DNA of 37,096 nt from a virus (IMGVR_UViG_3300044982_000070:1-37096), one strand, 5' to 3'; shown: positions 1 through 37,096, counted from the first letter of the stretch. Program-made: numbers and translations. Notes: a model not told the origin generated them from the sequence alone.

Positions 1-12
1 CATCAGAAACTA

Positions 13-140
13 CTAGGAAAAAGAATCTCACGCTTGAATATATAGAAACTAAGGATAAGGAAAAAGCATCTCACCTAGGAAAAAGAATCTCACGCTTGAA
101 TATATCAAACTGGATGTTTTGCGTCTATCTTTTTCCTAGA
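13..140. repeat. Iteron array, putative replication origin (left part)
   Basis: A 31-bp sequence beginning CTAGGAAAAAGAATCTCACG is present twice without mismatch, at 13-43 and 75-105. A shorter copy, AGGAAAAAGCATCTCAC, lies between them at 58-74. Positions 121-139 hold an inverted copy (reverse complement CTAGGAAAAAGATAGACGC). The tract ends about 30 bp before the start codon of the replication-protein-like gene at 171. Spaced direct repeats beside an initiator gene are the usual architecture of an iteron origin. Which protein binds them is inferred, not seen. Confidence 0.72.
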
Positions 141-170
141 AAAAAACAAAATTATTTAGGAGATAGAATC

Positions 171-1136
171 ATGAGTACTGTCCGTGGCGTTAAAGACCGC
201 CGATTCAAATTTGTCCAACTACTTAATAGCATGTTCGAGGATACTAAACTCAGCCTGAAGGCTAAGGGTTTTATTGGATATTGCCTGACAAAAAAGGACG
301 ATTGGGTGTTTCATATGGATCACCTTGTTAGCGTTTTAAAAGAAGGCGATAAAGCAATCTATGCGGTGATTACCGAATGTATCGAGCAGGGTTATGCCTA
401 CCGGTATCAAACAAGGGATGACAAGGGAAGGGCAACTCCGATCGAGTTTATCATATCCGATTCGAAGGAAGAAATTGCACTCATAAAACAAGAAAAAGAA
501 AGCGATCCGAATTTCAAAAAATTTTTACCGGAACCCCAAAAAGGGGAAGCCGATTCACCGCAACCCGAAAAAGGGGAAGCGGTTTTCACTTGGGAAAATC
601 GATCCCCTATATATAGTAATACGAATAGCAGTAATACAAGAGAACAGCAACAACAGTCTGCTGCTGCTTCTTTTTACAAAGAATTAAAAGACATCGACAT
701 TCCTGCTGCCGACAAGATCGAGATTACTAAAACTTACCCTATCGAACGAGTCCGGTATGCATTGCTTTGGCTTGCCAAAAACGATAAGCCTTTAACCAAG
801 GGAGTAGCCGCTGCATTGAAATGGGCATGCAAAGTCCAGCCTGAAATTCCAAAGCCTAAGAAATCTGACACCACGCCTGTAAATCCAGAGGGCTTTAACA
901 AGTGCTATTACCGAGAGGTTTACCGTGTAGCTCACCAAAACGGCATAAGGCTTGATCAAGTAGGCATTCAAGATGGCAATGAATATCTCGAGACAGAGCA
1001 TGACAAAATCTACTTCAAAGACAAAGGATTCCTAGAGCAAATAGCCAATTACCTACGCAAAAAGTCCATCGATTGCCGTAATGTTTTCGATATGATTAAG
1101 GTTTGTCAAAATGATTTGGTCAAACAACTATGCTAG
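171..1136 (+). CDS. Replication-initiator-like winged-helix protein
   Basis: This 321-residue protein probably binds the adjacent iterons and starts replication. The first 90 or so residues (LSLKAKGFIGYCLTKKDDW, then an acidic/aliphatic helix-turn-helix-like stretch ending QGYAYRY) look like the winged-helix N-terminus of phage O-type or DnaD-type replication proteins. A Gln/Ser-rich linker around residues 145-175 separates it from a helical C-terminal part. The linker contains a short duplication (QKGEA/EKGEA). The start at 171 has AGGAG at 158-162 and is preferred over the in-frame start at 96, which would run through the repeats. Its 3' end overlaps the RusA-like gene by 7 bp. The family assignment is by pattern only. 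Confidence 0.68.
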   Translation: MSTVRGVKDRRFKFVQLLNSMFEDTKLSLKAKGFIGYCLTKKDDWVFHMDHLVSVLKEGDKAIYAVITECIEQGYAYRYQTRDDKGRATPIEFIISDSKEEIALIKQEKESDPNFKKFLPEPQKGEADSPQPEKGEAVFTWENRSPIYSNTNSSNTREQQQQSAAASFYKELKDIDIPAADKIEITKTYPIERVRYALLWLAKNDKPLTKGVAAALKWACKVQPEIPKPKKSDTTPVNPEGFNKCYYREVYRVAHQNGIRLDQVGIQDGNEYLETEHDKIYFKDKGFLEQIANYLRKKSIDCRNVFDMIKVCQNDLVKQLC

Positions 1137-1546
1137 AGAAAATTATTTGGGATATTCCTATCAAAACTTGCGATGAAACTAATGCTTATGAAAATCCGCA
1201 TATCAAAACGCGACGGCATAAACAGCAGCAATTCTTTATACGTTCTCTGTTCAATCGAGAGACTAGGGAGCTACCTATACCTTGCCTAGTTACGTTTGTG
1301 CGCTTAGGGCCCAAGCAAATGGACGAGGAAGATAATCTGCGAATGTCATTCAAATGGATAAAAGATGAAATGGGAGCTTGCCTGTTTCCGGAGAAGGTGG
1401 TGAATTATATCACAAAAAAAGGACAAATACGACAAAATAAAGGACATGCGGACTCTGATGTACGGATAAAATGGCAATATCGTCAAGAAAAAGCAACTAG
1501 ATTAAGTATTAGGATCGAGATTGAACCTATGAAAATAAACTATTAA
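1130..1546 (+). CDS. rusA: RusA-like Holliday-junction resolvase
   Basis: A 138-residue protein, the normal size for RusA endonucleases. Residues around 62-80 carry the acidic motif of that family (MDEEDNLRMSFKWIKDEMGA), where the conserved Asp residues bind the metal and the Lys follows one helical turn later. RusA cuts four-way DNA junctions as a dimer. In phages it resolves recombination intermediates before packaging. It overlaps the end of the replication gene with no clear ribosome site of its own, so translation is probably coupled. It faces the minus-strand gene at 1550 with only 3 bp between the two ends. Confidence 0.75.
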   Translation: MLEKIIWDIPIKTCDETNAYENPHIKTRRHKQQQFFIRSLFNRETRELPIPCLVTFVRLGPKQMDEEDNLRMSFKWIKDEMGACLFPEKVVNYITKKGQIRQNKGHADSDVRIKWQYRQEKATRLSIRIEIEPMKINY

Positions 1547-1549
1547 GAA

Positions 1550-1828
1550 TCAACAGATTGCAACTACAGGCTCTATCATTTCGAAAAGAAAATCTTGGTT
1601 TTGATATTTCCATTCAATTTTTTCATTTTTAAATGATCGGATTTGATTTTTGAGAATTTCATTTTCTGCCTTAATTGAGTCCATCTCTTTTTTCAAAAGA
1701 TCTATTTGCGAAAAAAGTTTACGGCGAACTTTTCCCATGCTTTCAACAGCATCATCTATTTGCTGCTGCATGTTAGCAAGCCTCAGTTCAGGTTCACTTT
1801 TATTGTCAAAATTTAACTCTAGCTGCAT
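1550..1828 (-). CDS. Small coiled-coil protein of unknown function
   Basis: Encodes 92 residues beginning MQLELNFDNK. Residues 15-75 form a long heptad-like stretch rich in Lys, Glu, Leu and Ile, predicted as a coiled coil, and the end is hydrophobic. GGAG lies at 1837-1840 on the minus strand, 8-9 bp before the start. It is the only minus-strand gene in this part of the genome and reads toward the RusA-like gene. I do not recognise a family. A role as a small adaptor or regulator would be a guess. Confidence 0.55.
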   Translation of the reverse strand: MQLELNFDNKSEPELRLANMQQQIDDAVESMGKVRRKLFSQIDLLKKEMDSIKAENEILKNQIRSFKNEKIEWKYQNQDFLFEMIEPVVAIC

Positions 1829-1842
1829 TGAATTTTCTCCAA

Positions 1843-1871
1843 AGTTTACAGTTTGTCATCATATTTGTAAA
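1843..1871 (-). promoter_or_regulatory. Putative minus-strand promoter with ATGACAAA element
   Basis: On the minus strand TTTACA is followed after 17 bp by TAAACT, and the spacer carries ATGACAAAC. The same element sits at the same offset in two other minus-strand upstream regions (10345-10374 and 36552-36580). The -10 box lies so close to the ribosome site that the leader would be almost absent, so this is a weak promoter call. Confidence 0.3.
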
Positions 1872-1891
1872 AAAACAAGTAAAATAAAATC

Positions 1892-1919
1892 TTGCTTTCT
1901 GATACAAAGAAATTATTTT
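1892..1919 (+). promoter_or_regulatory. Putative promoter for the methyltransferase operon
   Basis: TTGCTT and TATTTT are separated by 16 bp, with a predicted start near 1926 and AAGGA just upstream of the ATG at 1935. It lies in the divergent gap between the coiled-coil gene and the methyltransferase. Sequence match only. Confidence 0.35.
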
Positions 1920-1934
1920 AAAAAGGACTTACAA

Positions 1935-3239
1935 ATGATTGAATGGCACCTAGAAAAAATACCAATAAAAAATATCCAACCACACAAAAAAAACCCCCGA
2001 CAAATAACAAAAGACAGACTAACTCAATTAGAAGGGCTAATCACAAAGTTTGGATTGATTGACAAACCCATACTCAACCAGGATATTACTCTTATTTGCG
2101 GACACCAGCGCATAAAAATACTTAAGCGAATGAAAGTCAAGGAGATAGAGTGCCAAATACCCGACAGACTATTAGACGAAAAGGAAGTAGAAGAGCTGCT
2201 AATAGGGCATAATCTTATTCAGGGCAGCTTTGATTATGATATATTAGCTAACGAATTTGACGTGCTTGATTTACTAAATTACGGATTTACAGAAGAACAG
2301 CTTTTAGGGCTTACAAAAGAAATTGAAACGATCGAGTCTGATCTTTCAGAAGAAGACGAACCAGTACCTTTAGGTAAAGAAGAAGAAGCAATAACAAAAT
2401 TAGGAGACATTTATGAGCTTGGACCCCATAGGCTTGTTTGCGGTGATAGTAGCGATCCTAGTTGTGTTTCTCATGCGCTCGGCGGTGAGGAACCAAGAAT
2501 CATGGTCACAGACCCCCCATACGGAGTCAACTACGATCCCACCTGGAGAAACAACATCAAGTCCGAAGGAAAGTTCAGATCAGCCACAAAAATGAATGGC
2601 AAAGTCCTCAACGACGATAAGGCCGACTGGCGCATCACATATTCCCTTTTCCCAGGGGCAATCGCCTATGTCTGGCACGGAGGGAAACATGCCGGAACCG
2701 TCGCCCAGAACCTTGCCGACTGTGAATTTGAGATTGTTTCCCAAATTATATGGAATAAGCAAAACTTCGCCTTCGGGCGAGGTGATTATCACTGGAAGCA
2801 CGAGCCTTGCTACTACGCTGTCCGTAAAGGGAACCAGCATAACTGGCAAGGAGACAGAAAGCAATCCACCGTCTGGGATATAGCTAATTTAAACCCAGTA
2901 GGCAGGAAAAAGACCGATGAGGTAGACGATAAAGTAGAAGGACATGGAACACAGAAGCCTATTGAATGTATGGGGCGTCCTATTAAGAATCATACGGAAG
3001 CCGGCGATTGGGTATATGATCCTTTCTTGGGATCCGGAACGACTCTAATAGCAGCGGAAAAACTAGGTCGTAAATGCATAGGTATAGAATTGTCACCGGC
3101 ATATTGTGACCTTATTGTAAAAAGGTACATCAATTTTATCGCAAAAAGTGGACATAATGCTATTATTAAAAGAAACGATGAGTTAATATCGCATGAAGAA
3201 TTTATCAACAAAGGACATGAAAATGGGAAAAAAAATTAA
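1935..3239 (+). CDS. ParB-like nuclease domain fused to DNA methyltransferase
   Basis: A 434-residue fusion. Residues 1-100 match the ParB/Srx N-terminal fold: IPIKNIQPHKKNPRQI, then an ICGHQRIKILKRMK stretch resembling the ParB GxxR box. From residue 150 a beta-class amino-methyltransferase follows, with catalytic DPPYG at 193-197 and the S-adenosylmethionine-binding DPFLGSGTT at 362-370, then GIEL. The order catalytic motif first, AdoMet motif last defines the beta group (N6-adenine or N4-cytosine). ParB-MTase fusions are common in phages and prophages. They usually have no partner restriction enzyme, and none is visible here. The likely role is protection from host restriction or marking of phage DNA. 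The start has AAGGA upstream. The end overlaps the next small gene by 17 bp. Confidence 0.9.
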   Translation: MIEWHLEKIPIKNIQPHKKNPRQITKDRLTQLEGLITKFGLIDKPILNQDITLICGHQRIKILKRMKVKEIECQIPDRLLDEKEVEELLIGHNLIQGSFDYDILANEFDVLDLLNYGFTEEQLLGLTKEIETIESDLSEEDEPVPLGKEEEAITKLGDIYELGPHRLVCGDSSDPSCVSHALGGEEPRIMVTDPPYGVNYDPTWRNNIKSEGKFRSATKMNGKVLNDDKADWRITYSLFPGAIAYVWHGGKHAGTVAQNLADCEFEIVSQIIWNKQNFAFGRGDYHWKHEPCYYAVRKGNQHNWQGDRKQSTVWDIANLNPVGRKKTDEVDDKVEGHGTQKPIECMGRPIKNHTEAGDWVYDPFLGSGTTLIAAEKLGRKCIGIELSPAYCDLIVKRYINFIAKSGHNAIIKRNDELISHEEFINKGHENGKKN

Positions 3240-3462
3240 AGAAACAATGAAGGGAATGAAGAAGATAGCTTATAAGAAAGAGGTCGGAGAAAAAAGAATT
3301 CGAAAGATAAATGTTGAAAGGAGTAATGCTTTCGCAGAAGGCAAAACACAAACAGCAAAAGGCTACCGAAAGCACGAAGTTATGGCTCATAAGAAAGTTC
3401 AAGAGGAGCTCAATAGAGGCAAAAGACGCGAGCAAAGATTAAAAGAAGGTAAAAAGGTTTAA
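3223..3462 (+). CDS. Small highly basic protein
   Basis: Encodes 79 residues with Lys/Arg making up roughly a third, beginning MGKKIKETMKGMKKIAYKKE. No hydrophobic core is evident, so it may be unstructured or nucleic-acid-binding. AAGGA lies 8 bp before 3223, which favours this ATG over 3193 and 3217. It overlaps the methyltransferase end and is followed 2 bp later by another Lys-rich gene. No family recognised. Confidence 0.6.
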   Translation: MGKKIKETMKGMKKIAYKKEVGEKRIRKINVERSNAFAEGKTQTAKGYRKHEVMAHKKVQEELNRGKRREQRLKEGKKV

Positions 3463-3464
3463 GA

Positions 3465-3644
3465 ATGTTTAATGATGAATTGTGGGATCAAGAAAAAAAA
3501 TTAGCCAAACAACACGCACATGAAAAAAAAATGGGATTGAAAAGTGCAGCAAAAACGACAAAATCAATTCATACAAAGACAGCTAATGCGATATTGAAAA
3601 ATATAGAAAAACGCGAAAAAGAAGAAAGTAAAAAGAAAAAATAA
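3465..3644 (+). CDS. Small Lys-rich protein
   Basis: Encodes 59 residues, MFNDELWDQEKKLAKQHAHE at the start and a Lys/Glu tail ending KKKK. It begins 2 bp after the previous stop and ends directly before the next ATG. Tight spacing on both sides and the coherent frame support it as a gene. Composition resembles the preceding gene product. Function unknown. Confidence 0.55.
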   Translation: MFNDELWDQEKKLAKQHAHEKKMGLKSAAKTTKSIHTKTANAILKNIEKREKEESKKKK

Positions 3645-4028
3645 ATGGTTTTTACTACAAAAAGTCATCCACCTTCTATTCCAATGCGGTTCAATCCGCA
3701 ATTGCTGTCGACACCAACTTTTGGTTTTTCTGCTAAAAAGTTGCTTAAAATTGCAGAATTCCTAAAAAAAAAGGTAAATTCTAATGAGTTTAAGAAATTT
3801 CCGGCCACCTTGACAAAATTAAAACAGCAGCATCAGCAATTTATGGAGCTTTATGAGCGGGCGATTATTGAAGAAAAACAGGCTAAAGAAAAAAAGGGTC
3901 TCAAAACTCACTGGTTGGGCTATCGACCTAGACTTGTTAACCGCAATGACCAACGCCTATTTGAAAGACTTGACGACCGAAGACGAATGTCCGTTGCTAC
4001 TTCCGGCCGGAAAAACTATAATGTTTAG
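3645..4028 (+). CDS. Unknown protein, probably frameshifted relative to downstream frame
   Basis: The first 84 residues look like real protein: a Pro-rich start, then helical FGFSAKKLLKIAEFLKKKV and an EEKQAKEKK helix. After residue 85 the frame becomes Arg-rich (RRRMSVATSGRKN), typical of out-of-frame reading. The overlapping frame 3853-4092 there reads as well-formed protein (LTGWAIDLDLLTAM). The two frames meet at a run of seven A followed by GGG near 3890-3899, and losing one A would join them. So this is either a sequencing or assembly indel, a programmed shift, or two overlapping genes. Confidence 0.5.
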   Translation: MVFTTKSHPPSIPMRFNPQLLSTPTFGFSAKKLLKIAEFLKKKVNSNEFKKFPATLTKLKQQHQQFMELYERAIIEEKQAKEKKGLKTHWLGYRPRLVNRNDQRLFERLDDRRRMSVATSGRKNYNV

Positions 4029-4092
4029 AAGGTATGACCCATTTAAAATATATGAAAGCAAAAAAACTGAATGCGAAGCTGATCCCTCTTGA
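3853..4092 (+). CDS. Unknown protein or C-terminal half of the gene at 3645
   Basis: Encodes up to 79 residues. The first 17 are poly-Lys/Arg and look like the shadow of the other frame, whereas residues 18-79 (TGWAIDLDLLTAM, DECPLLLPAGKTIMF) look genuine. A GGAG at 3844-3847 precedes the ATG, so independent initiation is possible. The alternative is that this is the C-terminus of the protein begun at 3645, reached by a +1 shift in the A-run. Its 3' end overlaps the next gene. No family recognised. Confidence 0.5.
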   Translation: MSGRLLKKNRLKKKRVSKLTGWAIDLDLLTAMTNAYLKDLTTEDECPLLLPAGKTIMFRRYDPFKIYESKKTECEADPS

Positions 4093-4324
4093 CGAAGGAG
4101 AAGATCCTCCGGCTGAATTAATCAATCCAGATTATAAACAGCAGCCTGGAAATTCCCGAAAGTGTGTAGAATGTGGAAAGTGGCACGACACTATTGTCGA
4201 AAATACTCGAACTGGTGAAAGGATATCAGAGATTGATAAATGCTATGATTGCTTCATGACTGGAGCTTTTAAATTCCAACCGTACGATGGAATCGTACAA
4301 CTGAAGGAGTCGGTTACAGAATGA
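4034..4324 (+). CDS. Small zinc-ribbon-like protein
   Basis: Encodes 96 residues with two Cys pairs, CVEC near residue 44 and CYDC near 73, about 28 residues apart, consistent with one structural zinc. The start is uncertain: AGAAGG sits only 1 bp before 4034, and an in-frame ATG at 4052 has no ribosome site. It overlaps the preceding frame and shares an ATGA with the following gene at 4321. Phages often carry such small zinc proteins, and no specific role can be assigned. Confidence 0.6.
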   Translation: MTHLKYMKAKKLNAKLIPLDEGEDPPAELINPDYKQQPGNSRKCVECGKWHDTIVENTRTGERISEIDKCYDCFMTGAFKFQPYDGIVQLKESVTE

Positions 4325-4542
4325 GACACAGTGAAGAAGAATGGCATGGTTGCCTCTTTGTAAAAACTTCCGATGGACGGATAGTAAATGTCGCCGAAGA
4401 GTTAAATCGTCTTGAAAAAGAAAAAAAGACAAAAGAGAGGTATGAACTAGAGGACCAGATAATTCGCGACCTTATTTTATCTTCCCCTTGTTCTGACGAA
4501 GTTTTGAAAAACACACCAGATTGTGGAATATCTTATGAGTGA
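4321..4542 (+). CDS. Small charged protein of unknown function
   Basis: Encodes 73 residues starting MRHSEEEWHGCLFVKTSDGR, with a charged helix (LNRLEKEKKTKERYELEDQI) in the middle. It is joined to the preceding gene by an ATGA overlap and overlaps the next start by 8 bp, so it is probably translationally coupled within the early operon. No family recognised. Confidence 0.55.
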   Translation: MRHSEEEWHGCLFVKTSDGRIVNVAEELNRLEKEKKTKERYELEDQIIRDLILSSPCSDEVLKNTPDCGISYE

Positions 4543-4729
4543 AAAACCTAAAAAGAACAAGCTCTATGTTAAATTTTCAAACAACATCCACTTTTCGGAA
4601 TCCTTTCTAAAAAAATACAATATCGAATATGAACCAGAAGACTTGGAAGACACACCTTTGGGTAAGTGTTATGTGGTAAGGAGAGATTCAAATGGACAGA
4701 ACATCGATTCAGTGCCCAAGCTGCAATAG
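4535..4729 (+). CDS. Small protein of unknown function
   Basis: Encodes 64 residues, MSEKPKKNKLYVKFSNNIHF at the start, with mixed alpha/beta composition. The ATG at 4535 is preferred over the in-frame GTG at 4523 because GTGGA lies 6-10 bp upstream. It overlaps the next gene by 38 bp. No recognised domain. Confidence 0.5.
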   Translation: MSEKPKKNKLYVKFSNNIHFSESFLKKYNIEYEPEDLEDTPLGKCYVVRRDSNGQNIDSVPKLQ

Positions 4730-4925
4730 AAATATAAGTATAGCATTAAAGCCACCCTTATGTTCTCTTTTACCTTTGGACTTAGAATATTCCCATATAC
4801 CTAACTATCCAAAACAACATACACTCTGCGATATTCTTTATGTCCATGAAGAACTGGTTAAAGAAAATAAGTATCTCAGAAAAAAAATAGACCAGCTCCA
4901 TGAAAAGCTTTATGACAGTCGGTGA
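4692..4925 (+). CDS. Small protein with CPSC zinc motif and coiled-coil tail
   Basis: Encodes 77 residues. CPSC at residues 8-11 and two further Cys (about 23 and 46) could bind zinc. The last 25 residues (EELVKENKYLRKKIDQLHEK) are a clear coiled-coil heptad. AAGGAG about 10 bp upstream supports this start inside the previous gene. It ends the first run of early genes and is followed by a 189-bp gap. Confidence 0.55.
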   Translation: MDRTSIQCPSCNRNISIALKPPLCSLLPLDLEYSHIPNYPKQHTLCDILYVHEELVKENKYLRKKIDQLHEKLYDSR

Positions 4926-5058
4926 AAAAACGTAAGCGACTCAATTCTTATTTGATGGTCATTTGATTGGTGTAATATTAGGGTACTCTCCTTTAGTATA
5001 GTACATCATTTTTTTAAAACAGTCTCCACTTGTCTTTTTGAAATCAGTGTTTTATCGC

Positions 5059-5087
5059 TTGACATAATGTAACATCATGTCTTAAAC
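5059..5087 (+). promoter_or_regulatory. Promoter with near-perfect palindromic operator
   Basis: A consensus -35 TTGACA (5059-5064) is followed by 17 bp and a weak -10 TTAAAC. The spacer and half the -35 are filled by a 21-bp near-perfect palindrome at 5061-5081, GACATAATGT-A-ACATCATGTC, with 9 of 10 arm positions symmetric. This is typical of a repressor operator. The upstream gap 4926-5058 shows only weak hairpins and no gene. Confidence 0.55.
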
Positions 5088-5114
5088 TTGCAAGCAACAA
5101 TTAAGGAGGGTTTT

Positions 5115-5297
5115 ATGGACTGGATTCAATTCATTATTTTTATAGGATCAACTGTCGGGTTATTTTTTTGGAATAGATCCGAATCAAGATCAGATATGCG
5201 TCACATGATGACAATTATTGATAATATACAAAAAGAAATGAAAGACTTTCACGGCCGTCTTTGCGCAATAGAAGAAAGGAATAAAGGTGGAAAGTAG
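5115..5297 (+). CDS. Small membrane-anchored coiled-coil protein
   Basis: Encodes 60 residues with one transmembrane helix (IQFIIFIGSTVGLFFW, residues 3-20) followed by a charged helix ending MKDFHGRLCAIEER. AAGGAGGG at 5103-5110 is among the strongest ribosome sites in the window. I recall the DFHGRLC-x-IEE ending in many small phage and prophage membrane proteins of unknown function. A holin-like or superinfection role is possible but not shown. It overlaps the next small membrane gene by 11 bp. Confidence 0.65.
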   Translation: MDWIQFIIFIGSTVGLFFWNRSESRSDMRHMMTIIDNIQKEMKDFHGRLCAIEERNKGGK

Positions 5298-5427
5298 CAA
5301 TTTCATAACTGTTATATGCATCTTGGTTTTGCTCATGATGTTCACTGGTCATTATCAAGATGCATACTTAACATTATTATTTTGCATTTTTGGACAGCTT
5401 GTAATGATAAAGGATAAATTAAAATGA
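5287..5427 (+). CDS. Small two-helix membrane protein (GTG start)
   Basis: Encodes 46 residues from a GTG, with AGGA about 8 bp upstream. Two hydrophobic segments, FITVICILVLLMMF and AYLTLLFCIFGQLVMI, are separated by GHYQD, followed by a basic tail KDKLK. That is a plausible N-in/C-in hairpin. It overlaps both neighbours (11 bp before, ATGA after). Size and topology resemble small holins, and this is a candidate only. Confidence 0.5.
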   Translation: MESSNFITVICILVLLMMFTGHYQDAYLTLLFCIFGQLVMIKDKLK

Positions 5428-5828
5428 AAGATATTGAAGGCGAGATTCAAGAGCTAAAAAATAACGTGGCTTATATTGCTGACACTTTGGAGCTCATGCT
5501 TCCTAAGTCTAATCGCTATGGAGCGGAGATGGACCCAGATGACATCAAATCTATTTTGCATAAGCCCTTATTTGAGAAGTTGAAGATTATGCAAGAGAGC
5601 CTCCAGTGCAATATCGATGTTATTTATAAACAGTCAGAAGCAGACACTGAAGAATGTAATATGACCGAATATGCAAGAGCCAACGGTCAGATTTGGGGTC
5701 TTCAGTATGCTAAGGGAATGCTTGACGCGATCCTAAGATTAGAAGAGGGAAGAGATTTATGGGACAAGGAAAAAAAATCGGATACAAAAGAGTCAGCACG
5801 AACGAGCAGAATCCAGACAGTCAATTAA
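5424..5828 (+). CDS. Unknown helical protein
   Basis: Encodes 134 residues starting MKDIEGEIQELKNNVAYIAD, mostly helical and acidic, with two Cys. It joins the previous gene through ATGA and overlaps the serine recombinase by 70 bp. The polar ending (KESARTSRIQTVN) is the part shared with that other frame. The overlap must be genuine, because the recombinase needs its catalytic serine close to its N-terminus. No family recognised. Confidence 0.55.
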   Translation: MKDIEGEIQELKNNVAYIADTLELMLPKSNRYGAEMDPDDIKSILHKPLFEKLKIMQESLQCNIDVIYKQSEADTEECNMTEYARANGQIWGLQYAKGMLDAILRLEEGRDLWDKEKKSDTKESARTSRIQTVN

Positions 5829-6364
5829 TTGGGATCGAATTAGATCGGATATTTGTGGACATCGAAACAGGATACTCTACAAAAAACAGACATGGATTGG
5901 CGAATCTTAAAGAATATGTAAGAGATGACGATGTTGTTTTTGTTGAATGCATGGATCGACTAGGTCGTAATGGGTACGATCTTGATGCGATTGTTGAATT
6001 TCTTTTGAAAAAAGGTGTTCAAGTTAATTTTGTAAGAGAAAGTATAATCCTGGGTAAAAAAAATGATATAATGTCAAAACTTGCCTATGATATGATGAAA
6101 TCGTTTATACATTTCTTTTCTCAACTGGCAAAGGAACGGCAAAGAATTGGAATTGAAAAAGCAAAGAAGGAAGGAAAATATAAAGGCGGTAAAACAAAAT
6201 TAACGTTCTTAATGCAATGTCGATTAAAAGAATTGATGAAGACTAGGACGTCAAAAAGCAAGATTTCTAAAGAGCTCGGGATATCGCGATTCACTTTATA
6301 TCGATATCTTGAAAAAATACAACAACAACAGCAGCAGGAACATGAAAAAGACAGAACTATTTGA
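5759..6364 (+). CDS. Serine recombinase (resolvase/invertase family)
   Basis: A 201-residue protein, the usual length for small resolvases. GYKRVSTNEQNPDSQL at residues 8-23 places the catalytic Ser at 13. DRLGR at 66-70 provides the conserved arginines. The ERQRIGIEKAKKEGKYKGGK segment is the usual link to the C-terminal helix-turn-helix, here ISKELGISRFTLYRYL. Such enzymes make a staggered double-strand cut and rotate the ends, resolving multimers or inverting segments. No flanking inverted repeats or transposase are seen, so it is probably resident. Multimer resolution of a circular replicon is the most economical role. It ends in a Gln-rich tail. Confidence 0.9.
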   Translation: MGQGKKIGYKRVSTNEQNPDSQLIGIELDRIFVDIETGYSTKNRHGLANLKEYVRDDDVVFVECMDRLGRNGYDLDAIVEFLLKKGVQVNFVRESIILGKKNDIMSKLAYDMMKSFIHFFSQLAKERQRIGIEKAKKEGKYKGGKTKLTFLMQCRLKELMKTRTSKSKISKELGISRFTLYRYLEKIQQQQQQEHEKDRTI

Positions 6365-6842
6365 TAGGTCATTTAAATTAAAACATTTTGGTTACGGAGA
6401 TTGGCTGGATGAACCAGATGATATCGAGTTTAAATATCGAGGCATTAAGTGTGTGGTGCAAAGAGTTGTTAAACGAGAGCCTTTTGCCAAAGACGAGGTT
6501 TATTTTGGGGGACATTTCTGCGGGTATATATTTTTACCTAAAGATCATCCTTTGTCGGCTATTGATAAAAAGGAAATTTCAATTAGCTGTCATGGGGGCA
6601 TTACATATAGGAAATATGAAGGAGAAAATCTTGTTATTGGATTTGATTGTGGTCATTTGACAGACATGGTGCCAACGATGATAGAATTTCGCAAACAATA
6701 TCCTATCCCTAATATTTTCCCTATCCCAGAAAGGATGAAGGATCATCCTTTGTTCAATCCTGTTTATCGAGATCTATCTTATTGTATTAAAGAGTGTAAG
6801 TTTATGGTAAAACAAGCTAATAAACTTGGAGTAGCTAAATGA
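6342..6842 (+). CDS. Phage protein with HGGITY / GFDCGH motifs, function unknown
   Basis: Encodes 166 residues. The conserved-looking core is CHGGITYRK followed by GFDCGHLTD, a pair of motifs I recall from a widespread family of uncharacterised phage proteins. The His, Asp and Cys could form a metal or catalytic site. The ATG at 6342 has AGGAA just upstream and is preferred over the TTG at 6309. It overlaps the recombinase by 23 bp and the next gene by 4 bp. Confidence 0.65.
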   Translation: MKKTELFDRSFKLKHFGYGDWLDEPDDIEFKYRGIKCVVQRVVKREPFAKDEVYFGGHFCGYIFLPKDHPLSAIDKKEISISCHGGITYRKYEGENLVIGFDCGHLTDMVPTMIEFRKQYPIPNIFPIPERMKDHPLFNPVYRDLSYCIKECKFMVKQANKLGVAK

Positions 6843-7216
6843 ACTGTTTTAATTGTAAAAAGATGCATTCAAAATGTAAAGCTGAGTGCTGTGGAATTGT
6901 TCCTATTCCAAAAGAAATCTACAAGAGAAACAAAGACAAAATTATAAGAGTTGCAGATGAAACCATCGATGTCGCCGAGGGTGATTGCTATATACCTATT
7001 ACTAAATGTGCTCATTGTGTATTTCTTAATTATGATAGTATTTGTAATATTTATGAAGATCGCCCTGATGTTTGCAGAAAATTTGGAGATGAGTCCCATC
7101 CAATGCTTTTTTGTCATTATTTAGATAAAGATGGAAAAGAACGTAGCAGACAAAACAGAAGATTTGTTGAAAGACAGACAGCAAAACATATTTCAAAATT
7201 AAGGGTGATTAAATGA
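6839..7216 (+). CDS. YkgJ-like cysteine-cluster protein
   Basis: Encodes 125 residues. The Cys pattern fits the zinc/iron-chelating CxxCxxCC (YkgJ) family: CFNC near the start, CKAECCG, then CAHCVFLNYDSICNIYEDRP and DVCRKFG. Family members bind a metal or iron-sulfur cluster, and their enzymatic roles are mostly unknown. It is coupled by ATGA overlaps to genes on both sides. Its role in a phage is unclear. It may modify a host or virion protein. Confidence 0.75.
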   Translation: MNCFNCKKMHSKCKAECCGIVPIPKEIYKRNKDKIIRVADETIDVAEGDCYIPITKCAHCVFLNYDSICNIYEDRPDVCRKFGDESHPMLFCHYLDKDGKERSRQNRRFVERQTAKHISKLRVIK

Positions 7217-7383
7217 AATTAGAATATATCATCGAAGTTTATGATACTCATGCAGTTATTGATGGCTGGCTCACTTCAGACATTCTCATTCTTCTCATTC
7301 GTCTATGCAAAAAGCATGGATTTACTCATCTTACTCACAATGATGGTAATCCAGGATTTAAATTAGTGAGGAAAGATGGATAA
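7213..7383 (+). CDS. Small unknown protein
   Basis: Encodes 56 residues, MKLEYIIEVYDTHAVIDGWL, with two hydrophobic strands/helices and a basic end. It starts in an ATGA overlap and overlaps the next start by 8 bp. Composition looks globular. Unrecognised. Confidence 0.55.
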   Translation: MKLEYIIEVYDTHAVIDGWLTSDILILLIRLCKKHGFTHLTHNDGNPGFKLVRKDG

Positions 7384-7516
7384 GTTTTTTTTTTGCATTA
7401 TTGGATTTTTAATCGGTTATAAATTTGGGACGATTCAAATAGAAAAGTTTGTTAAACGAGAAGTTGAAAGACAAATAGCAACTTTATACGATTGGATGAT
7501 GAAAGATGAAAATTGA
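7376..7516 (+). CDS. Small membrane protein
   Basis: Encodes 46 residues. An N-terminal hydrophobic helix (FFFCIIGFLIGYKFG) is followed by an amphipathic charged helix. GAGGAA lies about 4 bp upstream. It overlaps both neighbours. A single-span anchor of unknown role, it is one of several tiny membrane proteins in this phage. Confidence 0.5.
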   Translation: MDKFFFCIIGFLIGYKFGTIQIEKFVKREVERQIATLYDWMMKDEN

Positions 7517-8162
7517 TTGTATTGCAGATCTACATGGATTTTACCCAAAAACAAAAGGCGGGGATGTTCTTATAATAGCTGGTGACTTAACTAAATCTGA
7601 TAGACAATGGCAATATCTAGAGTTTAGGAATTGGCTGTGCGCTCAGGATTACAAGCACCGCATTTTAGTATGCGGAAATCATGATGGATGTATTGAGAAT
7701 GGTTTATTTTATTTTACAAATGATTGGCTTGGAGCTACTTATTTGAGAGATGAAGAAGTAGTAATTGATGGCGTAAAATTTTATGGTTCTCCTTGGACTC
7801 CATATTTCGAAAAAGTCAACCCTGCTTGTGCCGCTTTTATGCAGCCTGACAAAGAACTAGCAAAGATATGGAAAAAAATTCCAGAAGATACTGATGTGCT
7901 TATTACTCACTGTCCGCCTTTTGGAATATGCGATGGAATTCCTTTGCCTCACGAGGGTACACTATTTCATGCTGGGAGTAAGACTTTAGCAGCCGAGATG
8001 GCTAAGCGTGATAAGGTTCCAAAGCTTTGGTTATGGGGTCATGTTCATGAAGCTTACGGTGAAGATTTAGCAGTCAGAGGAAAAGAGTGCAAAATGATTA
8101 ACTGCAGCCATGTAAATGAAAAATATAAGCCAGTAAATAAACCCATACGAGTAGAGATATGA
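7506..8162 (+). CDS. Calcineurin-like metallophosphoesterase
   Basis: Encodes 218 residues with the full binuclear-metal motif set: D8-x-H10, GD at 26-27, GNHD at 57-60, a His in THCPP near 135, and GHVH near 180. The length and single-domain layout fit the short MPPED-type phosphoesterases. The substrate could be a nucleotide, a cyclic nucleotide or a phosphorylated nucleic-acid end. In a phage this might remove host signalling nucleotides or repair ends, which is inference. It is coupled by overlaps on both sides. Confidence 0.88.
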   Translation: MKIDCIADLHGFYPKTKGGDVLIIAGDLTKSDRQWQYLEFRNWLCAQDYKHRILVCGNHDGCIENGLFYFTNDWLGATYLRDEEVVIDGVKFYGSPWTPYFEKVNPACAAFMQPDKELAKIWKKIPEDTDVLITHCPPFGICDGIPLPHEGTLFHAGSKTLAAEMAKRDKVPKLWLWGHVHEAYGEDLAVRGKECKMINCSHVNEKYKPVNKPIRVEI

Positions 8163-8317
8163 ATGAAGAAGAATCTAAAAAAATTTATCAATCTGTTTTA
8201 GACTGGATTAATCATGAAGATTGTGATTGTGAATTGCATCCAGAGTTATTTAAGCTTTGTTGTGGGAAAAAATTTAATTTAAACTTTGAAGAAACGGACT
8301 CAAGATCAGTGATATGA
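8159..8317 (+). CDS. Small acidic Cys-containing protein
   Basis: Encodes 52 residues, MNEEESKKIYQSVLDWINHE, then CDCELH and a CC pair that might bind metal. It starts in an ATGA overlap with the phosphoesterase and ends in an ATGA overlap with the next gene. Unrecognised. Confidence 0.5.
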   Translation: MNEEESKKIYQSVLDWINHEDCDCELHPELFKLCCGKKFNLNFEETDSRSVI

Positions 8318-8547
8318 AAAGAGAGCATAGACCTGGAAAAGCAACAGATGACGAACAAGTAGAAAAAGCTGTCAAATTAATCCTGGAACTTCAAGAATTT
8401 AATAGCAACATAGAAGGAGCTATATGGGTGAGCGCAATGATGTATGCTTTAGCGATGCATTATAAATCAAGTGGAATTTCACACAATGTGTTTAAAAAAG
8501 AAATGAATGAAGCTATTTGTCATTATGCAGGGATCTTTGATGAGTAA
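8314..8547 (+). CDS. Small helical protein of unknown function
   Basis: Encodes 77 residues, MKREHRPGKATDDEQVEKAV, then an amphipathic helical stretch (IEGAIWVSAMMYALAMHY). The middle is hydrophobic but probably not membrane-spanning. It is coupled to neighbours by 4-bp and 8-bp overlaps. Unrecognised. Confidence 0.55.
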   Translation: MKREHRPGKATDDEQVEKAVKLILELQEFNSNIEGAIWVSAMMYALAMHYKSSGISHNVFKKEMNEAICHYAGIFDE

Positions 8548-8851
8548 CAACGATTACACGCAGATATTCGAAAATATCGTACAATTGATAAACAAAGGGG
8601 AAAAAATGACTGATTGCGATATATGTGGGAATCATGTTGTAGATTGTGATTGCCCATCGACTCCAGTAAATCATCCGAAACATTATCAAGGTGCAAAGTA
8701 TGAAGTGATTGACATTATAGAAGACTTTGAATTGGACTTTTGCCTTGGTAATGCCGTGAAATATATTTTGCGTGCAGGGAAAAAAGGTGATAGAACTGAA
8801 GATTTGAGAAAAGCAATTTGGTATATAACTAGGAAAATAAACGATGGATAA
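8540..8851 (+). CDS. DUF3310-family phage protein
   Basis: Encodes 103 residues. The C-terminal 60 match DUF3310: VNHPKHYQGAKYEVIDIIE, then LGNAVKYILRAGKKG and EDLRKAIWY. The family is widespread in phages and sometimes called nucleotide-kinase-related, without proven activity. Upstream, CDICGNHVVDCDC adds four Cys that may bind zinc. AGGGA lies 6 bp before 8540. An internal ATG at 8606 has an even better site (AAAGGGG) and could be the true start, giving 81 residues. Confidence 0.8.
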   Translation: MSNNDYTQIFENIVQLINKGEKMTDCDICGNHVVDCDCPSTPVNHPKHYQGAKYEVIDIIEDFELDFCLGNAVKYILRAGKKGDRTEDLRKAIWYITRKINDG

Positions 8852-9263
8852 AAATAATTTTATTTTCGATTTAACAGACTTTAGCAAAAATTACAGAGGT
8901 GTCTTATTTGCTGAGGTCGATAATGAAGAAATGGACAATCTATGGAATTCTATTTTTGGGACTTCAAAGAGATATGTAGCTGGAGTGATGGCTGTGATTT
9001 GGACAGATAAAGATAACAAATGGTTTGCTAAGATGAGAATTAAATTTCCGTCAGGAAGCAAACACGTAGTGAGTTTTGACTTTAGCACTCCTGAATACGA
9101 AAAAATAAATGTAAACGAAACTTTTATCTTACAATATCTATACCAGATGCCAATGGTTAATAAAATATGGACACCTAATCCTTCTGGAGACGGGATAGGA
9201 ATAGTTGAGATTATGGAAAAACTAGATATGATTGAATCAAAAAGATATTCCGTAATAGAATGA
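8844..9263 (+). CDS. Unknown protein
   Basis: Encodes 139 residues of mixed composition (MDKNNFIFDLTDFSKNYRGV). The middle is beta-rich (GVMAVIWTDKDNKWFAKMRI). It overlaps DUF3310 by 8 bp. I recognise no motif or fold. Confidence 0.6.
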   Translation: MDKNNFIFDLTDFSKNYRGVLFAEVDNEEMDNLWNSIFGTSKRYVAGVMAVIWTDKDNKWFAKMRIKFPSGSKHVVSFDFSTPEYEKINVNETFILQYLYQMPMVNKIWTPNPSGDGIGIVEIMEKLDMIESKRYSVIE

Positions 9264-9284
9264 AATTATCAAAAAGGATGAAAA

Positions 9285-9602
9285 ATGAATTTATTCAAAA
9301 AATTAGTTTTACTTACGGTCTTGCTGTGTTCATCAGCATTTGCACAACAAAGCGAAAGCATGGAAAGAATTGGCATTGGATGCCGTGTTCTTTTATCGCC
9401 TACTGAGTACATTATCCAAAATGAAGATGTATACATAAAAAATTCAACATTACATGAAATTTGCTCAGAGCTATCACTTCAAGATTTTGACGCTTGGGAA
9501 ATTATAGATTACCACATATTCATTTATATAGAATGTCCAGAGTGTCACGCAGCTCATCTCATCGACCATGCATGTCCAAATTGCAAAGTTCATAGGGCTT
9601 AA
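9285..9602 (+). CDS. Secreted protein with C-terminal zinc ribbon
   Basis: Encodes 105 residues. Residues 1-20 (KKLVLLTVLLCSSAFAQ) form a classical signal peptide with an AFA-Q cleavage site, so the product is probably exported to the periplasm. The C-terminus has CPEC and CPNC about 14 residues apart, a likely structural zinc ribbon. AAGGATG lies upstream. It is the last gene before the terminator at 9610. Its role, perhaps in envelope interaction or exclusion, is unknown. Confidence 0.65.
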   Translation: MNLFKKLVLLTVLLCSSAFAQQSESMERIGIGCRVLLSPTEYIIQNEDVYIKNSTLHEICSELSLQDFDAWEIIDYHIFIYIECPECHAAHLIDHACPNCKVHRA

Positions 9603-9609
9603 ATTAAAT

Positions 9610-9631
9610 CCCGGATCTATGTCCGGGTTTT
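9610..9631 (+). terminator. Rho-independent terminator
   Basis: A 6-bp G+C stem CCCGGA/TCCGGG with a TCTATG loop is followed by TTTT. It closes the early + strand operon. It also overlaps the last codons of the minus-strand gene at 9617. Confidence 0.85.
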
Positions 9632-9781
9632 ATCATACATTTTAACGATTGTAGCTATCAACTCTTTCATCGTGATTTTTTCGCTTTCTGAGATTTTACG
9701 AACCAATTCAATAGTCTCTTCAGACACACTAATCGTAAAAAACTTCTCACTGCGTCCTTTAGCCCATGATTTTTTTGTCAT
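9617..9781 (-). CDS. Ribbon-helix-helix-like small DNA-binding protein
   Basis: Encodes 54 residues. The pattern FFTISVSEETIELVRKIS, then KITMKELIATIVKMY is that of a ribbon-helix-helix (CopG/Arc-type) repressor: a short beta strand followed by two amphipathic helices. Such proteins act as dimers on short palindromes. It is the last of three minus-strand genes. The coding end lies within the terminator stem. Candidate targets are the palindrome at 5061 or sites in 10250-10454. Too short for a firm family call. Confidence 0.6.
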   Translation of the reverse strand: MTKKSWAKGRSEKFFTISVSEETIELVRKISESEKITMKELIATIVKMYDKTRT

Positions 9782-9788
9782 TTTTATC

Positions 9789-10004
9789 TCATAAGTTTAT
9801 TGTTTGTTCTAAAATATCTCTCTCATTACACAAAATTATATCTTCTACAAATTCCATTATGTATTCTAAAGCGTATATTTCACCTTTTAGCTCGCAAATC
9901 TCTTCTATATTAGCAATCTGTACTTTGCTGGAGTCATTTAATTCAGACTTTAAAAAGTCGCGTCTTTTTTTAGCGTATGTATATATTTTACGGTCGTTGT
10001 TCAT
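9789..10004 (-). CDS. Small helical protein of unknown function
   Basis: Encodes 71 residues, MNNDRKIYTYAKKRRDFLKS, largely helical and charged, possibly a coiled coil. AAAGGA lies upstream of the start on the minus strand. Second gene of the minus-strand island. A 15-bp hairpin-like sequence (CTGCC-GTACA-GGCAG) lies just upstream at 10022-10036. Unrecognised. Confidence 0.55.
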   Translation of the reverse strand: MNNDRKIYTYAKKRRDFLKSELNDSSKVQIANIEEICELKGEIYALEYIMEFVEDIILCNERDILEQTINL

Positions 10005-10045
10005 GATTAATCCTTTGTTTGCTGCCTGTACGGCAGTGAATTCAC

Positions 10046-10249
10046 CTAGCTTTGCTGTGAGTTAATGAATTTAGAATGTATATACGCTATGTTTCCTTTT
10101 GTCTTTTTCATGGCTCCCTGATAATGCCAATTGTCGTTCTCTAATACATAAAATTTAAACGTTGCGCCATCTTCTTCAAACTTCCATTCTGTTCCTGAAG
10201 AATCTTTATATTGCGTAATGCCTTGAAATATTGATGTGTCTTTATACAT
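10046..10249 (-). CDS. Small unknown protein
   Basis: Encodes 67 residues, MYKDTSIFQGITQYKDSSGT, beta-rich (WKFEEDGATFKFYVLENDNW), probably a small beta-barrel or sheet domain. AGGG lies upstream. First gene of the minus-strand island, read from the promoter near 10345-10374. Unrecognised. Confidence 0.55.
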   Translation of the reverse strand: MYKDTSIFQGITQYKDSSGTEWKFEEDGATFKFYVLENDNWHYQGAMKKTKGNIAYIHSKFINSQQS

Positions 10250-10344
10250 GATTCACCCTTTTTTTGTTAATGTGTACTTTTGCTAGCTCAAGCCTACTCG
10301 CGCATTTTAACGAGGCTCTAGGCGAACTTTGCTTTTATGAACCT

Positions 10345-10374
10345 AATATAGCATTTTGTCATATTTATTTGCAA
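10345..10374 (-). promoter_or_regulatory. Promoter for the minus-strand island
   Basis: On the minus strand TTGCAA and TATATT are 18 bp apart, with ATGACAAAA in the spacer. The start would give a leader of about 90 bases before the gene at 10249. The gap 10250-10454 holds this and the opposing promoter, and no gene is seen in it. Confidence 0.5.
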
Positions 10375-10400
10375 TATAAAAGAATGAAAAAACACACTTC

Positions 10401-10429
10401 TTGCAAATTCATATATTATTTGCTATGAG
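10401..10429 (+). promoter_or_regulatory. Putative promoter of the terminase operon
   Basis: TTGCAA and TATGAG are separated by 17 bp, and the terminase gene starts 26 bp downstream. The -10 box resembles those upstream of the capsid gene (TATGGT), the fibre operon (AATGAG) and the gene at 32916 (TATGGT), which may define a late promoter class. Confidence 0.4.
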
Positions 10430-10454
10430 TTAAAGAAAATACTTTAAGGATAGT

Positions 10455-10856
10455 ATGGCACGCCCCCGAAGAGAAATAAATTGGGAAGTAGTTGAAAAGC
10501 TTATTGAATGCGGATGCAATGGAATGGAAATTTCCGCAAAATTTAAAATTGATCCCGATACATTTTATGATAGATTCCGTCAAGAATACGGTATGAGATT
10601 TGCCGATTATTCGGGCAATGCTGCCAAGTGTGGGAAAGCTGAAATTCGTAGTATGTTGTATGCCAAGGCTTTAAATAATAAAGCTCCCGGAAATTACTCA
10701 CTTTTGATGTTTCTTGCAAAATGTGAACTTGGTATGCGTGAGCCAGAACTGACTAATACTTTAGCTGCTAATCAGCCACAGATTGACCAATCGCATGAGA
10801 TTATGCGTTTGCAGCATCGGATTGCTGAGTTGGAGGCTAATGTCAACAAGCCCTAA
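10455..10856 (+). CDS. terS: Terminase small subunit
   Basis: Encodes 133 residues immediately before the large subunit. The N-terminus carries a helix-turn-helix (VVEKLIECGCNGMEISAKFK, then DPDTFYDRFR) suited to recognising the packaging site. The middle is helical and would oligomerise. The tail is a coiled coil (EIMRLQHRIAELEANV). The small subunit forms a ring that loads the motor on DNA. It overlaps the large-subunit start by 17 bp. Identified from position and HTH rather than strong sequence motifs. Confidence 0.75.
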   Translation: MARPRREINWEVVEKLIECGCNGMEISAKFKIDPDTFYDRFRQEYGMRFADYSGNAAKCGKAEIRSMLYAKALNNKAPGNYSLLMFLAKCELGMREPELTNTLAANQPQIDQSHEIMRLQHRIAELEANVNKP

Positions 10857-12114
10857 ACAAAATAAGAGTTTTGTGGAAGCCACACATCGATTCAATATTT
10901 GGGTTGGAGCAGTTAGTTCTGGAAAAACGTATAGCAGTTTAGAAAGGTTCATCTATGATTTAAAGAATGGTCCCCCTGGGGACGCTATGGTTATTGGAGT
11001 TAACAGGACTTCAATACAACGCAATATATTAACACATTTATACCGAAGATTAGGTTTCCCATGTCCGACAGAGAAAGCTGGAATGAACAGATTATATGGG
11101 CGAGATGTTTGGTTTGTAGGAGCCCCAGATGTGAGTGCGGTATCTACCATCCAAGGGTCGACCTTAGCTTTAGCCTATGTGGACGAAGCGACGAACTTAC
11201 CAGAACCCTTTTGGAAAATGTTAGAATCGAGATTACGTGTCCCGAATGCAAAGCTATTAGCTACGTGCAACCCAGAAGGCCCAGCTCATTGGTTAAAGAA
11301 GGATTACATTGATAAACAGGAGTTAGACCTAATACATTGGAATTTTAGCTTAGAGGATAACCCTACACTTGATGAAGCATACAAACAACAACTCAAAGCG
11401 TCTTACTCGGGTATGTGGTACAACCGTTACATCCTCGGCGAGTGGGCACTTGCCCATGGTGCGATTTATGATTGCTATGACAAAGATAACGAATATGAAA
11501 ATCCAATGCATGCGCCTTCATACTATATTGTTGGAGTCGATTACGGAACTACTAATGCGACTGCCGCGGTGCTTTGTGCTATATCGCCGAATAAGTGGCC
11601 TCAGATTAGGGTCGAAGCGGAATATTACTACGATTCAGCTAAAAAGGGTAGGTCGAAAACTGACCAGGAACTTGTCCGAGATATCAAAGACTTTATTGGT
11701 TATAAAAACGTTTCTGCTATTTATGTTGATCCTTCCGCCGCCTCACTTAAAATCGCTTTGCGACAAGCTGAATTACCCGTCCTTGAGGCCAATAATGATG
11801 TACTACTTGGCATTAAAATCTGCTCAAAGTTTATTGGCGGAAAAAACATAGTCATTCAAAAGGGTTGCACCATTCTAAGGGAGCACCTCCAATCATATGC
11901 GTGGGATTCTAAAGCAGCCGATCGTGGCGAAGACAAGCCCATCAAAAAGAACGACCACATATGCGATGCATTACGTTATGCCGTATGCTCTGCCTTCCCT
12001 AATGCCGAATTCAGTCATCCCGACGAAAACATCAGTTATGAACAATTAAGAAGACAAGTCTTTGAAGAAGATGCTTGGGGGCCACTCGGCCAAACACCTG
12101 GCGGATATTTCTAA
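10840..12114 (+). CDS. terL: Terminase large subunit (packaging ATPase-nuclease)
   Basis: Encodes 424 residues. Walker A is GAVSSGKT at 23-30. Walker B is LALAYVDEA around 108. CNPEGPAHW is the coupling motif region. The RNase H-like nuclease begins VGVDYGTTNATAA near 230 and continues with YVDPSAASLK and a C-terminal DHICDALRYA. Architecture fits the PBSX-like Terminase_3/6 type. GGAGG before 10840 selects this ATG over 10783. It pumps concatemeric DNA through the portal and cuts it. The stop shares bases with the next ATG. Confidence 0.93.
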   Translation: MSTSPKQNKSFVEATHRFNIWVGAVSSGKTYSSLERFIYDLKNGPPGDAMVIGVNRTSIQRNILTHLYRRLGFPCPTEKAGMNRLYGRDVWFVGAPDVSAVSTIQGSTLALAYVDEATNLPEPFWKMLESRLRVPNAKLLATCNPEGPAHWLKKDYIDKQELDLIHWNFSLEDNPTLDEAYKQQLKASYSGMWYNRYILGEWALAHGAIYDCYDKDNEYENPMHAPSYYIVGVDYGTTNATAAVLCAISPNKWPQIRVEAEYYYDSAKKGRSKTDQELVRDIKDFIGYKNVSAIYVDPSAASLKIALRQAELPVLEANNDVLLGIKICSKFIGGKNIVIQKGCTILREHLQSYAWDSKAADRGEDKPIKKNDHICDALRYAVCSAFPNAEFSHPDENISYEQLRRQVFEEDAWGPLGQTPGGYF

Positions 12115-12485
12115 TGGATAACTTCGTTCCGGACCACTGCATTTATAAAATCATTGATTTATTGAATAAATGTAAATGTGACCTATGTAAAAAAGAAAAA
12201 CAAAAATGGGAGGATAAATTGTTTAAAGAGGATAAATTGTTTAAAACCGCGCCCGTTAAAGACTCATTTATACAAATAGAGCAGTCACCTGAAAAGGAGG
12301 ATTCTATGCAAGGGGTCAATGAAGTCGAATATTGGAGAACCAAAGCGCATGACTATGAATGGCTATATAAAGGCCAAAAAGAAATAGCCCAAGGCTATCG
12401 AGAAATTATAGAAGAATTACAGCAGCAATTGAAGAAATTTAACATCGAAAAGACCATGAGACAGCAACAAATTGCTAAAATTTAA
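12114..12485 (+). CDS. Unknown protein with Cys pair and coiled coil
   Basis: Encodes 123 residues. CKCDLC near 21 may bind zinc, and the last 50 residues form a coiled coil (EIIEELQQQLKKFNIEK). Positions 12210-12245 are a perfect tandem duplication of 18 bp, repeating EDKLFK. It starts in a TAATG overlap with the terminase gene. Unrecognised. Confidence 0.55.
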   Translation: MDNFVPDHCIYKIIDLLNKCKCDLCKKEKQKWEDKLFKEDKLFKTAPVKDSFIQIEQSPEKEDSMQGVNEVEYWRTKAHDYEWLYKGQKEIAQGYREIIEELQQQLKKFNIEKTMRQQQIAKI

Positions 12486-12506
12486 ACAAAATTTATCAAC
12501 AAAATA

Positions 12507-12535
12507 TTTTAAAAAAGGGTTAAACATGGTATAAA
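12507..12535 (+). promoter_or_regulatory. Putative promoter before the portal gene
   Basis: TTTTAA, a 17-bp spacer and TATAAA are followed by a short AT-rich leader. Transcription from it would start near 12542, just before the portal ribosome site AAGGA. Sequence match only. Confidence 0.4.
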
Positions 12536-12562
12536 ATAATTTAAATGCACAAAGGAATGCGC

Positions 12563-14599
12563 ATGGGTTCATATGAATCTAGCGAATATTCATTGGGATA
12601 TATAGATCCTTCGGATGTTCAAGCTAAAGATTTAAAGCAAATGCAGGATTGGTTTTATCAGTCTAACTATACGACTAATTCCACGTATTGGCTCCAAGGC
12701 GCAATCGATAAACGATTTAAAGTGGGCGATCAACAGCTCTATAATCAAGTATATGGCCAGAATCAGCAGAGCGTTCAACGGTTCTTTTTTAATTTAATTC
12801 GCCGTCATATCAATATGATCTGCGGCTTTCAGAGAAAGAACAGAAAGTCTACTGTAACTATCCCTGTGCATGATAATGATGATCCATTGGCAGATGATTA
12901 TAACAAAGTCATTCGCTGGGTAGATGATCGCAATGGCTTCCAAGAATACCTTTCACAATCATTTGAGGGGGCAGTTGATACCGGTGAAACACTTCTACAT
13001 ATATATCCCGATTATACTTTTGACCCTATTTCAGGCGATATTTTTTGCGACGCTGTTCAATGGAATAATTATTTGATAGATCAGTACACGAGAAAGCAAG
13101 ATCTTTCTGACTGTAATGGTATTTGGCGTAGACGTTGGACATCTAAGAATGCTTCTAAAATGTTATTGCCAGGTCGTGCCAAAGAAATTGAAAAGATGAA
13201 ACCGGGAGGCATGAAAGATGGCCGATTCCCAATGCAAGCAGAACTGCAAAATGTTGCAATCAATAATTTATTTACTTATGACGAGTTCTACTATCGTACT
13301 ACACGCAATGGGAAAATCATTCTAGACCCACACACAGGTGAAGCAGTCGAATGGGAAGATGACCCAACTGCCGAGGATGATGAATTCGAAAGAGTTATGC
13401 ACCAACAACCTTGGCTAAAAGTTCAAGAAGTTGAAATTCCAACTGTTAAGCTTGTTATCAGCCTGGGTGGGAAAATATTCTATCACGGAAAGAACCTTCT
13501 TTCAATAGATGAATACCCCTTCTTGCAAACCCAGTGTTACGTAGAAAATGACATCCAGGCATATGCATGGAGGAAACAGGGCGTTATCAGAAATCTCAGA
13601 GATGCACAATTTCTCTATAATATGCGCAAGGTAATTGAGCTCCAGCTATTACAAAGTTCTTTAAATGCTGGTTGGATTTACCCAGTCGATGTCGTTCCAG
13701 ATCCTAAATGCTTCCGTCAAACGAGTGGTGGAGACGGATTCTTAATTCCTCTTAAAGCAGGAAGAGCAGTCAATGAAATTCAAAGAATTGAGCCGGTTGC
13801 TATTCCTCAATCTCTGCTTGAACTATCTAGTTCTCTGGCAGAGGATATTACTAAAATTTCAGGTGTAAATGAAGAGTTATTGGGCAGTGCGACAGATGAC
13901 AAGTCCGGAATCTTATCCATGCTCAGGCAAGGCGCAGGACTTACTACACTACAGACTATATTCGACAAATTGGATTACACCCAAAGGCTATATGGAAAGA
14001 TCCTCTTGCAGGCTATTAGAAAGAATTTCAGCAAAGGTAAGATCCGGAACATTCTCGGCCATGAAGCAGATCCTAGATTCTTCTCAAGTTACTCCCAAAA
14101 ATACTCCATTGCTGTTGAAGAGGGTAACTATTCAACAACACAGAGACAAATGGAACTTCAGCAGTTACTCCACTTTAAGCAACTCGGAATGGCTATTCCT
14201 GATAAGAGCATTCTTAGAGCAGCATTCATTACGAATAAACGACAAGTCATTGCAGATATGGAAGAAGAAAAACAACAACAATCACAACAAGCTCAAGCAG
14301 AAGCTCAACAAGCTGAAAAAGTGGATAATGCAAAAATCCTGGGAATGTTTGCAAAAGCTAGAGCTGATTTGGCTAAAGAGCAAGATAACCTGGCTGCTGC
14401 TAACGAACGTATGGCTAAAATTCATGATCTCAACGCAGATGCTGAGTACAAAACTGCAAAGGCTGATCTGGAAATCGTTAAACAAATGATCGAATTAGAA
14501 GACATGGATCTAGCCAACTTTAGGTCAAACCTAGAAATGGCCGAGTACATTAGAGGGGTTAATAAGGCAAATCAACAAGTATCAGCAGAAGCTGTATAG
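12563..14599 (+). CDS. Portal protein (P22-like)
   Basis: Encodes 678 residues. N-terminal 300 residues carry the typical podovirus portal features (NMICGFQRKNRKSTVTI, then EGAVDTGETLLHIY). The core includes ISGVNEELLGSATDDKSGI, a conserved portal region. A long Gln/Ala coiled coil near 560-650 (QQQSQQAQAEAQQAEK) would form the barrel. Twelve copies sit at one capsid vertex as the DNA channel and tail attachment site. AAGGA 8 bp before 12563 favours that ATG over 12545. Length is close to P22 gp1. Confidence 0.88.
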   Translation: MGSYESSEYSLGYIDPSDVQAKDLKQMQDWFYQSNYTTNSTYWLQGAIDKRFKVGDQQLYNQVYGQNQQSVQRFFFNLIRRHINMICGFQRKNRKSTVTIPVHDNDDPLADDYNKVIRWVDDRNGFQEYLSQSFEGAVDTGETLLHIYPDYTFDPISGDIFCDAVQWNNYLIDQYTRKQDLSDCNGIWRRRWTSKNASKMLLPGRAKEIEKMKPGGMKDGRFPMQAELQNVAINNLFTYDEFYYRTTRNGKIILDPHTGEAVEWEDDPTAEDDEFERVMHQQPWLKVQEVEIPTVKLVISLGGKIFYHGKNLLSIDEYPFLQTQCYVENDIQAYAWRKQGVIRNLRDAQFLYNMRKVIELQLLQSSLNAGWIYPVDVVPDPKCFRQTSGGDGFLIPLKAGRAVNEIQRIEPVAIPQSLLELSSSLAEDITKISGVNEELLGSATDDKSGILSMLRQGAGLTTLQTIFDKLDYTQRLYGKILLQAIRKNFSKGKIRNILGHEADPRFFSSYSQKYSIAVEEGNYSTTQRQMELQQLLHFKQLGMAIPDKSILRAAFITNKRQVIADMEEEKQQQSQQAQAEAQQAEKVDNAKILGMFAKARADLAKEQDNLAAANERMAKIHDLNADAEYKTAKADLEIVKQMIELEDMDLANFRSNLEMAEYIRGVNKANQQVSAEAV

Positions 14600-14607
14600 G
14601 AGAAACT

Positions 14608-14823
14608 ATGAAAGAACATCATGGACATAAAAAACACAGTCATCATCCTCACGATAAAGTAGCAGCAATGCCTCAATTCCATGAGGGTCATTGGGAAAAG
14701 AAAATGTCCGACACAGACGTAGCAGATGGAAAGTATTCAAGCGAGATGAATCAAGCTGAAGAATACAAAAAGTCTGTCGACGGATTGGCTAATTATGCCA
14801 AGAAACATAAAGAAAAGCATTAA
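14608..14823 (+). CDS. Small His-rich protein
   Basis: Encodes 71 residues. The first 17 contain seven His (MKEHHGHKKHSHHPHDK) and the last residues are KKHKEKH. AGGAG lies 6 bp upstream. A metal-binding or nucleic-acid-neutralising role is plausible from composition alone. Located between portal and scaffold, it may be a minor virion or assembly protein. Confidence 0.6.
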   Translation: MKEHHGHKKHSHHPHDKVAAMPQFHEGHWEKKMSDTDVADGKYSSEMNQAEEYKKSVDGLANYAKKHKEKH

Positions 14824-14836
14824 GACCCGAAAAAGT

Positions 14837-14869
14837 ATGGGGTGCGTGAAAAAAGCGTAACCCATTTTA
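14837..14869 (+). terminator. Possible terminator hairpin
   Basis: ATGGGGTGCG and CGTAACCCAT form a 10-position stem with two G-T or mismatched pairs and a 9-base loop, then TTTTA. It may attenuate transcription between the portal unit and the following small genes. Confidence 0.4.
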
Positions 14870-14901
14870 CATCGCGTTACATAGTAAACAATTGAGGATC
14901 A

Positions 14902-15117
14902 ATGAGTAATAAAAATAAACACAATCCTGATTATTTAAAAAATACGACGGCAGATGTGATCAAACATGGTGATGGACGTGCTGTTCCCAATGACCAATGG
15001 GAGGTAAACAAAGATTTGACTCCAAAGGGAGAAAGTAATGGCTGGGGCGCATTCTTACCACGAGCAGGCAAAGATAGACCTACTCCACACACAAAAACAA
15101 ATGAGTGCGATCATTAA
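14902..15117 (+). CDS. Small unknown protein
   Basis: Encodes 71 polar residues (MSNKNKHNPDYLKNTTADVI) rich in Lys, Asn and Gly, probably flexible. TGAGGATCA precedes the start. Its last 80 bp overlap the next gene if that starts at 15038. Unrecognised. Confidence 0.5.
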   Translation: MSNKNKHNPDYLKNTTADVIKHGDGRAVPNDQWEVNKDLTPKGESNGWGAFLPRAGKDRPTPHTKTNECDH

Positions 15118-15439
15118 TACTTATTGCGACGAGAAAACCGGGCAATTGAGCTTTATGCCAATGAGATCAGGATTTGATAAAAGCACAAGGCTATGGAAAG
15201 AGTTTTTAGAGTTTCATAAGAATAATCCTCATATCTATGAGAATTATAAGCAAGAAATCCTATCGGCGATTAGTTCAGGGCGAGAGCTTTATTCCATTTC
15301 AATGATTACAGAGCATAATAGGTGGGACAAAAAGTTTCGAATTAGCAATAACCATCGAGCATATTATGCAAGACTATTTATTGAGGAGAATCCTCAATAC
15401 AAAGGATTTTTTAGACTAAGACCCATTAAAACAGAGTAA
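15038..15439 (+). CDS. Conserved-looking phage protein, function unknown
   Basis: Encodes 133 residues. The second half (FRISNNHRAYYARLFIEENP, then GFFRLR) together with LWKEFLEFHKNNPHIYENYK resembles a small family I recall from many phages and prophages, without assigned function. The alternating aromatic and basic residues suggest a DNA-binding helical domain. AAAGGGAG before 15038 supports this start. The ATG at 15101, with little overlap, is the alternative. Confidence 0.6.
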   Translation: MAGAHSYHEQAKIDLLHTQKQMSAIINTYCDEKTGQLSFMPMRSGFDKSTRLWKEFLEFHKNNPHIYENYKQEILSAISSGRELYSISMITEHNRWDKKFRISNNHRAYYARLFIEENPQYKGFFRLRPIKTE

Positions 15440-15441
15440 AT

Positions 15442-15804
15442 ATGACAGAAGTAAACTTTGATGGCGAATGCCATGCCCTTTCAGACGATTATTGCTATAT
15501 CGCAGCACAAGTAAACGAAGATGAACCATATATAGATAAAATAAAAGATAAGCAGTTATTAAAGTATTCAGAGTATTTAGTAAACTTTAATAAAGAAAGA
15601 GCTCTCGAATTACTAGCAGGATTTTTAAGAGTTGAATGCTCACGTGGATTCACTTCAGAAGATTATCAGTTCATTTTTCGCTCCCCTTTTCTCGTCAATG
15701 CTCTGGCTGAGTATGGAACACTAGTTCTTAAATTCAAACGCTCTAAAGAAGACAACCTGGAAAATAAGAATGAAATTAAAAAAAGTCAGTCGCGATGTGG
15801 TTAA
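15442..15804 (+). CDS. Unknown protein
   Basis: Encodes 120 residues, acidic N-terminal half, helical centre (KERALELLAGFLRVECSRGF). The basic C-terminal end (KKSQSRCG) overlaps the next gene by 35 bp. Unrecognised. It sits in the small-gene string between portal and scaffold. Confidence 0.55.
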   Translation: MTEVNFDGECHALSDDYCYIAAQVNEDEPYIDKIKDKQLLKYSEYLVNFNKERALELLAGFLRVECSRGFTSEDYQFIFRSPFLVNALAEYGTLVLKFKRSKEDNLENKNEIKKSQSRCG

Positions 15805-16045
15805 TAATGAAAAAACGGGCAAGCCAAGAAAGTTTTCTTATAAAGATGTAGAGTTTGATGAAAACAAATGGGCTGATGCAAAAAAATTCTTGCCTGCTGA
15901 CTTTGAATTAATGTTTTTAAAGACTAAAAGTAAAACATATATTGGATGGGTTAACGGATTAGAGTGGGATGGGTTGAATGTGCCAAATAATATCGAAGTA
16001 CTATATTGGAAAAGGAAGGATGCATGTTTGAAAGAAGAACTGTGA
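15770..16045 (+). CDS. Unknown small protein
   Basis: Encodes 91 residues (MKLKKVSRDVVNNEKTGKPR) with an aromatic, beta-rich end (TYIGWVNGLEWDGL). No ribosome site stands out, so coupling to the previous gene is likely. It overlaps the next gene by 22 bp. Unrecognised. Confidence 0.5.
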   Translation: MKLKKVSRDVVNNEKTGKPRKFSYKDVEFDENKWADAKKFLPADFELMFLKTKSKTYIGWVNGLEWDGLNVPNNIEVLYWKRKDACLKEEL

Positions 16046-16359
16046 TCGACAACTCACGCGAAGTGGAAGGGCTGAGGGAAAAGCATTATTCCATTGAGTT
16101 AACAGATAAGGAACATATGGAGAGGCTAGAGGCCGCTAAATTTGTTTATAAGCCACCTTCTAAGGAAGGTGAAATGAATCCGGCACAGAAAGATAAATTT
16201 GAGAAAGTGCGTAAAATTACCAAAGATATGAAAACCATCAATTTGAAAGAGAGCAATAAAAATGTCAAAAAAAAGAACAAAAATATTAAGAAAGCAATTG
16301 TTAAAAATAATTCCAAATCCGACTCCCCAGCAATGGCGCAGGTACAAGAAAAATTATAA
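16024..16359 (+). CDS. Unknown protein with Lys/Asn-rich tail
   Basis: Encodes 111 residues, MFERRTVIDNSREVEGLREK, ending in a Lys/Asn-rich basic tail (NVKKKNKNIKKAIVKNNSK) that is probably disordered. AAGGAAGGA just upstream of 16024 favours this ATG over 16006. Possibly a nucleic-acid-binding head protein, by composition only. Confidence 0.5.
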   Translation: MFERRTVIDNSREVEGLREKHYSIELTDKEHMERLEAAKFVYKPPSKEGEMNPAQKDKFEKVRKITKDMKTINLKESNKNVKKKNKNIKKAIVKNNSKSDSPAMAQVQEKL

Positions 16360-16374
16360 TGAGGATTTGTTCTC

Positions 16375-16581
16375 ATGAGGGATACCAATAAGGAAGATGT
16401 ATACGTAGCTCTCCGGAGCTTCTTAACCTACATAGAGGAAATGTCTCCCGAAGATTTTAAGATCTTTCTTGAAGGAAGACCTGTTTTGGGTGCCATGCTT
16501 CTCCCACGATTCCATTTAATGTCGTGTGAACCGGCAGACCTGCATAGAGCAATAACAAGATTGGAGTTCAGAATATCATGA
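16375..16581 (+). CDS. Small helical protein
   Basis: Encodes 68 residues, MRDTNKEDVYVALRSFLTYI, two amphipathic helices separated by a Pro-containing loop. ATGA overlap with the next gene. Unrecognised. Confidence 0.5.
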   Translation: MRDTNKEDVYVALRSFLTYIEEMSPEDFKIFLEGRPVLGAMLLPRFHLMSCEPADLHRAITRLEFRIS

Positions 16582-17249
16582 TTCAGACTAAAGAAACAGC
16601 AGGAGTAATATCAAACAAACTAGCAAAAGACAAGACTAAATATGATGCTCGTGAAGTCGGACATGCAATGTCAGATGACATTATGCCGTTTTTGCGACAG
16701 TGCATCGAAAATCATAAGAGCATTATAAATGAGAATGAATTCTGCATTATCATGCTTTTGGCTAAAGATCCCTTACTTGCCAACATTATTCGTCGAAAGT
16801 TCTATGCCTGGCCTTATTTACCGAAGCCCAGACCAAATCAGGCTGTATTTCTTTACAATAAAGGATTGGATAGAATAACGAATCGTTTATGGGTTCTTCC
16901 TAGCGATGCTGTAATGGCTGAATTACATAGTTTATCCCACGTTGACAAGCGATATCAGACAATGAAAGCTTGGTCAGATGCTTTTTATAAAGGATGGAAA
17001 TTTGTGCGAACACCTGGCGCATCAGAACCTGGAAAATTCGTTAACATAGATCCTTTTCACTTTTGGAAATTTGTACGAAATGATCAGCAAATTGACATGC
17101 TTTCCGAACATGAATACTTTTTACAACATAGAGAAGAATTGATCCAAGCAGGTTGTCAAGTGCCTGATGCGAGTGACTCCGAGCCCTTTGACTTTAGTAA
17201 AGTCCACATCAAAAAGGTCGTAGATTCTGATCAGTCCGTGCTCGAGTAA
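16578..17249 (+). CDS. Unknown head-region protein
   Basis: Encodes 223 residues. The centre (RRKFYAWPYLPKPRPNQAVF and LYNKGLDRITNRLWVLPSD) is rich in aromatics and looks globular, and the end is polar. It sits before the scaffold gene, where head-assembly or protease functions are common, but no Ser-His-Asp protease motif is apparent. Its last 129 bp overlap, on the opposite strand, the alpha-CTD-like gene. Confidence 0.6.
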   Translation: MIQTKETAGVISNKLAKDKTKYDAREVGHAMSDDIMPFLRQCIENHKSIINENEFCIIMLLAKDPLLANIIRRKFYAWPYLPKPRPNQAVFLYNKGLDRITNRLWVLPSDAVMAELHSLSHVDKRYQTMKAWSDAFYKGWKFVRTPGASEPGKFVNIDPFHFWKFVRNDQQIDMLSEHEYFLQHREELIQAGCQVPDASDSEPFDFSKVHIKKVVDSDQSVLE

Positions 17250-17456
17250 TGCTTTTTCAATAGAAGTCGGCAGGCATAGAATTTCTATAGGTGCGTCAGT
17301 CGCCATATAATTCAAAGTAGTTTTATAATCTTGAAATTTTTGAAAAAGCTCTTCCCTTAGTTTCTCAATCATTTTTTCATGTTCATGTTGTCTTAAATCA
17401 TTTTCTTTGCTCTTTTCAATTTTTTTCTTTACATTAGATTTTGATGCATTAAACAT
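17121..17456 (-). CDS. Small protein with RNA-polymerase alpha-CTD-like domain
   Basis: Encodes 111 residues. Residues 1-50 are a Lys/Glu coiled coil. Residues 55-108 follow the alpha-subunit C-terminal domain pattern: IEILCLPTSIEKALLEHGL, IRIYDLFDVDFTKVKGLG, VTRIRHLTTCLDQF. That fold (helix-hairpin-helix-like) contacts UP-element DNA and activators. It lacks the rest of RpoA. It reads convergently into the + strand gene ending 17249. The ATG lies 15 bp from the scaffold start, with GGAG on the minus strand at 17460-17463. It may be a transcription modulator. Fold recognised by pattern only. Confidence 0.6.
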   Translation of the reverse strand: MFNASKSNVKKKIEKSKENDLRQHEHEKMIEKLREELFQKFQDYKTTLNYMATDAPIEILCLPTSIEKALLEHGLIRIYDLFDVDFTKVKGLGVTRIRHLTTCLDQFFSML

Positions 17457-17470
17457 ATAGGAGACTCCTT

Positions 17471-18223
17471 ATGACAGTTATTGCCCCAGAAAATAGTCAA
17501 GAAGATACTTTAAAACAAGTGCAAATTGACCCAAGTGTTGACCCAAATTTGACCCAACAATCGCAAGACAAACAAAACGATGAAAACTTTAAAGCTTTCC
17601 GGGAAGGAAGAAAAAAAGACAGACTCGAAAGAGAAGCAGCAGAAAAACGAGCAGCAGAAAAAGAAGCTGAGGCTGCGGCTCTTAAGGCAGCGTTGGAAGC
17701 TACTTTCTCGGCTAAATCTATTACCCCATCAGCATATCAGCAGCACCAATATGTGGAACTTACAGAAGAAAATGAAGATCAAAAGATCGAGAAAAAAGTC
17801 AATGCAATCATTGCTCAACGAGAGGCAATTGCTGAAAGAACTCGAATGGAAAGAGAGATGCAAGAGTATCCTACTCGTTTAGCACGTGACTTGCCTGATT
17901 TCCATCATGTTATTTCACAAGAGAACCGAGACTATTTAGACTATCATTATCCAGAAATTGCACGACCTTTAGGACGTTTACAAGATGGGTATGACAAATG
18001 GCATGATATCTATCACGCTATCAAAAAATTAGTTCCTAATAACACCACAGCAAAAAAAGAACTCGCTAAAGCAGATATCAACCAAAATAAACCTAGATCT
18101 ATTTCTTCTCCTACCTTAGCACAGCCATCACCGCCAACATCTGCTCATATTCTTTCGGAAGAAAGAAAAGCAGCTAATTGGGCAAGAATGCAGGCATCAT
18201 TGAAAGGAGTTGGCAATGGATAA
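17471..18223 (+). CDS. Putative scaffolding protein
   Basis: Encodes 250 residues, directly upstream of the capsid operon. Composition is that of a scaffold: acidic/Gln-rich start, a long Ala/Glu/Lys coiled coil (EREAAEKRAAEKEAEAAALK), then a helical region with DLPDFHHVISQENRDYLDYH and a basic C-terminal helix (EERKAANWARMQASLK), the part that in P22-like scaffolds binds coat protein. AGGAG lies upstream. It would guide procapsid assembly and leave before maturation. Confidence 0.7.
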   Translation: MTVIAPENSQEDTLKQVQIDPSVDPNLTQQSQDKQNDENFKAFREGRKKDRLEREAAEKRAAEKEAEAAALKAALEATFSAKSITPSAYQQHQYVELTEENEDQKIEKKVNAIIAQREAIAERTRMEREMQEYPTRLARDLPDFHHVISQENRDYLDYHYPEIARPLGRLQDGYDKWHDIYHAIKKLVPNNTTAKKELAKADINQNKPRSISSPTLAQPSPPTSAHILSEERKAANWARMQASLKGVGNG

Positions 18224-18413
18224 TGAAAAAATGGCTTATGAATTTGAGTTCTTAAGGGAAAAAATCAAACAAATTTCCCGATTATTAATTAACCATAACA
18301 CCGGAGATTTAATAGAGGCAGCTTTTATGGCCGGTTGTTTGCATTCGATATGTCATCAACATTGGGATGATTTTTATAAAAAGCACAAGGAATCCCAGAA
18401 TGTGGATGCCTAG
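18216..18413 (+). CDS. Small unknown protein
   Basis: Encodes 65 residues (MDNEKMAYEFEFLREKIKQI), helical, with His/Cys near the end (CLHSICHQHW). AAAGGAG lies 7-8 bp upstream, inside the scaffold gene. It overlaps neighbours by 8 and 14 bp. Unrecognised. Confidence 0.5.
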   Translation: MDNEKMAYEFEFLREKIKQISRLLINHNTGDLIEAAFMAGCLHSICHQHWDDFYKKHKESQNVDA

Positions 18414-18690
18414 AGGAACCTTAGTCCCTTATGGTTTGCGGGATATAGTAGATAAGTTCTTACCTGAAGATGAAGTGGAAGAGTTCGCAGCGTGGGCTTT
18501 TGGTGAAAATTACGGAGATTTTCTCGAAATAATAGACTTTGCCCAAGCGTGGAATCAACTTCATGAAGAGTTGTTTTATATCGACGTCTCCACATCTATA
18601 GTCGATGACGTTTACAAAATGACAACTTATTTTAAAAAAGGAAATACGGATGGACAATGCGGAACTCGAGAGCATAAAGTAGATATTTGA
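18400..18690 (+). CDS. Small unknown protein
   Basis: Encodes 96 residues (MWMPRGTLVPYGLRDIVDKF), acidic and aromatic, probably globular helical. AAGGAA 8 bp upstream selects this ATG over 18367. Unrecognised. It lies between scaffold and capsid genes. Confidence 0.5.
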   Translation: MWMPRGTLVPYGLRDIVDKFLPEDEVEEFAAWAFGENYGDFLEIIDFAQAWNQLHEELFYIDVSTSIVDDVYKMTTYFKKGNTDGQCGTREHKVDI

Positions 18691-18709
18691 GGCTTACAAA
18701 AAGTCCACA

Positions 18710-18856
18710 ATGATCATTTGTGGCAGTCCTGACCAATATCAATATCATCAAAACCAACTTATTAAAAAAATAGCTGAGCATATTTTGGTAAAATTTTACA
18801 AATGGGCGCAACAGCAATATAACGAAAAACAACTTGAGAAACACAAAGGCATATAA
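18710..18856 (+). CDS. Possible micro-protein
   Basis: Encodes 48 residues (MIICGSPDQYQYHQNQLIKK) with an amphipathic helix near IAEHILVKFYKWAQQQY. No ribosome site is close, so support is only a coherent frame and composition. It fills the space before the capsid promoter. Confidence 0.3.
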   Translation: MIICGSPDQYQYHQNQLIKKIAEHILVKFYKWAQQQYNEKQLEKHKGI

Positions 18857-18894
18857 AAGCGATTATCGAATTGATTTGTAATTAAAAAAAATAT

Positions 18895-18974
18895 TTGATA
18901 AAGTGAAGAAAGCGATATATGGTCGGCCTCGCTAGCCGACTCCCTGGCTGAATGCACGCCTCGCCAACGTAAGA
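18895..18974 (+). promoter_or_regulatory. Capsid promoter and structured leader
   Basis: TTGATA (18895-18900), 17 bp, TATGGT (18918-18923). GTCGGC-7-GCCGAC (18922-18940) is a perfect 6-bp inverted repeat. CCCTGGCTG, TCGCC and CGTAAGA follow. The same series of blocks, with the same spacing from TTGATA to ATG, stands before the gene at 30095. The inverted repeat overlaps the predicted start point, so it may act as a DNA operator as well as RNA structure. A further gtttc/gaaac hairpin lies at 18983-19001. Confidence 0.6.
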
Positions 18975-19026
18975 CTGAATAGGTTTCGTCAACCGAGAAA
19001 CAATTTCACTTACACGAGGAAAAATT

Positions 19027-19995
19027 ATGTCATTCTCTACAGGGATTACAGGCATTCAGAACATGGCTCCGGAATTGCCCGTCCAAGCTTCTGAAGACCT
19101 ACTTTCCACTCCAATGTTTAATTTGATTCACTCTTTTGGCGTTGATTTACACCATGCTGAAAGCTATGTGGGTAAAACAACTCGTATGTCTCGTTTCGAG
19201 CGTCTTTCTACTGAAGGCGGTCAACTTGATGGCTCAGGCATTGACCCAGCGTCAGAAGTTCCAGTTCGTACCGATATTGACGCTACTATGGAAATCTACG
19301 CTAAATCAATAGTAACTAACGAACAAGTAGTATTATGGGAGAATAGCAAAACATTAACTAAGTTTACAGCTTTACTTGGCCAATGGTTAAGGGAGAAGGA
19401 AGATTTATTAATGAGGGATTTATTCTCTAGTTCAGTTAGTTATCTAAACGCCACTGGGGGCCTAAACGCGGACCAGCCGTCAAATATTTCTTTGAACGAT
19501 GTAAACAACATAGAAAATATTTTACTTGGCAATGATGCTCGCTCGATGCTCACCAACTTGGAGGCCACCCTAAAATTCGCGACTGGTGGAGTTCGAGATG
19601 CTTTTATTGCACTTGCAAATACTAATTTGGCTGCTGATCTTCAAAAAGTCCAAGGCGTGCTTCTAAAATCAGCATATCCGACACAAGAAGGCATTAGGCC
19701 AGAAGAGTATTGCTCCATTTCAAGATTCCGTTTCTTTGTTAGCTCTAAGGCTGCAAGAACTCCTGGGATCTCACTAAAAGGAAATACTATCTATACCATC
19801 CCAATGTACGGCTTAGAATCTGCTGCGAAAATCGAGCAGAATAACTTCACAGCAGTCATAGGATATCGTCCTCCATGGGTAGTTTCTTCTGTAGCTCAGA
19901 ACAGCCAGTTATATGCCAAGTTTGCGATTGCAAGAGCTATCACAAATCAAAACTGGATCTCTGGTTTGAACGTAACAACATTCCAACCTTCATAG
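19027..19995 (+). CDS. Major capsid protein (N4-gp56-like)
   Basis: Encodes 322 residues. Features typical of N4-gp56-type coat proteins: FGVDLHHAESYVGKTTRMSR near the N-terminus, LSTEGGQLDGSG with the acidic repeat after it, an IYAKSIVTNEQVVLWEN spine-helix region, and a C-terminal domain (YGLESAAKIEQNNFTAVIGY). It forms the HK97-fold icosahedral shell. It has its own promoter-leader and is first in the structural operon. Family call by pattern and position. Confidence 0.8.
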   Translation: MSFSTGITGIQNMAPELPVQASEDLLSTPMFNLIHSFGVDLHHAESYVGKTTRMSRFERLSTEGGQLDGSGIDPASEVPVRTDIDATMEIYAKSIVTNEQVVLWENSKTLTKFTALLGQWLREKEDLLMRDLFSSSVSYLNATGGLNADQPSNISLNDVNNIENILLGNDARSMLTNLEATLKFATGGVRDAFIALANTNLAADLQKVQGVLLKSAYPTQEGIRPEEYCSISRFRFFVSSKAARTPGISLKGNTIYTIPMYGLESAAKIEQNNFTAVIGYRPPWVVSSVAQNSQLYAKFAIARAITNQNWISGLNVTTFQPS

Positions 19996-20004
19996 GAGGA
20001 TCCC

Positions 20005-21042
20005 ATGGCTTTTACTATTGTTACACAAGGTACTTTTAAGCAGCCGTCAACTGCTGTTAACCAAATTATACCACTTCCAAGTGGTGCTGATTATTTTGTC
20101 ACGACTAACCTAACAAAAATGGCTCTTGCTTCAACAACAGGTTGTGTGAGGGGCGAATGGTATGGGGGTGGTTTAACTGCTAATAATGATGGTCTTAAAT
20201 GGTCGAAATCCTCCGGAGATGCGATTTCTATTGAATCGTTTGCTAATGGGAGTGCAAATGGCTTTACATATGTAACCGGTTTTCCGCCTCCTCAAGCTGC
20301 TTTAACCGGCACTACCATTACTAATGCTAATCCCGCTGTTGCTTCTGTAACAAACACTTATTCTGAGGGGGATACGGTTGTTATTTATAATGCAGTCGGA
20401 ATGCAGCAAATCAGTGGAATGACATTTACAATCTCTAGCGTTTCAGGGTCAGGATTTACCCTCTTAGGCTTAAATGCGTCAGGTTTCTCTGCAGGAGCGA
20501 CATCATTTCAGGTTCGAAGAGTTAATCAATTCACACCAGTTGAACCTAGCTTCCTGTTTGTTACTGCTGTTACTCAGGCTGTTCAAGCTCAAGTAACAGT
20601 TTCTCAAGCAAACAGTGTTTATTTAGGACAAAAATTTGAATTTACCGTGCCAGCATCTTTTGGAATGGTTCAATTAAATAACTTCTACCAGCCTCAAAAC
20701 TTGCCTGTTGTTGTTACTTCAATCGTGGATGCTTATAACTTCACGATCAACCTTAATACAACAAACTATACGGCATTTGCATTTCCAGCAAGTAGTGGAT
20801 CTCCTACGACTCAACTATTTGCAACGATTGCCCCAGCCGGTCAATCTACTCAATTTAATCCCATCACAGGAGTTCAAACTGGGTACAATTTTAATCAGAT
20901 TCCATTCCATACAGGAATTTTCATCCCATATATGTATTTGCCAACAGGAGTAAATTCTCCCGCTGGACAGGCGAATGAAACGATTGTATGGCAAGCCTAC
21001 AAAATGGAAACAGGAACGATCAACGCACCTGTTCCTAGCTAA
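20005..21042 (+). CDS. Beta-rich capsid-associated protein with two FCCH-like modules
   Basis: Encodes 345 residues in the position of a head-decoration protein. Residues about 117-170 (EGDTVVIYNAVGMQQISG, FTISSVSGSGFTLLGL) form a module of the type often annotated in phages as ubiquitin-activating E1 FCCH-like. A second diverged copy lies at about 208-265, with VTSIVDAYNFTINL. The C-terminal half resembles the separate protein at 21127, suggesting duplication. AGGAG lies upstream, and a terminator pair follows at 21046-21114. Confidence 0.6.
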   Translation: MAFTIVTQGTFKQPSTAVNQIIPLPSGADYFVTTNLTKMALASTTGCVRGEWYGGGLTANNDGLKWSKSSGDAISIESFANGSANGFTYVTGFPPPQAALTGTTITNANPAVASVTNTYSEGDTVVIYNAVGMQQISGMTFTISSVSGSGFTLLGLNASGFSAGATSFQVRRVNQFTPVEPSFLFVTAVTQAVQAQVTVSQANSVYLGQKFEFTVPASFGMVQLNNFYQPQNLPVVVTSIVDAYNFTINLNTTNYTAFAFPASSGSPTTQLFATIAPAGQSTQFNPITGVQTGYNFNQIPFHTGIFIPYMYLPTGVNSPAGQANETIVWQAYKMETGTINAPVPS

Positions 21043-21045
21043 TGC

Positions 21046-21080
21046 TAGAATCATTTTTCTGACGTCGGGAAAATGATCTA
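21046..21080 (+). other. Stem-loop before the terminator
   Basis: TAGA-A-TCATTTT-T-C pairs with GAAAATGATCTA, a 12-bp arm with two bulged bases, loop TGACGTCGG. It stands between the stop at 21042 and the perfect terminator 6 bp beyond it. It may protect the capsid mRNA end. Confidence 0.45.
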
Positions 21081-21085
21081 CAAAC

Positions 21086-21117
21086 GAGTAGGGACGATGT
21101 GTCCCTACTCTTTTATT
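21086..21117 (+). terminator. Strong rho-independent terminator after capsid genes
   Basis: GAGTAGGGAC and GTCCCTACTC form a perfect 10-bp stem with a 5-base loop (GATGT) followed by TTTTATT. It ends the capsid plus decoration transcription unit. A downstream gene starts 10 bp later, so read-through must supply the tail genes unless another promoter exists. Confidence 0.88.
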
Positions 21118-21126
21118 AAGGAAACG

Positions 21127-21516
21127 ATGGCTAATAACTATTTACCGCCAGTGATTCAAATACCAAGCTCTTTGCTGATCACAGCGATCACGCAATCTAC
21201 CCCTATGATTATTACTGTACAAATAGGCAATCCAACTACAGAAGCAAATACTTATATCCCTGGCATGAATGTCAAGTTATTAGTTCCAATAACATATGGA
21301 ATGTATCAGGCTAATGGACTTATAGGAACTATTCTATCTATTGACGGATCAAATTTTACACTATCTCTTGATTCTAGCGGATTTGATGCTTTTGTTATTC
21401 CCTCTGGAAATGTCGAACAGCCAGCTTCTATCGCTCCAGCAGGTTCAAAAAATTTAGAATATAATAATCAAACGGATCAAGTTCCGTTCCAATCACTAAA
21501 CAACATAGGAAATTAA
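21127..21516 (+). CDS. Short paralog of the capsid-associated protein
   Basis: Encodes 129 residues. It resembles the C-terminal half of the protein at 20005: ITAITQ versus VTAVTQ, TYGMYQANG versus SFGMVQLNN, LSIDGSNFTLSLDSSGF versus TSIVDAYNFTINL, ASIAPAGS versus ATIAPAGQ. It therefore carries one FCCH-like module (residues about 47-96). AAGGAAACG before 21127 selects this ATG, since the longer frame from 21073 would run through the terminator. Probably a head or tail accessory protein. Confidence 0.6.
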   Translation: MANNYLPPVIQIPSSLLITAITQSTPMIITVQIGNPTTEANTYIPGMNVKLLVPITYGMYQANGLIGTILSIDGSNFTLSLDSSGFDAFVIPSGNVEQPASIAPAGSKNLEYNNQTDQVPFQSLNNIGN

Positions 21517-21518
21517 CA

Positions 21519-21956
21519 ATGAACAAAAAACAGATAACTCTATGCACCGCAGGCGGTGAAATGCACGGTCTAATCAACACTTTAACGAATTGTGTCCCGT
21601 TTGATGAGTTTAAACATTTCAAACCAGAACACAAAAAAGAGATGGAAGCCCAGAAGAAAGAAAACGCAAAAGTAGTAAAAGCCGAGTATCTCAATTCGAG
21701 AGGCAAACATGAGCGTCTAACAAAACCTTTTTGCCTCGGATCTGGAGAGCCAATTGAAATTTGGCATTTTATTCCTGGAAAAACATACGAAGTGCCTTTA
21801 GGTCTTGTCAAAGAGGTAAATGATAAAAATAAAGTTATTCCAAAAAGAAGTGGCCTCGTAAGTGTGGACGGTGAAAATGTTCAGCGCACTGGAGCACCTA
21901 TTGAAGATGATCAAGAGGGAGAATGGCTTCACAAATTTGTTGCAGCAGGGTTTTAA
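21519..21956 (+). CDS. Unknown structural-region protein
   Basis: Encodes 145 residues (MNKKQITLCTAGGEMHGLIN), basic helical centre, then a beta-rich part (GKTYEVPLGLVKEVNDKNKV). It lies between the decoration-like and gp4-like genes, where small connector or head-completion proteins usually occur. No recognised family. Confidence 0.55.
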   Translation: MNKKQITLCTAGGEMHGLINTLTNCVPFDEFKHFKPEHKKEMEAQKKENAKVVKAEYLNSRGKHERLTKPFCLGSGEPIEIWHFIPGKTYEVPLGLVKEVNDKNKVIPKRSGLVSVDGENVQRTGAPIEDDQEGEWLHKFVAAGF

Positions 21957-21971
21957 TTAAAGAGGTAATAA

Positions 21972-23387
21972 ATGACTCCGGTTGTTCAGGCTGATTCGAC
22001 CTATACTCAAATAGAAAAAAAAGTTAGGCGTTTGACTGCATCGGCAAGTTCTGCTGCTTTAAGCAGCCTCGACATTCAACAAGCTGTTAATACTTTTTAT
22101 AATAATGATTTTCCATATTCGATAAAAATAGATCAGCAGCGAAGTGTTTATAAATTCCTGACAATTCCAAACGTTGACCGTTATCCAGTGGATGTCAACA
22201 ATTGTCAGGGATTTAGAGCTCCTGTTTATTTTGAAGGAATTCAAGGAAACTTCTTTAAAAATAGAGATCAACTTTATAATTTGTACCCTAGATATCCAAC
22301 GCAATTTCAACAGGGAGCTGGATTAGGAGGAAATATAACTGCTATTCTTCAACCATCTAATCCAACACAAATAACATCTCCAAATAACGACTTACGCACA
22401 GGCTCAATTATAACAATTGAGAATGTTGGGGGAATGATTGAGTTAAATGGCAATTCTTATACGGTTACAGTTATAGATTCAGATAATTTTACGCTTAATG
22501 GTGTTGATAATACTAGTTTTACTCCTTATACCTCCGGCGGAACTTGGACTTCGAATAATACTTTTTCTTTCTCTCTTTTTGGCAATAATGTTAATCCATT
22601 TCCTCAACCTAACTTTGGAATATTAAGCACGCAGGTAGTAATTGGAGGAATAGATCAAAATGGAAATCCAATTAGAGTTATTGATGATGGTGGAGCTACT
22701 GTAAGCTCTTTTGGCATAGGAAACAATAGCACTTTTGGTCAATTGCTTTTTATTCAACAAAATACTGTTGGTAACAATGTTTATCTAGATTCAACCAATA
22801 CTCAACAACCTGCAATTCCAGTCCTTTCCCCATTGGGAGGTCAAGTTAATGCTAATTCGAATCCACCACCACCTCCATCATCATATAAAACATATCCACC
22901 CACTACTTTAACTCCTCAATATTGTGGAACGGTAAATTATGTTACCACGCAAATAAATTTTTTGATTCCTGTGCCTATACAAGCCGGATCCAATCTTAAC
23001 ATATGGGTTGCTACTTATCAAGTTGGACGACCTTATAACCTATTATTTTGGAATAATGAGTTTACAATTCGTCCTGTGCCAGATAACGTCTATCTTGTTG
23101 AGGTTGAGACATTTATGACTCCAACTCAATTTATGATGTCTACTGATCACCCTATTCTAAATCAGTGGGCGCAATACATTGCTTATGGGGCTGCAATGGA
23201 GATTTTACGAGATAGGCAAGATATGGAAGGAGTACAAAACCTCATGGAGGGCTTTAAACGCCAAGAAGCCATGGTTTTAGAACGCCAAGCCGTAGAAGAA
23301 ATTCAGCAACCAAATATTACTCTATTCAATAGTACCAATTATGGAAATTGCTCAGGTGGTGGATGGGGTATAGGGCAGGGATTTTAA
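21972..23387 (+). CDS. Tail accessory / head-tail connector protein (gp4-like)
   Basis: Encodes 471 residues. The N-terminal 100 residues (IEKKVRRLTASASSAALSSL, then DIQQAVNTFYNNDFP) resemble connector proteins next to the tail hub in P22-type gene order. An FCCH-like module is inserted at about 135-190 (GSIITIENVGGMIELNG, SDNFTLNGVDNTSF). The C-terminal part (ILNQWAQYIAYGAAMEILRD) is the helical core typical of the family. RBS AAAGAGG. The stop overlaps the next start. Confidence 0.65.
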   Translation: MTPVVQADSTYTQIEKKVRRLTASASSAALSSLDIQQAVNTFYNNDFPYSIKIDQQRSVYKFLTIPNVDRYPVDVNNCQGFRAPVYFEGIQGNFFKNRDQLYNLYPRYPTQFQQGAGLGGNITAILQPSNPTQITSPNNDLRTGSIITIENVGGMIELNGNSYTVTVIDSDNFTLNGVDNTSFTPYTSGGTWTSNNTFSFSLFGNNVNPFPQPNFGILSTQVVIGGIDQNGNPIRVIDDGGATVSSFGIGNNSTFGQLLFIQQNTVGNNVYLDSTNTQQPAIPVLSPLGGQVNANSNPPPPPSSYKTYPPTTLTPQYCGTVNYVTTQINFLIPVPIQAGSNLNIWVATYQVGRPYNLLFWNNEFTIRPVPDNVYLVEVETFMTPTQFMMSTDHPILNQWAQYIAYGAAMEILRDRQDMEGVQNLMEGFKRQEAMVLERQAVEEIQQPNITLFNSTNYGNCSGGGWGIGQGF

Positions 23388-25729
23388 TGGCAGGATATTC
23401 ACCTTTAAAAATCACAGGGATGCAAACAGGTTTAGTCCAAAACAGGGAAAACTTCTTATTGCCGGATGATGCCTATCCTATTTTGCAAAATGCTTACGTA
23501 TGGCGTGAACGCATTAAAAGAAAGAAAGGTTTCCAGCTACTTGGCAGACTTCAAAGAAATATAGGAACAACAAACGGATCTGGGAATGCGACTATAACAA
23601 TTTCTCCTCAACCGATACAACCTGGTATTGCATCATTTATAGTCGGAACAAATCTATTTAATGATCCTGATCCTACAGGCGCAACTAACCCCATTAATCT
23701 GTTGTCCAGTGGGCCTGGAACTGCAACGCTGAATCGCACAACGGGGGTCTTAACAATAACTGGATCTAATGCCACAACAGCAGTTCAATATTTCCCTGGA
23801 CTGCCAGTAATGGGTATTAGAACAAGAGAACTTCAAGATAGCGCAAACGATCAGACAATATTTTTCGATCAAGATTATGCATATATTTATAATGGAACAA
23901 CCATGCAATTTCAGGAGTTCATTCCTGGAACCACATGGAATGCGGCTGGAGAAGACGTTACTGGAACCAATTTTTTTTGGTCAACAAATTACTGGGTCAG
24001 TGATGGTGTAAATTTTACAACTTCTGGAATTAAGTTATTTTGGGAAACAAATGGAAGTGGTACTTCTGGTGTTACTGCAGATCCACCAAGAATTACAGAT
24101 GGAACAACATGGTTAAATTTTTATAATGATACATTACCAGCTACTAATTCTCCTTGGGCACAAATAGATGCAGGGCCAACATGGCTAACTAACTGGCTTT
24201 GCAATCTTCCCTTTAGGGGAAGGATGGTGGTTTTTAATACATGGGAAGGAATTAGTGCAACAAGTGCGCAAAATTTTTCTAATAGAATCAGATGGTCAAC
24301 TATAGGAAACCCTTTTATCGCCTTTGCTGCAGGTCCGCCGGCAAAAGGATCGTGGAGGGATGATATAAGAGGACAAGGAGGATTTCTTGATATTCCTACT
24401 TCTGAAGATATTGTTTCAATCGGTTTTGTTAGGGATAACTTGGTTATTTATTGTGAGCGTTCAACTTGGCAGTTACGCTATACGGGTCGCTCAATTGCCC
24501 CTTTTCAAATTGAGAGAATTAATAGTGAGCTTGGTTCAGAAGGGACATTTTCAGCCATTCAATTTGACACATCATTGGTGGGAATAGGGGATAAGGGAAT
24601 AGTAGAATGTGACAGTTATAAATCTGAAAGGATGGATATCAAGATTCCTGATTTTGTTTATCAATTCAATTCTTTAAATAATGGAGTTTCTAGAGTTCAT
24701 GGTATTAGAGATTTCCCTAACCGCTTAGCATATTGGACTATTCCGTTAGTTGCTTATTATCCAAACATAGGAAATTCAAAATGGATATTCCCGACAGCAA
24801 GGCTAGTTTACAACTATGAAAATGATTCATGGGCGATTTTTAATGATTCATTAACGACATTAGGAACTTTTCAACTTCAAAGCAGTCCTAACTGGTTGCA
24901 AATCACACAAACTTGGCAACAATATGAACAAACATGGCTAGATGATGACGTTGAAGATGCGCTTATTGTTGCCGGAAATCAGCAAGGTTTTATTGAACAA
25001 CTAGATCAAGATACTGTGAATGATGTTAGTCTGTTTATTTCCAATATTGTCACTTCCGGTGGGAATGCTACAATTATCACAAGTCCAAATCATAACATGC
25101 AAGATGGTTTTGTTATTGGAATTAGTGGAATTTTGGCGACTACTCCTGGATCAGATCTTAATGCAGGAATTTATGCCATCTCGGTTGTTGACCAAAATAC
25201 TTTCACACTTAATTCATTTAATTCTGTTAATAATCAATTTAATCTTCCTGTCATTTCTACAATCACAGGAACTTATGTAGGTGGAGGATTAATCAACATC
25301 CGCGAAAATTTTTATGTCACTAGCAAGAAATTTAACTTTTTGGATGAAGGTCAAAATATTCAAATGGGTTATTTGGACATATTAATGGATGCAATTGCTA
25401 ATGGAGCCATTTCATTAAACGTTTATTTAAACTATGACGATGTTACACCTTCAAATACTTTATACAATAATCAGATCTTTGGAGTGACACCAGAAACTCC
25501 AGATACTTTTTTTAATACTATAGTGCCTACTTCCCCATCAGAATTTGCTGTAGCTCCTCAAGGAACTAAGTTTTGGCAACGAGTTTTTTGTCCAACTAGA
25601 GCTAACTTTATAACACTTCAATATACATTTTCGAATGCGCAAATGGCTGGAACAGAGCAACAACTAGAAGTGCAAATTGATGCTCAAATTTTATGGATTA
25701 GAAAAGCAGGACGAATTACTCAATTTTAG
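23387..25729 (+). CDS. Tail hub / stabilisation protein (P22 gp10-like)
   Basis: Encodes 780 residues, the largest protein here. Start MAGYSPLKITGMQTGLVQNR and motifs such as RGRMVVFNTWEG, IRWSTIGNP and LVIYCERSTWQLRYTG fit the beta-propeller-like tail hub of podoviruses. The mid-C-terminal part carries another FCCH-like module (FVIGISGILATTPG, SVVDQNTFTLNSFN). It would close the portal-connector channel and hold the tail needle or fibres. The ATG at 23387 overlaps the previous stop. AGGG is upstream. Confidence 0.72.
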   Translation: MAGYSPLKITGMQTGLVQNRENFLLPDDAYPILQNAYVWRERIKRKKGFQLLGRLQRNIGTTNGSGNATITISPQPIQPGIASFIVGTNLFNDPDPTGATNPINLLSSGPGTATLNRTTGVLTITGSNATTAVQYFPGLPVMGIRTRELQDSANDQTIFFDQDYAYIYNGTTMQFQEFIPGTTWNAAGEDVTGTNFFWSTNYWVSDGVNFTTSGIKLFWETNGSGTSGVTADPPRITDGTTWLNFYNDTLPATNSPWAQIDAGPTWLTNWLCNLPFRGRMVVFNTWEGISATSAQNFSNRIRWSTIGNPFIAFAAGPPAKGSWRDDIRGQGGFLDIPTSEDIVSIGFVRDNLVIYCERSTWQLRYTGRSIAPFQIERINSELGSEGTFSAIQFDTSLVGIGDKGIVECDSYKSERMDIKIPDFVYQFNSLNNGVSRVHGIRDFPNRLAYWTIPLVAYYPNIGNSKWIFPTARLVYNYENDSWAIFNDSLTTLGTFQLQSSPNWLQITQTWQQYEQTWLDDDVEDALIVAGNQQGFIEQLDQDTVNDVSLFISNIVTSGGNATIITSPNHNMQDGFVIGISGILATTPGSDLNAGIYAISVVDQNTFTLNSFNSVNNQFNLPVISTITGTYVGGGLINIRENFYVTSKKFNFLDEGQNIQMGYLDILMDAIANGAISLNVYLNYDDVTPSNTLYNNQIFGVTPETPDTFFNTIVPTSPSEFAVAPQGTKFWQRVFCPTRANFITLQYTFSNAQMAGTEQQLEVQIDAQILWIRKAGRITQF

Positions 25730-25737
25730 GAGAGAAT

Positions 25738-26349
25738 ATGCCTTATCAACCTGGAATTCCAACTGGTTCAGTTCCATTAAACCAAGACTATTTAAATATT
25801 CAGGGTAACTTTTCGTCTTTAAATAGTCAGTTTAATGTCGATCATGTCCCATTGACAAATACATCAGGAAGTCCTCCCAACGGATATCATACAGCATTAC
25901 ATTTAGTTCCTCAAAGTTCGGTGACTGCAACACCAGGTTACGGCAATCTTTATGCCAAAACAAATAATGATGGAATAAGTACTTCGCAACAATTGTTTTA
26001 TCAATTTGTAAATTCAACTCCATCGACGATTAATGTCCCCTTAACTCGAAATTTTGCTCCTATAGTAACAGGTAATGGGGCTACTTTTCTGCCAGGGGGT
26101 TTAATTTTACAATATGGAAAAAAAACGAGTCCTGGGAATAAGGGCCAGATCACATTTCCGATTGCATTTCCTGGAGGTCCTCCATTTATGATTCAATTAA
26201 CCCTTTTAAGAGATTCAGGTAACCAAAGTCTTTCAGTAGATGATGGAACTGCAAGTGGATCAAATCCAGCACCATCAGCGACGAAATTTGGTTATCTTTC
26301 TTCAAGTGCAGGATCAACAGCAATATATTGGATGGCGATAGGTATATGA
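25738..26349 (+). CDS. Tail fibre protein with gp53-like C-terminal domain
   Basis: Encodes 203 residues. A short N-terminal attachment part (PGIPTGSVPLNQDYLNIQGN) is followed by a C-terminal beta domain (GGLILQYGKKTSPGNKGQIT, ITFPIAFPGGPPFMIQL, ending IYWMAIGI). The ending fits the gp53-like C-terminal domain of tail fibres, involved in host recognition. AGGAGA lies upstream. An ATGA overlap joins the next gene. Confidence 0.7.
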   Translation: MPYQPGIPTGSVPLNQDYLNIQGNFSSLNSQFNVDHVPLTNTSGSPPNGYHTALHLVPQSSVTATPGYGNLYAKTNNDGISTSQQLFYQFVNSTPSTINVPLTRNFAPIVTGNGATFLPGGLILQYGKKTSPGNKGQITFPIAFPGGPPFMIQLTLLRDSGNQSLSVDDGTASGSNPAPSATKFGYLSSSAGSTAIYWMAIGI

Positions 26350-26834
26350 CAATTCCAATCGATAGTCAAAATTTAGAAAGTTATGTTCCAGTTTATGATG
26401 TAGCTCCCGATGATCCAAAAGATTTGAGAGCTTTCATAGTGGAACAATTTAAAAGATTAGCTAACGCTGTGAACGTTAGGGAGATAGGTTTTTTCTTAGA
26501 TCAGGAATTACTGTCTGGAAAATCGTTTATTCCAGGGTTGAATATTGCAGCAGAAGGTGGATCATCACAGCAATTTCGTACAATTTTGCGAAAAGTGATT
26601 ACTTTTCCTGGATTAACAATAGGTGTCAATACTCAACCACATGGAATTACTGTTGATGCAAATTTTAGTTTGATACAGCTTTTTGGAGCAGCAACCAATG
26701 CAACAGCATTAACCGGCGAACCAATACCCAATGGCACAGATACAATAAGTTATACGTCGACAAATATTATTATTACTGTGGCTGCTGCTTATACAAGAGC
26801 TTGGGCAGTGATTGAATACATACAGGAACTATAG
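26346..26834 (+). CDS. Small tail-associated protein
   Basis: Encodes 162 residues. The N-terminus (MTIPIDSQNLESYVPVYDVA, then DLRAFIVEQFKRLANAVNVR) could attach to the hub. The second half is beta-rich (TQPHGITVDANFSLIQLFGA and an ending of AWAVIEYIQEL). Its position directly behind the fibre gene suggests a tail or fibre accessory. Unrecognised otherwise. The ATG lies in an ATGA overlap. Confidence 0.55.
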   Translation: MTIPIDSQNLESYVPVYDVAPDDPKDLRAFIVEQFKRLANAVNVREIGFFLDQELLSGKSFIPGLNIAAEGGSSQQFRTILRKVITFPGLTIGVNTQPHGITVDANFSLIQLFGAATNATALTGEPIPNGTDTISYTSTNIIITVAAAYTRAWAVIEYIQEL

Positions 26835-26842
26835 GAGGCTAT

Positions 26843-27526
26843 ATGGGGGGATTAAGTTTGGGCTGGCTTGGATTAGCACCGAAAAAATGGAACAAAAAAG
26901 CTAGCGAATTTATTACGGGAACTCCTGGGAAAATTAATCAAGTTTCTAATTTACGACCAGATCAAGAGGAATTGTCTAATCAATTGGTTCAAGCAGGACA
27001 GCAAGAAGGTGCCGGTGGCGCGTTCGGAACTGCTGCTGATTATTATCGTAATTTATTAAGCGATGATAGTGCGGACTTTAATGCATTTGCCGCTCCTCAA
27101 TTGAGGCAATATAATGAAGATATTGTTCCAGGAATTTCGGAGCAGTTTGCTGGAATGGGATCTGGAGGATTAAGTAGCTCAGGATTTAGAAATGCTCAAG
27201 TCCAAGGTGGTGTTGATCTTTCCGAAAGATTAGGAGCTATTAGAGCTAATTTAAGACAGGCAGGCGCACAAGGATTAAGTAATATAGGGCAGTTAGGACT
27301 ACAAAACTTCCAGCAAAATTATGAGCAGCCTGGCACAGAAGGCTTTTTATCATCTGTAGCTCCAGCAGTTGGCACGGCCGTAGGAACGGCAGTAGGGGGG
27401 CCAATTGGAGGAGCCATAGGTGGTGGTGTAGGTAGTTGGTTTGGAGGAAAAGGTAACAAAGTGGGCGCAAATACAAGTCCTTATGGCAATGGAAGTCCTC
27501 AAGCCAACCCACAAATAAGGGGGTAA
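26843..27526 (+). CDS. Candidate ejection (internal virion) protein 1
   Basis: Encodes 227 residues. A polar Gln/Ala/Gly-rich helical body precedes a strongly hydrophobic Gly/Ala region near 175-205 (VGTAVGTAVGGPIGGAIGGG) that could insert into a membrane. This composition and the position after the tail hub match the P22-type ejection protein cluster (gp7, gp20, gp16), which leaves the head with DNA to form a channel. AGGAGG lies upstream. No sequence-level identification. Confidence 0.55.
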   Translation: MGGLSLGWLGLAPKKWNKKASEFITGTPGKINQVSNLRPDQEELSNQLVQAGQQEGAGGAFGTAADYYRNLLSDDSADFNAFAAPQLRQYNEDIVPGISEQFAGMGSGGLSSSGFRNAQVQGGVDLSERLGAIRANLRQAGAQGLSNIGQLGLQNFQQNYEQPGTEGFLSSVAPAVGTAVGTAVGGPIGGAIGGGVGSWFGGKGNKVGANTSPYGNGSPQANPQIRG

Positions 27527-27528
27527 TA

Positions 27529-28827
27529 ATGTCTAAAAGTGGAATTAATCGAACAATCAATATTGAACAACCGAGTATTTTTGGACGGGTTGGAACTGGA
27601 CTAGGAAGAGGAATCTCTGAATCTTTACCGAAGGAAATCGAAAGAGGCAGACTAGCTGCTGGGTTGAAAGAATTGGGTGAACAAAAAGATCTAAGTCCTT
27701 TTCAGCAATTTGCTGGTTTAGCTGCCACGCCGGGAATAACACCCCAAATGATAGAAAGTGGAACAAATCTATTAAGACAGCAAGCAATTATAAACAGCAC
27801 GAATCAAGGAAATCAACCAGCAGCTCCTACGCAACCGTTTAATGTGTTTGATGAACGTGGGAATGGTACCCCTTCAGCAACAACTACAGCAAGCACTGAA
27901 GCCGCTTTAAATCCTTATATTCCGCCTTCTGGTCCTGAACAAGAGCAATTAGCTAGAAAATTGATGGCAGCAGAACCTCAAGTTTATCCTAATATAGAAT
28001 CTGCAAGGCAGGCAGTAGCAAATCAAATCAATGGTAATATTCAACAATCGAATGCAAAATTAGGCAAAAGAGAGCTTGAAGAAGCTGTCCAAAACACAGC
28101 GGAAGGAAAATTAAAGAATGAGATAGCGACTGTTGGAGCAACTTTGCCGGGGACATTACTTAGCCGACTACAACAGGATGCAGTCGATGATGTAACAAGT
28201 AAAAAATTATCTCCTGACCAAGCTAAAGTCAAATACGGAAAAGAAGCCGATGCTATATCCAAATCTTTTGCCAACATTCGTTCATGGGGAGGTATGGGAT
28301 TAATTTTGAATAGTCCTAAGGAACTATTAAGTTCAATTAAAGGGCTTCAACAAGATGCTAGGCAACAGAAATTTCAGAAAGAAGCAGCAGATTCAATGAT
28401 AGCCGAAAATAATGTTACTCCTCAATTTGCCTACGCAACTATGTATCCTGTTAGCGATATAAAACCATTAAATGACGAATTAAAAAATCTTCCAAATATT
28501 AAACCTAAGTTAGAAAAAGTACCAGGAATACCAGGACTTGCCGGTATTGGATTTGGAGCAGGAAAAAATAAAGATCAAAAAAAATTAAGCATGAATGTTT
28601 TCCCGAGATTAGCAAAAGCAATGGGACTGGAAGGTAGTCCTTTATCTATAGCCTATGAATTAGATCAAAAAGGTTATGATTCCCAAGGATGGAAAGACTA
28701 TCTGCTAGATGAAAATAATGGATTAAATCTTTCGACTCATCAGAGAGACGAATTAAAAAAACCACAGCCAGGGTTTTTTGGATGGTTAAATGATTGGTGG
28801 CTAAAATCTTTTTCCGGAGTGAAGTAA
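27529..28827 (+). CDS. Candidate ejection (internal virion) protein 2
   Basis: Encodes 432 residues, starting 2 bp after the previous stop. Helical and rich in Ala/Gln/Leu, with Gln/Pro-rich linker regions (GNQPAAPTQPF) and long amphipathic stretches (ELEEAVQNTAEGKLKNEIAT). No signal peptide. Size and position fit the middle one of three ejection proteins. The C-terminus (GFFGWLNDWWLKSF) is aromatic and may bind membrane. Confidence 0.5.
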   Translation: MSKSGINRTINIEQPSIFGRVGTGLGRGISESLPKEIERGRLAAGLKELGEQKDLSPFQQFAGLAATPGITPQMIESGTNLLRQQAIINSTNQGNQPAAPTQPFNVFDERGNGTPSATTTASTEAALNPYIPPSGPEQEQLARKLMAAEPQVYPNIESARQAVANQINGNIQQSNAKLGKRELEEAVQNTAEGKLKNEIATVGATLPGTLLSRLQQDAVDDVTSKKLSPDQAKVKYGKEADAISKSFANIRSWGGMGLILNSPKELLSSIKGLQQDARQQKFQKEAADSMIAENNVTPQFAYATMYPVSDIKPLNDELKNLPNIKPKLEKVPGIPGLAGIGFGAGKNKDQKKLSMNVFPRLAKAMGLEGSPLSIAYELDQKGYDSQGWKDYLLDENNGLNLSTHQRDELKKPQPGFFGWLNDWWLKSFSGVK

Positions 28828-28828
28828 A

Positions 28829-29473
28829 ATGCAACCTTATCATAAAGCAGCAGAAGCGATTAGATCAGGACAGGAAACCCCTCTTCACTTATTAAAACAT
28901 GCTGGTTTAACCGCACTCGGAGGTGGAATAGCAAGTGCAGGAAGCAAAGCATTGGGCAAATTAATTCCCGCAGTCGGATCTTTAATAAATAAATATGTGC
29001 CTGATGATCTTTTGCAAAAAGGACTAAGCAAGATAGATCCCAGATTCGGGAAGTTTATTCAAGGAGCTATTGATGAGGGATATTCATCTGATGAAATTAG
29101 GGAATTTTTAGGAGACAAGGTTGAAAAATCGCAAGAGCCTAAAGATCATCGAAATATTATTGAGCAACATTCTCCAGAATTAAATTCTTTTCTTTCTGAA
29201 AAAATTAAAGCAGGAGAAGATCCGATAAGAGCGGCAGCTCTTGCTCTTTTTGAAAATGGGAATCCATTTGAGCCTACTATTCGTAAAATAGAGAAAGAAC
29301 ATAAAACTAACTGGTCTCAATTAGTTCAATCGATTTATGGAGGAGGACAAGGCGCACCACAACAACCACAACAAGAAGCACCTCAACCAATGCAACAACC
29401 GCAAAGCCAAGGACAAGGTGCACAAGCATTTCAAGCAATTTTACAGAAAATTAATCAGAAGTTAGGTGGTTAA
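28829..29473 (+). CDS. Candidate ejection (internal virion) protein 3
   Basis: Encodes 214 residues. A Gly/Ala amphipathic N-terminus (LTALGGGIASAGSKALGKLI) is followed by two helical domains and a Gln/Pro-rich tail (QGAPQQPQQEAPQPMQQPQ). The start is 1 bp after the previous stop, and the stop shares an A with the next ATG. Membrane-active helix plus flexible tail fits ejection proteins. No catalytic lysozyme motif is seen. Confidence 0.5.
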   Translation: MQPYHKAAEAIRSGQETPLHLLKHAGLTALGGGIASAGSKALGKLIPAVGSLINKYVPDDLLQKGLSKIDPRFGKFIQGAIDEGYSSDEIREFLGDKVEKSQEPKDHRNIIEQHSPELNSFLSEKIKAGEDPIRAAALALFENGNPFEPTIRKIEKEHKTNWSQLVQSIYGGGQGAPQQPQQEAPQPMQQPQSQGQGAQAFQAILQKINQKLGG

Positions 29474-29961
29474 TGGAGTTAGAAGAGCTAGAAGAGCTAG
29501 AAGAATTGATGAAGGATCTGCTTCAAGCTATTCAATTAATGATTGAATCCGGTGAAGAAATGTCGGATGAACTGCAAGGTGCAGTCGCTCAAACATTGGA
29601 ATTGCTTTATAATCGCATCGAAGCATTAAGAGGCTCCGCTCCACCAGAACCTCCAGAAGAACCGCCAGACTTGCAACCATCCATGCCATCAAGCAATGTC
29701 GAAGGCTTTGCTTATGACGATAAATCTGGAAGAATGTATGTCCGCTTTCTTGGAAAACATCCAAATAGAAATGGTCCAATCTATCAATACGAAAATGTTC
29801 CCCCAAACATTTTTGAAATCTTTAGCAAAGGCGCAATACCTGCTAAAACAGATGGCAAAAATAAATGGGGAAGTTGGTGGAAGGGTAAATATCCAAGCAT
29901 GGGAGCTGCTATGTACCACCTAATTCGCGCTGGTGGTTTCCCATTTCAAAGAGTTGCTTAA
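29473..29961 (+). CDS. KTSC-domain protein with coiled-coil N-terminus
   Basis: Encodes 162 residues. The N-terminus repeats ELEELEELEEL, encoded by three 9-bp units (GAGYTAGAA) at 29476-29502, and forms a coiled coil. A Pro-rich linker (PPEPPEEPPDLQPSMPS) leads to a KTSC-like domain from about residue 75: GFAYDDKSGRMYVRFLG, then YQYENVPPNIFEIFSKG. KTSC domains are small folds seen in phage and bacterial proteins, of uncertain role. It closes the ejection-protein run. Confidence 0.68.
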   Translation: MELEELEELEELMKDLLQAIQLMIESGEEMSDELQGAVAQTLELLYNRIEALRGSAPPEPPEEPPDLQPSMPSSNVEGFAYDDKSGRMYVRFLGKHPNRNGPIYQYENVPPNIFEIFSKGAIPAKTDGKNKWGSWWKGKYPSMGAAMYHLIRAGGFPFQRVA

Positions 29962-29986
29962 ATTCTATAGCTTTTAAAATAATTAA

Positions 29987-30057
29987 TTGATAAATTTAGA
30001 TTAGCGAAAAATGAGGGTCGCGCCCTTGGCTGTATACGAGATCGCCTCCGTAAAAAG
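29987..30057 (+). promoter_or_regulatory. Fibre-operon promoter and leader, copy of capsid leader
   Basis: TTGATA (29987-29992), 17 bp, AATGAG (30010-30015), then GGTCG, CCCTTGGCTG, TCGCC and CGTAAAA. Matching blocks occur before the capsid gene in the same order, while the bases between differ. AGGG/CCCT forms a small stem in place of the capsid inverted repeat. It opens the 133-bp gap before 30095. The rest of that gap holds an AT-rich imperfect palindrome and GGAGG. Confidence 0.6.
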
Positions 30058-30094
30058 TATATTAAAACCTTTTTAAATATGCTATGGAGGCATT

Positions 30095-30877
30095 ATGACC
30101 GCAGCTTTAGGAAATACCGCTCAAGGAACCCCATTCGCGACAGGGGTCGACGCTTTTGTTTATCCTCAATTTCTTGGTACTCCACTGCGAGCACCAACAA
30201 CTCAAGACATCTATAATCCAGGCACGCGCTGGCAAGACAATAGTGTAAATCCTGCAGTTCAATATTACACTATCGGTGCTGGAATTTGGTACGAAATACC
30301 TAATACATCATTCGGTGTTTCATCTATTACAGGGACTGCTAATCAGATTCTCGCAACACCAAATGTCGGATCGGTAGTTCTTTCTTTGATCGGGCCTTAT
30401 ACACCTGCTACCTACACAGCCCATGGGGTTTTAATTGGTGAAGGAACAGGATCGATTGTAGCTACTGCTACAGGAAGTGCTGGACAATTTCTAGTGTCCA
30501 ATGGTTCTTCTGCTGACCCTACGTTTCAAACAGCAACCCCCCAGTTAACAGTTACTCCTGTGGCAGGAACAAGCCAAGCGATGGTAGTAAACACTAACTA
30601 CATAGCAAATGCAGTAGGACAAACCACATTTACGTTACCTACTACTGCAGCTGTAGGAAGCATAATCAGCATAGTAGGAAGTGCGCTAAATACAGGGGGA
30701 TGGAAAGTAACGTATACCACCGGTCAAATTATTTGGGGGCCAGCTGGATCTTCTACTGTCACGACAGGAAATGCGTCTTCAGCAGCAGCAGCAGCTCAAT
30801 GTATGAAAATTATGTGCGTTGTAGCCAACACGACATGGGTAATACAAGACAACAGCGGAACTATCACATTAACCTAG
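30095..30877 (+). CDS. Tail fibre or receptor-binding protein
   Basis: Encodes 260 residues. Low-complexity Thr/Ala/Gly beta sequence (GNTAQGTPFATGVDAF, LIGEGTGSIVATATGSAG, NASSAAAAAQCMKIMC) typical of trimeric fibres. The N-terminal YPQFLGTPLRAPTTQDIYNP is probably the attachment segment. GGAGG lies 6 bp upstream. First gene behind the duplicated leader, and probably made in step with the capsid. No named family. Confidence 0.6.
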   Translation: MTAALGNTAQGTPFATGVDAFVYPQFLGTPLRAPTTQDIYNPGTRWQDNSVNPAVQYYTIGAGIWYEIPNTSFGVSSITGTANQILATPNVGSVVLSLIGPYTPATYTAHGVLIGEGTGSIVATATGSAGQFLVSNGSSADPTFQTATPQLTVTPVAGTSQAMVVNTNYIANAVGQTTFTLPTTAAVGSIISIVGSALNTGGWKVTYTTGQIIWGPAGSSTVTTGNASSAAAAAQCMKIMCVVANTTWVIQDNSGTITLT

Positions 30878-30886
30878 GAGTTCCAT

Positions 30887-31210
30887 ATGAGCCTATTACC
30901 TTATATTTTTCATCAACAATCACTTCCAGCACCAGAACTTATAGCTGCAATGACTGGAAGTAATGTCGCAATAGGAACTCTTTTACGAGTTCCTGTTAAA
31001 TTAATTTTAGATAACCAAAGCACTGGTTCAGTAGTTTTATCAATTGATGTTGGCGGAGTAGGGAATCAAGTACAATGGAAAACTTTTACTGCAGGTGAGG
31101 CTTTGATTTTGGATGGGGATTGTTACACATGGCCTAAGGGCACCATCTTTTATGGGAATGGTGCTGCTCTTGGAAACTTTTCAATTTCTTATACCTACAT
31201 AAATTTATAG
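30887..31210 (+). CDS. Small beta-rich virion protein
   Basis: Encodes 107 residues (MSLLPYIFHQQSLPAPELIA), all beta, with VPVKLILDNQSTGSVVLSID and a GTIFYGNGAALGNF end. AGGAG lies upstream. Position between two fibre genes suggests a fibre-associated or tip protein. Unrecognised. Confidence 0.55.
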   Translation: MSLLPYIFHQQSLPAPELIAAMTGSNVAIGTLLRVPVKLILDNQSTGSVVLSIDVGGVGNQVQWKTFTAGEALILDGDCYTWPKGTIFYGNGAALGNFSISYTYINL

Positions 31211-31217
31211 GAGAATT

Positions 31218-32618
31218 ATGAGTCAAATATATAAATCTCCAACTGCAGGAGGTTTACCACCTACTGTATTAGAAACAATCACAGGAAATGACGGAGTACC
31301 TGAATCTGCAATTGCTCATAACTTTAATTTTTTAACAGCGAATGCCACACCACAATTTAAAGGCACAACAGGTACCGAAACTTTAGATTTTGGTTTATCT
31401 AATCTTTTATTAGGTTCAGATGGTTCAATAACATCGGGAATTCAAAATACCTCTTTAGGAAGTACAGCACTTTCAAACTTGCATACAGGAAATCAAAATA
31501 CTGCGTTAGGATATGGCGCGATGGCAAATTCTTCCCCCGATGAAAGTGCAAATGTAGCTGTTGGATTTAATGCAGGGACTTCTTTATCTGGTAACAGTAA
31601 TACATTAGTAGGATTTCAGGCTGGTTTGACATTAGCATCAGGAAATACAGCTGTAGGGGCTAGCGCATTGCTGAGTTGTGAAGGGAATTTCAATCTTGCC
31701 CTAGGGAACGGAGCAGGAACACTATATACAACTACAGAATCAAATAATGTCCTTTTAAACAATATAGGTGTGGCTGGTGAATCAAATGTAATGCGGCTTG
31801 GAAATCAAGGATCTGGATCAGGACAGCAGAATAAAGCTTTTGTGGCTGGAATTATAGGTGTAACAACATCTAATAGTCAGTTAGTAACTGTTGATAGTAC
31901 TTCAGGGCAATTAGGAGCAGTTTCAGAATCTACTCTTCCCTCTCTATCTTTTGCTCCTAATGCAGTTGTAAATTTATTTGAAGATTTTTTTGTTGATACT
32001 ATAGTAGCCACTCAATTACAGGGAAGTTTGCCATGGACTATAGCAAATTCCGGTTGGGCATTAGGCGCAGCGGGTTCAATATCACATCCTGGTATCATTG
32101 TAAATACATCGATGACTTCAGGTGTAAGATCTATGATATTAGCTGCAACAACATTTAAATTGGGTGCATTTTTATTAGGGGGAGGAGTTCTTTCATTAAA
32201 TTGGGTATTTAATATTGCAACACTTTCAAATGCTACAAATTCATATACGCTTGCAGTTGGAATATCCGATACTACATCCGCAGCAGCGGCGACAAATGGT
32301 TGTTGGGTTCAATATTCAGACGCATTAAATTCAGGAAATTGGACATTCAATACTGCATCTTCTTCAACAGCTACAAATAGTAATAGCTCTGTTGCAGTGA
32401 CATTAGGTTGGCATAACGTAAATATAACAGTAAATGCAAATGCTTCCTCCGTTGCATTTTCAGTCGATGGAACATCGCTGGGAACTATAACAACTAACAT
32501 TCCAACATCTGGAATTCTACCTTATCTAAACGTTATTTTTGGTGCTGGAACTATTGCCGCAAGCACCATTCAGGTGGATCTAATGTATCTCACACAAATT
32601 TTAACAACGCCTCGGTAA
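31218..32618 (+). CDS. Long fibre with YadA-head-like repeats and lectin-like tip
   Basis: Encodes 466 residues. Residues about 80-180 carry repeats of the type NTALGYGAM, VAVGFNAGT, NTAVGASAL, LALGNGAG, similar to YadA-head left-handed beta-roll repeats of trimeric adhesins and fibres. From about residue 250 a beta-sandwich follows (FEDFFVDTI to VDLMYLTQI) that looks like a concanavalin-like lectin domain. It probably binds a surface glycan. AGGAGA lies upstream. Last gene of the fibre unit. Confidence 0.68.
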   Translation: MSQIYKSPTAGGLPPTVLETITGNDGVPESAIAHNFNFLTANATPQFKGTTGTETLDFGLSNLLLGSDGSITSGIQNTSLGSTALSNLHTGNQNTALGYGAMANSSPDESANVAVGFNAGTSLSGNSNTLVGFQAGLTLASGNTAVGASALLSCEGNFNLALGNGAGTLYTTTESNNVLLNNIGVAGESNVMRLGNQGSGSGQQNKAFVAGIIGVTTSNSQLVTVDSTSGQLGAVSESTLPSLSFAPNAVVNLFEDFFVDTIVATQLQGSLPWTIANSGWALGAAGSISHPGIIVNTSMTSGVRSMILAATTFKLGAFLLGGGVLSLNWVFNIATLSNATNSYTLAVGISDTTSAAAATNGCWVQYSDALNSGNWTFNTASSSTATNSNSSVAVTLGWHNVNITVNANASSVAFSVDGTSLGTITTNIPTSGILPYLNVIFGAGTIAASTIQVDLMYLTQILTTPR

Positions 32619-32666
32619 CATGGTTAAAGACAAAAAAACTAGAAAACAATTTGAAAAGGCAAAATT

Positions 32667-32834
32667 ATGATAAAATTTATTCTTCTCCCATTTTTCATAT
32701 TGCTCACATCTTGCCAAGCATTGCCCATGTTGTATCAGGCAGCAGAAGTTATAGTGAAAGAAGAGATTGCAGAGATTATATCTCCAAAACATGACACTTC
32801 TGAAACAGACAAACAACAGAAAGAAAAAATTTAA
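32667..32834 (+). CDS. Small lipoprotein
   Basis: Encodes 55 residues. The lipobox LLTSC ends a 12-residue hydrophobic core (FILLPFFILLTSC), so Cys15 should be lipidated. The rest is short, acidic and ends in a charged QKEKI tail. AAGG lies 7 bp upstream. Size and position after the fibres recall Rz1-type outer-membrane spanins, but there is no partner Rz gene overlapping it. A superinfection-exclusion lipoprotein is another possibility. Confidence 0.65.
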   Translation: MIKFILLPFFILLTSCQALPMLYQAAEVIVKEEIAEIISPKHDTSETDKQQKEKI

Positions 32835-32852
32835 CATTTTAGTAAAAACTTA

Positions 32853-32882
32853 TTGCTATAAAAAAATTATTTTAACTATGGT
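32853..32882 (+). promoter_or_regulatory. Putative promoter for the 3' small-gene cluster
   Basis: TTGCTA and TATGGT are separated by 18 bp. TATGGT followed by GCCGAC at 32886 recalls the capsid leader. Predicted start about 25 bp before the gene at 32916. Confidence 0.4.
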
Positions 32883-32915
32883 GAAGCCGACACTAAAAGC
32901 AAAAAGGACTTTAAC

Positions 32916-33062
32916 ATGCCACTCCTTAAAGGTAAAAAAAATATAGGAAAAAATATTAAAGAGGAAGAAAAAAATCATCCACATAAACAAGCTGTTGCTA
33001 TCGCTTTAAACATCGCTAGAAAATCGGGTGTTAATATCCCAAAAAAACAAAGGAAAAAATGA
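32916..33062 (+). CDS. DUF6496-like small basic protein
   Basis: Encodes 48 residues. MPLLKGKKNIGKNIKEEEKN, then HKQAVAIALNIARKSG follows the pattern of small phage proteins I recall under DUF6496 (MPLxKGKS...PQKQAVAIALxxAR). AAAAAGGA lies upstream. Function unknown, and basic, perhaps DNA-binding. It overlaps the next start by ATGA. Confidence 0.65.
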   Translation: MPLLKGKKNIGKNIKEEEKNHPHKQAVAIALNIARKSGVNIPKKQRKK

Positions 33063-33277
33063 TGTTAGATAAATTATCAGGGTTTTTTAAAGCCGAATTT
33101 CAACTAGGACATATGGCTGCTCTAATGAATCATGCTGCAAATATTGTAAATATTTTAAGAGCTGATTTTTTGAAAGACGCTGATTCTAAAAATGCATCCA
33201 TCGATGCATTGTGCGAGCTTTTACAATCGCAAAAAGATAAGACAGAAGCACCGACAGAGGAACCAACAAATGGATAA
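33059..33277 (+). CDS. Small unknown protein
   Basis: Encodes 72 residues (MMLDKLSGFFKAEFQLGHMA), helical with an acidic Pro-containing tail (TEAPTEEPTNG). Starts in an ATGA overlap, with AAAGGAAAAA ahead. Unrecognised. Confidence 0.55.
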   Translation: MMLDKLSGFFKAEFQLGHMAALMNHAANIVNILRADFLKDADSKNASIDALCELLQSQKDKTEAPTEEPTNG

Positions 33278-33404
33278 AAAGATAAAGAAACTTGAGAAAG
33301 GCACTTCTAAGCTGCTTCATGAGGAAAAGTCATTGATGAAAGCGGATAAGAAACGCGACAAGCTTGTAGAAAAAGGCAAAAAGATGAAACATAAAGCTTG
33401 TTAA
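33270..33404 (+). CDS. Small Lys-rich protein
   Basis: Encodes 44 residues (MDKKIKKLEKGTSKLLHEEK), then KSLMKADKKRDKLVEKGKK. Basic helix with no hydrophobic core. GAGGAA lies 8 bp before 33270, inside the previous gene. Similar composition to the products at 3223 and 3465. No role known. Confidence 0.55.
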   Translation: MDKKIKKLEKGTSKLLHEEKSLMKADKKRDKLVEKGKKMKHKAC

Positions 33405-33470
33405 AAAACACCATAAACATTAAAAACAGATTGAAGTAGAATTTTTTTCATGGTGAACCCTTGTTAATGT

Positions 33471-33500
33471 GGGCACAGTAGCCTCCTACTGTGCCCTTTC
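33471..33500 (+). terminator. Perfect rho-independent terminator
   Basis: GGGCACAGTAG and CTACTGTGCCC form an 11-bp perfect stem with loop CCTC, followed by TTTCTTGTTT. It ends the structural/late + strand region, 5-10 bp from the end of the convergent recombination operon. The bases 33405-33470 hold no gene. Confidence 0.9.
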
Positions 33501-33504
33501 TTGT

Positions 33505-33624
33505 TTACCGCATTAATCCCAATTTAACAAGAACAAAGCATACAGCCATTGTAGTTATAAAAACCATTGCTATAAATTTAAACAATTGAATAATGGCCAT
33601 CAAAATGTAGTCTATGAAGCACAT
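33505..33624 (-). CDS. Tiny membrane protein
   Basis: Encodes 39 residues, nearly all hydrophobic (IDYILMAIIQLFKFIAMVF, then ITTMAVCFVLVKLG). GGAGAA on the minus strand lies 5-6 bp before the ATG, within the exonuclease gene end. Last gene of the recombination operon. Size and hydrophobicity permit a role as a holin-like or regulatory micro-protein. The call rests on the good ribosome site and the uninterrupted frame. Confidence 0.5.
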   Translation of the reverse strand: MCFIDYILMAIIQLFKFIAMVFITTMAVCFVLVKLGLMR

Positions 33625-34472
33625 GTGATTCTCCAGCTGTTAGTAGAATTTTTCCTGTATTGATCAAGATCCACACCTTTAAGCTCAGGTATTTGGGAAT
33701 AATCCACATTTCCTTTCCTATTGATTTGGCAAAGTGATATACCGCCACCCTTCGAGTTTGACTCGCCACTTAAAAAAATTAACTGCTTTCTTAAATCCTC
33801 TTCTCGTTTTTCTAACTCTTTGATACTTTCGTTCACAAATCTGTATTGTAAAGCGCACTGTTCCCATAGTTCATCACTCCTTTCAATATAATCTTCTTCG
33901 CTCGGCTCAGGAGGAATGTTATTAATTAAACATTCGTAGAATTTTTTTTCTTCTTCAATCATTTTAGCGATGTAAGCATCATCTCGCGGGACTTCAACTG
34001 TAACCCCATCAAATCCGTCAAAGCTGAAATAGAAAGCCTTTTCTGCATCACAAACATACATTTGATGTTGAAGCTGTGGGTAATAATGCTTTGGGATTTT
34101 TCCATTAAGAGCTATTTGATGATCTTTATCACCAGGACATTTAATTTCTAAGATTTCATTGAAATCGTTGATGCCATCTAAAGAAGCCATAGCCCAATCT
34201 TTGACGATAACTTTTGGAAACATTTTATGGCCTGTCTTTGCATAAAATAACTCCCTAGCTAAGGGCTCAAGATCAGTTCCTCTTTGCATCCTGTCGTTTA
34301 CTGTAGATCGATAATTAGGATCTTTTTTCTCGTGGTAGAGCTGAATTTTAGTCTTCCAATGAGATGTGCCCATAATAATGCATGCATCGGTTGCTGTAAT
34401 TTTGTGTCTGCGAAACTCAAGCCACTCTTGAGTTCCTTGTTCTAATTGAAATTCTTGACATTCTGCTGACAT
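33612..34472 (-). CDS. YqaJ / lambda-exonuclease-like 5'-3' exonuclease
   Basis: Encodes 286 residues. The N-terminus (QEWLEFRRHKITATDACIIM) is the signature of the YqaJ phage-type exonuclease. Active-site residues follow the PD-(D/E)xK pattern: E69 in RGTDLEPLARELF, D99 in MASLDGI, E109 and K111 in LEIKCP. It degrades the 5' strand from double-strand ends, leaving 3' overhangs for the annealase two genes upstream. It overlaps the 60-residue gene by 31 bp. The C-terminal region is divergent helical sequence. Confidence 0.88.
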   Translation of the reverse strand: MSAECQEFQLEQGTQEWLEFRRHKITATDACIIMGTSHWKTKIQLYHEKKDPNYRSTVNDRMQRGTDLEPLARELFYAKTGHKMFPKVIVKDWAMASLDGINDFNEILEIKCPGDKDHQIALNGKIPKHYYPQLQHQMYVCDAEKAFYFSFDGFDGVTVEVPRDDAYIAKMIEEEKKFYECLINNIPPEPSEEDYIERSDELWEQCALQYRFVNESIKELEKREEDLRKQLIFLSGESNSKGGGISLCQINRKGNVDYSQIPELKGVDLDQYRKNSTNSWRITCAS

Positions 34473-34624
34473 TGTAACCTCTTTTCTAAATATTTAATAT
34501 GATTCTCAAGCTTAATAACTCTATTTGCTAATATTCCTGCAACTAATGTTGCAGGAGCTTCACTCATTTCTAGCCATTCACCAGCGGTTTCTTGAACTTC
34601 TCTAATAACATCTTCTGTAGTCAT
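34442..34624 (-). CDS. Small protein between annealase and exonuclease
   Basis: Encodes 60 residues (MTTEDVIREVQETAGEWLEM), helical and ending in KYLEKRLQCQQNV. It starts at the last base of the annealase stop and overlaps the exonuclease start by 31 bp, so the three are probably translated together. Unrecognised. Confidence 0.6.
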   Translation of the reverse strand: MTTEDVIREVQETAGEWLEMSEAPATLVAGILANRVIKLENHIKYLEKRLQCQQNVKNFN

Positions 34625-35457
34625 TAAACCTCAGCAGTTATAAGTTCAGGTTCAACAGCTCTTTGTTTTTGATGATTCTGTTCCATATTCTTAATAGCAG
34701 CATTTTTCATGCGATCATATATATCTAGAGGCAATTCTGAGAGGTTATCTGTTTTGTATTGTTTTTTTAGATAATCGTATACCCATGTTTTATATCTTTG
34801 GTCGCATTCTTCTAATATCATTTGTAATTCTGCAGCTTGTTCAAGACTAATTTTTGGAGTCAAATCTTCAACTTCTGCTTGCTGCATTTCTTCTTTTGTA
34901 TAAACACCAGACATTTCAGCAGGAAACGCTTTTCTTAAAGCCTGAGCTTCTGCGCATTTGGCTAACATTGTTTTAGGCATATTTATCCACATTCCTGTAG
35001 GTTTTTTCTCGCCAGTACTTTTATCAGTAAAAGTCTGGCAATATTCATCTAGATATGCACTGGCAGATACAGTATGCCAAGTGCCATCCTTAGTGAGCTT
35101 CTTAATGTATGCAGTCGCAGAAAGTAAATTTCCGTTGGTATCGGTAACATACGTAGGCTCAGCCCCTGGCGCATAACGCTCAGTGCGCTCTGCAATTAAT
35201 CGATAGCCATCGATTCCAGTCTGTATTGTCATGGTCTCACCCCAGGAACCATCTGGCTTCTTACTTTTACGTTTAACAGCATAGATTTGGCGCATAAATG
35301 GGTCTAATTGAGTCTTATGACATGCCATAAGGAAGATCTCAAACTCTTCGTTAGAAATCCCCTTACAAAGAGAATTTTTAAGAATGTCGATTTGTCTTTG
35401 ATTGAAATTGTGTGCTGAAACGGATGTTTCTTCTCTAATTGCTAAAACTTTATTCAT
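34624..35457 (-). CDS. bet: Bet/RecT-family single-strand annealing protein
   Basis: Encodes 277 residues. Signature stretches: LDPFMRQIYAVKRKSK, TMTIQTGIDGYRLIAERTER, YAPGAEPTY and MLAKCAEAQALRKAFPAEMS match the Bet/RecT family. It anneals complementary strands during recombination or repair of phage ends. It works with the exonuclease downstream. The C-terminal third is helical and less conserved. The ATG overlaps the previous micro-gene (ATGA), and CAAGGAG lies upstream. Confidence 0.93.
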   Translation of the reverse strand: MNKVLAIREETSVSAHNFNQRQIDILKNSLCKGISNEEFEIFLMACHKTQLDPFMRQIYAVKRKSKKPDGSWGETMTIQTGIDGYRLIAERTERYAPGAEPTYVTDTNGNLLSATAYIKKLTKDGTWHTVSASAYLDEYCQTFTDKSTGEKKPTGMWINMPKTMLAKCAEAQALRKAFPAEMSGVYTKEEMQQAEVEDLTPKISLEQAAELQMILEECDQRYKTWVYDYLKKQYKTDNLSELPLDIYDRMKNAAIKNMEQNHQKQRAVEPELITAEV

Positions 35458-35603
35458 ACTAGCTCCTTGAATTGATTAATGTGTTTTTTAAGGAAAACTC
35501 TTGAATGAAAGCAGCAAATCGGATATTCTTTCCGTAGCAGCGATCTCTCAAAACGTCTTGGCGGACCGAATGTTTCGATTGCTGCTTCATTCAATTTATT
35601 CAT
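35454..35603 (-). CDS. Micro-gene upstream of the annealase
   Basis: Encodes 49 residues (MNKLNEAAIETFGPPRRFER), basic, with a CC pair. Starts immediately at the stop of the zinc-like gene (TAGATG) and ends in ATGA over the annealase start, so it is enclosed by coupled genes. Supported by packing and frame only. Its 3' end carries the annealase ribosome site. Confidence 0.45.
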   Translation of the reverse strand: MNKLNEAAIETFGPPRRFERSLLRKEYPICCFHSRVFLKKHINQFKELV

Positions 35604-35801
35604 CTATTTTTTTGTTATTAAATTTTGTCCAATGCCTAATCCAAGTTTTTTCGAATAAGCATAAACTTTCCAATGCTTAAAACACATATTAGCCCAAAAT
35701 CCATAAATTGTTTTAGCATCGTAATGGGCATCATCATCGCAATACATGCATTTTGGCAATTTAGCAACGACAATTTCCTCGTGTTCTTTGTCTATATGCA
35801 T
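35604..35801 (-). CDS. Small Cys/His zinc-finger-like protein
   Basis: Encodes 65 residues (MHIDKEHEEIVVAKLPKCMY). CMYC at 18-21 and MCFKHW at 39-44 give three Cys and a His, a likely zinc knuckle. Lies two genes upstream of the annealase. AGAAGAAAAG precedes the start. Unrecognised as a family. Confidence 0.55.
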   Translation of the reverse strand: MHIDKEHEEIVVAKLPKCMYCDDDAHYDAKTIYGFWANMCFKHWKVYAYSKKLGLGIGQNLITKK

Positions 35802-35872
35802 CTTTTCTTCTCGTTTTTAAGCATTGTCTTGTAAATTTGCGTTTGTTCCTCTTTTGATAAAGAGGAGATCAT
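35792..35872 (-). CDS. Possible micro-peptide
   Basis: Encodes 26 residues (MISSLSKEEQTQIYKTMLKN), amphipathic. It has no ribosome site and overlaps the next start by 10 bp. A CCTCTTT/AAAGAGG hairpin covers 35848-35865. Included because it fills a gap in the operon, but the support is weak. Confidence 0.25.
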   Translation of the reverse strand: MISSLSKEEQTQIYKTMLKNEKKRCI

Positions 35873-35899
35873 GTGTAGATTTTTAATTACTTGCTGTTC

Positions 35900-35977
35900 T
35901 TATTTATTTTGTTTTTCGTTTTCCCATCTTTTTTGATGCCTTAGCCACGCTTCATATCTTTGACTTTCTTTACTCAT
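35900..35977 (-). CDS. Possible leader peptide of the recombination operon
   Basis: Encodes 25 residues (MSKESQRYEAWLRHQKRWEN), strongly charged. GGAG lies about 7 bp upstream on the minus strand, and the promoter at 36011-36040 fits it as the first reading frame of this operon. Confidence 0.4.
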   Translation of the reverse strand: MSKESQRYEAWLRHQKRWENEKQNK

Positions 35978-36010
35978 TTGAAACTCCTGTTTTAGTTTGT
36001 TAAGTTCCAA

Positions 36011-36040
36011 AATATAACCAAAGTGACAATTTTAGATCAA
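36011..36040 (-). promoter_or_regulatory. Putative promoter of the recombination operon
   Basis: On the minus strand TTGATC and TATATT are 18 bp apart, 34 bp before the 25-residue frame. The divergent gap 35978-36132 contains this and the promoter at 36076, plus TTGTCAC between the boxes. No gene in the gap. Confidence 0.4.
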
Positions 36041-36075
36041 GTTAAAAAAAACAAACAGCCAAAAAAACAAACCTA

Positions 36076-36104
36076 TTGACAATATGTGTTTGAGTCTGTA
36101 TACC
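36076..36104 (+). promoter_or_regulatory. Promoter for the HTH regulator
   Basis: Consensus TTGACA (36076-36081), 17 bp, TATACC (36099-36104), with AAGGAGA before the ATG at 36133. This is one of the best promoter matches in the window. Confidence 0.6.
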
Positions 36105-36132
36105 ATATGTTCATAATTACAAGGAGAACCCA

Positions 36133-36330
36133 ATGAATTTGAAAGCGTTTTTAGCTGTACAGGGAATAACCCAGAAAGAATTTTCGGAAATGCTAGAGGT
36201 AAATGAGCGATATATGTCGCGCATAATAAACGGACATTTGATGCCTGGAAAAAGACTAAAGAGGGATATTGAAACGCTAACTGAAGGCCGAATAACATTA
36301 GAAATGAAAGAAAAAAAAACAAAACGATAA
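36133..36330 (+). CDS. Small HTH_XRE/Cro-like regulator
   Basis: Encodes 65 residues. The N-terminal 45 form a classic helix-turn-helix: LKAFLAVQGITQKEFSEMLE, then VNERYMSRIINGHLMP. A basic tail (KEKKTKR) may add DNA contact. Size suits Cro-type repressors. It lacks the C-terminal dimerisation/cleavage domain of a CI protein. It has its own strong promoter and faces the minus-strand membrane gene. Likely targets are the operator-like repeats at 36568-36629 or 5061. Confidence 0.8.
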   Translation: MNLKAFLAVQGITQKEFSEMLEVNERYMSRIINGHLMPGKRLKRDIETLTEGRITLEMKEKKTKR

Positions 36331-36416
36331 AATTATAATGAAAATAAGTACTTTTTTCCATATACTGCCAGAAGGTAGCTTCGGAGGATGAGGTGTATAG
36401 CATGTAGAAACCCTTT

Positions 36417-36533
36417 TTAAATCGTGCAAATCGTAGTTACTATAAGGATCGTTATTGCTACCAATGCATACATGATCAGAATGCGAGCGCGAAATGAAAT
36501 CGGGGATAGAAGTTTTTGACATATTTTTCGCAT
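36417..36533 (-). CDS. 38-residue membrane protein
   Basis: Encodes 38 residues (MRKICQKLLSPISFRARILI), then a transmembrane helix (MYALVAITILIVTTICTI). AAGGAG on the minus strand lies 5 bp before the ATG, an excellent ribosome site for so short a frame. Divergent from 36659 with a shared operator region. Could be a membrane micro-protein of the switch, such as an immunity or exclusion peptide. Function unknown. Confidence 0.55.
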   Translation of the reverse strand: MRKICQKLLSPISFRARILIMYALVAITILIVTTICTI

Positions 36534-36551
36534 TTTTTCTCCTTGAATTTA

Positions 36552-36632
36552 TGTATGCCTTTTGTCATATCAGATGTCAAATAATTTTTTTTATAAAAAA
36601 TAGTTGAACATAATATTTTATATCTGATAGTA
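36552..36632. promoter_or_regulatory. Divergent promoter and operator region
   Basis: Minus strand: TTGACA (36575-36580), 17 bp, CATACA (36552-36557). Plus strand: TTGAAC (36604-36609), 16 bp, GATAGT (36626-36631). TATCAGATG at 36568-36576 and TATCTGATA at 36621-36629 form an inverted pair that lies inside both promoters. TTTGTCAT...ATGTCAAA (about 36561-36581) is an imperfect palindrome. This looks like a two-operator switch. Confidence 0.5.
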
Positions 36633-36658
36633 AGTCTGTTATAAACAGGAGAAAAAAT

Positions 36659-36928
36659 ATGATGGTCCGCCAAGAGTTTCATGCTATGCCGCCAAAACCA
36701 TTTATGGATCAAGTTATGGATCCACTGGCCAAGGCATATTGCTTTTTGTGGGAAAGAAAAGACCAGCTCAATCGCATAAATTTTACATGGACTGAGCTGT
36801 CTAAGTACTACAATAAGAACACGTTCCGCACCAATCTGAGAAAATTAAACAGTGTGGGACTTGTTAGCGATATTTACGAATCCGAAGAAGACATCTCAAT
36901 CGAATTGGTCGGTTGGGATGATTTCTAA
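36659..36928 (+). CDS. Winged-helix-like small regulator or initiation protein
   Basis: Encodes 89 residues. LAKAYCFLWERKDQLNRINF, then WTELSKYYNKNTFRTNLRKL and a short beta end (EEDISIELVGWDDF) resemble a winged helix-turn-helix. AGGAG lies 7 bp upstream. It is the last gene before the origin array and could be a second replication or copy-control protein. No family match from memory. Confidence 0.5.
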   Translation: MMVRQEFHAMPPKPFMDQVMDPLAKAYCFLWERKDQLNRINFTWTELSKYYNKNTFRTNLRKLNSVGLVSDIYESEEDISIELVGWDDF

Positions 36929-36937
36929 GGAAAAAGA

Positions 36938-36960
36938 AGTGTGAGCAAAGTGCTCACACT
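36938..36960. terminator. Perfect 10-bp hairpin beyond the last gene
   Basis: AGTGTGAGCA and TGCTCACACT with loop AAG. On the minus strand it is followed by TTCTTTTTCC, so termination would be for minus-direction transcripts. On the + strand it lacks a T-run. It separates the switch from the origin. The gap 36961-36990 holds no gene. Confidence 0.55.
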
Positions 36961-36990
36961 CCAAATTAATTCAGGATACTAATACCATGA

Positions 36991-37096
36991 ATTAGCAAAA
37001 AGATAGACGCAAAAACAAAGGTAGACGCTAAACGTCATAATAAGACAAACAGCAGACTTCCACATCTGGAGAAACTAGAAACCAGGAAAAAGCATC
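36991..37096. repeat. Iteron array, putative replication origin (right part)
   Basis: Positions 37084-37096 read AGGAAAAAGCATC, the same core as the repeats at the start of the window, and they are preceded by AGAAACTA, which also precedes the copies at 13 and 58. Positions 36991-37010 (ATTAGCAAAAAGATAGACGC) are the inverted partner, 17 of 19 bases, of 121-139. A second TAGACGC lies at 37022-37028. The array therefore appears to continue from the last base to the first, which suggests a circular molecule opened inside the origin. Confidence 0.65.

Follow-up and report, generated by a model that had tools for sequence, protein, structure and literature searches.

Genomic context

The timing of late genes in tailed phages is usually attributed to late promoters, sigma factors or antiterminators. 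The window analysed here, a complete stretch of 37,096 bases that constitutes one virus record, raises the question of what two similar leaders in front of unrelated genes have in common and how such leaders might control the genes that follow. The shared blocks that the initial annotation had marked at 18895-18974 and 29987-30057 are present at these positions. The gene order of the record is podovirus-like, with terminase, portal, two conserved proteins, the gene at 19027, tail genes, fibre genes and RecE/RecT-type genes on the opposite strand. The genes that stand behind the two leaders are as follows.

19027..19995, + strand: major capsid protein of the N4-gp56 family, 322 aa (NCBIfam TIGR04387, 65.1 bits against a curated cut-off of 60)
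30095..30877, + strand: tail-fibre-type gene with a conserved N-terminal anchor ('ATGVDAFVYPQF') and a variable remainder

The identity of the capsid gene is based on the NCBIfam match. Approximately residues 1-67 of the product at 30095 are common to the fibre-type genes of many relatives, which are divergent after this point. Longer versions of this gene in two relatives match tail-fibre PHROGs, and the product encoded in the window itself gave no match to PHROGs. Judged from their products, the capsid and fibre genes are probably late genes. Two small proteins encoded at 14608 and 14902 (both 71 aa) are conserved in all 18 full-length loci; they matched no family and are not notably basic. 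No relative of the window phage was found in the annotated phage collection, and the phage family is uncultured and known from metagenomes. The sole genome match was one contig in an uncultured Bacteroidetes bin, and Bacteroidetes were not accepted as the host because the phage genes have promoters that resemble those of sigma-70 as well as clear SD sequences.

A module shared by the capsid and fibre leaders

The likeness of the two leaders is far beyond chance. Their pairwise local alignment score is 55, compared with 27 ± 6 for shuffled sequences, and 2 of 3000 shuffles reach 55. Relatives were collected from IMG/VR, which supplied 80 capsid loci, out of 230 capsid relatives that one scan had found, and 60 fibre loci. 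Two covariance models were built, R1 from the module in the capsid leaders of 23 relatives, with the window excluded, and R2 from the fibre leaders of 12 relatives only. These reciprocal models return exactly the two leader positions. R1 detects 18906-18973 (E 3e-17) and 29998-30054 (E 6.9e-4), with the next best site at E 0.69, and R2 detects 29998-30054 (E 1e-14) and 18906-18973 (E 0.0016), with the next best at E 1.6; the E-values are rough, and both models give the same ranking. The blocks are conserved in relatives, and the relatives and covariance searches together exclude a pair of chance matches.

Among the 31 records searched whole, 22 contain the module, in two copies in 13, in one copy in nine, and in more than two copies in none; some records are fragments and some have divergent leaders below the threshold, so that a record in which a single copy was seen may have another. 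A motif-only scan of IMG/VR, with no condition on neighbouring genes, returned 68 stretches. The matches with AT-rich flanks of the module type precede a capsid or fibre-type gene, and the remaining matches lie inside unrelated, mostly GC-rich coding sequence. The fibre loci of several relatives are without the module, which is common at this gene and not universal.

Promoters and predicted transcript starts

A promoter had been placed at TTGATA-17-TATGG, which is the wrong register: TTGATA belongs to an extended -10 element, and the TTG of the -35 element lies 17 nt further upstream. The predicted promoters are as follows.

18876..18904, + strand: capsid promoter, with -35 TTGTAA at 18876-18881, a spacer of 17 nt and extended -10 TTGA-TAAAGT (-10 at 18899-18904)
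29968..29996, + strand: fibre promoter, with a weak -35 TAGCTT and extended -10 TTGA-TAAATT (-10 at 29991-29996)

Scored with a consensus from the capsid leaders of 46 relatives, the capsid promoter is the best site in the window (22.8, compared with 16.2 for the next), and the fibre promoter scores 11.1 and ranks eleventh in the window promoter scan. The signal conserved in the 46 relatives is TTGnnA, a 17-nt spacer (36/46) and TTGATAnATT; the sites were chosen by a TTG at a suitable distance, and the TTG itself is not independent evidence. Of the 14 fibre leaders examined, 13 were matched by the search expression, and in 12 of these NAGC follows the -10 element after a step of nine bases, which is also the commonest step in capsid leaders. 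Because the distance between the -10 element and AGC is fixed, transcripts are predicted to start at or beside AGC (18911 and 30003), which would make the module the 5' end of the RNA.

Hairpins of the module

18911..18973, + strand: capsid leader module, with AGC at approximately +1, H1, GGCTG and H2; matched by R1 and R2
18921..18941, + strand: H1 of the capsid leader, GGTCGGC-CTCGCTA-GCCGACT, with a stem that covaries in relatives
18956..18970, + strand: H2 of the capsid leader, ACG-CCTCGCCAA-CGT, with 3 bp here
18982..18994, + strand: H3 of capsid leaders of types A and C, GGT-TTCGTCA-ACC
30003..30052, + strand: fibre leader module, with AGC, H1 (AGGG-TCGCG-CCCT, 30014-30026), GGCTG (30028-30032) and H2 (TACG...CGTA, 30035-30052)

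Both leaders contain H1, with a variable stem and a UCG loop, followed by GGCTG and H2, which also has a UCG loop. The homologous parts of the two copies are AGC, the UCGC loop, GGCTG, the UCGCC loop and CGTA. Two blocks listed by the initial annotation as common parts do not correspond to each other structurally: GGTCG is in the stem in the capsid copy and in the loop in the fibre copy, and CCCT is linker in the former and stem in the latter. Its observation that a different stem occupies the same place in each copy was correct, and this stem covaries in relatives. The pairing of H1 is 0.86 in capsid leaders and 0.65 when the arms are swapped between leaders; the corresponding values for fibre leaders are 0.89 and 0.62, and in both groups 0 of 2000 swaps reach the observed value. 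The longest run was picked as the register in capsid leaders, which favours pairing, and this was not so for fibre leaders. The H3 stem also pairs well (0.85 versus 0.47 ± 0.04 swapped). A UCG is present in the H3 loop in 44/44 leaders, but it served as the search anchor and is therefore not independent evidence.

The H2 stem of most relatives is TACG/CGTA. Type B capsid leaders keep H2 and have lost its UCG loop (CCTCTTTAA). In the window capsid leader, RNAfold did not choose H2, even in prefixes of the growing transcript. In types A and C, pairing of the 5' strand with the H1 loop scores 0.78 versus 0.64 swapped (0/5000), which suggests a possible pseudoknot; there are few variants, and it was omitted from the model. 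The window also has TGGCGA and AGGCGA complements of the UCGCC loop, none of which stands out as a trans-acting RNA.

Pairing that buries the SD sequence

The downstream half of the leaders, which is absent from the initial annotation, contains a helix that competes with H2.

18959..19019, + strand: SD-burying pairing of the capsid leader, consisting of P4 and a loop-SD pairing; predicted SD exposure 0.0018
30044..30091, + strand: SD-burying helix of the fibre leader, GCCTCCGTA (30044-30052) with TATGGAGGC (30083-30091); predicted SD exposure 0.0001

In P4 of the capsid leader, GTAAG (18969-18973) pairs with CTTAC (19009-19013), and the SD, CGAGG (19015-19019), pairs with CCTCG (18959-18963). 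In the fibre leader, TATGGAGGC contains the SD. The conflict lies in a single strand: CGTA, which forms the 3' side of H2, also serves as the 5' side of the helix ending at the SD.

Both pairings of this strand are above their swapped controls. Across 49 different sequences of the shared strand, the mean score is 11.27 for H2, versus 9.80 ± 0.24 swapped (best of 1000 swaps, 10.67), and 13.39 for P4, versus 11.04 ± 0.31 (best swap, 12.35); these scores come from a local search for the best helix in which the swaps were given equal freedom, and sequence kinship is not modelled. A first P4 test with mixed registers, in which the fibre group was not above the swaps, was superseded by the 49-strand test. 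The SD-proximal part alone covaries weakly in type A (207/5000 swaps reach the observed value) and clearly in type B (2/5000). All three strands are replaced together in relatives, for example in the capsid leaders of L077, L079, L080 and type C and in the fibre leaders of L107 and L198. The compensation is ACAC/GTGT with AGTGTT/AACACT in L077 and CACGC/GCGTG with GTGGG/CCCAT in L080, and the compensated fibre helices are CCGTAA/TTACGG in L107 and TTCGTAAAA/TTTTGCGAA in L198. The commonest type B strand (CCTCTTTAAC) had also been considered as a boxA; this reading was dropped because the type B strand varies together with the SD side.

Predicted SD exposure in capsid leaders has a median of 0.0004 (67 leaders), compared with 0.40 in a set of 229 other genes from these phages (p 3e-31), and shuffled leaders give 0.24 in a sample of 23 capsid leaders. 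Fibre leaders give 0.21 (13 leaders; p 4e-4); those outside the window bury the SD less (exposure of approximately 0.2) than the window fibre leader does. As in switches that sequester the SD, the SD is paired in the predicted ground state and this pairing is conserved in relatives, and a competing conserved pairing (H2), which would free the SD strand, has one strand in common with P4.

A proposed two-state translation switch

The initial annotation had suggested a shared regulator site or an RNA element controlling late genes. An RNA element is supported because the module is located at the predicted 5' end of the transcript, its stems covary, and the second stem conflicts with the SD-burying pairing. 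A shared regulator site, if understood as a DNA operator, is not supported, because the conservation tracks the RNA hairpins.

Our preferred reading, which we hold with modest confidence, is a bistable translational switch common to the capsid and fibre mRNAs and opened by a putative factor that holds the UCG hairpins. Each stretch would be the 5' end of an mRNA leader, and the two leaders would have one cis-acting RNA element in common. RNA beginning at or beside AGC would fold into H1 and H2, and also H3 in most capsid leaders, with UCG loops and a GGCTG joint. The 3' strand of H2 could alternatively pair just upstream of the SD or overlapping it, which would bury the ribosome site. H2 would thus be formed and the SD free to open in state 1, and H2 would be broken and the SD buried in state 2. 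A trans-acting factor that recognises the UCG hairpins, or the timing of the nascent chain, may hold H2, and H2 held in this way would switch on the capsid and fibre operons together.

The structure and the competition of pairings are well supported by comparison and computation, and from them we infer the factor, the direction of control and the timing. An opener is proposed because a gene that needs high expression is predicted to have its SD buried in the ground state. A factor acting on both mRNAs is proposed because H1-GGCTG-H2 is the shared promoter-proximal part and H2 competes with burial of the SD. Recognition of the same loop in all leaders is excluded by the type B leaders, in which H2 has no UCG loop. 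No RNA-binding family was found among the window ORFs scanned, and these gave no candidate regulator. When the SD is simply held open in the predicted capsid fold, P4 is retained, and therefore formation of H2 is not strictly required to free the SD. Furthermore, the SD could also be paired with CCTCG in the loop of H2, so that formation of H2 need not equal a free SD. Other points that weigh against the switch are the three-pair H2 of the window capsid leader, which RNAfold does not choose, the greater exposure of the SD in fibre leaders outside the window, and the fibre loci that are without the module.

A stronger form of this proposal, which we regard as tentative and somewhat doubtful, is a dedicated phage RNA regulon: one trans-acting factor would recognise the tandem UCG hairpins at the 5' ends of exactly two mRNAs, for the capsid and the receptor-binding fibre, and open the ribosome sites of both together. 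If this were true, structural genes on host-type promoters would be timed by translation and not by a late promoter. More generally, if capsid and fibre translation were coupled by a conserved leader, this uncultured phage family would have a different solution to late timing, and the competition between the two pairings gives clear predictions for simple reporter assays.

Alternative explanations

The main and serious rival, which we consider unlikely, is an antitermination RNA of the put type. According to this explanation, a two-hairpin 5' module of approximately 65 nt binds RNA polymerase and carries it past the terminators of a long structural operon, and the SD-burying helix is a separate matter. 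HK022 putL and putR are also two copies of approximately 70 nt with two stem-loops at promoter-proximal positions (PMC9378689), and the module here, which likewise has two hairpins and at most two copies, is located at +1 of the predicted transcript. In nearly all relatives examined, the second gene of the capsid operon is followed by a strong hairpin, in many cases with a T-rich tail. However, the best match of R1 on the HK022 genome (E 0.13) is not significant, and the compensated pairing of the H2 3' strand with the SD region in both leaders is left unexplained.

Autogenous control, in which the UCG hairpins would act as a translational operator for the capsid protein or some other virion protein and its binding would lower synthesis, is quite improbable. 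The element is found on virion genes only, and an invariant loop on variable stems is the usual appearance of a protein operator, but the predicted ground state is already closed, which fits an opener better than a repressor. Slightly less credible still is access to the SD set by temperature, RNase III cleavage or folding kinetics alone, as in lambda cIII and T4 gene e. SD-burying alternatives that work without a dedicated phage regulator are known (PMC4166951; PMC3014915), but a switch free of any trans-acting factor leaves the conserved UCG loops and GGCTG unexplained, as well as the retention of the same 5' module on two unrelated genes. Although two copies in one genome could reflect a recent duplication, chance likeness or a functionless inherited duplication is extremely improbable and already refuted by the covariation tests, since the stems are wholly different yet paired, both copies persist in diverged genomes, and the flanks are unrelated.

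Comparison with known systems

At gathering thresholds, Rfam 15 (4227 families) gave no match at either window leader or at the capsid leaders of seven relatives, and a permissive Rfam search with the capsid leader gave only a 7.2-bit match to rli33 (E 6.5). Searches of the open-access literature, read in targeted passages, did not turn up any such element described for N4-gp56 phages.

In HK022, putL is placed just downstream of its promoter (PMC9378689). The number of copies per phage, the length of approximately 70 nt, the two stem-loops and the promoter-proximal position are features that the put sites share with the present module, whereas put works in early transcription, and no pairing of it with an SD has been described.

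ANTAR targets likewise consist of two hairpins in tandem with conserved loops, and one hairpin of the pair is in competition with a regulatory helix. Their loops are hexanucleotides with A1 and G4, and the competitor is a terminator (PMC3369931). In the present leaders, UCG recurs in loops drawn with 7-9 nt (shorter in H1 of the window fibre leader), and the competitor buries the SD. The ANTAR loop rule does not hold for H3, in which position 1 is T in 31, C in 9, A in 2 and G in 2 leaders (7-nt frame), and no ANTAR domain was found in the subset of window ORFs compared with Pfam.

In T4 e, soc, 49 and I-TevI, as here, the SD is buried in a leader helix that times the translation of a phage gene. 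The late promoters of T4 gene e lie inside the structure, and late RNAs thereby escape the SD hairpin (PMC3014915). In contrast, the predicted promoters here are upstream of the whole structure, and there is a second, competing hairpin.

The lambda cIII mRNA has two mutually exclusive leader structures in a temperature-dependent equilibrium (PMC4166951) and is similar as a phage leader whose exclusive conformations open or occlude the ribosome site. Whereas cIII is an early regulator with one copy of its leader, the present element stands on two structural genes and includes a conserved 5' domain of UCG hairpins. It is not assignable as a member of the lambda cIII, T4 SD-hairpin or ANTAR classes and looks like an undescribed translation switch.

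Other features of the sequence

Within the capsid operon, a strong hairpin region comes directly after the second gene:
21050-21115, strong hairpin with a T-rich tail
Two hairpins are present there, and nearly all relatives examined also carry a strong hairpin at the equivalent position, but a different one. The element could be a terminator, a partial terminator, or a 3′ stabiliser.

In one relative (L007, a locus fetched from IMG/VR), the capsid gene is preceded, at a distance of approximately 700 nt, by a match to the int-alpA RNA family (RF02996, 38.6 bits) at positions 9231-9293.

The intergenic sequence GCCTACTCGCGCATTTTAACGAGGC (window 10270-10330) loosely resembles the type B capsid leaders, which keep hairpin H2 without its UCG loop. 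Because this segment was absent from the matches of both R1 and R2, the covariance models of the leader module built from relatives' capsid and fibre leaders, respectively, in searches up to E 10, the likeness is probably due to chance.

Two repeats lie at the record ends, possibly reflecting an assembly or genome-end feature:
13-43 and 75-105, exact direct repeat of 31 nt, left end
117-138 and 36993-37014, inverted repeat of 22 nt (95%), one arm per end

An intergenic gap of the window contains a CRISPR repeat:
10014-10041 (-), one copy of a type I-F repeat (Rfam CRISPR-DR4, 37.1 bits)
The repeat stands single, with no array around it, and no exact copy of its 20-nt core was found among the 209 loci fetched. 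We regard it as a candidate member of the RNA anti-CRISPR (Racr) class of solitary repeat units (PMC10651486).
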